A stretch of 64,000 bases of DNA from an uncultured Eudoraea sp. Its GTDB lineage: Bacteria > Bacteroidota > Bacteroidia > Flavobacteriales > Flavobacteriaceae. Shown here in pieces: positions 1-64,000 of this stretch. The stretch spans positions 186,001-250,000 of the forward strand of contig NZ_CANLGX010000001.1 in assembly GCF_947490415.1 (NCBI RefSeq). Reading direction: 5' to 3'. The translations under genes and the position numbers were made by a program. The notes below the pieces were generated by a model. That model was given only the letters and a program-made list of their open reading frames with translations, did not search any database and was not told the DNA's origin. Numbering within the stretch: position 1 is the first letter of the stretch; every line of letters starts with the position of its first letter.

Positions 1-65
1 CAATGAGGTTCATAACACAAAGATTATAAAATGAAAAAAAACAGCGGGCTTTTTTTTCTTTTTTG

Positions 66-96
66 TTTGTAGTTCCTAAATTTGAAAGTATATTTG
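66..96 (+). promoter_or_regulatory. Bacteroidota-type promoter of tRNA-Phe
   Basis: TTTG at 66-69, a 19-nt spacer and TATATTTG at 89-96 match the Bacteroidota sigma-ABfr consensus (TTTG, 17-23 nt, TAnnTTTG) exactly. Transcription should begin near 103, about 50 nt before the tRNA. An imperfect hairpin (CCCTCC arm near 99, GGAGGG arm near 138) lies in the interval and would be in the tRNA 5' leader. Confidence 0.75.
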
Positions 97-154
97 CCCC
101 CTCCTTCGCGTTACGCTTTTGCTTACGCTACGGAGGGTGCTGGCCCAAAAATAA

Positions 155-227
<73 letters not shown>

Positions 228-253
228 CAAGAGTAGCGAGTGGGAGCTACAGC

Positions 254-284
254 AAAAAGCACGCATTATTGCGTGCTTTTTTGT
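254..284 (+). terminator. Rho-independent terminator after tRNA-Phe
   Basis: Perfect 11-bp stem (AAAAAGCACGC at 254-264 with its complement at 271-281) around the loop ATTATT, ending in a T run. It is placed to end the tRNA-Phe transcript. Confidence 0.8.
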
Positions 285-342
285 TTGGCGCCGGCCAAGC
301 GAATCGAGGTCTATGCCGCATAGGCTGAAAGCCGCAGCGGTA

Positions 343-359
343 ATTCCTGGAGGTACCAC
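343..359 (+). repeat. Direct repeat of the tRNA-Phe 3' end (possible att scar)
   Basis: The 17 bases at 343-359 are identical to 212-228, which cover the T-loop end, T-stem 3' arm and acceptor 3' arm of tRNA-Phe plus one base. The copies are 131 bp apart and each is followed by its own intrinsic terminator. A duplicated tRNA 3' end is the usual footprint of a tyrosine-integrase element, but no integrase gene is present. A decayed tRNA copy made by tandem duplication is the alternative. Confidence 0.55.
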
Positions 360-370
360 TTAAAGCGCCA

Positions 371-404
371 AACCCGCTTCTTGTAACAAGAAGCGGGTTT
401 TTTT
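371..404 (+). terminator. Strong intrinsic terminator
   Basis: A perfect 13-bp stem (371-383 with 387-399) with the 3-nt loop TAA is followed by a T run. It lies just after the second copy of the tRNA 3' end. Confidence 0.8.
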
Positions 405-455
405 ATTTCATCGGACGTGGAAAGTTCACTTTCCTAAGGATCGGGGAAATAAAAA

Positions 456-547
456 AAACCCTGCCGAAGGCAGCGAGGTTTGGCATTGTCAGGAGAGGTT
501 CCTAAGGAACAACGACCCCGATAACTATCGGGGGAGTTAGTCCTGGA
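456..547 (+). repeat. Structured repeat, copy 1
   Basis: First of two related copies (see 649-733). It can fold as follows. An outer AAACC/GGTTT stem encloses CTGCC-GAA-GGCAG (461-473). A CAGGA (490-494)/TCCTG (541-545) stem then encloses hairpin GTTCC-TAA-GGAAC (498-510) and a CCCCGATA/TATCGGGG hairpin (516-533). No open reading frame fits. Apart from the two copies I see nothing convincing in the non-coding stretch 405-848. Confidence 0.6.
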
Positions 548-648
548 GGAAAAAATGAAGTACGAAGAAGGAAAAAATGAGGCGCGAAGTGGGAGGTAAT
601 GAAATGGAACCTATAAAAGCCTGCTTTTTTCAGGGTCTGAAAAACAAA

Positions 649-733
649 AAACCAACTTCAGAAGTCAGGAGGGTTTGGAATTTTCAGGAGAGGTTCCGAA
701 GGAACAACAAGCAAAGCGCAGTTAGCCCTGGAG
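649..733 (+). repeat. Structured repeat, copy 2
   Basis: Second copy of the element at 456-547. The stretch around GTTCC-GAA-GGAAC (693-705) and the closing GTTAG.CCTGGAG are nearly identical to copy 1. The first inner hairpin has a different sequence but still pairs: ACTT/AAGT here against CTGCC/GGCAG in copy 1, inside a conserved AAACC/GGTTT stem (649-653, 672-676). The third hairpin is shortened. Confidence 0.6.
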
Positions 734-848
734 AAACTCTATAAATTCTTTAGATGAACTTGCTGTAATCCACGCCCAAATAAAAGATAATTACTAACTT
801 CATACTCTACTATTAAGAAAAAGCCCCTGGGCGATAATTAAATCAAGT

Positions 849-1781
849 ATGCAAACAATTTTAGGTTCAGGCGGCGCTATTGGAATTGAACTTGCCAAAG
901 CCTTAAAAGAGTACACCTCCCAAATTAGATTGGTGAGCAGGAATCCCAAAAAAGTGCATGAGACAGATGAAGTTTTCCCTGCAGATCTTCTAAATCCTTC
1001 TGAAGTAAATGAAGCAATAAAAGGTTCAACCATAGTTTATGTAACTGTCGGATTTCCGTATAATTTAAAAATCTGGAAGGAAAACTGGCCTAAATTCACC
1101 GCTAATATAATTGATGCCTGTAATACACATAATTGCAAATTGGTATTCTTTGACAACATCTATATGTACGACCCGGATCATTTAAACGGGATGAACGAGG
1201 AAACACCGATTAACCCTCCCAGCAAAAAAGGAAAAATACGTGCCGAAATAGCAGAAATGATCCTATCTAAAGTAAAAGAAGGAAAGCTTACTGCACTTAT
1301 CGCGCGTTCAGCAGATTTTTATGGGCCGGGAATAAAAAATACGAGTATGTTAACCGAGACTGTTTTTAAACCCCTGAGCAGCGGGAAAAAGGCAAATTGG
1401 ATGGCTTCCCCAAATTTTAAGCACTCTTTCACTTATACTCCCGACGCAGGTAAGGCAACTGCACTTCTTGGCAATTCTGAAAAGGCTTATAACCAGGTGT
1501 GGCACTTGCCAACGGCCGAAAATCCCTTCACCGGACAGGAATGGATTGACACAATTGCCAAAGAAATGAATGTAAAACCTAAAACCCAGACAGCTACAAA
1601 ATTCATTGTAAAATTGCTTGGGCTTTTTATTCCTTTGATGCGGGAAATGCCCGAAATGATGTACCAATACGACAGGGAGTATGTGTTTAATTCAGACAAG
1701 TTTACCAATCATTTTGATTTTAAACCAACCCCCTATTTGGATGGAATAAGGGAAATTATAAAATTAGATTACAGGAATTAA
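849..1781 (+). CDS. Atypical extended SDR / NAD-dependent epimerase family protein
   Basis: 310 aa. An N-terminal Rossmann motif (GSGGAIG, residues 6-12) and an acidic turn after strand 2 mark an NAD(P)-binding protein of the extended short-chain dehydrogenase/epimerase superfamily. The C-terminal half (PTAENPFTGQEWI) has the substrate-domain pattern of NAD-dependent epimerases. The usual catalytic YxxxK is not evident: the aligned stretch reads PSKKGKIRAE, with no tyrosine, so this looks like the atypical SDR group, whose activity cannot be predicted. It stands alone as a single gene. The reading frame is open for about 45 nt upstream but has no better start. Substrate unknown. Confidence 0.8.
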   Translation: MQTILGSGGAIGIELAKALKEYTSQIRLVSRNPKKVHETDEVFPADLLNPSEVNEAIKGSTIVYVTVGFPYNLKIWKENWPKFTANIIDACNTHNCKLVFFDNIYMYDPDHLNGMNEETPINPPSKKGKIRAEIAEMILSKVKEGKLTALIARSADFYGPGIKNTSMLTETVFKPLSSGKKANWMASPNFKHSFTYTPDAGKATALLGNSEKAYNQVWHLPTAENPFTGQEWIDTIAKEMNVKPKTQTATKFIVKLLGLFIPLMREMPEMMYQYDREYVFNSDKFTNHFDFKPTPYLDGIREIIKLDYRN

Positions 1782-1908
1782 ATAGCTTGACATTGAATAA
1801 AAATCAAAAAAAAGGCTAAATGGAATGTAAAAAGAAGCTGAACCAGGAGCCTTTGTATATAATTTAAAACTTAAACTAACTTAATACCAATATTTAATTA
1901 GTACAGTC

Positions 1909-3339
1909 ATGAGAAAAATTATTTTATATCTATCACTACTCCTTGTTGCTCTTGTTTGTAAGGCTCAGAATGAGCCTGTATTCATAAATCCCAAGGGGTT
2001 GGATTGGCTCCCGGAGCGAGAAGATGTACAGGCCGGTGCCATTTTGGTTCCGGAAAATCATGATGAGCCCGATGGTAAACAAATTCAGATTACCTATATA
2101 GTTTTAAAAGCCAAAGACAGTATTTCTGCTGCATTTCCGATGATTTTCTTTTCTGGCGGCCCGGGTGGTAATTCTCTGAGTCAGGGTATGGTTGGTTTCT
2201 TATTGGAACACCCCATGAGAAATGAACGCGATATTATTCTTTTTGACCAACGCGGCATTGGATATTCCTCTGCCTTGCCCGACATGTCTTTTGATGCCTT
2301 TGATATAATGGCCAAAGACGCCGATGAAGAAGAGGAATTGGTATTGATGACAGACTTGATTTTTAAATATAAAAAGAAATGTGAGGCACAAGATATTAAC
2401 CCGGGGTATTATAATTCAATTCAAAATGCGAAGGATGTAGGAATGCTTTTTAAGCATTTGGATTATGAGAAATACAATCTGTTTGGGGGTTCTTATGGTA
2501 CTCGTATAGCCAGAGTGGTCCAGGATATGTTCCCTAATTACATTCATTCTTCAGTACTGGATTCACCTTCTCCGCTTAGCGGTGATTTTCTTCTTAATCG
2601 CTTAGACAGCTATTCACTGGCTCTAGGGCGAATTTTCGAGTATTGTGAAAATGATCCCGATTGCAAGAAACAATATCCAATGCTAAAAGAGGATTATTTT
2701 GAAGCGATTTCGATTTTGGAGCAAAAGCCATTGACAGTCACCATGAATGATTCAATAAATGTAACTATCAATGCCCAGGACGGGGTTTACCTATTGAGAA
2801 GGTTGCTGTATCAAAGTAACTCGAGGGAAAAGGCGCCAGAGCTTATAAAAGCTTTAAAGGAGGGCAGCGGAGAGGTTATTAATGAAGTACTGCAGTTTGA
2901 ATATGAGTTAACCGGAGGACTAAACCTTACTATGTTGTTGTCTGTAGAAAAATTTGAAAATTTTAATCCGGCCAATACAGCAGAAGTCATTTTAGAGGAC
3001 TATAAAAAATATCCTTTAATACCTGTCAAACTGGGCTTTTTTGATGCTTTTTACATCGCCGGGAAGAAATGGCATACCAATAACTTACCCTTGGAAGAGC
3101 GAAAATTCCTGGATTCTGATATCCCAACATTAGTTTTCGTAAATAGATTTGATCCTGTTACCCCTCCAAAAAATGGTGTTTTATTTATGGAAAACCTGAG
3201 CAAGGGAAAACTATTAATCCTTGATGAAGGAGGACATGGAAGTGGAAATCAGGAATGCAAAAACCAGGTTATGATAGATTTTATGAATAACCCAAATGGG
3301 CAACTTAACACCTCTTGTTTAAATATATATTTGGAGTAA
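1909..3339 (+). CDS. Exported alpha/beta hydrolase, peptidase family S33 (TAP-like)
   Basis: 476 aa. It has a cleavable signal peptide ending near VCKAQ (residue 20), so it acts in the periplasm or outside the cell. The hydrolase fold shows the oxyanion motif GGPGG (83-87), the FDQRGIGYS strand-turn and the nucleophile elbow GGSYGTR with Ser195. The C-terminal TAP-like domain carries the acid (NRFDPVTPP) and the base (GGHGSGN). This triad belongs to proline iminopeptidase / tripeptidyl aminopeptidase relatives that release N-terminal residues from peptides. Several acidic stretches (DADEEEE near 139) are inserted in the lid. It is apparently monocistronic, and the exact peptide specificity cannot be read. 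Confidence 0.85.
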   Translation: MRKIILYLSLLLVALVCKAQNEPVFINPKGLDWLPEREDVQAGAILVPENHDEPDGKQIQITYIVLKAKDSISAAFPMIFFSGGPGGNSLSQGMVGFLLEHPMRNERDIILFDQRGIGYSSALPDMSFDAFDIMAKDADEEEELVLMTDLIFKYKKKCEAQDINPGYYNSIQNAKDVGMLFKHLDYEKYNLFGGSYGTRIARVVQDMFPNYIHSSVLDSPSPLSGDFLLNRLDSYSLALGRIFEYCENDPDCKKQYPMLKEDYFEAISILEQKPLTVTMNDSINVTINAQDGVYLLRRLLYQSNSREKAPELIKALKEGSGEVINEVLQFEYELTGGLNLTMLLSVEKFENFNPANTAEVILEDYKKYPLIPVKLGFFDAFYIAGKKWHTNNLPLEERKFLDSDIPTLVFVNRFDPVTPPKNGVLFMENLSKGKLLILDEGGHGSGNQECKNQVMIDFMNNPNGQLNTSCLNIYLE

Positions 3340-3506
3340 AAGTCTCATTTACCTAAAGTCTAAGAATCACGCCATTTCATAAACACTCTTAAATGACATT
3401 TGTAATTTAAAAATCGTTGAGGTGTAAAAAAATTATCGCAAGTTTCAAAAATCCCCGGGTCTCAATGAGTATAAAAATTTTAGTGTAACGTAAGTATTTT
3501 TTTGTT

Positions 3507-4511
3507 TTGAGACTATCTTGCAATAAAATTGTTTTCACCTTGATTTCTATAGATACCAATACCTCGATTAATACTCTTCAGGAATTCCTGGAATCCAAAA
3601 ACTGGCTGAATGCTGATGAAAAGATACGTGTTATTTCGAAACCTGGGGAGGGTAATATGAATGTTGTGCTTCGGGTAAATACGAATCAACGTTCCTTTAT
3701 TCTAAAACAATCGCGACCCTATGTACAAAAGTTCCAGCAAATTGAAGCCCCTCTTAACAGGATTGAGGTGGAATATAAGTTTTATGAGGCTGTGCAAGGA
3801 GCTTTGATATCAGCCCACATCCCCGCTATTTTAGAATTTGATCAAAAGAATTATTTAATACAAATGGAAGATCTCGGACAGTGTGATGATATGACCTCCT
3901 GTTACGCAGACCGAAAGATGTCCTTTCAAATCCTGGAAAAACTAGTAAACATTTCAAAAGCCATTCACAAAGTGGGTAATGTGCAAAACTTTCCTGAAAA
4001 TTGGGAGCTGAGGCAATTAAATCATCAACATATTTTTGTTCTCCCATTTATGGAAGACAACGGATTTCAATTAGATGATATCCAGGAAGGTCTGCAGGAA
4101 TTATCGCTCCCCTATAAAAAAGATACAGCCATAAAAACCGAAGTGCACAAACTTGGCGACAAATACCTTTCTAAAGGAAACGTTTTGATCCATGGTGATT
4201 ATTACCCGGGTAGCTGGATGCAGCTGGAAAATGAGGTTTTTATTATTGATCCCGAATTCAGTTTTATTGGTTTTAGGGAATTCGATCTGGGGGTTATGAC
4301 AGCTCACCTTATTATGGCCACAATGGATGATTCCTCTTTAGCCACCGTAATGGGACTTTATAGAGGAGAAGTAAATAATAATCTCGTTTCTCAGGTAGCT
4401 GGTATTGAAATTATGAGGCGTTTAATTGGCCTGGCACAGTTACCGTTGCAACGAACTATCGAGGAAAAAGACTATCTTTTACAACTTGCAAGAAAAATGA
4501 TATTAGTATGA
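3507..4511 (+). CDS. APH/methylthioribose-kinase-like small-molecule kinase
   Basis: 334 aa. Protein-kinase-like phosphotransferase fold: a glycine-rich turn GEGNMNVVLRV (about 48-57), ATP-contacting Lys67 (FILKQ), the catalytic loop HGDYYPGSW (229-237) and the metal site DPEFSF (248-253). The HGD...PGS and DPEF...FD spacing resembles methylthioribose kinase (MtnK) more than antibiotic kinases, so a sugar substrate is likely. The start shown is TTG; another in-frame TTG at 3540 would remove 11 residues, and there is no ATG before residue 51, inside the glycine loop. It overlaps the ADP-ribosylglycohydrolase gene by 4 nt (ATGA), indicating translational coupling. Confidence 0.75.
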   Translation: MRLSCNKIVFTLISIDTNTSINTLQEFLESKNWLNADEKIRVISKPGEGNMNVVLRVNTNQRSFILKQSRPYVQKFQQIEAPLNRIEVEYKFYEAVQGALISAHIPAILEFDQKNYLIQMEDLGQCDDMTSCYADRKMSFQILEKLVNISKAIHKVGNVQNFPENWELRQLNHQHIFVLPFMEDNGFQLDDIQEGLQELSLPYKKDTAIKTEVHKLGDKYLSKGNVLIHGDYYPGSWMQLENEVFIIDPEFSFIGFREFDLGVMTAHLIMATMDDSSLATVMGLYRGEVNNNLVSQVAGIEIMRRLIGLAQLPLQRTIEEKDYLLQLARKMILV

Positions 4512-5824
4512 AATATAATTTTTTTATTATCACCTTGTTTTTGTCTGTGATCATCTTATCATGCAAGGATCAGAAGGCTGAAATAGATATCCCTGAGCCT
4601 AAGAAATCTGCTTACGCCCAGGATTCTCTTGTTTTAAACAAGGAAGAATTATATGACAAGGTTTTGGGCGCCTTAGTTGGTTCTGCCATAGGTGATGCCA
4701 TGGGTGCTTCTACTGAGATGTGGCACAGATCTGACATTCAGCATAAATATGGTTATATCACAGGGCTTACCCCTGCAGAACGCATACAATCTCCTGAAGG
4801 AACCTGGGAGCATAACCTGAATGCCGGTGCTACCACGGATGATACCCGATGGAAGTACTTTATGGTTTCATATTTTGATACCTATTCCCCCGACCTAAAT
4901 GCAAAACATTTTGCAAAATTTATTACAGATTATTATCAATCTATAGCTTCCAGGCTGGGTGATAAGGAAATTTTAGCTTCTCCTGATGCCCTGGACGCCA
5001 GATTAGAAAAGGTAGACTGGATTAAAGAATGGGCCCGGGTAGCTCTGGCTTACCAGAAAAGTACGGGAGATTATCTGGAAGCTCAAAATAGATTTTATGG
5101 AGGGGAAATGTCCTGTGCCGGAATGTTATACACGCCTATGTTTGGTTTGATAGAACCTAATCCGGAGATAGCATATCTTGCAGCTTACAAACATTCACTT
5201 TTTGATCTTGGATACGCTAAAGACATTTCAGGGCTGGTAGCAGCGATGACCCAAATGGCCATGCGAACCACGAACATGGATTCCATACTTAATACTGCCG
5301 TTTTTATTGATCCTATGCGCTATCAAGACAGTAGACTTGTAGGCCGTATTTCCTATAACACAGCAAACGCCACCAGAAAATATGTAAACCTGTCCCGGGA
5401 AATTAAAAGTTCAGATTCTCTAAGATTAACGGATTCATTGGAGATAAATATTCCCGATCATTTTAGCGGGACTAAAACCGATTGGGCACAACAGGAATTT
5501 GTTTACGCATTATTGGAAAAAGACGAAAAGGCAATTGCTTTTCATGCCGGTGAAATCTGGCAAATTATGATTGCCGGATTGGCCTTTGGGGAAGGTGATT
5601 TTGTAAAGAGCATACAGTTTATTGTAAATTACGGGCGAGACAATGATACAGTGGCCGCAGTGGCCGGAATGATCCTGGGGGCAAAGGACGGTTATACTAA
5701 TTTACCTGTAGAATTAAGCACTGAAGTACTTCGCGTAAACAGAGAGCAATTGGGTATTGATCTGGAAGAACTTGCTTCGAGGATGGTTGGAACTATGTTG
5801 CCTGAAACCGTAAATACCAACTAA
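4508..5824 (+). CDS. Lipoprotein ADP-ribosylglycohydrolase (DraG) family
   Basis: 438 aa. A lipoprotein signal with Cys19 (IILSC) anchors it outside the cytoplasm, which is unexpected for enzymes that usually act on intracellular ADP-ribose. The DraG fold is clear: GSAIGDAMGASTE (58-70), the metal motif TDDT (110-113) and the C-terminal GRDNDTVAAVAG with Asp378, Asp380 and Thr381. All dinuclear Mg ligands therefore appear to be present. It sits between the kinase gene (4-nt overlap) and uxaC (1-nt gap), so it probably cleaves a ribosyl-like or other glycosidic bond in a carbohydrate pathway. The natural substrate is unknown. Confidence 0.85.
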   Translation: MKYNFFIITLFLSVIILSCKDQKAEIDIPEPKKSAYAQDSLVLNKEELYDKVLGALVGSAIGDAMGASTEMWHRSDIQHKYGYITGLTPAERIQSPEGTWEHNLNAGATTDDTRWKYFMVSYFDTYSPDLNAKHFAKFITDYYQSIASRLGDKEILASPDALDARLEKVDWIKEWARVALAYQKSTGDYLEAQNRFYGGEMSCAGMLYTPMFGLIEPNPEIAYLAAYKHSLFDLGYAKDISGLVAAMTQMAMRTTNMDSILNTAVFIDPMRYQDSRLVGRISYNTANATRKYVNLSREIKSSDSLRLTDSLEINIPDHFSGTKTDWAQQEFVYALLEKDEKAIAFHAGEIWQIMIAGLAFGEGDFVKSIQFIVNYGRDNDTVAAVAGMILGAKDGYTNLPVELSTEVLRVNREQLGIDLEELASRMVGTMLPETVNTN

Positions 5825-5825
5825 A

Positions 5826-7229
5826 ATGGCGGTTAATAATTTTATACATGAAGATTTTTTATTGCAGACCCCATTTGCCAGCCGGCTTTACCACGATTAT
5901 GCCAAAAACTTACCAATCATTGATTACCACAATCATTTGTCGCCTGAGAAAATAGCAAAAGATTTTCAATTTGATAATATCTCTCAGGTATGGCTGAACG
6001 GAGACCATTATAAATGGAGAGCTATGCGGACTCTTGGTATTGAAGAAAAATATATTACCGGAAATGCCACAGATCAGGAAAAATTTCTAAAGTGGGGAGA
6101 GACTGTACCATATACAGTTCGAAATCCTTTGTACCATTGGACCCACCTCGAATTAAAGCGTTATTTTAATGTAGATGTGCTCCTGGACCAAAATAATGCC
6201 CAAAATATTTATGATACTTGCTCTGAACAATTACAACTTCCCTCACGGAGCACTTTAGGTCTTCTGAAGCAAATGAACGTTGAAGTGGTATGCACCACGG
6301 ATGATCCTTTGGATACGCTTGAATACCATAAAAAAGCGAGACAGAACCAGGGCCTAAGATTATTGCCGGCATTTCGGCCGGATAAAGCGTATGCCGTTGA
6401 AAATACCAACGCTTTCCTTAAATATTTAGGCCAATTGGAAGAAGTTACCAATGCTTCTATTCATTCATATACGGACCTTCTGTCCGCCTTGGAATCAAGA
6501 ATAAATTACTTTCATGAAAATGGCTGTAGATTAGCAGATCACGGCTTGGATTCCCTCCCTATCTACAAAAATGAAAGCTTTGATAGCTCCAAAATCTTTA
6601 AAAAATTAAAAAATGGGGAATCACTAAATTCACATGAAGTCGCTTATTTTAAATCTGAAGTATTAAAATTTCTTGCCAAATGCTACCATAAAAATGCATG
6701 GGTACAACAATTTCATCTCGGTGCCCTCAGAAATAATAATCAAAGGATGCTTCAACGTTTGGGGCCGGACACCGGGTTTGATTCTATAGGGGATTTTTCG
6801 CAGGCACTGTCACTGAGTAACTTCCTGGACACCCTGGATAGTACAAACCAACTTGCCAAAACTATTATTTACAATTTGAACCCTGCTGACAATGAAGTTA
6901 TTGCTGCGATGGTTGGCAATTTTAATGATGGAAGCGTCAAGGGTAAAATTCAATTTGGTTCTGCCTGGTGGTTTTTAGATCAGAAAGACGGGATGGAAAA
7001 ACAATTGAACTCGCTTTCCAATATTGGCCTGCTTAGTTGTTTTATTGGGATGTTAACAGATTCTCGCAGTTTTCTTTCATTTCCAAGACATGAATATTTT
7101 AGGAGAGTACTCTGCAATCTTATCGGTAAAGACGTTGCAAATGGAGAATTACCGGAAGATGAAAAATGGTTGGGTCAGATTGTATCAGATATCTGTTACC
7201 ATAATGCAAAGGCTTATTTTCCATTTTAG
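5826..7229 (+). CDS. uxaC: Uronate (glucuronate/galacturonate) isomerase
   Basis: 467 aa, the normal UxaC length. It interconverts D-glucuronate and D-fructuronate (and D-galacturonate and D-tagaturonate) in the cytoplasm (EC 5.3.1.12). Recognisable features are the amidohydrolase-like HxH metal motif in DYHNHL (33-38), the WKWRAMR-like block near residue 62, the TTDDPLDTLEYH segment, LLPAFRPDKA, and the C-terminal LTDSRSFLSFPRHEYFRR typical of the family. It follows the ADP-ribosylglycohydrolase gene with 1 nt between them and opens the hexuronate branch of the operon. Confidence 0.95.
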   Translation: MAVNNFIHEDFLLQTPFASRLYHDYAKNLPIIDYHNHLSPEKIAKDFQFDNISQVWLNGDHYKWRAMRTLGIEEKYITGNATDQEKFLKWGETVPYTVRNPLYHWTHLELKRYFNVDVLLDQNNAQNIYDTCSEQLQLPSRSTLGLLKQMNVEVVCTTDDPLDTLEYHKKARQNQGLRLLPAFRPDKAYAVENTNAFLKYLGQLEEVTNASIHSYTDLLSALESRINYFHENGCRLADHGLDSLPIYKNESFDSSKIFKKLKNGESLNSHEVAYFKSEVLKFLAKCYHKNAWVQQFHLGALRNNNQRMLQRLGPDTGFDSIGDFSQALSLSNFLDTLDSTNQLAKTIIYNLNPADNEVIAAMVGNFNDGSVKGKIQFGSAWWFLDQKDGMEKQLNSLSNIGLLSCFIGMLTDSRSFLSFPRHEYFRRVLCNLIGKDVANGELPEDEKWLGQIVSDICYHNAKAYFPF

Positions 7230-7265
7230 TTTGAGAAGTACTTTAATAATTTAACTTTCTTAAGT

Positions 7266-7273
7266 TATATTTG
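7266..7273 (+). promoter_or_regulatory. Possible -7 element upstream of the uxuB-uxuA pair
   Basis: TATATTTG matches the TAnnTTTG -7 consensus and lies 72 nt before the SDR start in the only sizeable gap (115 nt) of the hexuronate operon. No TTG lies at the right distance upstream, so this is a weak internal promoter candidate. Confidence 0.35.
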
Positions 7274-7344
7274 GAAAGACTAATCGGATTCCGGGAATCT
7301 TAGTTTTTGCCATTCAAAAATAGAAATATACTTAACATCTTATC

Positions 7345-8160
7345 ATGTCTGAATTGTTTTCTGTAGACGACAAAATTATTGTAATTAGTGGTGCAACCGG
7401 TGTTTTAGGTTCGGCCATGACAGCCTATCTGGCAGAACAAGGTGCCAGAGTAGTTGCCCTAGGCAGAAATCCGGATAAAATAAATGCGCTAATCGCAGAA
7501 AATAAAGGTAATCGGCATAAAGTATTTCCCCTGATCGCCGATGTAACAAATGAGCGAGATTTAGAGCGTGCAAAATTGGAACTTGAAAATGAATTTGGAA
7601 AAATAGATGTCCTGGTTAACCTGGCAGGAGGGAATATGGCAGGGGCAGTAATTACTCCGGAGCAGACCATATTGGATGCCAGGATAGATGAATTAAATAA
7701 AGTTATGGAATTGAATTATCTGGGTTCCTTCCTCCCAATAAAAACATTCCTGCCCTTATTTCTAAAAGATTTAAAAGGAAGTATTATTAATATTTCTTCC
7801 ATGGCCGCTCAAAGGCCCATAACCCGGGTTTTGGGTTACGGTTCTGCAAAGGCCGCTATTGATAACCTGACCAAATGGTTGGCTATTGAGTTTTGCAGCA
7901 AACACAGCGCGGATTTAAGAGTAAATGCTATTGCTCCCGGTTTCTTTTTAACCGAACAAAACCGCACTTTACTTACCGAGACAGATGGCAAATTAACAAA
8001 ACGTGGCAGACAAATTATTGAGAATACCCCTATGGGCAGATTTGGTAATCCGGATGAACTCTTTGGGGTGCTTCAATGGCTTAGCAGCGATGCCTCAAAA
8101 TTTGTTACCGGGACAATTATTCCGGTAGATGGCGGATTTAATGCATATTCGGGGGTATGA
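7345..8160 (+). CDS. uxuB: SDR D-mannonate oxidoreductase (fructuronate reductase)
   Basis: 271 aa classical short-chain dehydrogenase. The cofactor motif is SGATGVLG (15-22), followed by VNLAGG (91-96), Ser152, and the catalytic pair Tyr165/Lys169 in YGSAK. The C-terminal TGTIIPVDGGFNAYSGV matches the group found beside uxuA in Bacteroidota and Bacillus. Known members reduce D-fructuronate to D-mannonate (EC 1.1.1.57). It is not homologous to the long-chain UxuB of E. coli, so the name rests on function inferred from its position between uxaC and uxuA. It overlaps uxuA by 4 nt (ATGA). Confidence 0.8.
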   Translation: MSELFSVDDKIIVISGATGVLGSAMTAYLAEQGARVVALGRNPDKINALIAENKGNRHKVFPLIADVTNERDLERAKLELENEFGKIDVLVNLAGGNMAGAVITPEQTILDARIDELNKVMELNYLGSFLPIKTFLPLFLKDLKGSIINISSMAAQRPITRVLGYGSAKAAIDNLTKWLAIEFCSKHSADLRVNAIAPGFFLTEQNRTLLTETDGKLTKRGRQIIENTPMGRFGNPDELFGVLQWLSSDASKFVTGTIIPVDGGFNAYSGV

Positions 8161-9326
8161 AGACAATGGAACAAACAATGAGATGGTACGGGCCTAATGA
8201 CCCTGTAACCTTAAGTGATATAAGACAGGCAGGAGCAACTGGCATTGTAACAGCTTTACATGAAATTCCAAATGGAGCGGTATGGACTAAAGAGGCCATA
8301 CAAAACCGAAAACGTCTTATAGAAAATGCGGGACTCAGATGGTCTGTTGTAGAAAGTGTTCCCGTTCATGAATTTATTAAGAGGCGGAGTGGAAATTTTC
8401 AGGAACTTATAGAGAACTACAAGTTAACTATCAAAAATCTTGCCTCAGAAGACATAAACATTATCTGCTACAATTTTATGCCCATATTAGATTGGATACG
8501 CACAGAATTGGATCATAAACTACCAAACGGAGCAAGAACACTAAATTTTGAAATGAGAGCTCTGGCCGCTTTCGACTGTTTTATTCTAAAGCGTCAGGGA
8601 GCTAAGGAATCTTATCCTCCCGGAATCATTAAAAAGGCCAAAACTTATTACGAAAATTTAGACGCAGCAGCAATTGAAAAACTAAAAAGGACCATTTTAG
8701 ATAATCTTCCCGGGGCAGAGATAGGTTATACACTAAAGGAGTTTCAGGAGGCCTTAAATAATTACCAAAATATTGACACCCCAACTTTGGAAAAAAACCT
8801 GCATCTTTTTCTGAATGAAGTACTTCCTGTGGCTGAAGAAAATAATGTTTTTCTCGCTATACATCCGGATGATCCACCTTATCCCATACTCGGTCTGCCA
8901 AGAATTATGAGTACGGCGGCGGACATAAAGCGTATCCTATCGGAAAACGACAGCCCTAATAATGGGATTACATTTTGTACCGGTTCTCTCGGCGTAAGAG
9001 AAGATAATAACCTGGTGCAAATCATAAAGGACTATGGAGATCATATTCACTTTGTTCATCTTAGAAGTACCCGAAGGGATGCGGATGGCAACTTTTATGA
9101 GGCCTGCCACTTAGAAGGTGATGTGCCCATGTACGGCGTGGTGAAGGAACTCCTTCAATTGCAGGAGAAAAGAAACAAACAATTACCTATGCGCCCGGAT
9201 CACGGGCAGCAATTGTTAAACGACCTGGATATTAAGACAAATCCGGGCTATTCCGGCATAGGACGTCTAAAAGGCCTCGCGGAATTGCGAGGGCTTATGT
9301 ATGGAATCTTAAATCAAAATACCTGA
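8157..9326 (+). CDS. uxuA: Mannonate dehydratase
   Basis: 389 aa, the family's usual size. It dehydrates D-mannonate to 2-keto-3-deoxy-D-gluconate (EC 4.2.1.8), the last step of this hexuronate branch. Diagnostic segments are MRWYGPNDPV near the N terminus, TGIVTALHEIPNG, the metal-binding AIHPDDPP, the FCTGSLG and HFVHLRSTRR strands, and RPDHGQQL near the C terminus. A second in-frame ATG two codons later (MEQT) is an equally good start. No kdgK/kdgA (KDG kinase and aldolase) or exuT-type transporter gene is in this window, so the pathway must finish elsewhere. Confidence 0.95.
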   Translation: MKTMEQTMRWYGPNDPVTLSDIRQAGATGIVTALHEIPNGAVWTKEAIQNRKRLIENAGLRWSVVESVPVHEFIKRRSGNFQELIENYKLTIKNLASEDINIICYNFMPILDWIRTELDHKLPNGARTLNFEMRALAAFDCFILKRQGAKESYPPGIIKKAKTYYENLDAAAIEKLKRTILDNLPGAEIGYTLKEFQEALNNYQNIDTPTLEKNLHLFLNEVLPVAEENNVFLAIHPDDPPYPILGLPRIMSTAADIKRILSENDSPNNGITFCTGSLGVREDNNLVQIIKDYGDHIHFVHLRSTRRDADGNFYEACHLEGDVPMYGVVKELLQLQEKRNKQLPMRPDHGQQLLNDLDIKTNPGYSGIGRLKGLAELRGLMYGILNQNT

Positions 9327-9330
9327 ATCC

Positions 9331-10899
9331 CTACCAGATAGATTCTGCCCTGTTTACCTCTAATGCATTAATAGTCAATACTGAGGAAGAGGAATTCTTG
9401 AAAATAAGATTTGTATACGATTCATTGGGAAATATTTGCGACGTCATTACATATTGCCCATTATTTATAAAAACTTCTATAGACGACCAATCCATCAAAA
9501 TCCGCACTTCTATTTCCCCCTCAGGCAAGTTCCTGATCGGCATTTTATGAACACTTTTTGCAAAATCTTCTTTAAACGCGGTTTTGCCCGACTTAGTTCT
9601 ATCTAATAAAAACAATTCCTGATCCCCGTCTAAGGTCAATACCAGTTTCTCGCCTAAACTATTATTATAAGAAATTTCAAAATTTCGATTCGTGGTTTTA
9701 AACCTTATTTCGGATTGATTATAATTGTCAAAAGCGATAGTTTCCGACTCACCCGCTGCCAATTCAAGGTCCTTTTTAAATTCCGATTTAAAGACGGTTC
9801 CAAAATCATCCAGGGGGTAATTAGCCAATTCATATGAATTGCCCACTTTAATAAGTGATAACTTTCTTGGAACGGTCATAGCACTTCGCCATTCCTTTGT
9901 TGGCGTGTCTCTTGCATAGGCCCAATTACTCATCCATCCGATAAATATCCGCTGGTCATTTGGTTCATTGTTATAAGTAATCCCAGCATAATTATCCGTT
10001 CCCCAATCTATCCATTTTTCTGCCTGTTGATTTGAGGTAAATGTGGTCCCGTCAAAATCACCAATAAAATATTGGGTCCCGCTTCCGCCGTTTGGTGCCC
10101 CCGGATTTATACTAATAATAAGCACCCATTTTTCCTCTTCCGAGCCAGATACTTTGAGCGGAAACAGATCGGGGCATTCCCAGACACCTCCATGCGCCCC
10201 TGATTCTTTACCAAATTCACTTAGATAGGTCCAGGAAATTAGGTCGTCAGACCTGTAAAGTTGTGCGTGGTCACCTGCCACCAATACAAGGATCCAACTT
10301 TGAGTTGGTTCATTCCAGAAAACTTTGGGATCTCTAAAATCGCGAATACCCTCATTTCCCAGAACCGGATTATCCTGATATTTAGTCCACGATTCGCCGT
10401 TGTCCAGGCTATAAGCTATCCCTTGAGTCTGGAAATCGTTCGAACCATCTTTTTCCTTGTTTATATCATGATAGGTAAAAATAGCTACCAGAGGAGGATT
10501 GTCCAGAGTACCCAGACCGGACGTATTATTTTTATCAAGAACAGCACTGCCTGAAAAAATATAACCATTTTCATCCGGAAATAAAGCAATCGGTTTATGC
10601 TCCCAATATACCAGGTCCTTGCTTGTGGCATGACCCCAATGCATTGGTCCCCAAACAATATCTTGAGGGTAATACTGATAGAAAAGATGATATATTCCTT
10701 CGTTATAAACCAGTCCATTAGGATCATTCATCCACATCTCTGTTGGTGTGAAATGGAATTGTGGCCTGTATGGCTCTTTAAAAAAAGTTGTTTCTGGCAT
10801 AGAAGTCATTTCTGTATTTTTTTCTTCTTCTTTATTTTTACAGGAATAAAATGAAAAAAATAGTATGCTCAGAAGGCTAAATAGGATATAATTTCTCAT
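9331..10899 (-). CDS. Lipoprotein GH32 fructan/sucrose hydrolase (levanase-like)
   Basis: About 522 aa. The preferred start is the ATG at 10897-10899, because it puts a clean lipoprotein signal (FSFYSC, Cys20) at the N terminus; an upstream ATG at 10929 would add 10 residues. The five-bladed propeller carries all three GH32 catalytic motifs: nucleophile WMNDPNG (Asp59), stabiliser FRDPKVFW, and acid/base WECPDLF. A C-terminal beta-sandwich follows (VRILMDWSSIEVFIN). It should cleave beta-fructosides such as levan, inulin or sucrose at the cell surface. It is convergent with uxuA (4 nt apart) and has no partner fructose genes nearby. Confidence 0.92.
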   Translation of the reverse strand: MRNYILFSLLSILFFSFYSCKNKEEEKNTEMTSMPETTFFKEPYRPQFHFTPTEMWMNDPNGLVYNEGIYHLFYQYYPQDIVWGPMHWGHATSKDLVYWEHKPIALFPDENGYIFSGSAVLDKNNTSGLGTLDNPPLVAIFTYHDINKEKDGSNDFQTQGIAYSLDNGESWTKYQDNPVLGNEGIRDFRDPKVFWNEPTQSWILVLVAGDHAQLYRSDDLISWTYLSEFGKESGAHGGVWECPDLFPLKVSGSEEEKWVLIISINPGAPNGGSGTQYFIGDFDGTTFTSNQQAEKWIDWGTDNYAGITYNNEPNDQRIFIGWMSNWAYARDTPTKEWRSAMTVPRKLSLIKVGNSYELANYPLDDFGTVFKSEFKKDLELAAGESETIAFDNYNQSEIRFKTTNRNFEISYNNSLGEKLVLTLDGDQELFLLDRTKSGKTAFKEDFAKSVHKMPIRNLPEGEIEVRILMDWSSIEVFINNGQYVMTSQIFPNESYTNLIFKNSSSSVLTINALEVNRAESIW

Positions 10900-10963
10900 A
10901 ACAAACAGTCGATTTTTATAAAAATACATTTTATTTATTGGACCCGAAAACCACCGTCAGATA

Positions 10964-10979
10964 GGATAAATTTTTATCC
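10964..10979. promoter_or_regulatory. Perfect palindrome in the GH32/rhodanese divergent region
   Basis: GGATAAA-TT-TTTATCC, two perfect 7-bp arms separated by 2 nt. It lies 8 nt upstream of the likely -7 box TATCTTTA (10987-10994) of the rhodanese gene and 65 nt from the GH32 start. This is a typical position for a repressor operator. The regulator is unknown. Confidence 0.5.
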
Positions 10980-10986
10980 AAATGAG

Positions 10987-10994
10987 TATCTTTA
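10987..10994 (+). promoter_or_regulatory. Probable -7 element of the rhodanese gene
   Basis: TATCTTTA, one base off TAnnTTTG, is 22 nt before the ATG at 11017. The same octamer or a one-base variant precedes other starts here (16722, 32868, 39407), which supports its use as a promoter element. Confidence 0.45.
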
Positions 10995-11016
10995 CACCTG
11001 GATATAATTCGTAGCG

Positions 11017-11508
11017 ATGCATCTTTTTATCAAATGTTCATGTTTCTTTTTTCTCCTATTCTCGGCTAATGCACAATCAACTATAGACCAGGCTCTTGAT
11101 TGGTATAATAGTGAAAGTGTCCCTTACATTTCTGTTTCAGAATTACAAAATGAAAAAAACCAAATTATTTTAGACACAAGAGAATGGGAAGAATATGAGG
11201 TAAGTCATATAAAAAATGCCGTCTGGGTAGGTTATGATGATTTTAAATTGGCAGATGTGATAACTAAATATCCTGATAAAAATTTAAATATTGTGGTTTA
11301 TTGTTCCATAGGGGTCAGATCTGAGAATATTGGTGAAGAACTTTTAGAATCTGGTTATTTCAACACAAAAAATTTATATGGTGGTATTTTTGAATGGAGC
11401 AATCAGGGTTACCCGGTCTATACTGCTAAAGGTGAAAAAACCAAAAAAGTACACGCCTTTGGTAAGCTTTGGGGGAAATATCTGACCAAGGCAGAAAAAG
11501 TATATTAG
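11017..11508 (+). CDS. Exported rhodanese-like domain protein
   Basis: 163 aa. A signal peptide ending near SANAQ (residue 20) sends a single rhodanese domain to the periplasm. The active-site loop is intact: Cys96 in YCSIGVRS, preceded by ILDTREWEEYEVSHI. Rhodaneses with this loop transfer sulfane sulfur, or bind arsenate-like or other oxyanions, but the acceptor is unknown. It heads a plus-strand group with TIGR04282 GT, purine nucleoside phosphorylase, DUF547 and TIGR04283 GT genes, a combination associated with arsenosugar biosynthesis loci in Bacteroidota. The gap to the next gene is 13 nt. Confidence 0.85.
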   Translation: MHLFIKCSCFFFLLFSANAQSTIDQALDWYNSESVPYISVSELQNEKNQIILDTREWEEYEVSHIKNAVWVGYDDFKLADVITKYPDKNLNIVVYCSIGVRSENIGEELLESGYFNTKNLYGGIFEWSNQGYPVYTAKGEKTKKVHAFGKLWGKYLTKAEKVY

Positions 11509-11521
11509 GATTAATTCATAT

Positions 11522-12142
11522 ATGAAGTTGGAAGAAAATAAAGACCGATTACTACTTATTTTTACCAGAAACCCCAAATTAGGAAAGTGTAAGACAAGAT
11601 TGGCGGCGGCTATAGGGGATCAGGCGGCATTGGATATTTATATGATCTTATTGCAGCATACGGCTAAGATTACTAAAGACCTTAATTGTTCAAAAGAAGT
11701 TTATTATTCAGAAGAAATACCCGAAAATGATTTATGGGATAAAGGCAATTACGCAAAACAGTTGCAAGAAGGTAATGATTTGGGAGAACGAATGTATAAT
11801 GCATTTATATCCGGATTTGAAAGAGGTTATCAAAAGATTATCATTATTGGCAGTGATATTTATGACTTAAATAGTGAAACCATTGAAGCAGGTTTTAATA
11901 GTTTGGAAAATTCTGATTTTGTAATAGGTCCGGCAGCAGATGGAGGTTACTATCTCCTGGGAATGAAGACATTGAACAAGGAGATATTCTTAAACAAGAA
12001 TTGGGGCACAGAAACCGTCCTGGAAGATACCCTCAAAAACTTAAATCATAAAAAGGTAAAACTCCTGCAAATCAAAAATGATATTGACGTCTACGAAGAT
12101 TTAAAAGAGTTTGATGTTTTTCAATCCTTTGTAAAAATTTGA
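11522..12142 (+). CDS. TIGR04282-family (DUF2064) arsenosugar-type glycosyltransferase
   Basis: 206 aa, cytoplasmic, GT-A fold. The N-terminal nucleotide-binding signature FTRNPKLGKCKTRLA (14-28) and the metal-site strands IIIGSDIYDL and GPAADGGYYLLGM define the DUF2064/TIGR04282 group, named after its co-occurrence with arsenosugar genes. The reaction is not established by experiment that I know of; transfer of a sugar or glycerol-phosphate unit is the usual inference. It lies 13 nt after the rhodanese gene and 4 nt before the phosphorylase, so it is probably in one operon. Confidence 0.85.
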   Translation: MKLEENKDRLLLIFTRNPKLGKCKTRLAAAIGDQAALDIYMILLQHTAKITKDLNCSKEVYYSEEIPENDLWDKGNYAKQLQEGNDLGERMYNAFISGFERGYQKIIIIGSDIYDLNSETIEAGFNSLENSDFVIGPAADGGYYLLGMKTLNKEIFLNKNWGTETVLEDTLKNLNHKKVKLLQIKNDIDVYEDLKEFDVFQSFVKI

Positions 12143-12146
12143 GCCT

Positions 12147-12962
12147 ATGACCAAAAAACAGCTTGAAGAATCATCCCTTTACCTCAGAAATAAAGGCTTT
12201 GAAAGTCCTGAAATAGGGATTATACTGGGTACAGGACTTGGCAGATTGGTAGACCATATAGAATCCGGTGTTGTAGCCCATTACCATAACATTCCATTTT
12301 TCCCGTTGGCTACCGTTGAATTTCATAGTGGTAAGCTTATTTATGGCACACTCGAAAATAAAAAAGTAGTGGTTATGCAAGGTCGTTTTCATGTTTACGA
12401 GGGCTATGAGTTTGATGATGTTACCTATCCTATAAGGGTCATGCACGAACTGGGAATAAAAAAGTTGTTCATCTCCAATGCAGCCGGGGCTATTAACCTC
12501 AACTATAAAAAAGGTGATATCATGCTTATAGATGATCATATTAATCTTCAGGGCGGATCGCCTTTGGCATTTAAAAATGTAGCTGATTTTGGGATTCGTT
12601 TTGTGGATATGAGCCAGCCGTATGATATTGAAATGTGTGAAAAAATTAAAGGAATTGCAGTCCGCGAAAATATTACATTGCATAGTGGTGTGTATGCTTC
12701 TGTCGTTGGGCCCCAACTGGAAACTAAGGCAGAATATCGGATGTTAAGAACTATAGGGGCAGATGCCGTTGGTATGAGTACAGTGCCTGAGGTAATTGTG
12801 GCCAACCATTTAAATCTTCCTGTGGTGGCTGTGTCCGTGCTTACTGATGAATGCGATCCTGACAATCTGCAGCCCGTCCATATTGACGAAATAATTAAGG
12901 TCGCAGAAGAAACCGAACCCAAAATGATAAAATTATTTATGGAATTAATAAAGGAATTATAA
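12147..12962 (+). CDS. Purine nucleoside phosphorylase (trimeric PNP family)
   Basis: 271 aa. It cleaves purine nucleosides with phosphate to give free base and ribose-1-phosphate (EC 2.4.2.1). Seen: the phosphate loop GTGLG (about 28-32), GRFHVYEGY, the AAGAIN block, the base-site strand GPQLETKAEYRML with GADAVGMSTVPE, and a C-terminal TDECDP. Size and motifs fit the trimeric PNP/MTAP class. Beside arsenosugar-type glycosyltransferases it would be suited to remove adenine from an adenosylated precursor, but ordinary purine salvage is equally possible. 4 nt separate it from the preceding gene. Confidence 0.92.
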   Translation: MTKKQLEESSLYLRNKGFESPEIGIILGTGLGRLVDHIESGVVAHYHNIPFFPLATVEFHSGKLIYGTLENKKVVVMQGRFHVYEGYEFDDVTYPIRVMHELGIKKLFISNAAGAINLNYKKGDIMLIDDHINLQGGSPLAFKNVADFGIRFVDMSQPYDIEMCEKIKGIAVRENITLHSGVYASVVGPQLETKAEYRMLRTIGADAVGMSTVPEVIVANHLNLPVVAVSVLTDECDPDNLQPVHIDEIIKVAEETEPKMIKLFMELIKEL

Positions 12963-13048
12963 TATGAACTTTAGATATGAGTTCTTAAGTATACCTGATT
13001 TGGTGTAAGGTTTAAACTACTAATTCAACTAAAGTTTTAAAATACACA

Positions 13049-13801
13049 ATGCTCCAAATAAGTTACCTGTTTTTATTCTTTCTATTCCAGCCGATTTTGC
13101 TCTCGTCGGACACATTGGATTTAGTTCCAATTACCAGTGAACAGATATACGGTGAAGCAGACCACAAAAGCTGGGACAGATTGCTGCATAGCTTCGTTGA
13201 CGAGAAAGGTAATGTAGACTATCGGGGATTTAAAAAGGAATCAGAAACTCTAAACCGGTACTTAGAGCAATTAGGTAGTAATACGGTAAGTGAAAACTGG
13301 TCCAGAGAAAAAAAACTGGCATACTATATAAATCTTTACAATGCCGCCACGGTTAAACTAATTTTGGATAATTATCCTTTGGCCAGCATAAGAGATATAA
13401 ATAAACCCTGGGACAGAGCGTGGATCGAATATGGCGGAGAATTCATTTCATTAGGAGAAATAGAGCATCAGATCCTAAGAAAGATGAATGAACCCCGTAT
13501 TCATTTTGCGATCAACTGCGCCTCATATTCATGTCCAAAATTACTAAACGAAGCCTATACGGAAGGAAAGTTGGAGAAACAATTGGATAAGGCTTCGAAA
13601 GACTTTGTAAATGACCCCAGCCGAAATAAAATATCTGAAAATAAAGTAGCATTGTCCAAGATCTTCAAATGGTATAAAAAAGATTTTGAAAATAACGGGT
13701 CCTTAATAGTTTATTTGAACCAATATTTAAAATCATCCATTAATCCTGATGCGAAAATTGAATATCTTAAATACAATTGGAGTTTAAATGAAATTAAGTA
13801 A
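13049..13801 (+). CDS. Exported DUF547 domain protein
   Basis: 250 aa. A hydrophobic N terminus (residues 3-19) looks like a signal peptide or membrane anchor. The remainder is DUF547: KLAYYINLYNAATVKLILDNYP, then INKPWDRAWI, HFAINCASYSCPKL with two cysteines, and LSKIFKWYKKDF. The function of DUF547 is not known to me; the conserved Asn/Cys motifs suggest an enzyme. Its last 14 nt overlap the start of the TIGR04283 glycosyltransferase gene, so the two are probably translated together. Confidence 0.85.
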   Translation: MLQISYLFLFFLFQPILLSSDTLDLVPITSEQIYGEADHKSWDRLLHSFVDEKGNVDYRGFKKESETLNRYLEQLGSNTVSENWSREKKLAYYINLYNAATVKLILDNYPLASIRDINKPWDRAWIEYGGEFISLGEIEHQILRKMNEPRIHFAINCASYSCPKLLNEAYTEGKLEKQLDKASKDFVNDPSRNKISENKVALSKIFKWYKKDFENNGSLIVYLNQYLKSSINPDAKIEYLKYNWSLNEIK

Positions 13802-14495
13802 TAAGCCCTCTATAAGTATTATTATTCCTGTTCTGAATGAAGAGAGCTATATAGTTAAGCTTATAGATTATATTCAGAAAAATGGAAGCTCTTCCAACAT
13901 AAAAGAGATTCTTGTGGTAGATGGTGGCAGTACTGATGCCACGATAGAGGCCGCTTCAAAATTTGATGCCGTTGTACTCAGTTCTGAAAAAGGTCGTGCA
14001 AAACAGATGAATTATGCCGCTAAACATGCCGCAGGTGATATTCTGTACTTTCTGCACGTAGACACTTTTCCTCCAAAAAACTTTGACAGGATAATCATAG
14101 ATGCTATTCAAAAAGGTGATGAAGCCGGATGTTTTAGGATGAAATTTGATAGCAATAGCCGTTTTTTGAGTTTCTTTTCCTGGTTTAGCAGAATAAATCA
14201 TAAGATATGCAGAGGTGGAGATCAATCCCTTTTTATCACCAAAGCATTATTCCATACTTCTGGTGGCTATGATGAAAGTTACAAAATATATGAGGATAAC
14301 GAATTCACAAGCCGTCTCTATGAGCTTACTAATTTTAAGATTCTTCCGGATAAAGTGCAAACCTCAGCGCGTAAATATGAGCAAATAGGGAAGCTAAAAC
14401 TTCAATTCTACTTTGGAATAATTCATCTTAAGAATTATTTCGGGGCAGATCCCGAACAGTTGTACCGCTACTATAAAAGAAAAATTTCTGTGTAA
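13788..14495 (+). CDS. TIGR04283-family arsenosugar-type glycosyltransferase
   Basis: 235 aa GT2-type enzyme. It opens with ISIIIPVLNEE, followed by the nucleotide-sugar motif VVDGGSTDAT (43-52), the metal motif LHVDT, and RGGDQSLFI...GGYDES in the acceptor half, all typical of TIGR04283. It has no membrane segments. It starts inside the end of the DUF547 gene (14-nt overlap). Together with the TIGR04282 enzyme upstream it forms the glycosyltransferase pair that gives arsenosugar loci their name. The expected radical-SAM (ArsS) and methyltransferase (ArsM) partners are absent from the window. It ends the first half of the cluster, converging on the amidase gene. Confidence 0.87.
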   Translation: MKLSNKPSISIIIPVLNEESYIVKLIDYIQKNGSSSNIKEILVVDGGSTDATIEAASKFDAVVLSSEKGRAKQMNYAAKHAAGDILYFLHVDTFPPKNFDRIIIDAIQKGDEAGCFRMKFDSNSRFLSFFSWFSRINHKICRGGDQSLFITKALFHTSGGYDESYKIYEDNEFTSRLYELTNFKILPDKVQTSARKYEQIGKLKLQFYFGIIHLKNYFGADPEQLYRYYKRKISV

Positions 14496-14519
14496 TTTAT
14501 TCCGCGGATTTGCAGGCAA

Positions 14520-15569
14520 CTATTTCGTCTCGTAGTCCAGGATTACTCCTTCTGAAATCCATTTTGCCAAAGCCTGCCTATTATCGTAATCCAATATCCG
14601 CCGCTGGTCTTTTTTATTGCGAATATTCCCAATTTCTATAAACGTCATTGCAGGCAAGGTTTTCTTGACCAGGTAAAGATTACTCCGATCTTCAAAAGTT
14701 CCCGAATAGCTTCGGTTGGGTTGATACTTTTTGTATTTCTTTTTAAATGTATTGTGAATGCTTTCAGCAAGTTTTTTACCATTACTACTTTTCTCGTGGT
14801 AATAGAAAAAAACATCAATATTTTGTCCTTTACTACGACTATCGACATGAGTAACCACGAGGCGTTGATGTTTCCCTTTATGTTTCAGATATAATTTATT
14901 TACGGCATCTACACGTTGCTCAAGCCTGTCTTTTTGGTCCAAAGGAATGATCTGGTCAGGTAAGATTAACTCATCCTTATCCATTTCCAGAATTCGTTCA
15001 TCGCGAATACCGTCATCGGGATCACGCACTATAACATAAACCTGTGCCCCATGGGAAAGTAATTCTCTTGCCAACCTTAGGGTCACGTCGTAAGCATATT
15101 CGTCTTCTGAAATAGATTTCCCGGCGTATTGGGTCATAGCGCCTGGATCAGGACCTCCATGTCCTGATATCAAATAATATACTGTGCCTTTTAAACGCTC
15201 GCTTTTACCAGTTACCTCGGCATATTTCTCTCCAAAAATATCATAGGAAATTGCTTTTACAGAATTTTTTATTCCTGCTATTTTAGTATCTTCTTTAACG
15301 ATTTCCAGACTATCTCCTGTTGTTTTAGGAATGACATAGGCCATTCCTTCATACAAATGCAGACTGTCCCTAAGTCTTGGCAGGTTAAGAGCAATAAAAT
15401 CATCATAGGTAATATAAGGGTCAACTCCCTGCTTGCGAAGCAAAGAATAAATACCATCCCCTTTTTCAGCGACAACTGATTTCAGCGAATCCTGTGCCAC
15501 CAAAGTTAAGAGCGGAAACCATAGGAGTATTAAAAGTGGTTTTATAAGATTCTGCGGCACAATAATCAA
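14520..15569 (-). CDS. Exported N-acetylmuramoyl-L-alanine amidase (Amidase_3) with LysM-like N-terminal domain
   Basis: 349 aa. Signal peptide ending near TLVAQ, then a LysM-like segment (GDGIYSLLRKQGVDP...YVIPK, about 38-80), then a zinc amidase domain with ISGHGGPDPGA, the Glu in SEDEYAYDVTLRLA, VTHVDSR, and the C-terminal FIEIGNIRN glutamate. It should cut the amide between muramic acid and the stem peptide. The start shown is TTG; a GTG three codons on (15558-15560) is equally possible and would put more space after the -7-like box on the minus strand (CAAAGATTA read on plus, 15576-15584). It lies 76 nt after the GH113-like gene on the same strand. Confidence 0.87.
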   Translation of the reverse strand: MIIVPQNLIKPLLILLWFPLLTLVAQDSLKSVVAEKGDGIYSLLRKQGVDPYITYDDFIALNLPRLRDSLHLYEGMAYVIPKTTGDSLEIVKEDTKIAGIKNSVKAISYDIFGEKYAEVTGKSERLKGTVYYLISGHGGPDPGAMTQYAGKSISEDEYAYDVTLRLARELLSHGAQVYVIVRDPDDGIRDERILEMDKDELILPDQIIPLDQKDRLEQRVDAVNKLYLKHKGKHQRLVVTHVDSRSKGQNIDVFFYYHEKSSNGKKLAESIHNTFKKKYKKYQPNRSYSGTFEDRSNLYLVKKTLPAMTFIEIGNIRNKKDQRRILDYDNRQALAKWISEGVILDYETK

Positions 15570-15645
15570 TTTTTACAAAGATTATCAAAAATGTTGCCAA
15601 ATTGCAAGTACATACGAATAGAAAAAATGGAATAAAATATAGTGA

Positions 15646-16647
15646 TCAATTAGATTGATAAAACAATTTAATGATTTCTTCGGCAGGTTTATTTTGAGGC
15701 GTGAATCTGTTATCCATTCCCCCTCCTGCTTTTTCGTGATTAAGAAACCACTTCCATACGAACCCTCCTGCAAACCAGTCTTCCTGCCAAAACTCTTCAA
15801 AAATAGCTTTCTTGGCATTTACCTGAGCTTCCAGGTTCACGCCTTCCTCATTTCTATCAACAAGCCATGGTTTTTTTGCGGTATAATCCATACTTCTATA
15901 TCCAAATTCGGTAAAAAGTACTGGACGGGAGGTTTTTTTTGAAAGAGCAGCAATATTATCTTTCCAGGGTTTCCAACCGGCCTTTAACTGCTCTACCGTT
16001 GGGGTTTTTGCATCAGATAAAGGAAAATACGCATCGATGCCTATATAGTCAAGGGATTCCCAAAAGGGGGTTCGTTTGTATTCATCCCAGTTTGAAGCAT
16101 AGGTTAATTTACCTTTATAAATCTTTCGGATTTTTACAATTAAATCTTCCCAATACTTTGGTCTGTTCATCACAAATTGCTCCAGTTCTGTACCAATACA
16201 AAGAATTTCAGCTTTAGTATCCTGGGCTAATTTGGCATAAGTAAGCATAAATTTATCGTAGGATGCCTCCAGAATCTTCCAGTCTTCTTCTTTTTCCATC
16301 TTTAGACCCCCTGTAAATTCCCCACGCCTTATCCAGATTTGGGGCTTTACCATCACTTTAACGTTGTTTGCCCGCAATAGTTCAATGTACTGTTTAGCAC
16401 CACCCTGGGTTTCGCCATACCATTGGCGGTCCGTATCAAAAATTATTTCCGGGCTTGAAACATCTCTTATAAAACCAAATGGCATTACGGCTGCATGATC
16501 CGCGTGAATATTGAGGAAAGCATCTACATGCTCCTGCACGGCTTTATCCCTGGAAGCAACAAAACTAATTCCATTAATCTTATTTACCGATTGGCTGTTA
16601 CAAGACAGTTGAAGAATTAACAATATTAGAAACCCGAATCTCTTCAT
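15646..16647 (-). CDS. Lipoprotein GH113-like glycoside hydrolase
   Basis: 333 aa. A lipoprotein signal with Cys16 (LQLSC) is followed by a TIM-barrel glycosidase fold. The acid/base is probably Glu154 (CIGTELEQF) and the nucleophile Glu247 (LFTEFGYRS), with the conserved strand YIGIDAYFPL between them and a late GGFVWKWF. This pattern fits the GH113 family, whose known members are beta-mannanases, but related proteins of unknown specificity are common in Bacteroidota. It is divergent from the FAD oxidoreductase gene and probably co-transcribed with the amidase, so a cell-wall glycan role is possible. Confidence 0.75.
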   Translation of the reverse strand: MKRFGFLILLILQLSCNSQSVNKINGISFVASRDKAVQEHVDAFLNIHADHAAVMPFGFIRDVSSPEIIFDTDRQWYGETQGGAKQYIELLRANNVKVMVKPQIWIRRGEFTGGLKMEKEEDWKILEASYDKFMLTYAKLAQDTKAEILCIGTELEQFVMNRPKYWEDLIVKIRKIYKGKLTYASNWDEYKRTPFWESLDYIGIDAYFPLSDAKTPTVEQLKAGWKPWKDNIAALSKKTSRPVLFTEFGYRSMDYTAKKPWLVDRNEEGVNLEAQVNAKKAIFEEFWQEDWFAGGFVWKWFLNHEKAGGGMDNRFTPQNKPAEEIIKLFYQSN

Positions 16648-16721
16648 ATTTCATATATAAGGATATTTACAAAAATAAGGTAATAAATCTTGATGTAAAT
16701 TTAAAGAGGGTGTTAAGTTAT

Positions 16722-16729
16722 TATCTTTA
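16722..16729 (+). promoter_or_regulatory. Probable -7 element of the FAD oxidoreductase operon
   Basis: TATCTTTA, the same octamer as upstream of the rhodanese and BLUF genes, lies 33 nt before the ATG at 16763. No well-spaced TTG was found upstream, so the -33 element is uncertain. Confidence 0.4.
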
Positions 16730-16762
16730 TATTCGACATAATGCCTATCAACCTTAAACAAC

Positions 16763-18109
16763 ATGGAAAATATTGTAATTATTGGGAATGGAGTTGCAGG
16801 TGTAACCGCCGCAAGACATATCCGTAAAAACTCGAATAAGAGAATTATAATAATTTCTGCTGAAACTGATTATTTCTTTTCCAGAACAGCATTGATGTAT
16901 GTTTATATGGGTCATATGAAATTTGAACATATAAAGCCCTATGAAGACTGGTTTTGGGAGAAAAACAAGATTGAACTCCTGCGGGGCTACGTCAGTAAGG
17001 TAGATCATGAGAAAAAAGAACTGCAGATTGAGGAAGCCCGAATATTAAAATACGATAAGTTAGTTCTGGCTACAGGGTCAAAACCCAATAAATTTGGTTG
17101 GCCCGGACGGGATCTGCACGGGGTACAGGGTTTGTATTCCAAACAAGATCTCGATTTATTAGAAATCAATGCCCCCAATAAAGAAGTTTGCAAACGCGCT
17201 GTTATTGTTGGAGGTGGATTAATTGGAATTGAATTGGCTGAAATGCTTCGAAGCAGAGATATCCCAGTTACTTTTCTAGTCCGTGAAAAGAGTTTTTGGA
17301 ATGTCGTGCTCCCGGATGGAGAATCAGAGATGCTGAATGAACACATTCTGGATCATCATATAGATCTGCGTCTGGAGACGAATTTGACTGAAATTCTGGC
17401 CGATGATAGCGGCAGGGTAAAGGCTGTTATTACCGATAAAGAAGAAACCATTGAATGTCAAATGGTAGGATTAACCCCTGGTGTTTCGCCTAATGTCTCA
17501 TTTTTAAACGACTCCGGAATTGAGTTGGGTAGGGGAATTAAGGTAAACCGATTTCTTGAAACTAACATAAAAGATATTTATGCTATAGGAGACTGTGCAG
17601 AACAGCATGAGCCCATTGGCAATCGGAGACCTATTGAAGCTGTTTGGTATACAGGCCGTATGATGGGAGAGACAGTTGCCCAGTCTATTTGCGGAAACAG
17701 GACAGAATACAAACCGGGACACTGGTTTAATTCCGCCAAATTTCTGGACATAGAATACCAAACTTATGGGTGGGTTTTTAGTAGCAACGGCAGAGAAGAA
17801 CATGAACAACATTTTCATTGGAGACACTCCAAAGAAAAAATATGTCTGACAATTGCTTTTCATAAAGAAACCAGGAAATTTCTGGGAATAAATACTTTTG
17901 GAATGCGCATGCGCCATGAGATCTTTGATAAATGGCTAAATGAAGGACGAGATGTTACACATGTGATTAAATATCTTAAAGATGCCAATTTTGATCCTGA
18001 ATTCTATGCAGCGTATGAAAATGAAATTGCAGCTGAATTCAATTTAAAATTTGGCACAGATATTAAGCCTGAAAAGAAAAACTGGAAACGAATTTTTGCA
18101 ATCGGATGA
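16763..18109 (+). CDS. NAD(P)/FAD-dependent oxidoreductase
   Basis: 448 aa class-I pyridine nucleotide-disulfide oxidoreductase fold. FAD site: IIGNGVAG (6-13). NAD(P) site: VGGGLIGIELAE (149-160). Second FAD motif: IKDIYAIGDCAE. There is no CxxxxC redox pair, so it resembles nitrite/rubredoxin reductase-type or ferredoxin reductases that pass electrons to an iron-sulfur partner. The long C-terminal domain (HWFNSAKFLDIEYQTYGWV onward) is shared by homologues beside NosR-like proteins. The Fe-S membrane protein gene follows after 54 nt, making a likely electron-transfer pair. Confidence 0.85.
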   Translation: MENIVIIGNGVAGVTAARHIRKNSNKRIIIISAETDYFFSRTALMYVYMGHMKFEHIKPYEDWFWEKNKIELLRGYVSKVDHEKKELQIEEARILKYDKLVLATGSKPNKFGWPGRDLHGVQGLYSKQDLDLLEINAPNKEVCKRAVIVGGGLIGIELAEMLRSRDIPVTFLVREKSFWNVVLPDGESEMLNEHILDHHIDLRLETNLTEILADDSGRVKAVITDKEETIECQMVGLTPGVSPNVSFLNDSGIELGRGIKVNRFLETNIKDIYAIGDCAEQHEPIGNRRPIEAVWYTGRMMGETVAQSICGNRTEYKPGHWFNSAKFLDIEYQTYGWVFSSNGREEHEQHFHWRHSKEKICLTIAFHKETRKFLGINTFGMRMRHEIFDKWLNEGRDVTHVIKYLKDANFDPEFYAAYENEIAAEFNLKFGTDIKPEKKNWKRIFAIG

Positions 18110-18163
18110 GTCGTTTAACTCTGGAATAGAATTATTAAAAACTTAATAAAACTGAAATAAGGA

Positions 18164-19747
18164 ATGAGCACTGCGGATAAAAGTATGGCACTAACAGGAG
18201 AACCGCCTGCGGCTTTGAGTCGATTTCAAAAATTAGCCGTTTTATTGGGGTTATCAGGTCTTTTCATTGTTCTGCTTGCTGGTTTTAATGTAGACTTTCC
18301 CAATAAAGGAATTTGGCTGAGCATTTCCCTCATGGCAATTTTTATCGGAGTATTTTGGTTTACAAAAGAGGCATATAATTTAAAACTGAAGGGAATAAAA
18401 AATGACGGTATTTGGTTTAAATCAATATCTTCTAAAGGACTATGGGCCTGGATAACCGGAATTTCGCTTACAGGATTCTATATAGTCCTCTACTTTTTCC
18501 CGGAATTTCTGGGACTGGTGAAGAATGGTTCCAATACGGGTATAATTGCATTATTTGACCCACTGAGCAAATTATTGAGCGGTAATCCGGCCAGCCAGTG
18601 GTTTGTTTACGGATCACTATATACCGTTGCTATTCTGGCTTTCGGAATTAAATTTATTTGGAAATATCGACATAACCGATACGAAATCATTCGTACCATA
18701 AGTGTTATGTTCTTTCAAACAGCTTTTGCATTTATCATTCCCGAAATAATGGCCAGATTAAATGGCAATCTCCCATATTATGATCTGAAGAATATATGGC
18801 CGTTAAACTATTCTAATTTTGAGAGATACCGTATCAACGCATTTATAGATTCAGGAGATATTGGCATGGCTATGCTCCTATTCGGTGTATTGTCCGTTTT
18901 TGTGATCTCCCCTATTCTGACTTATAAATATGGTAAACGCTGGTACTGTTCCTGGGTTTGCGGTTGCGGTGGATTGGCCGAAACAGCAGGAGATTCATTT
19001 AGACAGTTAAGCGATAAAAGTCTATCGGCTTGGAAAGTAGAGCGCTGGGTGGTTCATAGTGTTGTGGTTTTTGTTACTCTGATGACTACAGCAGTAATTT
19101 ATTCTTATCTAGGCAACGATACCAGCAAATATTGGTTGACTAAAAATTATTTTCTTATTGGTGTAGCCCTGTTATTGACCTTGATTTTCGTTCTGGTTAT
19201 GGTATTCAAAAGAGAGCAATTTCAAAAAGATGCCCGTTATGGTGCTATTGGATATTTCGCGATAATTATGGCCCTTATTGCTTTTCACTACCTCAGTGGA
19301 GATGGCAACGTATTCCTTTTTAAATCTGAAACTTTAAGGAAATCATACGGATTTCTCATTGGCAGTATTTTTTCAGGGGTTATTGGCACAGGTTTCTATC
19401 CTATTTTCGGCAACCGGGTCTGGTGTCGCTTTGGGTGCCCTATGGCCGCAATTTTAGGTTTTCAACAACGCTTGTTTTCAAGATTCAGAATAACAACTAA
19501 CGGTGGCCAGTGCATATCATGCGGCAATTGTTCTACGTATTGTGAAATGGGCATCGATGTGCGTGCTTATGCTCAGAAAGGCGAAAACATTGTACGATCA
19601 AGCTGTGTTGGTTGCGGCATATGTTCTGCAGTTTGTCCGCGAGGTGTTTTGAAACTGGAGAATGGCCCATTAAAAGGACGTATTGATGGTAATGAGGTCT
19701 TGTTGGGCAATGACGTAGATTTAATGACTCTGGTAAACCAAAAATAG
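18164..19747 (+). CDS. NosR/NapH-like membrane iron-sulfur protein
   Basis: 527 aa with at least six hydrophobic spans (near 27-40, 52-66, 96-113, 150-165, 236-253, 298-316, 330-347, 362-376). Metal-binding cysteines fall in three groups: CSWVCGC (262-268), WCRFGCP (421, 425), and two 4Fe-4S ferredoxin motifs, CISCGNCSTYC (450-460) and CVGCGICSAVC (481-491). This layout is that of NosR/NapH/CcoG-type polyferredoxins that move electrons across or along the membrane. No nos or nap genes are near, so its partner is probably the adjacent FAD oxidoreductase, in the arsenosugar-type locus. Confidence 0.88.
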   Translation: MSTADKSMALTGEPPAALSRFQKLAVLLGLSGLFIVLLAGFNVDFPNKGIWLSISLMAIFIGVFWFTKEAYNLKLKGIKNDGIWFKSISSKGLWAWITGISLTGFYIVLYFFPEFLGLVKNGSNTGIIALFDPLSKLLSGNPASQWFVYGSLYTVAILAFGIKFIWKYRHNRYEIIRTISVMFFQTAFAFIIPEIMARLNGNLPYYDLKNIWPLNYSNFERYRINAFIDSGDIGMAMLLFGVLSVFVISPILTYKYGKRWYCSWVCGCGGLAETAGDSFRQLSDKSLSAWKVERWVVHSVVVFVTLMTTAVIYSYLGNDTSKYWLTKNYFLIGVALLLTLIFVLVMVFKREQFQKDARYGAIGYFAIIMALIAFHYLSGDGNVFLFKSETLRKSYGFLIGSIFSGVIGTGFYPIFGNRVWCRFGCPMAAILGFQQRLFSRFRITTNGGQCISCGNCSTYCEMGIDVRAYAQKGENIVRSSCVGCGICSAVCPRGVLKLENGPLKGRIDGNEVLLGNDVDLMTLVNQK

Positions 19748-19841
19748 ATATTACCTGGTATAGTTAACTTTAATACCGTCTTTAAGTCCTGTTTTTTCAA
19801 TCTTTCATATTGTTTGTACTCCTATTGTTCTCCTTAAGAAA

Positions 19842-19970
19842 ATGGAATTAAAAAGAATTATTTCAGGTATCGATGGTGCCATAAATAATGATATTTTTGC
19901 ACCGCACAAGCAGAAGAATATTTCTTCCTGGTTAGAAATGATCGAAATAAATAACAAGTGTGGAGAATAA
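19842..19970 (+). CDS. Small ORF (42 codons), uncertain
   Basis: An ATG-initiated frame of 42 codons (MELKRIISG... to ...NNKCGE, stop TAA) fills most of the 241-nt space between the Fe-S protein and the GT2 gene, on the same strand. It has no recognisable motif. It could be a small protein, the remnant of a deleted gene in this locus, or chance. The rest of the gap contains only a weak GGTAT/ATACC inverted repeat near 19757-19777. Confidence 0.2.
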   Translation: MELKRIISGIDGAINNDIFAPHKQKNISSWLEMIEINNKCGE

Positions 19971-19988
19971 TAAATCATTTTGGAAAGC

Positions 19989-20678
19989 ATGACAGATATC
20001 AAGGTCATAATCCCGGCTTATAATGAAGCAAATTCCATTGCAAAGGTCATTGAGGAAATCCCGGCTATAGTTTCTGAAATAATTGTTGTAAACAATAACT
20101 CATCGGATGATACGGCAATAAACGCAACAAGAGCAGGAGCTACGGTACTAAATGAAACTCGAAAAGGCTATGGATATGCCTGCCTCCGAGGAATGGATTA
20201 TATCGCAAAGAAGTCCAGGAAGCCTAATATTATCGTATTTATCGACGGAGACTATTCAGATTACCCGGAAGAGCTAAACAAAATTGTGAAACCTATTCTG
20301 GAGGAAAATGTGGATATGGTGATTGGAGCAAGAACAAAAGCGTTAAGAGAGGATGGCTCTATGACCCCGCAGCAAATTTTTGGCAATAAATTGGCCACAT
20401 TTTTAATGAAGTTGTTTTTTGGGTCAACATTTACGGATTTAGGACCTTTTAGGGCAATTAAATATGAGAAGCTTTTGGAGCTGGAAATGGAAGACAAAAC
20501 CTATGGTTGGACCATAGAAATGCAGCTAAAGGTACTTAAAAATAAAATGTCATATGTCGAAATACCAGTGCATTACAAGAAAAGAATTGGTGTTTCTAAG
20601 GTGTCTGGCACAGTAAAAGGTAGTATATTTGCAGGCGTAAAAATATTGGGTTGGATTTTTAAATACAGTTTAAAATAA
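19989..20678 (+). CDS. GT2 glycosyltransferase, polyprenol-phosphate mannose synthase-like
   Basis: About 230 aa. The ATG at 19989 is preferred to the in-frame TTG at 19980. A DPM1-type GT-A domain shows VIIPAYNEANSI, VVNNNSSDDT, the metal motif IDGDYSDYPEE and the late LGPFRAI...YGWTIEMQLK, with VSKVSGTVKGS near the end. There is no membrane segment. Relatives transfer a sugar from a nucleotide donor to polyprenyl phosphate. The stop is 1 nt before the start of the CesA-like gene. With the GT-C-type enzyme downstream, it could supply lipid-linked sugar for synthesis on the outer face of the membrane. Confidence 0.85.
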   Translation: MTDIKVIIPAYNEANSIAKVIEEIPAIVSEIIVVNNNSSDDTAINATRAGATVLNETRKGYGYACLRGMDYIAKKSRKPNIIVFIDGDYSDYPEELNKIVKPILEENVDMVIGARTKALREDGSMTPQQIFGNKLATFLMKLFFGSTFTDLGPFRAIKYEKLLELEMEDKTYGWTIEMQLKVLKNKMSYVEIPVHYKKRIGVSKVSGTVKGSIFAGVKILGWIFKYSLK

Positions 20679-20679
20679 T

Positions 20680-22167
20680 ATGGGACTAACAATTGCTTAC
20701 ATCATTATTGGGATTTACAGCACATCCTTGTTACTGATCTTTTTTTACAGTCTGGCACAATTGAACCTTTTGGTCAATTATTTAGGGAATAAGAAGATAA
20801 ATGAGGTTGCTCCTAAATACAATTTACTGGACGCAAAGGAGATTCCCTTTGTCACTATTCAGTTACCCATATACAATGAAGAATACGTCGTGGAACGCTT
20901 GCTGGAAAATATTTCCAAAATGGAATACCCTAAAAGCAAACTTGAAATTCAGGTTTTAGACGACTCCACAGATAAATTAACGGTTGAAGAAACAGCAGGA
21001 AGAATTAAAGCTCTGCAGGAAACCGGATTAGACATTCAGCACATTCGAAGAGAAAACAGGACAGGTTATAAGGCAGGGGCCCTTAAAGAGGGTCTAAAAA
21101 TAGCAAAAGGTGATTTCATAGCTATATTTGATGCCGATTTTCTTCCGGAATACGACTGGTTAAAGAAAACAGTTATTTATTTTAAAGATGAGGAAATAGG
21201 TGTTGTTCAAACCAGGTGGGGACATATTAACAGAGACTATTCTACGCTTACAAAAATTCAGGCTTTTGCACTAGATGCGCATTTTACACTAGAACAGGTT
21301 GGAAGAAATGCAAAAGGTCACTTTATCAATTTTAACGGAACGGCAGGTATCTGGAGAAAAGAATGTATTCTTGATGCAGGAAACTGGGAAGGCGATACCT
21401 TAACCGAAGACCTGGACCTTAGCTACAGAGCCCAGTTAAAAAACTGGAAATTCAAATACCTTGAAGATGTCGAAACCCCGGCTGAACTTCCCGTAGTTAT
21501 CAGCGCTGCAAGATCACAACAATTCAGATGGAATAAAGGTGGTGCAGAAAACTTTAGAAAAACCGTATGGAGTGTTATTACCTCTAAGAATATTTCATTC
21601 AAAACCAAATTTCACGGGGTAATGCACCTGTTAAACAGTTCCATGTTCCTCTTTGTTTTTATAGTAGCCTTGTTGAGTATTCCAATGCTATATATAAAGA
21701 ACATGTATGGTCATTTAGGTTGGATATTTGAAGTAACCAGCTTTTTCATATTAAGTACGGTCATATTATTCATATGCTATTGGTTCACCTATAAAAGTAT
21801 ACAGGGGAGTAGTTTTGATAATTTTGTGGATTATATAAAACTTTTCTTTACATTTTTCTCCGTAGCTCTCGGCTTCTCCTTGCACAATACGGTTGCTGTT
21901 CTTGAAGGACATATGGGAAAAAGAAGTGAATTTGTACGAACGCCCAAATTCAATATCAATAATCTAACAGACAGTTGGAAGGGTAATAAATATCTGGCTA
22001 AAAAGATATCGCCCAATATGATTCTTGAGTTTGGCCTGATGATCTATTTCCTTTTTGGAATGTATAGTGCTATTCCTTTAAATGATTTTGGTTTGTTCCC
22101 TTTTCATTTTATGTTGTTCCTCGGATTCGGTTTTGTCGCACTTAAATCGCTATCTGCTCAAACCTAA
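20680..22167 (+). CDS. Membrane GT2 glycosyltransferase, cellulose-synthase-like
   Basis: 495 aa. N-terminal membrane span (2-25), a processive-type GT-A domain with VTIQLPIYNEEYVV, the first aspartate VLDDSTD, DADF (metal), TEDLDLSYRAQ and the QxxRW motif QQFRWNKGG, then several C-terminal spans (about 310-330, 345-370, 385-405, 450-490). This is the CesA/CsLA-like layout of enzymes making beta-glucan or mannan, or glycosylating a membrane lipid. It is close in arrangement to the DPM1-like gene 1 nt upstream, forming a glycosyltransferase block after the redox pair. Confidence 0.87.
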   Translation: MGLTIAYIIIGIYSTSLLLIFFYSLAQLNLLVNYLGNKKINEVAPKYNLLDAKEIPFVTIQLPIYNEEYVVERLLENISKMEYPKSKLEIQVLDDSTDKLTVEETAGRIKALQETGLDIQHIRRENRTGYKAGALKEGLKIAKGDFIAIFDADFLPEYDWLKKTVIYFKDEEIGVVQTRWGHINRDYSTLTKIQAFALDAHFTLEQVGRNAKGHFINFNGTAGIWRKECILDAGNWEGDTLTEDLDLSYRAQLKNWKFKYLEDVETPAELPVVISAARSQQFRWNKGGAENFRKTVWSVITSKNISFKTKFHGVMHLLNSSMFLFVFIVALLSIPMLYIKNMYGHLGWIFEVTSFFILSTVILFICYWFTYKSIQGSSFDNFVDYIKLFFTFFSVALGFSLHNTVAVLEGHMGKRSEFVRTPKFNINNLTDSWKGNKYLAKKISPNMILEFGLMIYFLFGMYSAIPLNDFGLFPFHFMLFLGFGFVALKSLSAQT

Positions 22168-22253
22168 GCACTTAATATTAGCTTAAATCATAGAGCGTAC
22201 AGGGATAACTTTAGACTTTTTTATTGGCACATTTGTACGACATTTAAGTGCTT
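22166..22253. repeat. Perfect 10-bp inverted repeat flanking the GT intergenic region
   Basis: AAGCACTTAA at 22166-22175, overlapping the stop codon of the CesA-like gene, is exactly complementary to TTAAGTGCTT at 22244-22253, which overlaps the -33 element of the promoter at 22252-22280. The arms are 68 nt apart. They could form a long-loop stem or a pair of binding sites. Confidence 0.5.
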
Positions 22254-22280
22254 GAAAATTATCAATTTTTGTGTACTTTG
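22252..22280 (+). promoter_or_regulatory. Promoter candidate for the GT-C-type gene
   Basis: TTG (22252-22254), 19 nt, then TACTTTG (22274-22280), one base short of TAnnTTTG. It lies 23 nt before the ATG at 22304. The spacing is ideal for Bacteroidota. Confidence 0.5.
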
Positions 22281-22303
22281 TAGAGACCAAACTATAAAGA
22301 CCA

Positions 22304-23665
22304 ATGGCTTCAAGGATTTCCTCCTATTGGAATCTCCATAAATTTACAATCCTAATGGTATTGGCAAGTCTCTTGTTCTATACCAGCTTCGCATATGACC
22401 TTGTGCGAACAGATTTCATAAAGCTTATCAGCCTTTTTTTTGCCCTCTTTTTCCTCTGTTATAAACTGATTCAATTTGAAAAGTGGAATTTTAATTTTCT
22501 ACTGATTTCCGGTATTCTTTTTCGTTTGATTTTTCTTTTGGTCGAACCAAACTTGTCTCAGGATTTCTATAGATTTATCTGGGATGGTGAATTAGTCCTC
22601 TCCGGTATAAATCCGTATTTACAGTCACCCGATACTATTATGGAAAATGGCGGGATACTTTTGGCCAATGCTCAGGAATTGCATAACGGCATGGGCTCTT
22701 TAAGCGCCAGACATTTTAGTAATTATCCGCCTTTAAATCAACTGCTGTTTGCTATTTCTGCCTTTTTGGGAGGGAAGAGTATTATGGGATCTTTAATAGC
22801 CATGAGATCTATTATTATACTGGCCGATATTGGCATCTATTATTTTGGGAAGAAATTACTGCGGTACCTAAACAGATCACCATATCTTATTTTTTGGTAT
22901 TTTTTAAATCCCCTGGTAATCATAGAACTTACAGGTAATTTGCATTTTGAAGGCGTGATGCTATTTTTCTTTATTTGGGGCTTGTGTTTAATTACGCTAA
23001 ATAAGTGGTTGTTTGCAGCTATCGCATTTGCATGTTCCATTTCAGTGAAACTCGTGCCCTTAATGTTCCTTCCTTTGTTTATTAGCTATTTTGGATTTAG
23101 GAAAAGTATGAAATTTTATATAGTGCTGGGATTAGGGATTTTAATGGGTGTTTTGCCATTTTACTCATCCGAATTCCTTAACAATTATACGAATACAGTT
23201 GGCTTGTGGTTTTCTAATTTTGAATTCAATGCCGGCATCTACAATTTAATTAAGCAGATCGCAATAAAATTTGATGTAAAACCATGGGAGCTAATTAAAA
23301 TCTATGGGAAATTAGTTCCATATATAATGATAGGTTTTGTGTTGTTACTAACTTTTTTAAGGGATAATAAAAAAATGCCAATCCTAATAAGTTCTTTGTT
23401 ATGGGTGCTCGCACTTTATTACTTCCTGTCTTCCACGGTGCATCCATGGTATATAATTTTCCTCATAGGGTTGTCCATTTTTACAGATTACCGTTTCCCA
23501 CTGGCCTGGTCAGTAGTGATCATTTTAAGTTACTCTGCCTATGAAAACCCTGAATTCAAAGAGAATCTTGGGTTTCTTTTTATTGAATATTTCGTAGTAT
23601 TTGGATTTATGATTTACGAAATATTTAAATTGAAAGGTCTAAAATTGCTAATTCGTAAAAATTAG
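22304..23665 (+). CDS. Polytopic GT-C-type (mannosyltransferase-like) membrane protein
   Basis: 453 aa, very hydrophobic, about 10-12 membrane spans. After the first two spans comes a periplasmic-type loop with EPNLSQDFYRFIWDGELVLSGINPY, the acidic loop signature of GT-C glycosyltransferases (PIG-M/GT87-like), then SNYPPLNQLLFA and a late STVHPWYIIFL. GT-C enzymes use polyprenyl-phosphate sugars, which the DPM1-like enzyme upstream could provide. It is separated from the CesA-like gene by 136 nt carrying an inverted repeat and a promoter, so it may be expressed separately. It closes the arsenosugar-type region before the arginine operon. Confidence 0.82.
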   Translation: MASRISSYWNLHKFTILMVLASLLFYTSFAYDLVRTDFIKLISLFFALFFLCYKLIQFEKWNFNFLLISGILFRLIFLLVEPNLSQDFYRFIWDGELVLSGINPYLQSPDTIMENGGILLANAQELHNGMGSLSARHFSNYPPLNQLLFAISAFLGGKSIMGSLIAMRSIIILADIGIYYFGKKLLRYLNRSPYLIFWYFLNPLVIIELTGNLHFEGVMLFFFIWGLCLITLNKWLFAAIAFACSISVKLVPLMFLPLFISYFGFRKSMKFYIVLGLGILMGVLPFYSSEFLNNYTNTVGLWFSNFEFNAGIYNLIKQIAIKFDVKPWELIKIYGKLVPYIMIGFVLLLTFLRDNKKMPILISSLLWVLALYYFLSSTVHPWYIIFLIGLSIFTDYRFPLAWSVVIILSYSAYENPEFKENLGFLFIEYFVVFGFMIYEIFKLKGLKLLIRKN

Positions 23666-23711
23666 AACGCATATTATGATAGTTCAATTTAATTTGTACA
23701 TTTGATCTGCA

Positions 23712-23789
23712 ATGAAAAAATGCTTAAACATAACTTTGCCTCTTTGGAATTCTATTCCCGTACGCTCCTTTGTACGTCCACGCCCGTAA
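23712..23789 (+). CDS. Candidate arginine leader peptide (25 aa)
   Basis: A 25-codon frame (ATG 23712, TAA 23787-23789) starts MKKCLNITLPLW and ends VRSFVRPRP. Three of its last eight codons are Arg (CGC 23763, CGT 23775, CGC 23781). It lies 84 nt before the first gene of the arginine biosynthesis operon and overlaps three tandem hairpins, the last followed by a T-rich tract. This is the layout of a ribosome-mediated attenuator, in which stalling at Arg codons would break the hairpins. No ribosome-binding site is obvious, and translation is inferred only. Confidence 0.5.
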   Translation: MKKCLNITLPLWNSIPVRSFVRPRP

Positions 23790-23828
23790 GGGTGTATTTC
23801 TTTCTTGGAAATAGGTGAGTCCATTTCC
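23746..23828 (+). promoter_or_regulatory. Tandem hairpins: candidate arginine attenuator
   Basis: Four stems lie in series. They are GGAAT/ATTCC (23746-23758), CGTAC/GTACG (23759-23776), ACGCCC-GTAA-GGGTGT (23780-23795, one G-U pair, then the T-rich ATTTCTTTCTT), and GGAAATaGG/CCATTTCC (23807-23828). The third, a terminator candidate, contains the leader stop codon in its loop, and its 5' arm carries the last Arg codon. A ribosome held at any Arg codon would cover stem 2 or 3. The fourth lies 45 nt before the GNAT start and has no T run directly after it. Confidence 0.5.
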
Positions 23829-23873
23829 GCACAATCACATCAAATATTTTTTATCATTTAAAAAAAGCTAGCA

Positions 23874-24488
23874 ATGGAAATATTAATTGCTAACGAATCG
23901 CACTTTAAATACGCCAAAATAATTAGTGACACTATTGCCGAATCGGCTAATGTGAGAGGAACCGGTATTGCCCAGCGAACGCCTGAATATATAATTAAAC
24001 GGCTGGAAAATGGGAATGCTGTCATTGCTTTGGATGGTGATAATTTTGCTGGATTCTGTTATATAGAAGTATGGGGACACCAAAAATTCGTAGCCAATTC
24101 AGGGCTTATTGTTCATCCTGATTACAGAAATCAAGGCCTTGCGAAAAAAATTAAAAAAGCAATTTTTGAACTTTCCTTGAAAAAATTTCCGGAAGCTAAA
24201 ATTTTTGGAATTACAACGGGTCTTGCTGTAATGAAAATGAATTACGAATTAGGATATAAACCCGTTACCTTTTCAGAATTAACTAATGATCCGGCTTTTT
24301 GGAAAGGATGCCAAACATGCAAAAATTTTGACGTGCTCACCAGAACCGATCAAAAAATGTGCCTATGTACCGGTATGTTATATGACCCCACAAAGGCCGT
24401 AGCCAAAAAAGAAAGGCTAAATGATAAGGCTTTTAAAAGGCTTAAAACAATTAAAGAGCAATTATTTCTTAAAAGAAAGAACAAATGA
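23874..24488 (+). CDS. GNAT acyltransferase heading the arginine operon
   Basis: 204 aa. A GNAT fold with the acyl-CoA loop RNQGLAKK (85-92) after GLIVHPDYR. The C-terminal part carries CxxC (Cys146, Cys149) and CxC (Cys163, Cys165), a probable metal site that is unusual for this family. As the first gene of the arginine operon, overlapping argG by 4 nt, it is the best candidate for the enzyme that acylates glutamate (the ArgA role). Since the carbamoyltransferase downstream looks like the succinyl type, the acyl donor may be succinyl-CoA. That is inference. Confidence 0.75.
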   Translation: MEILIANESHFKYAKIISDTIAESANVRGTGIAQRTPEYIIKRLENGNAVIALDGDNFAGFCYIEVWGHQKFVANSGLIVHPDYRNQGLAKKIKKAIFELSLKKFPEAKIFGITTGLAVMKMNYELGYKPVTFSELTNDPAFWKGCQTCKNFDVLTRTDQKMCLCTGMLYDPTKAVAKKERLNDKAFKRLKTIKEQLFLKRKNK

Positions 24489-25675
24489 AAAAATTAGTTT
24501 TGGCTTACAGTGGTGGCCTTGATACTTCTTACTGCGCCAAATATTTATCCCAGGAAGAAGGCTTTGAAGTACATGCAGTAAGTGTCAATACCGGTGGGTT
24601 TTCCTCAGAAGAAATTGCACTTATTAAAGAAAAAGCTCTTCAGTTAGGCGCTACCAGCTATACTTCTATTGATGCACTGGAACATTTTTATGAAAAGGTG
24701 GTAAAGTACCTTATCTATGGTAATGTGTTAAGAAATAATACCTATCCCTTATCCGTAAGTGCCGAAAGAATAGTTCAGGCTATCGAAATTGTGAACCATG
24801 CTAAAAAAATAGGTGCTGAGTATATTGCTCATGGGAGTACGGGTGCAGGTAATGATCAGGTAAGGTTTGATATGATTTTCCAGATTCTCGCGCCTAATAT
24901 CAAAATTATTACTCCCATAAGAGATAAAAGTTTGTCCAGAGAAGCCGAGATTGAATACCTGCAGGAAAATGGAATTGATTATTCCTGGGAGAAAGCCAAA
25001 TATTCGATAAACAAAGGATTATGGGGTACTTCGGTAGGTGGCGACGAAACGCTTACCTCCCATTTGCCCTTACCGGAGTCTGCATTCCCTTCACAATTAA
25101 TTGCAACAGATCCAAAAGAAGTTAAACTGGGTTTTTTTAAAGGTGAATTGGTTTCTGTCAACGGTCAAAAAAGCACTCCTATTCAAAATATAATTACCCT
25201 CGATGCTTTAGCCTCCAAATATGCCATAGGAAGGGATATACATGTAGGTGATACCATCATAGGCATAAAAGGAAGAGTAGGATTTGAAGCCGCGGCATCA
25301 CTTATCATTATTAAAGCTCATCATTTGTTGGAAAAACACACGCTTAGCAAATGGCAGCAATTTCAAAAAGAGCAATTGGGCAATTTTTACGGAATGCTCT
25401 TACATGAAGGCAATTATCTGGATGAAGTAATGAGGAACATAGAAGCATTTCTAAGTGATACCCAAAGAAATGTCTCCGGGGAGGTTTCAGTAAGCTTACA
25501 CCCTTATCGATTTGAATTGAACGGTATTAACTCCGGGAATGATTTAATGAATGCTTCTTTTGGTAATTACGGAGAAACAAATAAAGCATGGACGGCAAAT
25601 GATGCTAAAGGCTTTATTAAAATTCTGTCAAATCCAGGAAAAATAGCTAATCAAATAACTCAAAATGATGATTAG
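24485..25675 (+). CDS. argG: Argininosuccinate synthase
   Basis: 396 aa, full length. It joins citrulline and aspartate with ATP to make argininosuccinate (EC 6.3.4.5), the second-to-last step of arginine synthesis. The PP-loop AYSGGLDTS (8-16) is intact, with AHGSTGAGNDQVRFD, and NKGLWGTSVGG in the citrulline/aspartate region. It overlaps the GNAT gene by 4 nt (ATGA) and argC by 11 nt, so expression is tightly coupled. Confidence 0.96.
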   Translation: MKKLVLAYSGGLDTSYCAKYLSQEEGFEVHAVSVNTGGFSSEEIALIKEKALQLGATSYTSIDALEHFYEKVVKYLIYGNVLRNNTYPLSVSAERIVQAIEIVNHAKKIGAEYIAHGSTGAGNDQVRFDMIFQILAPNIKIITPIRDKSLSREAEIEYLQENGIDYSWEKAKYSINKGLWGTSVGGDETLTSHLPLPESAFPSQLIATDPKEVKLGFFKGELVSVNGQKSTPIQNIITLDALASKYAIGRDIHVGDTIIGIKGRVGFEAAASLIIIKAHHLLEKHTLSKWQQFQKEQLGNFYGMLLHEGNYLDEVMRNIEAFLSDTQRNVSGEVSVSLHPYRFELNGINSGNDLMNASFGNYGETNKAWTANDAKGFIKILSNPGKIANQITQNDD

Positions 25676-26642
25676 AGCAGGTATTATTGGAGGGTCTGGT
25701 TATACCGGGGGTGAGCTTATCAGGCTTTTACAAAATCATCCCCAGGTCACCATAGATTTCGTATACAGTACAACAAAAGCAGGCAAAAAAATTAGTGGGA
25801 CCCATACAGATTTATTAGGTACTTTGGATTTGACTTTTACAGATTCGGTGAATGCGGAAGTTGATATCCTTTTCCTTTGTTTGGGCCATGGAAATTCCAA
25901 AAGCTTTTTAAACAGCCATTCTTTTTCTCCCAAAACAAGAATTATTGATTTAAGCAACGATTTCAGATTAAAGCAAGATGCCTCTTTCGTCGGAAAAGAA
26001 TTTGTGTATGGTCTTCCCGAATTAAACAGAACTGCCATAAGCAGCGCCAGATATATTGCCAATCCGGGTTGTTTTGCTACATGCATTCAATTAGCTCTAT
26101 TGCCGCTTGCCAGTACTCAATTATTGAATGCTGATGTACATGTTAATGCGGTAACCGGAAGCACAGGTGCAGGAATAATGCCGTCGGCTACTACACATTT
26201 TAGCTGGAGAAATAATAATGCATCCTGGTATAAAGCATTTACACACCAACATCTGGGAGAAATAAATGAAAGTCTGGAATCTCTGCAAGAAACTGTTGGA
26301 GAACTTTATTTTATTCCCAACAGGGGAAACTTTTCACGGGGTATTCTCAGCACTGCATATACAAAGTTTGAAGGCAGTGAGACGGAAGCTTATGATTTAT
26401 TTCACGAATTCTATAAAGGGGCCGTTTTTACACTTATTGCAGAAGAGCCGGTTCACATAAAACAAGTAGTGAATACGAATAATTGTCATATTCACCTGCA
26501 CAAGTACAAGGATGTTCTTTTAATAACATCTGTAATTGACAATCTGCTTAAAGGGGCTTCCGGACAAGCCATTCAAAACATGAATTTAATGTTAGGTTTT
26601 AATGAAAGTGAGGGCTTAAATTTAAAGGCATCCGTTTATTAA
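25665..26642 (+). CDS. argC: N-acyl-gamma-glutamyl-phosphate reductase
   Basis: 325 aa. It reduces N-acylglutamyl phosphate to the semialdehyde with NADPH (EC 1.2.1.38). Seen: IIGGSGYTGGELIRLL (8-23), the catalytic cysteine in NPGCFATCIQL, and SGAGIMPSATTHF-like acceptor residues. The first of two tandem ATGs (25665, 25668) lies inside argG, giving an 11-nt overlap. 48 nt separate it from proC. The size is typical of the short ArgC class. Confidence 0.95.
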   Translation: MMIRAGIIGGSGYTGGELIRLLQNHPQVTIDFVYSTTKAGKKISGTHTDLLGTLDLTFTDSVNAEVDILFLCLGHGNSKSFLNSHSFSPKTRIIDLSNDFRLKQDASFVGKEFVYGLPELNRTAISSARYIANPGCFATCIQLALLPLASTQLLNADVHVNAVTGSTGAGIMPSATTHFSWRNNNASWYKAFTHQHLGEINESLESLQETVGELYFIPNRGNFSRGILSTAYTKFEGSETEAYDLFHEFYKGAVFTLIAEEPVHIKQVVNTNNCHIHLHKYKDVLLITSVIDNLLKGASGQAIQNMNLMLGFNESEGLNLKASVY

Positions 26643-26690
26643 AAGAAGTGAGAATTAATAAAACAATTTGACTAAATAAAATAGGTAAAC

Positions 26691-27488
26691 ATGAAAATAG
26701 CCATTATTGGAGCGGGAAATTTAGGCTTATCGATTGCTAAAGGTATTTTACATAGTAACGGAGCTACCACAATGTATCTGACCAAAAGACATCCCGATAG
26801 TATTAAGAACTATGAAAAATATGGAAATGTAACGGTCGGTTCGGACAACAGGAAAGCGGTTGAAAAATCTGATATATTAATATTTGCTGTTCAACCACGA
26901 GATTTTGCAATGATTTTGGAACAAGTTAAGGATCTTCTCACCGAAAAACATGTAATAATCTCAACGATAACCGGTTTTAGTATTGAAAAAATGGAAGGCA
27001 TTCTCGGAAAAGAAAAGCATATTATCCGCAGTATGCCCAATACGGCCATTTCCGTTGGTAAATCTATGACCTGCATCTGCTCCAATACAGCAGGTAATAA
27101 ACGTATAGATCTTGCAAAAGCCATTTTTAACAGAATGGGCTATTCCCTGGAAATACCCGAAAATCAAATGCAGGCAGCAACTGTAATATGTGCAAGTGGA
27201 ATAGCTTTTTGGATGCGCCTTATCAGAGCTACTACACAGGGTGCCATTCAGTTAGGTTTCGATGCCAAAGAAGCACAGGAGCTGGCTATGTACACTTGTA
27301 ATGGGGCGTCCGGCTTACTTATAGAATCGGGGAATCATCCTGAAGAAGAAATAGATAAGGTAACCACCCCTATGGGTTGTACTATTCAAGGATTAAACGA
27401 AATGGAGCATCAGGGTTTGAGTTCTTCACTTATCAGGGGAATAGTAGCTTCCTTTGAGAAAATAAATGAATTCAAAACCAATGACTAG
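26691..27488 (+). CDS. proC: Pyrroline-5-carboxylate reductase
   Basis: 265 aa. It makes proline from pyrroline-5-carboxylate with NAD(P)H (EC 1.5.1.2). Rossmann motif IIGAGNLGLSIAKG (4-17), FAVQP near 64, SMPNTAISVG, and the C-terminal family motif TTPMGCTIQGLNEME, a variant of the common PGGTT signature. Its position within the arginine operon, between argC and argD (43 nt after it), links proline and arginine supply. A role on an acylated arginine-pathway semialdehyde is possible but not supported by motifs. Confidence 0.9.
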   Translation: MKIAIIGAGNLGLSIAKGILHSNGATTMYLTKRHPDSIKNYEKYGNVTVGSDNRKAVEKSDILIFAVQPRDFAMILEQVKDLLTEKHVIISTITGFSIEKMEGILGKEKHIIRSMPNTAISVGKSMTCICSNTAGNKRIDLAKAIFNRMGYSLEIPENQMQAATVICASGIAFWMRLIRATTQGAIQLGFDAKEAQELAMYTCNGASGLLIESGNHPEEEIDKVTTPMGCTIQGLNEMEHQGLSSSLIRGIVASFEKINEFKTND

Positions 27489-27531
27489 CGATTGAGATCT
27501 ATTACTCGAGAACTGAACTAAAAAACAATTA

Positions 27532-28659
27532 ATGGAACTATTTGATGTATACCCTCTATATGATGTAACCCCGGTTACTGCCAAGGGCATTGTTATCACA
27601 GATGATAAGGGAAATAAATATCTCGATTTCTACGGCGGTCATGCCGTTATCTCCATCGGGCATTCCCACCCATATTACATAGAACGCATTAAAAGTCAAA
27701 TAGATAAAATAGGATTTTACAGTAACTCCGTTAAAAATCCGTTACAAAAACAACTGGCTAGCAGACTGGGGGAAGTATCCAATTGCCAGGATTATAATTT
27801 ATTTTTGTGCAATTCAGGGGCCGAGGCTAATGAGAACGCCTTAAAACTAGCCTCTTTCCATACAAATAAATCCCGGGTAATTGCATTTACCAATAGTTTT
27901 CATGGTAGAACATCAGCTGCAGTTGCCGCAACGGATAATGAGAAGATAAATGCGCCTATAAATAAACAGCAAAAAGTTACATTTTTATCATTTGAGGATA
28001 TTAAAGCCTTTAAAACTGAAATCAAAAAGGAAGATGTTTGCGCAGTTATTCTGGAAGCCATACAGGGAGTTGGCGGTTTAGACGAGCCATCGGGTATATT
28101 CTATCGGGAAATTGCCGCACATTGTAAAAAATATGGCGTAGTTCTAATAGCTGATGAGGTGCAATCTGGTTTTGGCCGAAGTGGTTCTTTTTTTGCCTTT
28201 CAACACCACAAAATAAAGCCAGATATAATAACTATAGCTAAAGGCATGGGAAACGGCTTTCCTGTTGGTGGTGTATTAATTCATAAAAACATTCAGGCAT
28301 CTTACGGGCTACTGGGAACCACTTTTGGTGGAAATCATCTTGCATGTACAGCTGTTTTAGCCGTTTTAGAGGTTTTGGAAAAAGAACACCTTATTGAAAA
28401 TGCCGAAAAACTGGGTAAATACTTCAAACAAAAAGCTTCAGAGATACCACAGGTTAAGGAAATAAAAGGTAGGGGGCTTATGTTGGGATTAAAATTTGAT
28501 TTTGAGGTTGCCGATTTGCGAAAACGACTAATTTACAACCAACATCTATTTACCGGAGGAGCAAAAGACAAATATGTACTTAGGGTTCTTCCGGCTCTGA
28601 CAATTAATGAAAATGATCTGGATCAATTTTTTGAAGCCTTAAAAAATGAATTGCAATGA
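27532..28659 (+). CDS. argD: N-acylornithine aminotransferase
   Basis: 375 aa class-III PLP aminotransferase. It converts N-acylglutamate semialdehyde to N-acylornithine with glutamate as donor (EC 2.6.1.11 or the succinyl-type 2.6.1.81). PLP features: NSGAEANENALKLA, FHGRTSAAVAAT, ADEVQSGFGRSG and the lysine in IAKGMGNGFPVGG, followed by GTTFGGNHLA. Length is at the short end of the family. It overlaps argF' by 4 nt (ATGA). Confidence 0.95.
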   Translation: MELFDVYPLYDVTPVTAKGIVITDDKGNKYLDFYGGHAVISIGHSHPYYIERIKSQIDKIGFYSNSVKNPLQKQLASRLGEVSNCQDYNLFLCNSGAEANENALKLASFHTNKSRVIAFTNSFHGRTSAAVAATDNEKINAPINKQQKVTFLSFEDIKAFKTEIKKEDVCAVILEAIQGVGGLDEPSGIFYREIAAHCKKYGVVLIADEVQSGFGRSGSFFAFQHHKIKPDIITIAKGMGNGFPVGGVLIHKNIQASYGLLGTTFGGNHLACTAVLAVLEVLEKEHLIENAEKLGKYFKQKASEIPQVKEIKGRGLMLGLKFDFEVADLRKRLIYNQHLFTGGAKDKYVLRVLPALTINENDLDQFFEALKNELQ

Positions 28660-29597
28660 AACATTATCTTTCAATAAACGACATTGATTCAGTTAATAGA
28701 TGGGTTGAAGATGCCTTAGCTCTTAAGAAAAAACCATTAGCCTTTAAGAAACTTGGCAGGAAAAGAACTATTGGGTTGTTATTCTTTAATAACAGCTTAA
28801 GAACCCGTCTTAGCACGCAAAAGGCCGCCATGAATTTAGGGATGAAAGTCATGATTATGAATTTTGGCAAAGACGGATGGGCACTGGAGTTCGAAGATGG
28901 AACTATCATGGATAAAGGAAATGCCGAACACATAAAGGAAGCTGCCCAGGTAGTCTCGCAGTATTGCGATATCCTCGGAATCAGAGCTTTTGCTTCTTTA
29001 AAAAACAAGGAAGCGGATGAAGCAGAACTGGTAATTAATTCATTTAAAAAATATGCAAGTATCCCGGTTCTGAATATGGAGAGTTCTGTTGGCCATCCCC
29101 TTCAGGCGCTTACAGACCTAATAACTATTGAGGAATACAAAAAGAGTACAGATCCCAAAATTGTATTATCCTGGGCTCCACATCCCAAAGCACTTCCTCA
29201 GGCCGTTGCCAATTCTTTCATTGAAATTATGCAATTAAAGAATGCAAATTTTACAATAACACATCCTAAAGGATATGAACTGGATCCAAAGGTTACCAAA
29301 AACAGCAGAATTGAGTATGATCAGGAAAAAGCACTGAAAGATGCCGATTTTGTTTATGTTAAAAACTGGAGCAATTACAAAAACTATGGTAAAGTAATTA
29401 ACCAGGATAAAAATTGGATAATAACCGAAAAAAAACTGGGGAATGCTAAATTTATGCATTGTCTGCCTGTTCGACGTAATGTGGTAGTGGAAGATGCCGT
29501 TTTGGACGGGAATCAATCCCTGGTCATAGAACAGGCTAATAACAGAACTTTTGCGGCTCAAATCGTATTAAAAAAGATGTTGGAAACATTGAAATAA
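28656..29597 (+). CDS. argF': N-succinylornithine carbamoyltransferase (ArgF'-type)
   Basis: 313 aa. It carbamoylates N-acylated ornithine instead of free ornithine, the Bacteroidota variant of arginine synthesis. Seen: the carbamoyl-phosphate site FFNNSLRTRLSTQ (43-55), unlike the STRTR of ornithine enzymes; MESSVGHPLQALTDL; WAPHPKALPQAV; and MHCLPVRRN near the C terminus. These closely follow the Bacteroides fragilis succinyl enzyme as I recall it. The residue at the specificity position (Pro90 there, Glu92 in the acetyl-specific Xanthomonas enzyme) is Ala90 here, which argues against acetyl specificity. It lies between argD (4-nt overlap) and argB. Confidence 0.9.
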   Translation: MKHYLSINDIDSVNRWVEDALALKKKPLAFKKLGRKRTIGLLFFNNSLRTRLSTQKAAMNLGMKVMIMNFGKDGWALEFEDGTIMDKGNAEHIKEAAQVVSQYCDILGIRAFASLKNKEADEAELVINSFKKYASIPVLNMESSVGHPLQALTDLITIEEYKKSTDPKIVLSWAPHPKALPQAVANSFIEIMQLKNANFTITHPKGYELDPKVTKNSRIEYDQEKALKDADFVYVKNWSNYKNYGKVINQDKNWIITEKKLGNAKFMHCLPVRRNVVVEDAVLDGNQSLVIEQANNRTFAAQIVLKKMLETLK

Positions 29598-29635
29598 TTA
29601 AATTTTTGCCATATATGCGGCACCATTTAAAAGTT

Positions 29636-30415
29636 ATGAAACAAAAACTTGCCATAGTAAAAATAGGAGGAAACATAATTGAAGATCAGGAATCCTTATC
29701 TCAATTTTTGAAACTTTTTGCGCAGTTGGAAGGAAAAAAAGTTTTGGTTCATGGTGGCGGCAAACGAGCTACGGATTTTGGCAAAAAGCTTGGCATAGAA
29801 TCTAAAATGGTCGACGGCAGAAGAATTACGGATGCCCAAAGCCTTGAAGTTGTGGTTATGGTTTATGCAGGGCTCGTTAACAAAAACATTGTAGCTCAGC
29901 TTCAAACAAGTAATTGCAATGCGATTGGACTAAGTGGGGCCGATGCAAATACTATCATTGCTGAAAAACGCCCGGTAAATGAAATTGATTTCGGATTTGT
30001 TGGAGACGTTATAGCTGTTAATGCGGAGTCCATATCCCGACTATTAAACGCTGTATTTGTGCCGGTTTTCTGTGCACTGACTCATGATGGACGGGGACAG
30101 TTATTAAATACAAATGCAGATACAATTGCTTCCGAAGTGGCCATTGCTCTGAGCCACACTTATGACACGACCCTATATTACTGTTTTGAGAAGAAAGGAG
30201 TGCTTCGTACCATAACTGATGAGGATTCCGTAATAAGAAGAATTAATATGGAGAGCTATCAGAAACTGAAACAACAAAAAATCATTGCTGACGGTATGCT
30301 TCCAAAATTGGAAAATTGTTTTCATGCACTTAATAAGCGTGTTCAGCGCGTCTGTATTGGAGATCTCTCAATGCTTGAGCCTAAAGCCCAATTATTTACT
30401 ACTATCACTTTATGA
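29636..30415 (+). CDS. argB: N-acylglutamate kinase
   Basis: 259 aa from the ATG at 29636. Upstream in-frame starts exist (ATG 29615, TTG 29606), but MKQKLAIVKIGG begins right at the first beta strand, as in the family. It phosphorylates N-acylglutamate (EC 2.7.2.8). Amino-acid kinase motifs: KIGGNIIED, VHGGGKRATDF, GLSGADANTI, NTNADTIASEVAIAL and the late IADGMLPKLENC. It overlaps argE by 4 nt. Confidence 0.94.
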   Translation: MKQKLAIVKIGGNIIEDQESLSQFLKLFAQLEGKKVLVHGGGKRATDFGKKLGIESKMVDGRRITDAQSLEVVVMVYAGLVNKNIVAQLQTSNCNAIGLSGADANTIIAEKRPVNEIDFGFVGDVIAVNAESISRLLNAVFVPVFCALTHDGRGQLLNTNADTIASEVAIALSHTYDTTLYYCFEKKGVLRTITDEDSVIRRINMESYQKLKQQKIIADGMLPKLENCFHALNKRVQRVCIGDLSMLEPKAQLFTTITL

Positions 30416-31485
30416 GAACAGATCAAAATTTACTAATTAAAAAAGCAATTGGACTGCTGCAAGAGTTAATTGCCACGCCGTCTTTTTCTTCAGAAGAAGA
30501 TATGACTGCACAACTTCTTGAAAATTGGTTTCACGAATTTGATATTCCTTATACAAGAGTTAATAACAACGTCTTTGCCTTCAACAAATGTTTTGACAAA
30601 GCTAAACCTACCTTACTGCTAAATTCACATCACGATACTGTAAAACCCAACGGGGCCTACACAAAAGACCCCTTTGACCCTCAGATTACAGACGGTAAAC
30701 TATTTGGTCTTGGAAGCAACGATGCCGGGGGTTGCCTGGTATCACTTATTGCGACTTTTACCTATTTCTACGAATCGGAAAATTTAAATCACAATATAAT
30801 AATCGCAGCTACGGCAGAAGAAGAAAGTTCGGGGGGTAAAGGTTTAAATAGCCTTTTAAGCATCCTTCCAAAAATTGATGTTGCAATTGTAGGGGAACCA
30901 ACGCAGATGAATCTGGCTATTGCAGAAAAAGGGCTGGTTATTTTTGACGCCATAGTTAATGGCACTCCTTCTCATGCAGCACATCCAAATTACAACAATG
31001 CCATTTATAATACTATTGAAGTGTTGGAATGGTTTAAGAACTATAGATTTCCAAAAACATCGGAAGTTCTGGGTGAAGTTAAATTAACAGTGACACAAAT
31101 TAATGGAGGTAGCCAGCATAATGTAGTGCCTGCCAACGTTAATCTTGTAATTGATGTACGTGTTAATGATAGATACAACAATAAGGAAATAGCTGATATG
31201 TTATCAAGGGAAGCCCCTTGTGAGCTCAAGCCCAGATCTTTAAGATTGAATTCTTCTTCCATAGACAAGAATCATCTTTTGGTACGTTCGGGGGTTGCAT
31301 TGGGAAGAAGCACTTATGGCTCTCCTACCCTTTCAGATCAGGCAACACTTAGCTGCCCTTCATTAAAATTAGGCCCCGGGGATAGTACACGTTCACATAC
31401 TGCCGATGAGTATATTTATATTAAGGAAATTGAAGAAGGAATTAATTTATACATTAAAATACTCGATGGGTTTTTAACAAACTAA
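30412..31485 (+). CDS. argE: M20-family N-acylornithine/acylcitrulline deacylase
   Basis: 357 aa zinc peptidase-like deacylase. The metal-site residues are visible: His73/His74 and Asp75 in NSHHDT, Asp104 in GSNDAGG, the catalytic and ligand glutamates in TAEEESSGG (136-138), Glu162 in GEPTQ and a final His in RSHTADEY. In this pathway the carbamoylated product, N-acylcitrulline, must be deacylated to citrulline before argG acts, which is the expected substrate. It is the eighth gene of the operon, 48 nt before argH. Confidence 0.9.
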   Translation: MRTDQNLLIKKAIGLLQELIATPSFSSEEDMTAQLLENWFHEFDIPYTRVNNNVFAFNKCFDKAKPTLLLNSHHDTVKPNGAYTKDPFDPQITDGKLFGLGSNDAGGCLVSLIATFTYFYESENLNHNIIIAATAEEESSGGKGLNSLLSILPKIDVAIVGEPTQMNLAIAEKGLVIFDAIVNGTPSHAAHPNYNNAIYNTIEVLEWFKNYRFPKTSEVLGEVKLTVTQINGGSQHNVVPANVNLVIDVRVNDRYNNKEIADMLSREAPCELKPRSLRLNSSSIDKNHLLVRSGVALGRSTYGSPTLSDQATLSCPSLKLGPGDSTRSHTADEYIYIKEIEEGINLYIKILDGFLTN

Positions 31486-31533
31486 TTAAATTTAAACAGC
31501 CTTAAGCAGGAGAAACCACTAAAAATAAGAGCA

Positions 31534-32808
31534 ATGAAACTTTGGGACAAAGGATACAGTACGGATAAAAAAATTGATCATTTTACAGTGGGTAACGATA
31601 GGGAATTAGATTTGGTACTGGCTAAGTATGATGTAATAGCCTCCATGGCCCATGCAAAAATGTTAGGTAAAATTGGGTTATTGACAAGTGAGGAAACACT
31701 TGTCCTGGTCCGTGAACTGGAGAATATAGGCCAGAGTATTAAAGAAGGAACGTTTATAATTGAAGATACCTTCGAGGATGTTCACTCTAAAATAGAATTT
31801 TTATTAACCGAAAAACTTGGCGATACAGGAAAAAAAATTCATACGGCCCGTTCCAGAAATGACCAGGTTTTGGTAGCTATGCAATTATATCTAAAGGAAG
31901 AATTATCTGAAATAAAACACCTGACCAAAGAACTGTTTAAATTACTGATTGAACTAGCTGAAAAATACAAAGAACTTTTATTGCCCGGATATACCCATTT
32001 CCAAATTGCAATGCCTTCTTCATTTGGATTGTGGTTTTCAGCATATGCGGAAAGTCTTATTGATGACCTTTACTTTATAGATTCAGCTTTTAAAATTGCT
32101 GATCAAAACCCACTTGGAAGCGCGGCCGGTTACGGAAGTTCCTTTCCAATTGATCGTTCTTATACAACTACGGAAATGGGGTTTGCAGATATGAAGTATA
32201 ATGTTGTAGCTGCCCAAATGGGACGCGGAAAAGTGGAGAAAGCAACTGCTTTTGGCATCTCAGGAATTGCCGGCACTTTGTCTAAGCTGGCAATGGATAT
32301 TTGTCTCTATATGAGTCAGAATTTCAATTTTATATCGTTTCCCGATGCACTAACAACCGGCAGTAGTATTATGCCCCATAAAAAAAATCCGGATGTCTTT
32401 GAACTTATCAGGGCAAAATGTAACAGCCTGCAAGCGATCCCTAACCATATTACTCTTATCACAACTAATCTACCCAGTGGTTATCACAGAGACCTGCAAA
32501 TGGTAAAGGGACTAATAATCCCGGCAATTCAGGAAATAAAATCCTGTTTGGAAATGATGACTTTCAGTTTAAAAGATGTTAAGGTGAATTCCGATATTCT
32601 GGATGATCCTAAGTATGATTATCTTTTTAGTGTAGATACTTTGAATCAACTCGTTCTAAGTGGAATACCTTTCCGTGATGCTTATAAACAAATGGGTGCT
32701 GAAATTGAAGCAGGGTCTTTTAAACCTAAAAAACAATTAAAACATACTCACGAAGGGAGCTTGGGTAATTTGTGTCTGGATAAGATAAAGGATAAAATGA
32801 AGACATAA
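31534..32808 (+). CDS. argH: Argininosuccinate lyase
   Basis: 424 aa. It splits argininosuccinate into arginine and fumarate (EC 4.3.2.1), the final step. The fumarase/aspartase superfamily signature GSSIMPHKKNPD is present, along with HTARSRNDQVLVA and PLGSAAGYGSSFPIDR. The length is somewhat under the usual 450-470 aa because the C-terminal domain is short. It is the last gene of the nine-gene operon. No perfect terminator follows, only a CACTAAA/TTTAGTG inverted repeat (32856-32878). Confidence 0.95.
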   Translation: MKLWDKGYSTDKKIDHFTVGNDRELDLVLAKYDVIASMAHAKMLGKIGLLTSEETLVLVRELENIGQSIKEGTFIIEDTFEDVHSKIEFLLTEKLGDTGKKIHTARSRNDQVLVAMQLYLKEELSEIKHLTKELFKLLIELAEKYKELLLPGYTHFQIAMPSSFGLWFSAYAESLIDDLYFIDSAFKIADQNPLGSAAGYGSSFPIDRSYTTTEMGFADMKYNVVAAQMGRGKVEKATAFGISGIAGTLSKLAMDICLYMSQNFNFISFPDALTTGSSIMPHKKNPDVFELIRAKCNSLQAIPNHITLITTNLPSGYHRDLQMVKGLIIPAIQEIKSCLEMMTFSLKDVKVNSDILDDPKYDYLFSVDTLNQLVLSGIPFRDAYKQMGAEIEAGSFKPKKQLKHTHEGSLGNLCLDKIKDKMKT

Positions 32809-32855
32809 CTTTCATGTTCTCTTTTAAATAAATTTATTTCTGAATTAGACTTAAT

Positions 32856-32878
32856 CACTAAATATTTTATCTTTAGTG
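32856..32878 (+). promoter_or_regulatory. Inverted repeat overlapping the BLUF gene -7 element
   Basis: CACTAAA (32856-32862) and TTTAGTG (32872-32878) form perfect 7-bp arms around 9 nt. The octamer TATCTTTA at 32868-32875 is the likely -7 box, 32 nt before the BLUF ATG. The dyad could be an operator or a weak terminator for argH. Confidence 0.4.
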
Positions 32879-32907
32879 CATAAGCTTTTGCAGATTCCTC
32901 ATTTATC

Positions 32908-33348
32908 ATGTTTTGTCTTGTTTATAGATCGGTTGCCTCACCAACTTTTAATCAAGTTGATGTAAAAGAAATGCTTGAAAAGGCAAGAGATAATAATTCA
33001 CGTGACAGTATAACTGGTTGTTTACTGTATTATGAAGGAGAATTTATTCAGTATCTTGAAGGTAATCAAATAAAGGTTCTCAACCTTTTTGATAAGATTA
33101 AGGAAGATAAGCGGCATAAGGATGTTACCATATTAGCTTATGGTGTTGCAGATACACGGGAATTTAAGGATTGGGAAATGGCCTATGCCGATTTCTTTGG
33201 TGACAATGACCAGATCAACTACTTCAAACTATTAATAGGTTCCTATAAAGAAAACCCGGATTCAACCGCTCACTTAAACCCATCTGTTAAAGCTTTCTGG
33301 ATTGCAGTTCGGGAAAATCTTGGAAAAACATTAGAGTCGCAACCCTAA
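32908..33348 (+). CDS. BLUF-domain blue-light sensor
   Basis: 146 aa. A BLUF domain (about 1-100) binds FAD and senses blue light. All photocycle residues are present: Tyr6 (VYRS), Asn30 (RDNNSRDSITG), Gln48 (EFIQYLEG), Trp89 and Met91 (DWEMAY). After the domain there are only about 50 residues, predicted helical, with no output domain. It therefore belongs to the short BLUF class, which signals by binding a separate partner. It is a single gene between argH and a convergent pseudouridine synthase. No EAL/GGDEF protein is nearby. Confidence 0.93.
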   Translation: MFCLVYRSVASPTFNQVDVKEMLEKARDNNSRDSITGCLLYYEGEFIQYLEGNQIKVLNLFDKIKEDKRHKDVTILAYGVADTREFKDWEMAYADFFGDNDQINYFKLLIGSYKENPDSTAHLNPSVKAFWIAVRENLGKTLESQP

Positions 33349-33349
33349 T

Positions 33350-34192
33350 TTATTGGTTCATCCCTAAATTTATAACTTCTTGCTTAGTTAAATGCCTCCA
33401 ATGTCCCCTGGGAAGATCTTTTTTGGTTAGCCCGGCAAAAATCACACGATCGAGTTTTTTTACCTCATATCCAAGATGCTCAAAAATACGGCGTACAATC
33501 CTGTTTCTGCCGCTGTGTATCTCTATGCCTACTTCGCGCTTGGGAGAATTGTTTATATAACTGACTTCATCAACCTTAATTGGACCATCATCTAAGGTAA
33601 TTCCTTCCTGTATTTTTTTTAAATCCTCTCCTGAAAGGTTTTTGTTCAATTCAACGTGATAAATCTTTCGGATACCATGTCTTGGATGCGTAAGCTTTTT
33701 AGCCAGATCCCCGTCGTTGGTAAAAAGCAAGAGCCCTGTGGTATTCTTGTCCAGCCGTCCAACCGGCACTAATCTCGACTTTGAAGCTTTGGAAACTAAT
33801 TCCATAACTGTTCTTCTTCCCCTTTCATCACTTGTAGTGGTGATAAAATTCTTGGGTTTGTTTAAAAGCACATATTCCTTTTTTTGTGGGTTGAGCAAAC
33901 GTCCGTCAAACTTAACAATATCAGTAAGTTTAACTTTGTGTCCCATTTCAGTAATGGTCTTTCCGTTCACCGTCACATTTCCGGCTGTTATATATGTATC
34001 AGCTTCTCTTCTGGAGCAAACACCGGCATTCGCTACGTAACGATTAAGCCTTATTAAATCAGGATCTGAAGAAGCAGGATTAGTCTTTTTAGAACTTGTT
34101 GCGACACGTCCTTTGGAAAACGGTTTTTTTGTATACTCCTTTCTTTTTCCCGGAGTATTACTTTTCTCTTTATTTGATTGCGGTCTGCGCAT
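33350..34192 (-). CDS. RsuA/RluB-type rRNA pseudouridine synthase
   Basis: 280 aa. A lysine/serine-rich basic N-terminal tail (1-45) precedes an S4 RNA-binding domain (RLNRYVANAGVCSRREADTYI, about 48-68) and the pseudouridine synthase domain with catalytic aspartate in GRLDKNTTGLLLF and the late GRNRIVRRIFEHLGY. It isomerises uridine in 23S or 16S rRNA; RluB (23S) is the closest guess, while RsuA or RluE/F cannot be excluded. The minus-strand promoter TACCTTTG (34208-34215 on plus) lies 15 nt before the ATG. It is convergent with the BLUF gene (1 nt apart). Confidence 0.88.
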   Translation of the reverse strand: MRRPQSNKEKSNTPGKRKEYTKKPFSKGRVATSSKKTNPASSDPDLIRLNRYVANAGVCSRREADTYITAGNVTVNGKTITEMGHKVKLTDIVKFDGRLLNPQKKEYVLLNKPKNFITTTSDERGRRTVMELVSKASKSRLVPVGRLDKNTTGLLLFTNDGDLAKKLTHPRHGIRKIYHVELNKNLSGEDLKKIQEGITLDDGPIKVDEVSYINNSPKREVGIEIHSGRNRIVRRIFEHLGYEVKKLDRVIFAGLTKKDLPRGHWRHLTKQEVINLGMNQ

Positions 34193-34264
34193 TGTCTAAA
34201 TTTTGAGCAAAGGTAGTAAAGGGAATTGGATGTAGCTTAGCGTAAAAGTCAATATATCTGCAAC

Positions 34265-35215
34265 TTAATCTTCAAGATCGATTGTTGACTGCCGTTGCCT
34301 GTTTACCACCAATTTAGTTATATCCGGTCTGGAGTAGTGACCAGCAGGATCAAAATTTTGTCTTTCTTCATAAACTCTGTTGAAATCCAAAGTTTGAAAA
34401 ATAAGCCCTTCCTTACCTACTACCGGTTCCAGGATCCATTCTCCATCGGGACCTGCTATACAGGATCCGCCATTGGCCAGTATTTCAGGCGTCTTTTTTA
34501 ATAATAGTTCTACATGTGGTAAATTATTTGGCAAATCCTTTTTGTGCATCAAAGATGAAACAGAGACTACAAAACTCCTGGATTCCCTTGCAATAAAGCG
34601 GGTAATATCTCTTGTGTTGTATTCACTACCCGGCCAAACAGCAATATGCAAATTTTCTCCCAAACCATACATTGCAGCCCTTACCAAAGGCATCCAGTTT
34701 TCCCAGCAATTTAGCCCCCCTACAGTAAAACGTTTTAAATTGTGAGTCTTCAGACCATGGCCGTCTCCAGGTGCCCATGTAAGTCGCTCGTCGTATGTAG
34801 GCTGTAGCTTTCGGTGAACAGATTTTATTTCCCCCTTATTATTAATATATACCAAAGAGCAATACAAGCTATGGCTGCCCCTGTCCGGGGGCCGTTCGAT
34901 AATTCCCAGATAAATTGCGAGTTCATGTTCACGGGCTAAAGCACATATACCGTCAAGTTCTCCTTTTTCTACTTGAATAGCATTGTGCATATAATGTGCA
35001 TGTATTTCCTTGTTAATCTTTAAATTCCAGGAAGCACCATCGGTATATGCCAGCCAAAAAGGATATCCCGGAAGAAATCCTTCCCCGAAAATTAAGAGTT
35101 CTGCATTCCCCTCAGCTGCTAATCGTATGGTGTCTTTTATTTTAGCAATAGTACCCTTTTTGTCTAACCATACAGGGGAAATTTGTGCCAGAGCTAAACT
35201 TAAATGATTTTGCAT
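34265..35215 (-). CDS. Nitrilase-family carbon-nitrogen hydrolase
   Basis: 316 aa. The catalytic triad is complete: Glu45 (FGEGFLPGYP), Lys136 (HRKLQPTYDE) and Cys170 (GGLNCWENW). The CWEN motif and E-x-x-x-PGYP are those of true nitrilases and cyanide hydratases, which turn nitriles into acids and ammonia, more than of amidases. The start codon overlaps the UbiA stop codon by one base (TAATG), so it is translationally coupled to the isoprenoid genes upstream. What nitrile it would meet there is unknown. Oddly, it has no aldoxime dehydratase partner. Confidence 0.87.
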   Translation of the reverse strand: MQNHLSLALAQISPVWLDKKGTIAKIKDTIRLAAEGNAELLIFGEGFLPGYPFWLAYTDGASWNLKINKEIHAHYMHNAIQVEKGELDGICALAREHELAIYLGIIERPPDRGSHSLYCSLVYINNKGEIKSVHRKLQPTYDERLTWAPGDGHGLKTHNLKRFTVGGLNCWENWMPLVRAAMYGLGENLHIAVWPGSEYNTRDITRFIARESRSFVVSVSSLMHKKDLPNNLPHVELLLKKTPEILANGGSCIAGPDGEWILEPVVGKEGLIFQTLDFNRVYEERQNFDPAGHYSRPDITKLVVNRQRQSTIDLED

Positions 35216-36120
35216 TAAAATATTCTGTTTAGAACAAGATCTATATCAATCAATAATATACTAAAAACACCAGCAACAATTATAAACTTAAGAATATTGT
35301 GAAGCCAAATATAATCTTTCTTGGTCTTGGACTTCCAGAGCAAAATCAGGAATACTAATAAAAAAAGAATACAGGCAATAAAGTAAATATTCATATGACC
35401 CACATTATATTTATTAATTAACAAGGAAGCGGGTATCAATGTGAGTAGTATTAAAAAACTAATACCCAGCTTAGAATACAAGGGGCCGTATAAAACGGGA
35501 ATAGTCTTATAATTTTGAACCAGGTCACCTGTAATATTTTCCATATCCTTAATCATTTCACGAGCCAAAATCAATAGAAACAAGAAGATCGCATGGACAA
35601 AAATAACCGTATCAAAATTTCTATAATACACGAAGATTGCAAAGAAAGGGGCAATTATTAATGTGGCTGAAACTATGTTTCCAACAAAAGGTATTTTTTT
35701 TAATTTATGTGAATACAACCAAATTCCAAATACATAGGCAGAAAAGAATAATACTGCCCGGAAAGACACGTAGCTGGCCAATAAAACCGCAAGGAAGTTA
35801 AAAACAAAATAGGCGCTTAATTTTGTACGTTGATTTACCAATCGGTCCAGCATACTCTTTTGTGGTCTATTGATAAGGTCCTTCTCCGAGTCATAAAAAC
35901 TATTAATGATATAGCCGGCGGATATTACCAGAGCTGATGCTAATACCAGTACAAATAAATTTGGATCAAATACAACTTCACGTAAGGGAAGGTCCGGAGC
36001 CAGTATATAAATAGAAGCAAGATACTGGGCAAGGGTTATCATAAGGACATTATATCCTCTTATTATAGAAAACAGACTCAGGCCTTTTAATAGCAGGAGT
36101 TTGTTTTTTCTACTAAGCAT
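35215..36120 (-). CDS. UbiA-family prenyltransferase (geranylgeranylglycerol-phosphate synthase-like)
   Basis: 301 aa, about nine membrane spans. The two aspartate-rich prenyl-diphosphate motifs are NSFYDSEKDLINRP (about 65-80) and the later DMENITGDLVQNY. Flavobacterial homologues are annotated as geranylgeranylglycerol-phosphate geranylgeranyltransferase, but the acceptor is not proven; quinone, heme and lipid acceptors are possible. It follows mevalonate kinase by 10 nt and is 1 nt overlapped with the nitrilase gene, so its substrate probably derives from the mevalonate pathway encoded just upstream. Confidence 0.85.
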   Translation of the reverse strand: MLSRKNKLLLLKGLSLFSIIRGYNVLMITLAQYLASIYILAPDLPLREVVFDPNLFVLVLASALVISAGYIINSFYDSEKDLINRPQKSMLDRLVNQRTKLSAYFVFNFLAVLLASYVSFRAVLFFSAYVFGIWLYSHKLKKIPFVGNIVSATLIIAPFFAIFVYYRNFDTVIFVHAIFLFLLILAREMIKDMENITGDLVQNYKTIPVLYGPLYSKLGISFLILLTLIPASLLINKYNVGHMNIYFIACILFLLVFLILLWKSKTKKDYIWLHNILKFIIVAGVFSILLIDIDLVLNRIF

Positions 36121-36130
36121 TTTTAGGGTC

Positions 36131-37069
36131 TTAGAAGTTGTATACCACTTCTAAATGATGGTCTTTTAACGCAGTTCTTGCTTTTGCCAAATCCTGAGTG
36201 AATCCTAAAATATAACCACCCCCTCCGGATCCGCATAATTTCAGGTAGTAATCATTAGTTTCTATACCGTGCTTCCAAAGTTTATGAAATTCTTTGGGGA
36301 TCATAGGTTTGAAATGGTCCAAAACCACGTGTGAAAGTTGCTTCAGATTTCCAAAAAGCGACTTCACATTACCACTTACAAAATCCTCAACACAGGCATC
36401 AGTATGTTTAATAAACTGATCTTTCAAAACATTACGGAAGCCTTCATGTTTCATTTTATCCATAAAAATTTGCACCATCGGCGCTGTTTCTCCTATGATT
36501 CCACTATCCAATAAAAAGACCGCGCCTTTCCCATTCAAATTTTGGGAGGGTATACTGGTAGATTCTATATTTTCTTGTGAATTAATTAGAATAGGTAAGC
36601 TGAGATAACTGTTTAAAGGATCCAGACCTGAAGATTTACCATGGAAAAATGATTCCATTTTACCGAAAATCATTTTGAGTTTTAGTAATTTTTCCCGGGT
36701 CAGATTTTCGAGTACGGTGATTTTTTCAATAGAATACTTGTCATAAATTGCGGCCACCAAAGCACCACTGCTTCCAATACCATAACCTTGAGGAATAGAA
36801 CTGTCAAAATACATTCCGGTATCCACATCAGACTTTAAGGCCTTCAAATCAAAAGATAATAGCTCGGGTTCCTGACCTTGTAAATCGTTTAAATAATGAA
36901 AATATTTTTTCAGGCTTTCATTAGATTTCTTAGCCGTTTCAGACAGGTTATCGTCCTTCTTAAGGGCACCCTTAAAAAAATTGTAAGGAATAGAGAGTCC
37001 TTTGGAATCCTTGATGATTCCGTATTCACCAAACAGTAAAATTTTTGAATAAAAAAGAGGTCCTTTCAT
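36131..37069 (-). CDS. GHMP kinase, mevalonate kinase
   Basis: 312 aa. GHMP kinase motifs: SKILLFGEYGIIKDS (8-22), the phosphate loop GYGIGSSGALVAAIY (about 95-109), and the C-terminal LCGSGGGGYILGF. It phosphorylates mevalonate with ATP (EC 2.7.1.36), supplying isoprenoids. It lies 59 nt after the diphosphomevalonate decarboxylase and 10 nt before UbiA. A dedicated phosphomevalonate kinase gene is not in this window, so either it is encoded elsewhere or the operon is split. Confidence 0.85.
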   Translation of the reverse strand: MKGPLFYSKILLFGEYGIIKDSKGLSIPYNFFKGALKKDDNLSETAKKSNESLKKYFHYLNDLQGQEPELLSFDLKALKSDVDTGMYFDSSIPQGYGIGSSGALVAAIYDKYSIEKITVLENLTREKLLKLKMIFGKMESFFHGKSSGLDPLNSYLSLPILINSQENIESTSIPSQNLNGKGAVFLLDSGIIGETAPMVQIFMDKMKHEGFRNVLKDQFIKHTDACVEDFVSGNVKSLFGNLKQLSHVVLDHFKPMIPKEFHKLWKHGIETNDYYLKLCGSGGGGYILGFTQDLAKARTALKDHHLEVVYNF

Positions 37070-37128
37070 CTAAATTCAATTAATTATATCTCTAAGATAG
37101 GGTGTATTAGCTTTAATAATGGCTTAAA

Positions 37129-38211
37129 TTACATTTTTTTGGCCCCAAATCCAATTCGGTCGCAAATATACTGCCCATTTTCACAATAAGCAATTAGCTC
37201 CTCTTTAATAAATTTATTGACCTCATTTTTCTCATTATTGGGGTAAAGTAGATGTACATTGGCCCCGGCATCTAAGGTAAAACAAAGGTGGTTTTGGGTA
37301 GTCCTCCGAAATTCCCAAATTTTCTCAATAATGTTCAGCGTATTAGGTTTCATCAGGATAAAATATGGAATACTGGTCATCATCATGGCATGTAGAGTAA
37401 GTGCTTCACTCTCAACCACTTCAATAAAATCATCCAGATTACCTTCGGCGAATATTGAACGTAAACGAATTAGATTGTCGTGAGCCTGTACAAACCGATT
37501 TTGAGCGAATGGGTGGCTGTGCATAAGGTCATGACCAACCGTACTGCTAACACTTTTCTTTCCCTTATGTACCAGTAGAATAGTATCCTGATAACTTTTA
37601 AACACTTCGCCCACTGGATAAGGATAGGGTATTCCATATAGATTCGTACTCCCAATTATTTCATTGTGTTCCCCCCATTGAACAAGATTACCCTTAATAC
37701 TTCGGCATGCACTACCTGATCCCAATCGCGCTAAAAAAGATGCTTTTTTATAGAAAAAATCCGGATCCATCTCGGAAACCATTTGTTTTTCTATATCCAT
37801 GAGACATAAAGCCAAAGCGGCCATACCACTGGCGGAAGAGGCAATGCCGCTGCTATGTGGAAAGGTGTTGGAAGTATTAATGGAGAAATGATAACTTCTA
37901 AGAAAAGGAATATACTTTTCAATCCGTTTAAAAAATGTTACGATCTTGGGCTTAAAATCTTCCCTGGATTTTCCTTCAAAAAGTAAATCAAATGAAAATT
38001 CTTCATTTATTTTATCAAGCTTAGTAAAGGCCACAGACGTTATAGTTCTGCACTTGTCCAGTGTAAAACTTACTGAGGCATTGGCCGGTATTTGATTTTG
38101 TTTCTTACCCCAGTACTTAACTAATGCAATATTACTTGGAGCTTTCCACTGTACCCTACCTTGTTCCTTTAAATACAAATTGGATGAAGGAATAAAGTCG
38201 TTTTCGATCAT
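37129..38211 (-). CDS. mvaD: Diphosphomevalonate decarboxylase
   Basis: About 360 aa from the ATG at 38209-38211; an upstream GTG at 38217 is less likely. It decarboxylates mevalonate diphosphate to isopentenyl diphosphate (EC 4.1.1.33). GHMP-type motifs: APSNIALVKYWGKK (the family signature), SVSFTLDKCRT, the phosphate loop SSGIASSASGMAALA, and ASFLARLGSGSACRS with the conserved Ser. The late TLDAGANVHLLYP is also diagnostic. It heads the minus-strand isoprenoid operon behind a consensus promoter. Confidence 0.92.
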   Translation of the reverse strand: MIENDFIPSSNLYLKEQGRVQWKAPSNIALVKYWGKKQNQIPANASVSFTLDKCRTITSVAFTKLDKINEEFSFDLLFEGKSREDFKPKIVTFFKRIEKYIPFLRSYHFSINTSNTFPHSSGIASSASGMAALALCLMDIEKQMVSEMDPDFFYKKASFLARLGSGSACRSIKGNLVQWGEHNEIIGSTNLYGIPYPYPVGEVFKSYQDTILLVHKGKKSVSSTVGHDLMHSHPFAQNRFVQAHDNLIRLRSIFAEGNLDDFIEVVESEALTLHAMMMTSIPYFILMKPNTLNIIEKIWEFRRTTQNHLCFTLDAGANVHLLYPNNEKNEVNKFIKEELIAYCENGQYICDRIGFGAKKM

Positions 38212-38228
38212 GCACACAACAATTTATG

Positions 38229-38256
38229 CAAAGATAGTTTTTAACTGCCTTTGCAA
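38229..38256 (-). promoter_or_regulatory. Promoter of the mevalonate operon (minus strand)
   Basis: Read on the minus strand: TTG (38256-38254), 17 nt, then TATCTTTG (38236-38229), an exact TAnnTTTG. It lies 17 nt before the mvaD ATG. Bacteroidota consensus. Confidence 0.7.
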
Positions 38257-38307
38257 TAGCCTCTATTAAAATAAATTACTATTTTAGATCACTTACATCA
38301 ACTAATT

Positions 38308-38781
38308 TTGAAAAAGAAGCTAACCTATATTACCATTTCAGTAACCATATGTCTTATCATAGGTTTTTTATCTGGGTTTGCAACTCAGTCTTCGGTAAAT
38401 GATTGGTACCTGGCACTGAATAAACCTAGTTTTAATCCTCCAAATTGGATTTTTGCTCCTGTTTGGACGCTGCTATATATTCTAATGGGTATAGCAGCCG
38501 GTATTGTATGGGCAAAGGGATTTTATCATATTTGGGTGAAAACAGCATTGTATAATTTTGGGTTTCAGTTATTATTTAATGCACTTTGGAGTGTCGTATT
38601 TTTCGGATTTAAAAATCCATTCTGGGCACTTTTGGTAATTCTGTTTCTCCTTGCCTTAATTTTAGTAACCATTAAATGGTTTAATGTGGTGAGCAGGACA
38701 GCAGCATATCTCCTCATTCCCTATTTTCTATGGGTTTGCTTTGCCACCCTCTTAAATTATAGAATTTGGGAATTGAATTAG
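38308..38781 (+). CDS. tspO: TspO/MBR family membrane protein
   Basis: 157 aa with five membrane helices. The family signature is clear: SVNDWYLALNKPSFNPPNW (tryptophan-rich loop 1), FAPVWTLLYILMGIAAGIVW, and NALWSVVFFGFKNPFWALLVIL. Members bind porphyrins and act in tetrapyrrole or oxidative and light stress. The start is TTG (38308), because the next Met is inside helix 2. It is divergent from mvaD and ends 4 nt inside the convergent DUF1697 gene. Its neighbourhood also holds a BLUF sensor. Confidence 0.9.
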   Translation: MKKKLTYITISVTICLIIGFLSGFATQSSVNDWYLALNKPSFNPPNWIFAPVWTLLYILMGIAAGIVWAKGFYHIWVKTALYNFGFQLLFNALWSVVFFGFKNPFWALLVILFLLALILVTIKWFNVVSRTAAYLLIPYFLWVCFATLLNYRIWELN

Positions 38782-39320
38782 CTTACAGCTAATTCCATTA
38801 ATTTTAAAGCTGTTTTATGGTTTCTTGCGGTAGCCTTAACCTGAAATTTTTGCTCAAATAGGTTTGTGTTTAGTTTTGCCTTACCCATTCCACAAAGGCA
38901 TTTCAGATAGATATAATCCTTACAAATAAAGAACCTTTCATTTTGAAATTTAGTTTCTTTAAATAATTCAACCGCCCTTCTTTTCGGAACATCTTTTAAG
39001 AACACATAATATGTTTTGCCCGTGTCATCCCTATCTAACGGTTTAAATGGATTGTCATTTACTATTTTTTCAAGCTTAGATCTTGTTAAAACAATTACAG
39101 GTACCAGAAAGCCATAGGCTTTTTCCAGAGCACTTTCTATTTTCTGTTCCAACTTTTTAGTATCAACTTCATTGCTTTGAAATATTACATTCCCACTTTG
39201 GATGTATGATCTAACCGCTAAAAACCCTGATTTTTCAAAAATCAGCCTCAAATCAGCCATCATTATTTTTTTGTGACCTCCAACGTTGATGCCCCTTAGC
39301 AGGGCTATATATTTAGGCAT
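38778..39320 (-). CDS. DUF1697 domain protein
   Basis: 180 aa. The N-terminal signature YIALLRGINVGGHKKIMMADLR (4-25) and SYIQSGNVIFQS define DUF1697. The C-terminal half has FICKDYIYLKCLCGMGKAKL and ends ...RNHKTALKLMEL. The cellular role is unknown to me; structures of the family show a ferredoxin-like fold. It is a single gene, convergent with tspO (4-nt overlap) and divergent from glpK. Confidence 0.9.
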   Translation of the reverse strand: MPKYIALLRGINVGGHKKIMMADLRLIFEKSGFLAVRSYIQSGNVIFQSNEVDTKKLEQKIESALEKAYGFLVPVIVLTRSKLEKIVNDNPFKPLDRDDTGKTYYVFLKDVPKRRAVELFKETKFQNERFFICKDYIYLKCLCGMGKAKLNTNLFEQKFQVKATARNHKTALKLMELAVS

Positions 39321-39449
39321 TGGAAAACGAATTTTTAAACACAGGCAAAAAATACAGCATTGAAGTTAGCAAACTATGAAGTATAAAATAAATCAATTAC
39401 ATTTATTATCTTTCATTTTTTATTCTATAAAATCCACACCGCTAATAGT

Positions 39450-40940
39450 ATGGAAACCTATATCCTTGCTTTTGATCAAGGTACCACAAGCTGTAGAGCA
39501 TTAATTTTTGATAAAAAAGGAAGTATTATTTCTACTTCCCAGAGAGAATTTACGCAATATTTTCCCAAACCGGGTTGGGTGGAGCATGATGCAATGGAAA
39601 TTTGGTCTACTCAAGTTGCTATGGCTGCTGAAACCGTTACTAAAAAAGGATTAGAAGCAAAAAATATCGCGGCCATAGGAATTACAAATCAACGTGAAAC
39701 CGTTGTTGTTTGGGATAAAAAAACAGGAAAACCTGTTTACAATGCCATTGTCTGGCAAGACAAAAGAACAGCCAAATATTGCGACCTTTTAAAAAGTGAA
39801 GGAAAATCTCAATGGATGCGTGAAAAAACGGGTCTTGTAATTGATGCTTATTTCTCTGGCACAAAAGTCAAATGGATCTTAGATAATGTAGAAGGAGTGC
39901 GGGAAAGAGCCGAGGCCGGTGATTTAATCATGGGAACAATAGATACCTGGCTAATATGGAACATGACCAAAGGGGAATTGCACGTAACTGATGTAACCAA
40001 TGCTTGCAGAACACTTTTATTCAATATCAACACCCTTGAATGGGATGATGAACTCTTAGAATTATTTACTATTCCGAAAAGTATGTTGCCCAGAGTAAAA
40101 CAGTCCAGTGAGATTTACGGACATACGGCTCCGGGATTGTTTGCCTGCAGAATTCCAATTTCAGGAATAGCCGGAGATCAACAGGCTGCGTTATTTGGTC
40201 AAATGTGCACAAAGCAGGGAATGGTAAAAAACACTTATGGCACAGGATGTTTTATGTTAATGAATATTGGTGATAAGCCAATAGTGTCTAAAAACAATCT
40301 TCTTACTTCCGTAGCCTGGCAAATAAATGGTAAAGCTGAGTACGTCCTCGAAGGAAGTATTTTTATTGCCGGGGCTGTGGTGCAGTGGCTTAGAGATAGT
40401 CTTAAAATCATTAAAACATCTAAAGAAGTGGAACAACTGGCCAGCTCTGTGTCGGATTCGGGTGGCGTTTATTTTGTCCCTGCTTTTGCAGGTTTGGGAG
40501 CTCCGCACTGGAATCAACATGCGAAGGGTACCATATTTGGTCTGACCCGCGGAAGTACAGATGCTCATATAGCAAGGGCTGCCTTGGAATCTATTGCCTT
40601 TCAGACTATGGATATTTTAAAGGCAATGGAAGCAGATTCGGGGATATCAATTAAGGAATTAAGGGTAGATGGAGGTGCTACGGTTAACAATCTACTTATG
40701 CAATTTCAAGCAGATGTATTAAATACAGTAACTGTAAGGCCTAAAATAGTAGAAACCACAGTAATGGGCGCTGCATTCCTTGCCGGACTGGCAGTAGGTT
40801 ACTGGGATAATCTGGAACAAATTCAGGAGATTTGGCAAACCGATGTACATTTTAACCCAACAACAGACCGGGTTTTAATAAACAAGCAGATTGATGGCTG
40901 GTATAAAGCCATTGAAGCCTTGGAATTTTGGACAAAATAG
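39450..40940 (+). CDS. glpK: Glycerol kinase
   Basis: 496 aa, full length. It phosphorylates glycerol to sn-glycerol-3-phosphate with ATP (EC 2.7.1.30). FGGY kinase signatures: [14 protein letters not shown] (8-21), [44 protein letters not shown] and the late [17 protein letters not shown]. The next gene, glpF, starts 19 nt later. TATCTTTC at 39407-39414 lies in the -7 position upstream (35 nt to the ATG). No glpD is adjacent. Confidence 0.96.
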
Positions 40941-40959
40941 ATAAAAACCAATATTATAT

Positions 40960-41694
40960 ATGACACCATTTATCGCTGAAATAATAGGCACATTTCTGTT
41001 AATCCTACTTGGGTGCGGAGTCACCGCCAATGTAGTGCTAAAAGATACTAAAGGACACAATAGTGGATGGATTGTAATTACAACCGGTTGGGCCTTTGCG
41101 GTTTATATCGGTGTGATTGTTGCTGCACCTTATAGTGGAGCGCATATTAATCCTGCCGTGAGTATAGGCCTGGCCGCTGCCGGAGAATTTCCCTGGGATA
41201 TGGTCCCCTCCTACTTGCTGGCTCAGTTTCTGGGAGCTATGCTGGGTGCTTTGTTAGTATGGCTGATTTACATAGACCATTTTGACCGAACTGAGGAACA
41301 AGGTTTAAAACTTGTAGTGTTTAGCACCAGTCCGGCTATCAAAAATATTTTCGCAAACATACTGGTGGAAATTTCAGGAACATTTGTTCTGGTCTTTGCA
41401 GTTCTCTTTTTTACAGACGCTACTATTGTGGAATCGGACGCTGTAATAGGTTTGGGTTCTCTGGGGGCTATTCCCGTTGCCTTTGTTGTTTGGGGAATTG
41501 GACTATCTCTGGGCGGCACTACAGGTTATGCAATTAACCCGGCAAGGGATCTGGGGCCAAGAATTATGCATGCTCTGCTACCTATTAAAAACAAAGGTAA
41601 AAACGACTGGTCTTATTCATGGATTCCGGTGATTGGCCCTCTTTTGGGCAGTTTGCTTGCGGCTTTTCTTTACCTCGCATTTCCGCTGGTTTAA
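40960..41694 (+). CDS. glpF: Aquaglyceroporin (glycerol facilitator)
   Basis: 244 aa, six spans plus two half-helices. The two pore motifs are AHINPAVS and YAINPARD, the second followed by LGPR. The Asp after the second NPA-type motif (NPARD) is characteristic of glycerol-conducting aquaporins. It follows glpK by 19 nt, a classic glycerol uptake pair in which the kinase traps the imported glycerol. It ends 10 nt before the convergent flavoprotein gene. Confidence 0.95.
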   Translation: MTPFIAEIIGTFLLILLGCGVTANVVLKDTKGHNSGWIVITTGWAFAVYIGVIVAAPYSGAHINPAVSIGLAAAGEFPWDMVPSYLLAQFLGAMLGALLVWLIYIDHFDRTEEQGLKLVVFSTSPAIKNIFANILVEISGTFVLVFAVLFFTDATIVESDAVIGLGSLGAIPVAFVVWGIGLSLGGTTGYAINPARDLGPRIMHALLPIKNKGKNDWSYSWIPVIGPLLGSLLAAFLYLAFPLV

Positions 41695-41704
41695 TTAACG
41701 GTTT

Positions 41705-42994
41705 CTACAAAGACTTCGCAATCGCCTGAGCAGCGATATAAGCCCCGGTCCATGCGTTTTGAAAATTAAAGCCCCCGGTAACCGCGTCTATATTTAATAC
41801 CTCACCTGCAAAATACAAACCGGGGAGAATTTTACTCTCAAAAGTCTTAAAATTTACCTCTTTAAGATCCACACCACCGGCAGTTACAAATTCTTCTTTA
41901 AAGGTACTCTTTCCTTCTACATTAAATTCTGAAGCCGTTATAAATTGTCCGAGTCTATCCAGCTGCTTCCGGGAAACATCGGCCCATTTTAAATCCTTAG
42001 CTATATCGGATGCAATAACCAATTTGCCCCATAATCTTGCAGGGAGATCAATAGCCTTCGTTTTGTAAATTGTCTTCTTTGGATCGATCTGTTTTATCTC
42101 ATTAAAAAGAGCTAAAAGTCCCTCCTTATGATAATCGGGCATCCAATTAATTCTCACCCTAAACCTATAGTTGTACTCATTTAATAATCTGGCGGCACGG
42201 GCTGAGAGTTTTAAGATAACCGGGCCACTCAAACCCCAATGTGTAATAAGAACAGGGCCTTCGGAAATCAAATTTAAAGTACCACTTTTTCTTTTTTTAA
42301 ATTTGGTATTGATCTCTTTTCCCATCATCTGTCTGGGTAAAATTTCAATCCTGGCATTAGTGCTCAGCCCGGGAATTCCGGAAATTCTACTATCATTAAT
42401 ATTAAATGTAAATAAAGAAGGTACAGGTGTCACAATGTTATGTCCGAGCTGTTCTAACAAATTCCATATTTTAGTACTGCTCCCTGTTGCAAGTACAATT
42501 CTTTTTGCCTGATAAACCTTTTTAACTGATTGCACCTGCCATACCGCCTCTTTACCCAATTTAATATCTTTAAATGGCTGGATATTTATAACTGAGCTAC
42601 TCTTAAGGAGGGTAATACCGTATTTCTGTATTTCACCAAGAAAACAATCGATAATGGTCTGGGAGGAATTACTTTCAGGAAACATTCTCCCATCTGATTC
42701 GGTTTTTATTTTTATTCCACGTTTTTCAAAAAACTGTATCGTATCTGCTGTGGAATAAATGTGAAACGGACCCAAAAGTTCTTTTTCGCCCCTGGGGTAG
42801 TTTTTTACCAGTGAAGAGGGCTCAAATTCTGCATGGGTGACGTTACATCGGCCACCACCTGATACCTTAACTTTGGACAGGACTTGTTTTCCACGCTCAA
42901 GAATGGCTATTTTCAAACTAGGATTTGCTTCTGCAATATGAATAGCGCAATAAAATCCTGCAGCACCACCTCCTACTATAATTACATCAAACAT
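41705..42994 (-). CDS. BaiN/HI0933-family FAD-binding flavoprotein
   Basis: 429 aa. N-terminal FAD motif IIVGGGAAGFYCAI (5-18), KVSGGGRCNVTH, the middle IVLATGSSTKIWN, and the C-terminal LYFAGEVLNIDAVTGGFNFQNAWTGA that defines the HI0933/YhiN group. The physiological reaction is unclear; one homologue has a role in bile-acid metabolism, but most are simply oxidoreductases. It overlaps the GDPD gene by one base (TAATG), so it is the last gene of a run of seven on this strand. Confidence 0.87.
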   Translation of the reverse strand: MFDVIIVGGGAAGFYCAIHIAEANPSLKIAILERGKQVLSKVKVSGGGRCNVTHAEFEPSSLVKNYPRGEKELLGPFHIYSTADTIQFFEKRGIKIKTESDGRMFPESNSSQTIIDCFLGEIQKYGITLLKSSSVINIQPFKDIKLGKEAVWQVQSVKKVYQAKRIVLATGSSTKIWNLLEQLGHNIVTPVPSLFTFNINDSRISGIPGLSTNARIEILPRQMMGKEINTKFKKRKSGTLNLISEGPVLITHWGLSGPVILKLSARAARLLNEYNYRFRVRINWMPDYHKEGLLALFNEIKQIDPKKTIYKTKAIDLPARLWGKLVIASDIAKDLKWADVSRKQLDRLGQFITASEFNVEGKSTFKEEFVTAGGVDLKEVNFKTFESKILPGLYFAGEVLNIDAVTGGFNFQNAWTGAYIAAQAIAKSL

Positions 42995-43740
42995 TAGTTG
43001 ACCCGCTCCGGGTAATTAGTAAAAACCCCATCAACACCCAATTCTCTCAGCTTCGAAATTTGCTCTGTATCATTTACAGTCCATGTGAAAACTTTAAAAC
43101 CCTGACTTTTAATTTCCTGGACATTTTCCCTGGTTAAACTAAGGTAATTGGGGTTTATAGCTACTGCATTCAGATCATTGGCAATGGGAATCGCATCTAA
43201 TGGATCGTCCTCTGTTAGTATGGCAATTTTTATATCCTTATTAATACGGCGCATATTTTTTAGCTCCTCCCAATTAAAACTGGAGATCAGAAAATCATCC
43301 AAAGTCCAGCCCTCATTCTCCATATAAGTCTTAATAAGATTCATTACACCTTCAGATGTACCGGGGCCTTTTAATTCAATATTCAAGGGTACCTTATGAT
43401 TTATTACATCCAAAACTTCGCTTAGCAGCGGAATTTTATGATTCCCTTCAACGGTCAAATTTTTTAGGGCTACTAAATCCAAACTTTCAATTCCACCGCT
43501 GCCATCTGTTATGCGGTCAATTTTCTCATCATGGAAAACGACTATTTCACCACTCGCGATTTTAAAGACATCTATTTCTATCATATCTACATTGAGATCT
43601 AATGCCTTCTGAATGGAGGCAAGGGTATTTTCTGTCTCGTGTCCCATGGCGCCCCTGTGTCCTATGGTTATTAGTGCGTTACTTTTCTCTTTGCAATTCA
43701 TAAAAAAAAGTATAAGTAGTACTGGTATAAACCTTCTCAT
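42994..43740 (-). CDS. Lipoprotein glycerophosphodiester phosphodiesterase
   Basis: About 248 aa. The ATG at 43738-43740 is preferred to the TTG one codon upstream. A lipoprotein signal ends in FFMNC (Cys16). The GDPD domain shows GHRGAMGHETENTLASI, the metal glutamates in MIEIDVF and VVFHDEKIDR, and the C-terminal KVFTWTVND. It hydrolyses glycerophosphodiesters to glycerol-3-phosphate and an alcohol (EC 3.1.4.46) at the cell surface. It lies near convergent glpK-glpF, which handle glycerol. It follows a GH13 gene by 23 nt. Confidence 0.9.
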   Translation of the reverse strand: MRRFIPVLLILFFMNCKEKSNALITIGHRGAMGHETENTLASIQKALDLNVDMIEIDVFKIASGEIVVFHDEKIDRITDGSGGIESLDLVALKNLTVEGNHKIPLLSEVLDVINHKVPLNIELKGPGTSEGVMNLIKTYMENEGWTLDDFLISSFNWEELKNMRRINKDIKIAILTEDDPLDAIPIANDLNAVAINPNYLSLTRENVQEIKSQGFKVFTWTVNDTEQISKLRELGVDGVFTNYPERVN

Positions 43741-43763
43741 CAAATTGAACTTTTGATTACTCT

Positions 43764-45644
43764 TTAATCGGAAAGTTTAAAGATAAAAGATTCTAACGGA
43801 TGAATCTCCACAGTGAATCTACCTATCCCATCACTAACTTTCAGAACCAATTTTGTTTTACCATAAAGGACATCTGAAATATTAAATGAGCCTTCCTTTA
43901 ACTCCCACTCCTCTATTATTTCCGCTGGAATTTTTAATTCAAAAGAATACGATTTCTCTGCGTCAAAATTAGCAATGACAACAAGCTTCTCATTTTGAGA
44001 CCATCGCGCATATGAAAGTAATTTGTAGTTGTAATTTTCAGTATTATCCCTATTGTAATAATGTATATCAGCATACTTACCCATTAATGCTTCACTGCCA
44101 ATTGTAAAGTTGAGTAACCGTTTGTAAAAGTCCCGCAGTTCATTTTCTTCAGGCAGCAATTGGCCTCCATCAAACTTTCTATTGTTTACCCACCTCTGAT
44201 GATGCGGAACTCCTACATAATCGAATATGGATGTTCGGGTGGGGCTGCCAAAACCTGCGTATTCTTTCCCGGGCTCCCCTACTTCCTGACCAAAATATAT
44301 CATCGTTGGGGAAGTGCTTATAGTAGCTGATACTACCATTGCAGGTTTCCCCTTTACCGCACTACCCGCAAAATCCGGACTCGCAATTCGTTGTTCATCG
44401 TGGTTTTCGAGAAAATGCAGCATCTTATGTTCAATATCCTGCATTCCTTTTTGAACTATTGGAATATGGTCAGTCCATCCATGACCCTGCATAATATGCT
44501 TCAGGCTATCGTAGAATTCAACCTTGTCATACAGATAATCCATTTTTCCCTTATGTATAAAAGCCCTATATAAATCTGGGTTATAAACTTCAGCCAATAG
44601 AAAAGCATCCGGATTTTTCATTTTAATATGGGAGTTCATAAAGCTCCAGAATTCTATAGGTACCATTTCAGCCATATCAAAACGGAATCCATCCACCCCC
44701 ATCTCCAACCAATACAAGGCAATATCTTTAAATTTTTTCCATGAATCGGGAATGTCCTTATCCGACCAAAAAGCGTAGTGGGCTTTGTAATCCTTTTGAG
44801 CATATTCATCGGGCAAGGTTTCAAAATCATACGACCCATCCGGCCGAACCCCATAATTAATTTTCACAGTTTCGTACCAATCATTAAAATCCGGCTGGGC
44901 AAGACGTGAACCATTCCCCGTCCATTTTGCCGGATTCTCATCAAATTTACCATCTGCCAAAGGGTGCTTTTCGCCACCAAGAGGTAAGTAACCGTTTTGC
45001 CATACCGGCACTTTGAAGGATTCTTCTGTTATATAATAATAATTGTTATCCTTATGGTATTCTATTGTAGTATCGTCCTTTGCTCCAAATGGTTCTTTCC
45101 CCTTTGGTGTTGACCCGCCTTCGTATTTTCGCGCAACATGATTTGGAACTATGTCTATCAACAATTTTAACCCCACATCGTGCGTTCGCTCTATCAAAGA
45201 TTTAAATTCTTCCAATCGATTAATCGGGTCATCTGCCAGGTCAGGATTAACGTTGTAGTAATCTTTAACTGCATAGGGAGATCCTGCCCTGCCTTTCACG
45301 ACATCCGGGTCATCATTAGAAATATTGTATGCCGTATAATCTGTTACCACTGCATGATGCGGCACCCCCGTATACCATATATGGGTAATACCAAGATCTT
45401 TGATCTCCATTAAAGCCTTATCCGTAAAATCAGAAAATTTACCAACCCCATTTTCCTGGATAGTTCCCCAGGGTTTATTAGTGGTGTTTGTATTTCCGAA
45501 CAAACGTGTAAACACCTGATATACTACTTTTTTATTTGATTGATTTAAGCTCTTCATTTTTTTAATATTTGTCCGTTCTTTTTCCTCAGCACACCCTAAT
45601 ATAAATACAAAGCAACTTAAAATAACCAATACAATCTTTTGCAT
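43764..45644 (-). CDS. Lipoprotein GH13 alpha-amylase-family enzyme
   Basis: 626 aa. Lipoprotein signal with Cys18 (FILGC). GH13 catalytic triad: nucleophile Asp in GVDGFRFDMAEM, acid/base Glu in LLAEVYNP, and the stabiliser Asp in LENHDEQR, with the earlier IDIVPNHVARKY. It should cleave alpha-1,4-glucans or maltodextrins at the cell surface. It starts 1 nt after the stop of the preceding GH13 gene, and both belong to the lacI-pgmB-GH65 operon. Confidence 0.9.
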   Translation of the reverse strand: MQKIVLVILSCFVFILGCAEEKERTNIKKMKSLNQSNKKVVYQVFTRLFGNTNTTNKPWGTIQENGVGKFSDFTDKALMEIKDLGITHIWYTGVPHHAVVTDYTAYNISNDDPDVVKGRAGSPYAVKDYYNVNPDLADDPINRLEEFKSLIERTHDVGLKLLIDIVPNHVARKYEGGSTPKGKEPFGAKDDTTIEYHKDNNYYYITEESFKVPVWQNGYLPLGGEKHPLADGKFDENPAKWTGNGSRLAQPDFNDWYETVKINYGVRPDGSYDFETLPDEYAQKDYKAHYAFWSDKDIPDSWKKFKDIALYWLEMGVDGFRFDMAEMVPIEFWSFMNSHIKMKNPDAFLLAEVYNPDLYRAFIHKGKMDYLYDKVEFYDSLKHIMQGHGWTDHIPIVQKGMQDIEHKMLHFLENHDEQRIASPDFAGSAVKGKPAMVVSATISTSPTMIYFGQEVGEPGKEYAGFGSPTRTSIFDYVGVPHHQRWVNNRKFDGGQLLPEENELRDFYKRLLNFTIGSEALMGKYADIHYYNRDNTENYNYKLLSYARWSQNEKLVVIANFDAEKSYSFELKIPAEIIEEWELKEGSFNISDVLYGKTKLVLKVSDGIGRFTVEIHPLESFIFKLSD

Positions 45645-45645
45645 C

Positions 45646-47535
45646 CTAATTAGATTTTTTGCTGAGTATTAGTACTCCATTATTTTTTAAATGCAATTCA
45701 TTTTTCAAAAGAACTTCTTCTGAGGTAAGAATATCTTTAAATCTATTCCCAATAAGATTCATTTCATTAAAACGTTCCAAGTTTAATGTATAAGGTATCT
45801 CGTTTTTGTTTAGTATTAGCATTACTGTTTCATCTTTATTCTGCCTGAAAATGACATAAACCCCATCCTTTGGGGCGAAATGCGTGGTTTTGCCAGTTTG
45901 AATTGCCGTACTTCCTTTTCGATAGTTCACTAATTTTCTTGTAAACTCCTGCATTTCTTTCTGTTCCCTGGTAAGGCCCTCACCAGTAAAAGCGTTAACA
46001 CTATCGTTTTCCCATCCCCCCGGAAAGTCAGACCGGATAAGACCATGGTCTCCGGGATTATCACTATTATTTAATAAAACTTCAGTGCCATAATAAATTT
46101 GAGGTATGCGAGGAGCTGAGATTATAAATGCCAGTGCCATTTTGGTTTTTTCAAAATCTTCATTCAACTGTGTAAAAAGACGGTCCATATCATGATTATC
46201 TCCAAAAAACAAAATCGAAGAAGGGTCGTAATATGCAAAATCATTGGCAAGTCCTTCATATAATTTTACCAATCCGGAATCCCAATTCTCCTCCGCATTA
46301 AGTGCTTCAATTAATGTACGCTGTAAGGGAAAATCCATTGTTGTTTTAAGGTTAGATTCGTAACCATCTGAATTGGTTACCCCTTGTTGCCAATAGCGAA
46401 CCAAAAGTGGGTTATAAGTCCATTCCTCTCCAACAATATTAAAATTTGGATATTCGTGCATAATGCTCCCGGCCCATCTGCTCATAAATTCCTTATCTGG
46501 ATAAGGATAGGTATCCTGTCTGATCCCGCCAAGTTTTAAAGTCTCTATCCACCAAATACTATTCTGAATAATATAATTGGCCATAAATGGGTTGTTTTGG
46601 TTTAAATCTGGCATTGAGGGTACAAACCATCCATTATCCATTAGATATTTATCAGCTTTTGAAGCGTAAAGATCCTGATTTACCGTGCGCCGGTGATTTG
46701 TAACCTTCGCATCTGCTCCTTCCTCATACTCTGATTGAAAGTTTACCCAATCGTGGAACGGTAAATCTGACATCCACCAATGATTGGCCCCGCAATGATT
46801 GGCAACCTGGTCCATGATTAATTTTATTCCATTTTCCGCCGCTTTCTGCGAGAGCATAATATAGTCCTCCAGATTTCCAAAACGTGGATCTACCCGATAA
46901 AAATCGGTCATTGCATAGCCATGGTACGAAGACTGGGGCATATCGTTAATCAATAAAGGGGTAGACCACAAGGCAGTAAACCCCATGGAAGCTATATAGT
47001 CTAAATGATTAATAATTCCTTGAATATCCCCTCCATGACGCGCATAGTCATCTTTCCTGTTGATCTTTTTTTCAAGAAGTCCTGGGACAATATTTATTTC
47101 AGGATCACCATTGGCGAAACGATCCGGGGTAATTAAATAGATTACATCTGAAGAATCAAAACCCAAATATTCCTCAGATAGTTTTTCTCTTCTGTTTAAA
47201 GGATATGAATAAGAGATTTGATTTCCGCCCTCAGTGGTGAGCAAAATTTCCATTAGACCGGGGAGAGTATCTGCAGAAATCGTAATATCCAGGAATAAAT
47301 AATTCGGATTTTCAGCCCTATGGAAGGCTTCCAGGCTAACTCCATTGTATAGAATTGACGGGGTAGTTGTGCCAATTCCACTACCATGCAACATTAGCTG
47401 TAATCTGGCATTCTTGAACCCCAGCCACCAATTAGGAGGCTCAACCCTATCTATCTGAGCGGATGAAAAAGATACCATCAAAAAGAACATGCCAGTTAAA
47501 ACATTTGATTTTATTAACCATCCAATTTTCATCAT
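45646..47535 (-). CDS. Exported GH13 cyclomaltodextrinase/neopullulanase-like enzyme
   Basis: 629 aa. A signal peptide (FSSAQ, about residue 26) precedes a beta-sandwich N-terminal domain of the cyclomaltodextrinase type (VEPPNWWLGFKNARLQLMLHG), then the GH13 barrel with MDQVANHCG, the nucleophile Asp in GGIRQDTYPYP, Glu in IVGEEWTYN and FFGDNHDMDR. It resembles SusA/neopullulanase-type enzymes that act in the periplasm on maltodextrins. It lies 73 nt after the GH65 phosphorylase and 1 nt before the second GH13 gene. Confidence 0.9.
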   Translation of the reverse strand: MMKIGWLIKSNVLTGMFFLMVSFSSAQIDRVEPPNWWLGFKNARLQLMLHGSGIGTTTPSILYNGVSLEAFHRAENPNYLFLDITISADTLPGLMEILLTTEGGNQISYSYPLNRREKLSEEYLGFDSSDVIYLITPDRFANGDPEINIVPGLLEKKINRKDDYARHGGDIQGIINHLDYIASMGFTALWSTPLLINDMPQSSYHGYAMTDFYRVDPRFGNLEDYIMLSQKAAENGIKLIMDQVANHCGANHWWMSDLPFHDWVNFQSEYEEGADAKVTNHRRTVNQDLYASKADKYLMDNGWFVPSMPDLNQNNPFMANYIIQNSIWWIETLKLGGIRQDTYPYPDKEFMSRWAGSIMHEYPNFNIVGEEWTYNPLLVRYWQQGVTNSDGYESNLKTTMDFPLQRTLIEALNAEENWDSGLVKLYEGLANDFAYYDPSSILFFGDNHDMDRLFTQLNEDFEKTKMALAFIISAPRIPQIYYGTEVLLNNSDNPGDHGLIRSDFPGGWENDSVNAFTGEGLTREQKEMQEFTRKLVNYRKGSTAIQTGKTTHFAPKDGVYVIFRQNKDETVMLILNKNEIPYTLNLERFNEMNLIGNRFKDILTSEEVLLKNELHLKNNGVLILSKKSN

Positions 47536-47608
47536 GGGTTAATTTCTTGTCAAATACAATCTTTATAAAATGATTCAATAAGGTAAATAAATTATCAAAC
47601 AGGATTTT

Positions 47609-49924
47609 TTAAGTGTTTTGTTCTATAGTTTCCTGAGATGGTTTTAAAAGTACCCTTTTGCCATTTACCCGTATAGTCATTTCAGCAGCCCCATCATGTT
47701 CAAAACTAGTCTGATTTTTGGTGACATTAACCTTAATAATCCGATTTCTGAAATTTACTTTAAATGAATACGATTTCCACTGACTTGGAATTTTCGGAGC
47801 AAAAGACAATTTATCATCTTTCATTCGCATTCCTCCAAATCCCTCTACGATACTCATCCATGTTCCCGCCATTGAAGTGATATGTAAACCTTCTTCAACC
47901 TCTTTGTTATAATCATCCAGATCCAGTCTTGAAGTACGTAAATAAAACTGGTACGCCTGCTCCATCCTGCCTAATTTTGCAGCCTGAATACTGTGCACGC
48001 AAGGCGACAAAGACGATTCATGGACGGTAAATGGTTCATAGAAATCGAAATGTCTTTCAAGTTCTTCTAAACTGAAATGATCTTCAAATAAATAAAATCC
48101 TTGTAAAGTATCTGCCTGTTTTATGTAGGGTGAACGCAAAATCCTGTCCCAGCTCCATTTTTGATTAATTGGTCTTTGGGAAACATCAAGATCTTCTACT
48201 GTGATAAGTTCTTTGTCCAAAAATCCATCTTGCTGAAGGTAAATATCCAATTCGTCTGAAAAGGGAAAGTACAAATTTTGTGAAATCTCTTCCCACTTAT
48301 CAGTCTCTGCCGGAGTAAGTGAAGTGCGCCCAATGATCCTGGTATAGTCTTCTTTATACCCTTCTTTTATCTTTTGCAGCTGTTCCAGCGTATATTCCAT
48401 ACACCATTTTGCAAGGTAATTGGTATACCAATTATTATTGACATTGTTTTCGTATTCATTGGGTCCCGTTACCCCAAGTATTACAAACTTGTTTTTGTCT
48501 TTTGAAAATGTAGCTCTTTGTCCCCAGAAACGGGAAATCCCGATTAATACTTCGAGACCCATTTCAGGAATATATGAATAGTCTCCTGTATATCGGTAAT
48601 AATTGTATATGGCAAATGCAATTGCTCCATTGCGGTGAATTTCTTCAAAAGTAATCTCCCATTCATTATGGCATTCTTCCCCGTTCATTGTTACCATTGG
48701 GTATAAGGCTGCTCCATTAACAAAACCCAATTTCTGGGCATTCTCAATAGCCTTTTCCAGATGATTATACCTATACTGCAGCAGATTCCTGGCCACAAGG
48801 TGATCTTTGGTCGCCATATAAAAAGGAATGCAATAGGCTTCAGTATCCCAATAGGTACTGCCCCCATACTTTTCTCCTGTAAACCCTTTTGGGCCTATAT
48901 TTAGTCTGGAATCCGTGCCTAAATAAGTTTGATTTAAGTGAAATATATTAAATCTAATGCCTTGCTGAGCTTTCACATCACCCTGAATGCTTATGTCACT
49001 CATCTCCCAAATTTGGGCCCAGGTTAATATTTGTTTTTCCAATAATTTATCGAACCCAATGGAAGAAGCAGATTTAAGGGCCTTTTTTGCGGCATTCACC
49101 AATTCATCTGGCTGGTGATCTCTGGAAACGGTATAACCTCCATATTTATAAAAAGTAACCGCTTCACCTTGTTTAACCGCATGAGTATATTCATGCCCAA
49201 CCCATAATTCTTTGACTTCTTCTGTAACATCAACAGGGACTTCTGTACCATTAGAAGTTAACTGGCATTCCATAAAAGTGCAAACCTCAAAGTGGGTTTT
49301 CATGGTATGAGCTTCTATAAAAGCCTGTTTCCCTGCAGAACTCACCTTAGTAACATTCCAGAATTTATCGGCCCAATTACTGTCCTCATTGGTAATACCA
49401 TTATCTAAATATGGCACAAAACGAACAGATGCATTTCTATCTACTGGTGTAATTTTATACTTTATAGCCCCTACTTCATCAATATCCAGGCTTAAAAACC
49501 GAATTACTTCAACATCAACTGTAATAGAATTGGGTAATGTAGCGGTGAAATTTCTTTTATACCAACCCCCCTTCATATTGAGTTCTCGCCTGAAGCCGGT
49601 AATATTCGTGCACGTATTAAGGTCTAAAGGCTCTTCATCGACATAAACGTTAATCCCAATCCAGTTAGGTGCATTTAAAACTTTGGCAAAATATTCCGGG
49701 TAACCATTCTTCCACCAACCTACCCTTGTTTTATCCGGATAGTAAACTCCAGCAATGTAGCTCCCCTGAAACGTCGGACCGGAGTATTGTTCCTCAAAAT
49801 TTGCACGCTGCCCCATGGCACCATTTCCAATACTAAAGAGGCTCTCGGAAGATTTTACGTTCTCCTTGTTAAACCCTTCCTCAATTATAGACCATTCGTC
49901 TGCTATTATATATTCTTTATTCAT
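47609..49924 (-). CDS. GH65 glycoside phosphorylase, probably maltose phosphorylase
   Basis: 771 aa, full length, without signal peptide, so cytoplasmic. It splits maltose with phosphate to glucose and beta-glucose-1-phosphate (EC 2.4.1.8). Features: GAMGQRANFEEQYSG, the FHLNQTYLG block, EKYGGSTYWDTEAYC, the catalytic acid Glu in GVTGPNEYENNVNNNW, and a C-terminal domain. Trehalose or kojibiose specificity cannot be excluded from sequence alone. The beta-glucose-1-phosphate product is the substrate of the pgmB product encoded 75 nt upstream, which makes maltose the natural guess. Confidence 0.87.
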   Translation of the reverse strand: MNKEYIIADEWSIIEEGFNKENVKSSESLFSIGNGAMGQRANFEEQYSGPTFQGSYIAGVYYPDKTRVGWWKNGYPEYFAKVLNAPNWIGINVYVDEEPLDLNTCTNITGFRRELNMKGGWYKRNFTATLPNSITVDVEVIRFLSLDIDEVGAIKYKITPVDRNASVRFVPYLDNGITNEDSNWADKFWNVTKVSSAGKQAFIEAHTMKTHFEVCTFMECQLTSNGTEVPVDVTEEVKELWVGHEYTHAVKQGEAVTFYKYGGYTVSRDHQPDELVNAAKKALKSASSIGFDKLLEKQILTWAQIWEMSDISIQGDVKAQQGIRFNIFHLNQTYLGTDSRLNIGPKGFTGEKYGGSTYWDTEAYCIPFYMATKDHLVARNLLQYRYNHLEKAIENAQKLGFVNGAALYPMVTMNGEECHNEWEITFEEIHRNGAIAFAIYNYYRYTGDYSYIPEMGLEVLIGISRFWGQRATFSKDKNKFVILGVTGPNEYENNVNNNWYTNYLAKWCMEYTLEQLQKIKEGYKEDYTRIIGRTSLTPAETDKWEEISQNLYFPFSDELDIYLQQDGFLDKELITVEDLDVSQRPINQKWSWDRILRSPYIKQADTLQGFYLFEDHFSLEELERHFDFYEPFTVHESSLSPCVHSIQAAKLGRMEQAYQFYLRTSRLDLDDYNKEVEEGLHITSMAGTWMSIVEGFGGMRMKDDKLSFAPKIPSQWKSYSFKVNFRNRIIKVNVTKNQTSFEHDGAAEMTIRVNGKRVLLKPSQETIEQNT

Positions 49925-49999
49925 ATTATAATACGTTAAAACCTTTATCTAAGAATTGATTAAAATAGGCAAATAAGTATAATTTGCAGGATAAATACC

Positions 50000-50671
50000 T
50001 TAATTTTTACTCTTTAGTACTAAAATTAGGTCATTTAAAAACCCTAGATCTATTTCAGTGAAGTTATTAAAACCGTGGTCGGCATCAGACAAAATATTCA
50101 CGTCTCCAATACCTATGCTTTCCATACCTGCGGCGTTGGCGGCCTCTATTCCGGCTAGTGCATCCTCAAAAACAACGCAATTTTTGGGTTTTACCCCTAT
50201 TTTTTTTGCGGCTATCAAAAAGACCTCAGGATCAGGTTTAGCTTTGGTTACCTGTGTGCCATCTACAATAGCGTCAAAATAAGACATTAACTCAACCTTT
50301 TTTAAAATTGAAACAGCATTTTTACTTGCAGAACCAAGCGCCATTGGAATTCCTTTCTCTTTAAGATATTCTAAAACCTTGGGCACATCAGGAAGTATTT
50401 CACTTTTGTCCATTTTGGAAATATATTTCAGATAGTCCTCGTTTTTTTCCTGCAACCACAGGTCGAATTGTTCTTTTGAAACGGAAATATTTCCCATTTC
50501 CAATAAAATCTCGAGACATCTTTTACGACTTACACCTTTGAATTTCTCATTATCATCTTCGGTGAATTGAATACCGAGTTCATCGGCCAGATTTTTCCAG
50601 GCCAGGTAATGGTATTTTGCGGTATCGACAATTACTCCGTCTAAATCGAATATAAATCCGGTTTTCTTCAT
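50000..50671 (-). CDS. pgmB: Beta-phosphoglucomutase
   Basis: 223 aa HAD-superfamily enzyme. It converts beta-glucose-1-phosphate to glucose-6-phosphate (EC 5.4.2.6). The nucleophile loop is FDLDGVIVDT with Asp9 and Asp11, followed by the cap-domain signature KGVSRKRCLEIL, then GSASKNA and CVVFEDALAGIEAANAAGM. It is the partner of the GH65 phosphorylase, lies 20 nt after lacI, and together they form the standard maltose phosphorolysis route. Confidence 0.93.
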   Translation of the reverse strand: MKKTGFIFDLDGVIVDTAKYHYLAWKNLADELGIQFTEDDNEKFKGVSRKRCLEILLEMGNISVSKEQFDLWLQEKNEDYLKYISKMDKSEILPDVPKVLEYLKEKGIPMALGSASKNAVSILKKVELMSYFDAIVDGTQVTKAKPDPEVFLIAAKKIGVKPKNCVVFEDALAGIEAANAAGMESIGIGDVNILSDADHGFNNFTEIDLGFLNDLILVLKSKN

Positions 50672-50691
50672 TTGACTATTAATGTGTGTAA

Positions 50692-51723
50692 TTAGTTAAT
50701 TGTAGATTCTCTTTCTATCAGCGTTGCTTCGATAACTTCCGTTCTAAAAGTTTCTTCTTCCAATTCCTTTTCATCATCTCTTTCAATCTTCTCAATGAGC
50801 ATTCTGGCAGCAATTTCACCCATTCGTTCTCCATGTTGGGCAACCGATGTAAGTGCAGGTGTAGCCAGTTTAGACAAAATACCATCCGTAAACCCAATAA
50901 AAGCAACGTCTTCCGGGATTCTCAATCCATTTCGCTGTGCTATCCTCATAGATCTGACTGCAAAAATTTCATTAACACATAAGACCGCATCCAAATTAGT
51001 TGTTGCAAAGAAGGTTTCGCTCATTATTTCATCTTCGAATTGATAAGGCAAACGTAAAATTAAACTTTTATCCAGTTCAAGGTTGTGATCTTTCAGAGCC
51101 TGGTAATAACCTTGAGCTCTTTTTTCACTTACATTCAAATAACTTTCGGTTGTTACCAGTGCAATTCGTTTTCTGCCATCGTCGATAAGTTTTTTTACCG
51201 CCATATAAGCCGCTTCAAAGTCGTTAATAACTACCTTATCACAGATTACTTCATCCGTAACCCTATCAAAAAGAACCAGCGGCATACCCTGATCAATTGT
51301 TTCCTTTAAATGGTGGAAATCATTTTTTAGCTGTGTTTCTGCAGATAGAGCCATAATGAAACCATCAATACTGCCATTTGCCAATAACTCCATATTGATC
51401 ACCTCCTTTTCAAAAGATTCATCAGATACACATGCAATAACATTGTACCCCTTTGTATCTGCAAATTGCTCTATCCCTCTAAATACTGTAGTGAAAAAAT
51501 GATGAACTATATCAGGAATGATTACCCCTATATTTTTAGTACGCCTGCTTTTAAGGCTTAAAGCAATATTGTTAGGTTTGTAGTGGTAAAGTTTAGCAAA
51601 GGCCTGAATTTTTTCTGTTGTATCCTTGCTTATTTCTCGACTGTTTTTCAGGGCCTTCGAAACTGTTGAAATAGACACTTCCAATTCCCTGGCAATTTGT
51701 TTAAGAGTAATCTTTTTTTTCAA
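50692..51723 (-). CDS. LacI-family transcriptional regulator
   Basis: 343 aa. N-terminal helix-turn-helix (ITLKQIARELEVSISTVSKAL, about 5-25) with the hinge YKPNNIALSLKSRRTKNIGVIIPD, then a periplasmic-binding-like effector domain (GIEQFADTKGYNVIAC, LVLFDRVTDEV, AFIGFTDG). The start is TTG (51721-51723); no in-frame ATG precedes the HTH. It is the first gene of the maltodextrin operon and divergent from susC. The palindrome at 51959-51989 is its probable operator. The effector is unknown, with maltose or a derivative most likely. Confidence 0.92.
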   Translation of the reverse strand: MKKKITLKQIARELEVSISTVSKALKNSREISKDTTEKIQAFAKLYHYKPNNIALSLKSRRTKNIGVIIPDIVHHFFTTVFRGIEQFADTKGYNVIACVSDESFEKEVINMELLANGSIDGFIMALSAETQLKNDFHHLKETIDQGMPLVLFDRVTDEVICDKVVINDFEAAYMAVKKLIDDGRKRIALVTTESYLNVSEKRAQGYYQALKDHNLELDKSLILRLPYQFEDEIMSETFFATTNLDAVLCVNEIFAVRSMRIAQRNGLRIPEDVAFIGFTDGILSKLATPALTSVAQHGERMGEIAARMLIEKIERDDEKELEEETFRTEVIEATLIERESTIN

Positions 51724-51862
51724 ATCTTAAAGAATAAAAATATTCCAAATGTTAAAGCAATTAAAATTAGCCAACTTATAAATATATTCTTTTTTAACAT
51801 ATAAAAATGCCCATAACCATTTAAACTAGTATCTTTATAAGCTTGCGGAATAAAAAAAATAC

Positions 51863-51921
51863 TATATTTGTTCCGTTTTTAACAAAGTTTGAACCCATAA
51901 AATAGGGATAACATAATTTTG
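51863..51921 (+). promoter_or_regulatory. Overlapping promoter candidates for susC
   Basis: Two matches to the Bacteroidota consensus: TTG (51843-51845), 17 nt, TATATTTG (51863-51870); and TTTG (51888-51891), 22 nt, TAATTTTG (51914-51921). Both lie upstream of the palindrome at 51959-51989. The 354-nt lacI/susC gap also holds TATCTTTA at 51830. Confidence 0.5.
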
Positions 51922-51958
51922 CCAATCCGATATTGTCAGACTGTTATTTAACAAAAGT

Positions 51959-51989
51959 TATTAACACGAAACCGTTTTCGTTGTTAATA
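51959..51989. promoter_or_regulatory. LacI-type operator palindrome
   Basis: The core ACGAAACCGTTTTCGT (51966-51981) is a palindrome around a central CG with one mismatched pair, the form of LacI/GalR operators. TATTAACA arms extend it on both sides, with one extra base on the right. It lies downstream of the susC promoter candidates, consistent with roadblock repression. Confidence 0.65.
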
Positions 51990-52077
51990 CGTGTTGTTAA
52001 CAGAATGACATTAACATATTTTTTACATAGGTTTAACCTTTGATACTAAAATTAACTAAACTCAAAATTAACTTTTT

Positions 52078-55000
52078 ATGAAGATTACGCTACTAAAGAG
52101 CTTTTTATTGGTTGGAGCTATTTTAAGCTTCGGACTTGCAAAAGCGCAAGAAGTATCAGGTACAGTTTCTGATGCAAATGGTCCTTTACCAGGGGCCAGT
52201 GTTGTTGTAAGAGGAACTACCAACGGTACACAGACAGACTTTGATGGTAACTTTACAATAAACAATGTGGACAGCGATGCCACTCTTGTTATTAGTTATA
52301 TCGGTTACACTACTCAAGAAGTCGCATTAAATGGAAGAACTACTGTTAATGTAGTTTTGGCAGAAGATGCACAGGCATTGGATGAAGTAGTTATCATAGG
52401 TTATGGTACTACTACGGTTAAAGATGCAACAGGTGCTGTCTCAGCAATTAATTCTGAAGATTTTAACGGAGGTATTATTGCTTCTCCGGAGCAACTGATC
52501 CAGGGTAAAACTGCAGGGGTACAGATTACTCAGTCTAGTGGTGAGCCTGGTGCCGGAGTAAACATTAGGATCAGGGGTGCTAACTCCATCCGTTCCAACA
52601 ATAGTCCGCTATTCGTTGTAGATGGTGTTCCTCTGTCATCTGAATCTACCACTCCTGGTGGTGGTGATATAACTGGTGGCGAAAATGCTTCAAGAAATCC
52701 ATTAAATTTTATAAACCCCTCTGATATTGAAAGTATCTCTATCTTAAAAGATGCCTCTGCAACAGCTATTTATGGGTCCAGGGGAGCTAACGGGGTAGTA
52801 ATCGTAACCACAAAAAGTGGTAAAACTGCTTCAGGTGGTGTATGGGAATTAGACCAAACCCTCAGTATTTCAACACCAAGACAGAATTTTGACCTTCTGG
52901 ATGGACCAACATTTCTTGCACAGACTGCCGAATTTCGTGGCCAGGATATCGCGAACGATATTAATGCAGGCTCTAATACAGACTGGCAGAAAGTAGTGCT
53001 AAGAACCGTGGCTTCTCCTGTTACCAATTTATCCTATTCCAATAATTATGGTAGCGGTAATGTAAGAGGAACTTTCTCTTATGGAAAACAGTTTGGAGTT
53101 ATTCAAGGTTCTTCTCAAGAAAGAATAACAGGAAGGGTAAATATAAATCAACGCTTTTTGGATGACAGGCTAAAATTTGATTTACAAGCCTCACTTGCGC
53201 GTGTCAATGATTTAGCCCCTCAAATTAGTGGAGGTTCCGGTGCCAGTGGTAACTTAATTGGAGCCACATATTCCGCAAACCCAACATGGCCTAACAATCC
53301 ATCATTTGTTATTGCAGGTAACCTTTTAAATCCTGCCAACCTTTTGGCTTATTACCGCCAAAAAACCAATACAGACAGGTTTTTAATCAATTTTGCGACT
53401 TCTTATGATATTATCGATGATGACGATAATGAACTGAGAGCTAAAATAGCTTTGGGTTATGATGACTCTGATGCTACAGCAAGCGCAACTATCTCACCTC
53501 TAGTCACAAATCAGAACAGGGTAAGTGATAACGGGCAGGCCTCGTTTAATGAATTGCGGGCTACAAGTAAATTACTTGAGGCGACCCTTAATTGGCAGAG
53601 AGATTGGACTAACGTCTCTTTGGATGCGATTATAGGTTTTACCTATCAGGATTTTCAACGACAAGGATTCAATTCTCAGGGTTGGGGTACACCTGAAGTT
53701 AACCTGGACCAAATGGGTACAAACTTAAGACAAGACATAAATAATGCAGCTAGTACCATCGCAGGCCCATACCAACAATTTGGTTATGATGTTAACGGTA
53801 CTTTTGTAAACACTCTTAACCCATTCAATGATAGCGCAGTGCTTGGCTCCGTTCAGGGCAGACAATATGCCGCTGTCTGGGTAAATAACTACAACAATAC
53901 TGATGAATTACAATCGTACTTTGCAAGGGCTAATGTAAACCTGCATAACAAATACCTATTTACTGCAACTTTTAGAGCAGATGGTTCGTCTAAATTTTCA
54001 CCGGACAACCAATATGGTTATTTCCCATCAGGTGCTTTTGCGTGGAAAATTAATGAAGAAGAGTTTATTGGTCCTGCCATTTCTACATTAAAACTAAGAT
54101 TAAGTGGAGGTATCACAGGTAACCAGGATGGTTTATCATATGGTCAGTTTATTAAAAGACAACGTTTTGCTGACCCGAGTATTAATGATGATGGTAGTAT
54201 TAACAGACCAGGTCTGGAAACCGTAGCAGTTCAAAATCCAGATTTAAAGTGGGAAGAGACCACTGATTTGAATGTGGGAATTGATTTTGGTTTCAACCTA
54301 GATCGTTTTACAGGCTCACTCGACTTCTACAAAAAGGAGACAAAAGATCTTTTGTTCAGACAAGCGGCGGCTGCGCCGGCTTTTGATCCTTTTGTCTTTA
54401 AGAATCTTGAAAATGGTAAATTAGTCAACCAGGGAGTAGAATTGGCCGTTGCCTATGATTTTATTCAAAATGATAAATTAACTTTTTCAGGAGCATTTAA
54501 TATCTCTTATAACGATAACAAGGTTAAAGGACTAGAAGGTACAACTGCAGATTTCGGAGAAATTAATGGTCCGGGGCTTACCGGTGCTTTCGCCCAACGT
54601 CTGGGAGAAGGAATATCTATTTTCTCCTACTATATGGCAACATATTCTGAGGATGCCAACGGAAACCCTAACTTCAGTGCTGACGATAAAGATTTTGTTG
54701 GCGAAGACGCTGTGCCTGATGTTCTTTCGGGACTTACACTTAACTTAAATGCGGGCAGATTTGACGCCAATGTCTTCTTTGCAGGACAGTTTGGGTTCTC
54801 GGTATACAACAACACAAGAAATGCCTTCTTAAACAGGCCTACCTTCTTAACTTCCAGAAATACAGATGCCGAAGGTTTAGCGCTAGTATCGCAAGAAGTT
54901 TCTACGCTGTATTTAGAAAAAGGCGATTTTGTTAGATTACAAAACGCAACGGTTGGCTATAATGTGCCTCTTAAGGAAGGAACGTTTAAGAATTTAAGGT

Positions 55001-55170
55001 TCTCAATAACTGGACAAAATTTATTACTGTTTACTGGCTATAGCGGTCTGGACCCTGAGGTTTCGGCTAACACAGGTGATTTTGGTACTGGTATCCCTAG
55101 TCAGGGAATAGATTATACCACATTCCCAAGACCACTGACAGTGACTTTAGGTATAAATGCTAAATTTTAA
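52078..55170 (+). CDS. susC: SusC/RagA-type TonB-dependent outer-membrane transporter
   Basis: 1030 aa. Signal peptide (FGLAKAQ, residue 24), then a carboxypeptidase-regulatory-like domain (VSGTVSDANGPLPGASV...TDFDGNFTINN, about 27-65), the plug with DEVVIIGYGT (TonB-box region) and RIRGANSI...LFVVDGVPL, and a 22-strand beta barrel ending in a C-terminal Phe. It imports oligosaccharides bound by the SusD partner, using TonB energy. susD starts 17 nt later. Substrate: either maltodextrin (regulator and operon next door) or xylose-type glycans (downstream xylBA). Confidence 0.94.
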   Translation: MKITLLKSFLLVGAILSFGLAKAQEVSGTVSDANGPLPGASVVVRGTTNGTQTDFDGNFTINNVDSDATLVISYIGYTTQEVALNGRTTVNVVLAEDAQALDEVVIIGYGTTTVKDATGAVSAINSEDFNGGIIASPEQLIQGKTAGVQITQSSGEPGAGVNIRIRGANSIRSNNSPLFVVDGVPLSSESTTPGGGDITGGENASRNPLNFINPSDIESISILKDASATAIYGSRGANGVVIVTTKSGKTASGGVWELDQTLSISTPRQNFDLLDGPTFLAQTAEFRGQDIANDINAGSNTDWQKVVLRTVASPVTNLSYSNNYGSGNVRGTFSYGKQFGVIQGSSQERITGRVNINQRFLDDRLKFDLQASLARVNDLAPQISGGSGASGNLIGATYSANPTWPNNPSFVIAGNLLNPANLLAYYRQKTNTDRFLINFATSYDIIDDDDNELRAKIALGYDDSDATASATISPLVTNQNRVSDNGQASFNELRATSKLLEATLNWQRDWTNVSLDAIIGFTYQDFQRQGFNSQGWGTPEVNLDQMGTNLRQDINNAASTIAGPYQQFGYDVNGTFVNTLNPFNDSAVLGSVQGRQYAAVWVNNYNNTDELQSYFARANVNLHNKYLFTATFRADGSSKFSPDNQYGYFPSGAFAWKINEEEFIGPAISTLKLRLSGGITGNQDGLSYGQFIKRQRFADPSINDDGSINRPGLETVAVQNPDLKWEETTDLNVGIDFGFNLDRFTGSLDFYKKETKDLLFRQAAAAPAFDPFVFKNLENGKLVNQGVELAVAYDFIQNDKLTFSGAFNISYNDNKVKGLEGTTADFGEINGPGLTGAFAQRLGEGISIFSYYMATYSEDANGNPNFSADDKDFVGEDAVPDVLSGLTLNLNAGRFDANVFFAGQFGFSVYNNTRNAFLNRPTFLTSRNTDAEGLALVSQEVSTLYLEKGDFVRLQNATVGYNVPLKEGTFKNLRFSITGQNLLLFTGYSGLDPEVSANTGDFGTGIPSQGIDYTTFPRPLTVTLGINAKF

Positions 55171-55187
55171 TTTAAAAAAAAACTGCA

Positions 55188-56804
55188 ATGATTAATTATT
55201 TAAAAACACGATCAAAAATTTTGATGTTTTCGTTACCGGCATTGGCACTTTTTTTCTCATGTACCGATCTGGAAATCGAACCAACCGATTCTTTGCTTGC
55301 CACTAACTTTGAGGGTATTGCAACTGCCGAAGAAGCGGCAAGTCAGGTTACTTCTATGTATAATTCCATAAACGGATTCATTGGTGACCAGGCTAACCTT
55401 TATGCGCTTAGTGAAGTTACCACAGATGAAATGTTAGTTCCTACAAGAGGTTCTGACTGGGGAGATAATGGTATATGGAGACAATTGCATCAGCACTCAT
55501 GGACTCCGGATCACCAGTATATTACTACTGTTTGGAATCAATGGAATGAGCTTCAGCTCGTAGCGAGTGAAGTATTAGACTCCAGGTCTGCATCTTCGCC
55601 AGATTCAAGGGCAGCTGCATCATTCTTCAGAGCTTTAGCGGTATATGTAATATTAGACAATTTTGGCCAGGTGCCTATCAGGGATACTGAGGCTCCACCA
55701 TTGACGGATCCTGAAGTTTTGACTGGTGAAGATGCCATAGCTCTTATAGTTTCCGATTTGGAAGCCGCTATTTCAGGTCTTCCCGCTACGGGACCTTCAG
55801 GTGCAGAAAACGTAAATGTCTCAAAAGCTGCAGCCCGATATTTATTGGCTAAAACTCATTTGAACAGACATATTTTCAACGGATCTGGCAGCCCTGATGC
55901 TGCAGATATGGCAAGGGTGATTACCCTGGTAGATGAAATTACTGCCGATGGTTATGAATTAGAGGAGGGATACTTTGACATATTTAGAGATACCCCGGAT
56001 AATGAAACCATATGGTGGATCAATACACAGGTTGGTAACAGGATTTGGAATGGTTTGCACTATAACCTTGTTACACCAGAGCAATCGGGTGGTTGGAATG
56101 GCTTTTCTACCTTATCTGAGTTTTATGATTTATTTGAAGGACCAGAAAGTAATTTAGAAAATGCTGGGCCCAGGGATGAAAGAAGAGGTTTTGTACCTCT
56201 TCAAGGTTTACCTGCCGGAGTTGATGGCACCGTTGATGATAATGATGATGGAATTGCGGACGGTACCAATATTGGTTTTGGTTTCCTTAAAGGACAGCAA
56301 TATGGCCCAACGGGTGCACCGCTCACAGAGCGAGGTGGCGCGCCTTTGGTTTTTTCCAGAGAATTTGTTAGTACTGTCGATGGCCAACCAAGCCTTTTAG
56401 ATAATGATGAAATAACAGGTATAAGAGTACTTAAGTACCATCCCAGCTATGGTGGTTTCGTTTCACATGAAGTCTTCTTCAGATATTCTGATGCTTATTT
56501 AATGAAGGCAGAAGCCATGCTTAGAAGCGGAGGCGATGCAACGGCAATGGTTAATGATCTGCGTGTTTTACGTGATGCCAGTCCTATAGCCACTGTAACA
56601 TTAGATGATTTGATAGATGAAAGAGGTAGAGAACTATATATAGAGTTTTGGAGGCGTAATGATTTAATCAGATTTGGTCAATACACGCGCGATTGGGAAT
56701 TTAAAGACCCTGCCGCTATTGGTAACTCAGATCGTGAATTATTCCCTATTCCTGCTACACAGATTATTCTTAACCCTAATTTGGTTCAGAATCCTGGATA
56801 CTAA
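55188..56804 (+). CDS. susD: SusD/RagB-type nutrient-binding outer-membrane lipoprotein
   Basis: 538 aa. Lipoprotein signal with Cys25 (LFFSC). The SusD-like alpha-helical TPR fold with the typical SMYNSINGF, the RALAVYVILDNFGQVPI region, KTHLNRHIF and the C-terminal DERGRELYIEFWRRNDLIRFG. It binds glycans on the cell surface and caps the SusC barrel. There is no SusE/SusF-type gene after it; a strong terminator follows 25 nt downstream, so the pair forms a two-gene unit. Confidence 0.93.
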   Translation: MINYLKTRSKILMFSLPALALFFSCTDLEIEPTDSLLATNFEGIATAEEAASQVTSMYNSINGFIGDQANLYALSEVTTDEMLVPTRGSDWGDNGIWRQLHQHSWTPDHQYITTVWNQWNELQLVASEVLDSRSASSPDSRAAASFFRALAVYVILDNFGQVPIRDTEAPPLTDPEVLTGEDAIALIVSDLEAAISGLPATGPSGAENVNVSKAAARYLLAKTHLNRHIFNGSGSPDAADMARVITLVDEITADGYELEEGYFDIFRDTPDNETIWWINTQVGNRIWNGLHYNLVTPEQSGGWNGFSTLSEFYDLFEGPESNLENAGPRDERRGFVPLQGLPAGVDGTVDDNDDGIADGTNIGFGFLKGQQYGPTGAPLTERGGAPLVFSREFVSTVDGQPSLLDNDEITGIRVLKYHPSYGGFVSHEVFFRYSDAYLMKAEAMLRSGGDATAMVNDLRVLRDASPIATVTLDDLIDERGRELYIEFWRRNDLIRFGQYTRDWEFKDPAAIGNSDRELFPIPATQIILNPNLVQNPGY

Positions 56805-56828
56805 GAAGTTTCTTTAAGTTTATTTTTA

Positions 56829-56860
56829 AAAAAACCCTGATCTTAAGATCAGGGTTTTTT
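56829..56860 (+). terminator. Strong intrinsic terminator after susD
   Basis: A perfect 32-bp palindrome (centre TTAA at 56843-56846) with A-rich 5' and T-rich 3' ends. It separates susCD from the xylose genes. Confidence 0.85.
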
Positions 56861-56927
56861 ATTTTTAATACCTTGGCATATAGCCATAAAAATAATATCT
56901 TACCGTGTCAAAAAACTATCCAAAAAT

Positions 56928-58412
56928 ATGTACACTTTAGGCTATGATCTTGGAAGTTCTTCAATAAAAGTAGCTTTAGTAGAGATAACCTCCGGTAAAA
57001 GCCTGGCCGTAATAAGTGAACCTAAAAAGGAAATGAATATGCTCTCCGTTAAAAAAGGGTGGGCAGAACAAGATCCTGATGATTGGTGGACACATCTTTG
57101 TAATGCCACAAAACAAATACTGAAAGAAACTAAAGTTTCTCCAGATCAAATAAAAGGAGTTGGCATCTCTTACCAAATGCACGGCCTTGTTTTAGTCGAT
57201 AAGGATGGTATTCCTTTAAGAAAATCAATTATATGGTGCGATGGAAGAGCTGTTGATATTGGAAGAACAGCATTTGATGATCTGGGCCACGATACCTGTG
57301 CAGAAAAACTTTTAAATTCCCCTGCAAATTTTACAGCGTCTAAATTAAAATGGGTAAAGGAAAATGAACCCGATCTTTATAAAAATGGCTTTAAAGCCAT
57401 GCTCCCTGGCGACTATATCGCTTACAAGTTAAGCGGGGAAATAAATACCACCATTTCTGGTCTTTCGGAAGGTATATTTTGGGATTTTAAAAAAGAAGAA
57501 ATTGCCAGTTGGCTTTTAGACTATTATGGAGTAAATGAAGTGCTTATCCCTGAAATTGTAGCTACTTTTTCAGATCAGGGTCACATTACTGCCAAAGGAG
57601 CTTTGGAAACTGGTCTGGCAGAAGGCACTCCTATTCTTTACCGCGCCGGTGATCAACCCAATAATGCCCTCTCATTAAACGTATTTAATCCGGGTGAAGT
57701 AGCAGCAACCGGAGGTACCTCCGGTGTGGTTTATGCAATTACTGATAATCTGTCTGTTAAAGAAAGTTCACGCGTAAATAATTTTGCCCATGTAAATTAT
57801 TCCCCCGAAAAGATGCGTATTGGTAAATTGCTATGTGTAAATGGGGCAGGAATTATGTACAGATGGCTATTGAATAATTTAAAAATTACTTCCTACCAGG
57901 AAATGAATGAGTTAGCTGCTAGAGTGCCTATTGGTTCTGAAGGAGTTATTATTTTACCTTTTGGCAATGGCCCGGAACGAATGCTAAACAATAAAGATTT
58001 AGGAGCACAAATAGGAAATATAAACTTAAATATTCATTCTAAGGCACATCTTTGCAGGGCTGCTCTTGAAGGAATTGCTTTTTCTTTTGTTTACGGGATG
58101 GAAATATTAAGGGCAGATGGCATCAAAGCCAAAGTAATCAGAGCAGGTAATGATAATTTATTCAGGTCTGCTATTTTTTCAAATACCATAGCTAGTTTAA
58201 TAAATCAGGAAATTGAAATTTATAACACCACCGGTGCTATTGGTGCTGCTCGTGCCTGTCAGCTACATAATGGAAACTATGCTGCTTTCGGGAAACAAAT
58301 TATGGATAATGATTATATTATGAGTTACTCACCCTCCTCTGAAAAAGAGGAATATAAAATGGCTTATGAACTCTGGAAAAATGAACTGGAATTAAAATTA
58401 AAAAACAATTAA
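56928..58412 (+). CDS. xylB: Xylulokinase
   Basis: 494 aa FGGY-family kinase. It phosphorylates D-xylulose to xylulose-5-phosphate (EC 2.7.1.17). Motifs: [12 protein letters not shown] (5-16), [21 protein letters not shown] (the xylulokinase MHG motif), IIWCDGRAV, and the acetate/sugar-kinase ATP motif [12 protein letters not shown]. xylA follows after 1 nt, a classic pair. No consensus promoter is obvious in the 67 nt between the terminator and the ATG. Confidence 0.93.
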
Positions 58413-58413
58413 T

Positions 58414-59739
58414 ATGGCACTTATTGGCAACAAGGAATTTTATAAAGGAATAGGCGAAATACCCTTTGAAGGCAGAGAATCTGATAATCCGCTGGCATTT
58501 AAATACTATAATCCGGAACAGCTTATAGCCGGTAAAACCATGCGAGACCACTTAAGATTTGCTGTGGCTTACTGGCATACCTTCTGTGGTGTAGGGGCAG
58601 ATCCTTTTGGCCCGGGTACACAAAATTTTCCCTGGGATAATTTTAGTGACCCTTTAGATGCAGCTAAAGCAAAGGCCGATGCTGCCTTCGAATTTATAAC
58701 AAAAATGGGGTTTGACTATTTCTGTTTCCATGATTTTGATCTGGTAAGAGAAGGGAACTCATTTTCAGAATCTGAGAGGAGGCTTTCAGCCATTGTCGAC
58801 TATATTAAAGAAAAAAAAGCGGCTTCAGGAGTAAAACTTTTATGGGGGACCGCCAATTGTTTTTCGAATCCCAGATATATGAATGGCGCCTCTACCAATC
58901 CGGATTTTAATGTATTGGCCAGAGCAGGTGGACAGATAAAACTAGCTCTGGATGCTACTATGGCTCTCGATGGCGAAAATTACGTTTTTTGGGGAGGTCG
59001 CGAAGGGTATATGTCTTTATTAAATACAGACATGAAGCGGGAATTAGACCATATGGGCCGTTTTTTGGCAACAGCAAGAGATTATGCCAGAAAACAAGGT
59101 TTTAAGGGAACTTTCTTTATAGAACCTAAACCCATGGAACCTATGAAGCATCAATATGACTTTGACGCCGCAACGGTAGTTGGCTTTCTGCATCAGCATG
59201 GCTTACAGGATGATTTTAAACTGAATCTTGAAGTTAACCACGCTACCCTGGCCAGTCACACCATGCAACACGAAATGGAAGTTGCCGCCGCTCATGGCAT
59301 GCTGGGCAGTATTGATGCAAATCGGGGTGACTATCAAAATGGTTGGGACACAGACCAATTCCCTAATAATATTACTGAAGTTACAGAAGCCATGCTAACA
59401 TTTCTTAAAGCAGGAGGATTGCAAGGGGGTGGAATTAATTTTGATGCTAAAATAAGACGAAATTCCACTGATCTGGACGATGTATTTTATGCTCATATTG
59501 GTGGCGCAGATACCTTTGCAAGAGCACTGCTTATTGCCGACAAGATTATGACTTCTTCCCCCTATAATGAATTGAGAAAAAAGCGTTACCAGTCCTTTGA
59601 TTCAGGTAAAGGAAAGGATTATGAACTTGGGAAATTAGATTTGATAGATCTGTATGAAATTGCAAAGTCAAATGGTGAATTGGAATTGCAGAGCGGCAAA
59701 CAGGAATTGTTTGAAAATATAGTTAACCAATACCTATAG
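58414..59739 (+). CDS. xylA: Xylose isomerase
   Basis: 441 aa class-II enzyme. It isomerises D-xylose to D-xylulose (EC 5.3.1.5). Catalytic His106 and Asp109 in [25 protein letters not shown], the metal-binding [16 protein letters not shown] and [16 protein letters not shown], and the late [15 protein letters not shown]. Cytoplasmic. It starts 1 nt after xylB and is followed after 105 nt by a sugar symporter, so the three genes form a complete xylose uptake and entry unit. Confidence 0.96.
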
Positions 59740-59844
59740 CCATAAAGTTAAAACCTAATAAATAATATGGCATTTTTTTAATTAAAGAAGAATTTTACCT
59801 AAATTCAACAATTAGCATTTATTAAACCACCAACCAAACTAATT

Positions 59845-61497
59845 ATGACATCATCTTTCGGATTTTGGGATTATTTTATTTTTATAGCCTATGCCTTCCT
59901 GATTTTAGGAGTAGGTCTATGGGTTTCAAGAGATAAAAAAGGGCATCAGAAAAATGCTGAAGATTATTTTCTGGCAAGTAAATCATTGCCATGGTGGGCA
60001 ATTGGCGCGTCCTTAATCGCGGCCAATATTTCAGCAGAACAGTTTATCGGGATGTCAGGTTCAGGTTTTGCCGTTGGCCTGGCAATTGCCTCTTATGAAT
60101 GGATGGCAGCTATTACTTTGCTTATAGTAGGTAAATACTTCCTGCCTATTTTCATTGAAAAAGGGCTGTATACGATTCCGGAATTTGTAGAGCAAAGGTT
60201 TTCTACGAATTTAAAGACCATCTTAGCGGTATTCTGGATTGCGCTCTACGTTTTTGTAAACCTCGCATCTGTATTATACTTAGGTTCACTTGCATTGGAA
60301 ACCATAATGGGGATTCCCATGGTTTATGGTGTAATTGGGCTGTCTTTGTTCGCAGCTGCCTATTCCCTTTATGGGGGCCTTTCCGCTGTTGCATGGACCG
60401 ATGTAATTCAGGTTATATTTCTGGTCTTTGGCGGTTTAGTGACATCATATTTAGCACTAAATACAGTCTCAGACGGGCAAGGAGTTATAGAAGGTCTCAA
60501 AATTGTTTACGATACAGTCCCTGAGAAATTTGTTATGATATTGGACAAATCCAACCCGGAATACGATAATTTGCCGGGTATCGGTGTTTTAGTTGGCGGA
60601 CTATGGGTTGCCAATTTATATTATTGGGGTTTTAATCAGTATATAATACAACGAACACTGGCTGCGAAATCACTTAGAGAATCACAAAAGGGAATTATTT
60701 TAGCTGCAGTTTTGAAACTTGTTATTCCAGTAATAGTTGTGGTTCCTGGTATTGCGGCCTATGTAATGATTAATGATCCGGAAACTATGGCCAGATTAGG
60801 CGATATAGGCATGCAGAATTTGCCTTCGCTGGAACAGGCAGACAGGGCATACCCCTGGTTACTGCAATTCCTGCCTGTCGGGCTTAAAGGAGTGGCTTTT
60901 GCAGCACTATCTGCCGCTATTGTTTCGTCTCTGGCGTCGATGTTAAATTCTACATCCACCATTTTTACAATGGATATCTACAGGCAATATATCAACAAAA
61001 ACGCATCAGACAAGACAACTGTAAATGTTGGTCGCCTGTCAGCTGGAGTCGCATTGGTAATTGCATGTATCATGGCTCCTTTATTAGGTGGAATTGATCA
61101 GGCCTTCCAATTTATTCAGGAGTACACCGGTTTGGTGAGTCCTGGTATATTAGCAGTTTTCATACTGGGCTTGTTCTGGAAAAAAACTACGAACAAAGCC
61201 GCTATTATTGGTGCCCTTGTTTCGATCCCAATAGCCCTCTACTTCAAGATTGCGCCTAATGGCTGGTCTACAAGTTCCTTTTTTCTGGATGTCCCGTTTT
61301 TAGATCAAATGGGGTACACCGCACTTCTGACCATGTTGGTCATTGTTATTGTTAGTTTATCACAAAATAAGGGCGCAGATGATCCTAAAGGCATTCCTTT
61401 TACCAAAGATCTTTTCAAAACGAGTCCAAAGTTCAACATTGGGGCATTCGCCGTGATGTTAATCATTGCAATGCTTTATGCGCTCTTTTGGAATTAA
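59845..61497 (+). CDS. Sodium/sugar symporter (SSS family)
   Basis: 550 aa, 13-14 membrane spans. The solute-sodium symporter signature is spread through GVGLWVSRDKKGHQKNAEDYFLAS (about 22-45), ANISAEQFIGMSGSGFAVG and YSLYGGLSAVAWTDVIQ, with the WVANLYYWGFNQYI stretch seen in sugar transporters of the SGLT group. Expected to move sugar, most likely D-xylose given its neighbours, with sodium across the inner membrane. A strong terminator follows. Confidence 0.9.
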   Translation: MTSSFGFWDYFIFIAYAFLILGVGLWVSRDKKGHQKNAEDYFLASKSLPWWAIGASLIAANISAEQFIGMSGSGFAVGLAIASYEWMAAITLLIVGKYFLPIFIEKGLYTIPEFVEQRFSTNLKTILAVFWIALYVFVNLASVLYLGSLALETIMGIPMVYGVIGLSLFAAAYSLYGGLSAVAWTDVIQVIFLVFGGLVTSYLALNTVSDGQGVIEGLKIVYDTVPEKFVMILDKSNPEYDNLPGIGVLVGGLWVANLYYWGFNQYIIQRTLAAKSLRESQKGIILAAVLKLVIPVIVVVPGIAAYVMINDPETMARLGDIGMQNLPSLEQADRAYPWLLQFLPVGLKGVAFAALSAAIVSSLASMLNSTSTIFTMDIYRQYINKNASDKTTVNVGRLSAGVALVIACIMAPLLGGIDQAFQFIQEYTGLVSPGILAVFILGLFWKKTTNKAAIIGALVSIPIALYFKIAPNGWSTSSFFLDVPFLDQMGYTALLTMLVIVIVSLSQNKGADDPKGIPFTKDLFKTSPKFNIGAFAVMLIIAMLYALFWN

Positions 61498-61517
61498 TGC
61501 CTTGTAGTAAATAAAAT

Positions 61518-61553
61518 AAAAAGAAGGATTGAAAATCATCAATCCTTCTTTTT
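61518..61553 (+). terminator. Intrinsic terminator after the symporter gene
   Basis: A 15-bp perfect stem (61518-61532 with 61539-61553) with a 6-nt loop ends in T residues. It closes the xylose unit. Confidence 0.85.
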
Positions 61554-61691
61554 TCTTATTATGATTATTAGTTAATTGTTAGGCTCTGGCAACAACCTCA
61601 TTTTTAACATGATACTTAGTATAACATTAACTCGGAATACATTCTTATTTCTGCTGGTTTCATTATCTTGCCGTCCTATTTTGGAGCATAA

Positions 61692-64000
61692 ATGAAAAGG
61701 ATCTTAGGACTTTCTTTAAGCATAATTGTACTTTTAGGTGCTTGTGACGAAAAGAAGGAGAAACTGTTTAACAAAGTTACCTCTGCTCATTCCGGAATTT
61801 ATTTTAAAAACCAGCTAATAGACACCCCAGAACTTAATATTCTTAACTATCTGTATTACTACAATGGAGCCGGGGTCGTTTCGGCGGATTTTAATAATGA
61901 TGGACTGGTAGATCTTTATTTTACGGCCAATCAGGGTGAAGACAAACTGTACATTAACAGAGGAGGCTTAAAATTTGAAGATGTCACCAAAGTGGCTAAT
62001 ATTCATAATCCCGGAAACTGGACGACAGGAGCTACGCATGTAGATATTAACCATGATGGTTTACTTGACATTTATGTTTGTAAAGTCGCCAATTACCAGG
62101 GAATGAAAGGCAGAAACCTGCTTTTTATAAACAAAGGCGCTAATGAAGAGGGCATTCCAAAATTTACCGAAGAGGCATCTTCCTATGGCCTTGATTTTAG
62201 TGGGCTTTCAACTCAGGCTGCATTTCTTGATTTTGATCTGGATGGGGATCTGGATATGTATCTCTTAAATCATTCCGTGCATCCCAACAGAACTTATGGT
62301 AAAGGATCGCAACGTTTAGAAATAGACTCACTTTCCGGTGATCGTCTCTATAGGAATGATGATGGAATGTATAAAGATGTTTCAAAAGAAGCTGGTATTT
62401 TCCAGGGTAAAATTGGATATGGTTTAGGACTCGGAGTTAGTGATATTAATGACGATGGATATCCTGATATTTATGTAGGTAATGATTTTTTTGAAAATGA
62501 TTATTTGTATATAAACCAAAGGGATGGAACCTTTAAAGAACTTATTTCATCAGATAACAGACGCCTGGGGCATACTACGCATTACTCAATGGGTAACGAC
62601 CTGGCTGATGTAAACAATGATGGATTAACCGATATCCTTTCTTTAGATATGCTCCCGGAAGATTTGGAAACTTATAAAACATCCGGATTAGAGTATTCAT
62701 TTCCAACCTACCAATACTATTTAAAAAATGGATACGCCCCTCAGTATATGCAAAATACCCTACACCTAAACCTAGGTACTGAAAATTTTAGTGAAATAGG
62801 AAACTTAAGCGGGATTTCTGCTACAGAATGGTCATGGGGGGTTCTCACTGCAGATTATGACAATGATGGTTATAAAGATATTTACATATCCAATGGCATT
62901 AAAGGGGCTACGAATGATATGGATTTTATAAGTTACATAGCCAATGAGAATATTCAAAAAAGAATAAGTGCAGGAATGTCCCAAACTGATATGGCTTTTA
63001 TTAAGGAATTACCCGAAAAGAAAGCTGCAAACTATCTCTTTAGGAATGACAAAAATCTTTCTTTTAAAAATGTTACTAAAGAATGGTATCATGAAGAAGC
63101 TTCATTCAGTAATGGCTGTGTTTATTCAGACCTGGATAATGATGGAGATCTGGACCTTGTGGTTAATAACCTTAATGAAGAGGCCTATCTTCTGGAAAAT
63201 AAGTCGGATTTAAATAAGGATAGCAATTACATTACGATCTCCTTAAATGGAGAAATGAAAAATAGGTTTGGTATTGGTGCCAAAGTGATGGCTTATACGG
63301 CATATGGAATTTTGAAACAAGAAAATTTTGTAAACAAAGGATATTTATCGGCTGTTTCCAATAAAATTCATCTGGGTGTTGGCCAAGTTACTTTAATAGA
63401 TTCCATAAGGGTAATATGGCCTGATGGGAAGTACCAAACAATAAGGTCTGTTAAATCAAATCAGGACCTGGTAATCGACGAACAATTTGCCCGTGGTAAT
63501 TTTTACAAAAAACCCTTATCCAAAAATAAAAGTTTCCTTGTCAACACTTCTGAAACATTAGATTTTAGGCATCAGGATCCTGCAACTCTTGAATTCAACA
63601 GAGATCCCCTGGTGCCCTTTGCAAATACAAATGAAGGTCCTGCCATTTCTGTATGCGATTTTAACAAGGATACCAGAGATGATCTATTCATTAGTGGTGC
63701 TAAGGGGCAAGCTTCCGCACTCTTTTTACAGGATAGTTTAGGTAAATTTATTAGTGTTCAGGAAGCTGTTTTTGCGCCGGATGCCATAAGCGAAGATGTG
63801 TCTCATGTATTTTTTGATGCCAACGGAGATCAATATGATGATTTATTGGTTGTTAGTGGCGGTAATGAATTTAAAAATGGCAAACCCCTTCAGCCAAGGC
63901 TATACCTGAATAATAAAGGTACCTTTAAAATAGATTCTATGGCATTTAGGAATATTCAACTTAACGCCTCAATGGTCACTGCCTCCGATTTTGATAATGA
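61692..64000 (+). CDS. FG-GAP/VCBS-repeat lipoprotein with ASPIC/UnbV domain (incomplete)
   Basis: At least 769 codons, running off the window without a stop. Lipoprotein signal with Cys18 (LLGAC). Calcium-binding FG-GAP repeats recur at short intervals (DFNNDGLVD, DINHDGLLD, DFDLDGDLD, DINDDGYPD, DVNNDGLTD, DYDNDGYKD, DLDNDGDLD), interrupted by a UnbV/ASPIC module (IGAKVMAYT...NKIHLGVG...IRVIWPDG, about 510-600), after which the repeats resume. Such CRTAC1-like lipoproteins often sit beside SusCD loci and may bind glycans on the surface, but no enzymatic role is shown. Confidence 0.88.
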   Translation, partial: MKRILGLSLSIIVLLGACDEKKEKLFNKVTSAHSGIYFKNQLIDTPELNILNYLYYYNGAGVVSADFNNDGLVDLYFTANQGEDKLYINRGGLKFEDVTKVANIHNPGNWTTGATHVDINHDGLLDIYVCKVANYQGMKGRNLLFINKGANEEGIPKFTEEASSYGLDFSGLSTQAAFLDFDLDGDLDMYLLNHSVHPNRTYGKGSQRLEIDSLSGDRLYRNDDGMYKDVSKEAGIFQGKIGYGLGLGVSDINDDGYPDIYVGNDFFENDYLYINQRDGTFKELISSDNRRLGHTTHYSMGNDLADVNNDGLTDILSLDMLPEDLETYKTSGLEYSFPTYQYYLKNGYAPQYMQNTLHLNLGTENFSEIGNLSGISATEWSWGVLTADYDNDGYKDIYISNGIKGATNDMDFISYIANENIQKRISAGMSQTDMAFIKELPEKKAANYLFRNDKNLSFKNVTKEWYHEEASFSNGCVYSDLDNDGDLDLVVNNLNEEAYLLENKSDLNKDSNYITISLNGEMKNRFGIGAKVMAYTAYGILKQENFVNKGYLSAVSNKIHLGVGQVTLIDSIRVIWPDGKYQTIRSVKSNQDLVIDEQFARGNFYKKPLSKNKSFLVNTSETLDFRHQDPATLEFNRDPLVPFANTNEGPAISVCDFNKDTRDDLFISGAKGQASALFLQDSLGKFISVQEAVFAPDAISEDVSHVFFDANGDQYDDLLVVSGGNEFKNGKPLQPRLYLNNKGTFKIDSMAFRNIQLNASMVTASDFDN

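Follow-up and report, generated by a model that had tools for sequence, protein, structure and literature searches.

The nine-gene arginine operon of this uncultured Eudoraea sp. is directly preceded by a short leader frame whose last codons are rich in arginine and run into a conserved RNA hairpin. Ribosome-mediated arginine attenuation is the best explanation for this arrangement and we consider it probable, while the broader proposal, that the leader makes the operon respond to arginine, is very likely. The sequence-only reading of this DNA had proposed such an attenuator. From that proposal, a leader peptide that is under selection and tied to the arginine operon was upheld, and its arginine codons extend into the 5' arm of hairpin 1, which is conserved; the roles that it gave to two of its stems were not supported, and a second conserved hairpin was added.

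Leader region and arginine operon

The window is the whole stretch of DNA that was analysed, 64,000 nucleotides long. The leader region in it comprises these features:

23697 to 23704, + strand: Bacteroidota -7 promoter element TACATTTG (TAnnTTTG), assigned from sequence
23712 to 23789, + strand: arginine leader ORF of 25 codons, MKKCLNITLPLWNSIPVRSFVRPRP-stop, conserved in relatives
23746 to 23758, + strand: hairpin 0, inside the ORF (GGAATTCTATTCC), moderately supported
23759 to 23776, + strand: middle hairpin CGTACGCTCCTTTGTACG (CGTACG/CGTACG), at genus level only
23780 to 23795, + strand: hairpin 1, ACGCCCGTAAGGGTGT (ACGCCC-GTAA-GGGTGT), in canonical form in 92 of 111 regions
23796 to 23806, + strand: pyrimidine-rich linker from hairpin 1 to hairpin 2, of near-constant length
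23807 to 23828, + strand: hairpin 2, GGAAAT-A-GG-TGAGT-CC-ATTTCC, bulged, with loop AGGTGAGTCC and a co-varying stem
23829 to 23873, + strand: unpaired G-poor stretch before the first gene, tentatively a possible Rho entry region

The arginine codons of the leader ORF are located at 23763, 23775 and 23781, and its TAA stop at 23787-23789. The upstream neighbour of the leader is an ORF ending at 23665, for which no Pfam or NCBIfam match was obtained. Both the 25-codon frame at 23712-23789, with its three arginine codons before a nine-gene arginine operon, and the three hairpins at 23746-23758, 23759-23776 and 23780-23795 had been described in the earlier reading, and they were confirmed in the sequence. 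A second, overlapping frame at 23720 was set aside; it occurs in several members of the genus with similar DNA and is absent in L010.

Downstream of the leader, nine genes follow in the same direction:

23874 to 24488, + strand: GNAT-family acetyltransferase, first operon gene (Pfam PF00583, E 4.6e-07; no NCBIfam match)
24485 to 25675, + strand: argG, argininosuccinate synthase (E 1.9e-88, below the curated cut-off)
25665 to 26642, + strand: argC (above cut-off)
26691 to 27488, + strand: proC (above cut-off)
27532 to 28659, + strand: argD-type aminotransferase (subfamily, below cut-off)
28656 to 29597, + strand: argF', of the N-acetylornithine carbamoyltransferase type (above cut-off)
29606 to 30415, + strand: argB (above cut-off)
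30412 to 31485, + strand: argE/dapE-type deacylase, argE-like (below cut-off)
31534 to 32808, + strand: argH (above cut-off)

Considering the window sequence alone, the case for a regulatory leader is modest. At least three arginine codons were present among the last ten in 1.6% of dinucleotide shuffles of the window leader, its fold z-score was -1.25 versus shuffles, and one terminator-like site was scored where 0.3 were expected. It is the conservation in relatives that makes the case decisive.

Conservation in the family

A total of 117 upstream regions were compared, ten of them from genomes of the genus (own genome included) and 107 from other genomes of the same family. They were taken, from the closest matches downward and leaving out G066, from 207 genomes with a match to the first operon gene, that is, 199 of the 299 family genomes and eight further genus genomes. 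The alignment with relatives, suggested beforehand as a check of the leader, showed conservation far beyond chance. Regarding 11 further, more distant loci of the same family, the element was recognized by eye in L162-L167, two of which repeat genomes already counted, and was missing from five loci of the genus g127.

The association with the operon was also examined by a DNA pattern scan, blind to genes, in which hairpin 1 and the loop of hairpin 2 were searched for in 84,980 genomes. At least 118 stretches were obtained, and in 114 of the 118 loci listed the first operon gene follows on the same strand at a distance of 30-200 nt (operon content at these loci was assessed by the first gene only). 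In another two, L223 and L291, this gene is located on the same strand at 727 and 790 nt, and the gap of more than 700 nt perhaps corresponds to an inserted gene. The other two are cut off 17 and 74 nt past the element, which leaves no room for a gene, and none of the 118 loci listed has the first operon gene on the opposite strand. The 80 titled loci belong to genera which we take to be Flavobacteriaceae or to unresolved Bacteroidota bins.

Furthermore, a covariance model of the element was used class-wide, and among 395 sampled genomes none outside the family gave a strong match. Matches outside the family with E values of 0.0006-0.1 occurred in 49 genomes, versus about 38 expected by chance; one of them, in G446, lies about 140 nt upstream of the first-gene homologue of that genome. 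For the 14 family genomes among the matches listed, nine matches were strong, that of G497 was weak and elsewhere in the genome, and four g127 genomes gave none. In the own genome the model found one strong copy (E 3.8e-18, the next being 0.545), and a scan with the loop pattern gave seven one-mismatch matches besides the exact one, the reversed pattern giving three. No Rfam family matched the leader element at the gathering score. A tRNA gene at 155-227 is the only match of that level in the window.

Tandem arginine leaders were also observed. In Flavobacterium-like regions such as L122, L115, L113, L112 and L087, an extra upstream ORF is present about 290 nt before the first gene. The one in L113, MKNLKNKIRCSVPGLPARNYRRCF-stop, precedes by some 140 nt the RRP-stop with which the second leader ends.

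Coding constraint on the leader peptide

The leader peptides were studied in a set of strict leaders, in which a TAnnTT-type box is followed after 3-9 nt by an ATG whose open frame stops just before hairpin 2. This definition, in which arginine plays no part, describes 55 of the 111 regions with hairpin 2. Arginine accounts for 15.7% of the codons of these 55 leaders versus 3.5% in 14 genes of the window, and the codons chosen are also different: CGY (CGT and CGC) represents 212 of the 234 leader arginine codons (91%) versus 41 of 176 in the window genes, where AGA is the commonest. The last ten codons contain a mean of 3.84 arginines in the leader frame, versus 1.55 and 0.27 in the other two frames. 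Codon -4 is arginine in 50 of the 55 leaders (26 CGC, 23 CGT and 1 CGA) and codon -3 in 43. Since the pairwise differences at these two codons fall mostly on third positions (1599 out of 2531), arginine has been kept by synonymous change. The arginine leader frame is constrained as a coding sequence.

All 55 strict leaders end in Arg-Pro-stop, 54 of them as CGCCCGTAA or CGCCCGTAG, and the stop codon is TAA in 50, TAG in five and TGA in none. This ending alone is no proof of selection on the peptide because both codons also form an arm of hairpin 1. Upstream of the arginine codons the peptide is poorly conserved, so that mainly these codons and the final proline are kept. The arginine run is also retained in regions outside the strict set, with endings such as RRTFVRA-stop (L056/L059), RRTSVRV-stop (L071), RRRPGRM-stop (L088) and RRRPYPRL-stop (L094). 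Moreover, a test without selection of the frame covered the 260 nt before the gene in 116 regions, L006 (short contig) and L162-L167 being excluded. An ORF with four or more arginines among its last twelve codons was present in 79 of the 116, and the shuffle p value was <= 0.05 in 93.

Promoter element and predicted transcription start

In Flavobacterium psychrophilum, the TAnnTTTG -7 box is reported to span positions -12 to -5 (PMC9723704). In the 55 strict leaders, 5-9 nt separate the box from the ATG (7 nt in 40 of them), within a selection that permitted gaps of 3-9 nt. Because of these gaps and of the position of the box, a 5'UTR of 1-5 nt is predicted; in the window, transcription would start near 23709, leaving a 5'UTR of about 3 nt. 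A start downstream of 23789, named beforehand as an argument against the leader, is thus the opposite of what the box predicts. The message of the arginine leader is probably leaderless, a class to which only 5.5% of the mRNAs of F. psychrophilum are reported to belong (PMC9723704).

Conserved RNA structures

Two alignments made on sequence only were used for the structures: A1, with 95 of the 110 distinct sequences, which remained after thinning at 90% identity, and A2, with 40 of the 55 strict leaders. Both were built from pattern-selected sequences and were not fitted to a structure, which is the frame in which the following values are to be read. The 13 pairs of hairpins 1 and 2 are standard pairs in 89.6% of the cells of A1, and two-sided changes were found at eight of them, seven in hairpin 2 and one in hairpin 1. 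The covariation score was 0.235, while shuffles gave 0.117 and none of the 500 reached the observed value; structures slid along the alignment scored 0.021-0.148.

Hairpin 2 is the strongest conserved structure of the leader region and is absent from the sequence-only reading. It was detected in 111 of the 117 upstream regions by a pattern search (G[GA]TG[ATC]G[TG][CT]C, with at least four stem pairs). Inspection by eye of the six regions without a match showed altered forms in L121 and L078, degenerate ones in L085 and L106, and little or nothing in L092 and L101. The loop is TGAGT, TGTGT or TGCGT in 106 of 107 tabulated regions, a constancy that, like the inner pairing, is partly due to construction because the search pattern permits few other loops. 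Pair types were tabulated by bulge class. On A1, two-sided changes affect seven of its eight pairs. A T stands before the hairpin in 94 of the 111 regions, a G is found at its base in 85 of the 111, and the distance from GGGTG to its stem is 11-13 nt in 93 of 98. Hairpin 2 was also considered as an intrinsic terminator and rejected, as at least five T are found in the 8 nt after the stem in only eight of 111 regions.

Hairpin 1 overlaps the end of the frame, its 5' arm holding the Arg-Pro codons and its loop the leader stop codon. In fact, the stop lies within a GTAA or GTAG hairpin loop in 54 of the 55 strict leaders. The canonical form is CGCCC-GTAA/GTAG-GGG, and most of the 19 noncanonical regions keep by eye a hairpin of changed sequence, e.g. 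CGCAC-GTTT-GTGCG; pairing is thus preserved in changed forms such as GCAC/GTGC. The stem has 5-6 bp. On A1, 93.7% of its cells are paired and one of its five pairs shows two-sided change.

Support for hairpin 0 is moderate. By eye, a hairpin of differing sequence is present near the same place in many relatives, and on A2 two-sided changes were observed in all five pairs, with 61.8% of cells pairing; on its own, this hairpin reached p <= 0.05 in only 10 of 54 leaders. The middle hairpin, to which a part in the attenuation had been given as the second stem, has no conservation outside the genus on A2 and, within it, is lost by eye in L005 and L010. It is probably outside the mechanism.

The stretch between hairpin 2 and the first gene is poor in G, with a mean of 17.5% C and 5.6% G and more C than G in 101 of 110 regions. 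Control stretches of 45 nt before ORFs of the window have 15.5% C and 12.2% G, with more C than G in 18 of 27. The first gene starts about 30-90 nt beyond hairpin 2, and the intervening stretch is AT-rich and not conserved; these lengths are approximate, since for the 79 regions extracted by position the gene was taken to begin 640 nt into the region, a point that can be as much as about 8 nt early.

Proposed mechanism and alternative explanations

According to the promoter box, RNA polymerase would start about 3 nt before the ATG and ribosomes would load on a nearly leaderless message. The ribosome would then read a short peptide whose final codons, the CGY arginine cluster, extend into the 5' arm of hairpin 1. 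Under a shortage of charged arginyl-tRNA, the ribosome would wait on the arginine codons, hairpin 1 would be held open and the operon would be transcribed. When arginine is plentiful, the ribosome would finish and leave, and hairpin 1 could close. Closed hairpin 1, together with hairpin 2 at its fixed distance, would lower the expression of the operon. No regulated element other than the opening and closing of hairpin 1 can be read directly from the layout, and we consider it rather likely that this hairpin is the part switched by the ribosome. As hairpin 1 would be open both with a ribosome stalled on the arginine codons and with one on the stop codon, the switch would therefore depend on release.

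How the closed form would act is a more tentative matter. The best guess is that transcription would be reduced, the polymerase pausing and then being terminated by Rho within the G-poor stretch that follows hairpin 2, rather than at a classical terminator hairpin. The gap of 11-13 nt, with a T ahead of hairpin 2 and a G at its base, resembles hairpin-stabilised pausing, and Rho sites are G-poor relative to C. Base composition is what points, weakly, to Rho, and a transcriptional and Rho-assisted output is possible but doubtful.

Several properties of attenuators were found in this leader: the codons for the end product are kept synonymously, its place before the operon is steady, and there is a conserved structure over the codons and the stop, with the two-sided changes mostly in hairpin 2, beyond the stop. 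Mutually exclusive terminator and antiterminator hairpins with a U-tract were not found among the features of the leader, and it is therefore not filed as a classical terminator-type attenuator. With the ribosome modelled on the arginine codons or on the stop, the 3' arm of hairpin 1 gained no alternative partner in 54 leaders, so the classical swap of terminator and antiterminator is not supported. Long-range pairing of the leader with the pre-gene region was also sought within the family by four tests, each of which gave p <= 0.05 in no more than two of the 54 leaders.

These observations bear on the alternative that survives best, a classical attenuator in which hairpin 1 and its T-rich tail form an intrinsic terminator blocked by a ribosome stalled on arginine codons, as had been claimed for the third stem. 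The window copy was scored as terminator-like, the linker after hairpin 1 is rich in T (mean of 3.73 T per 8 nt) and a classical his attenuator is present in this genome. However, at least five T in the next 8 nt were found in only 23 of 98 relatives, which together with a stem of 5-6 bp makes a poor intrinsic terminator across the family, and the more conserved hairpin 2 would be left unexplained. We regard this explanation as unlikely.

Hairpin 2 itself could instead be the sensor or effector site, as a ligand-binding RNA or as a target of a protein or of the polymerase, the leader only setting the timing. Its near-invariant loop beside a co-varying stem suggests recognition of the loop, and the single strong copy in the own genome and the fixed spacing would fit such a site. 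Nevertheless, the arginine codons are conserved too, by synonymous change, and arginine leaders precede the same gene in other families, where the model gave no strong match among 395 genomes; the lack of an Rfam family match also speaks against it. This possibility seems rather more unlikely.

Control by translation or mRNA decay instead of transcription has a parallel in mycobacteria, where leaderless polycysteine ORFs are described as controlling the translation of downstream genes (PMC9031893). Here, no sequestered start site is apparent because the first gene starts about 30-90 nt past hairpin 2 in an AT-rich, unconserved stretch, and such control is improbable.

A nascent-peptide arrest of the TnaC type, in which Arg-Pro-stop would stall the ribosome on binding free arginine or another ligand in place of a count of charged tRNA, would agree with the ending shared by all the strict leaders. 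TnaC itself ends in R23-P24-stop and is described as acting through Rho (PMC8429421). Nonetheless, family variants and the leaders of other families lack this ending, the hairpin arm also constrains the last arginine and proline codons, and the peptide before the arginine codons is poorly conserved, unlike an arrest peptide. Moreover, induction by the end product would have the wrong sign for biosynthesis. Hence, arrest of this type appears very improbable. Finally, a chance small ORF with hairpins, for which only the modest window statistics speak (1.6% of shuffles and a fold z-score of -1.25), is refuted by the conservation and by the strict association with the arginine operon, and its probability is negligible.

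ArgR and arginine leaders in other families

Arginine operons are usually regarded as being controlled by ArgR, a DNA-binding protein that serves the same physiological end as the leader proposed here. The ArgR family (PF01316) gave no match in 100 genomes of the family, versus matches in 9 of 14 control genomes, a Bacteroides among them. In further Bacteroidota with the first gene, one of 56 genomes (five of the 56 being g127) was positive for ArgR. This genome, G800, shows five identical partial matches, perhaps in a mobile element.

For other families, 39 loci were obtained out of 58 genomes with a first-gene match. In 22 of these 39 loci, the same gene is preceded by an arginine-rich leader (shuffle p <= 0.05) that is different from the family leader. 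They are distributed as 11 of 11 in f104, four of four in f91, two of three in f79, two of three in f36, one of two in f41 and the single loci of f63 and f16. No such leader was found in f92 (0 of 5), f2 (0 of 4), f85 (0 of 2), or the singletons f103, f105 and f106 (0 of 3), nor in g127 of the same family as the window (0 of 5). The endings in other families include RRR-stop, PNRQ-stop and RPVRV-stop.

The f104 leaders (L191-L198, L200, L201 and L203), exemplified by MQKSLAHRIDRRSVRRIPRRR, end in IPRRR-stop in seven of the 11 loci and carry a co-varying hairpin after the stop. In addition, leader codons 6-12 perfectly complement, over 7-12 bp, a segment lying roughly 25-60 nt ahead of the first gene in the 11 loci, several of which are close relatives. 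The shuffle fraction for this complement was <= 0.01 in six loci and <= 0.05 in seven. It was first noticed by eye and RNAalifold did not predict the pairing, but to judge from these comparisons it looks real.

The first gene is also found without an arginine leader in g127 (L168-L170, L176 and L180), f92 (L181-L184 and L187) and f2 (L186 and L188-L190). ArgR gave no match in the genomes tested from g127 (5), f2 (9) and f92 (2). Since these groups are without both, a missing ArgR alone does not require an arginine leader.

It seems from these data that arginine leaders are found repeatedly in the phylum, combined with different RNA parts. A wider proposal, which is speculative but worth considering, is that in Bacteroidota without ArgR leaderless arginine-rich leaders could govern arginine synthesis, each family having its own output module; in Flavobacteriaceae, the read-out would be not a terminator but the bulged hairpin with its near-invariant loop, 11-13 nt behind the stop-codon hairpin, recognised by a factor or by the polymerase, and ribosome stalling would be read out in a new way. 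In any case, the leader would offer a specific answer to how arginine is sensed in a large family without detectable ArgR, and it supplies a conserved RNA hairpin as a candidate part in attenuation. If it is true that the output is no terminator, a textbook mechanism would gain a new read-out step.

Comparison with known systems

Leader attenuation has already been proposed for amino-acid operons of Flavobacterium, and 5' elements of hisG and pheA are named there; the attenuation section of that paper does not name arginine, of which its supplements may hold an entry (PMC9723704). In Bacteroides thetaiotaomicron, long 5'UTRs were described as having short ORFs reminiscent of leader peptides, in an account that leaves arginine unmentioned (PMC7366714). 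No arginine leader of this kind in Bacteroidota was found among the open-licence papers listed by literature searches.

Like the his and trp leaders and the flavobacterial hisG and pheA elements, the arginine leader is a short ORF that carries end-product codons, stands immediately ahead of the corresponding biosynthetic operon and is overlapped at these codons and at the stop by RNA hairpins. It differs from them in having no canonical terminator, a stop codon in a hairpin loop and a conserved, bulged second hairpin at a fixed distance. The his leader of the own genome, MRTKNTHHHLYTCTQAR-stop (L330, upstream of the hisG ORF, on contig C3 near 201000), is followed by a canonical terminator, AACCCGTTTGAGCAATCAAACGGGTTTTGCTTTT, which carries a U-tract. 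By eye, its layout is similar and it is likely leaderless.

Regarding TnaC of E. coli, the likeness lies in a short leader ending in Arg-Pro-stop with a reported Rho site downstream (PMC8429421), to be compared with the G-poor stretch described here. Nevertheless, the signal for TnaC is free tryptophan and the operon that it induces is catabolic, whereas in the arginine leader it is the arginine codons, and not the peptide, that appear to be conserved.

The candidate cysteine leaders of Mycobacterium are reported to carry the regulated codon in runs close to the stop, to lack an obvious terminator and to have possible Rho sites (PMC1262725), and the polycysteine short ORFs are described as leaderless and as acting as attenuators (PMC9031893). 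They differ in the amino acid, cysteine, and belong to another phylum. By analogy, these terminator-less cysteine leaders and their leaderless polycysteine form are the nearest designs to the arginine leader of the Flavobacteriaceae.
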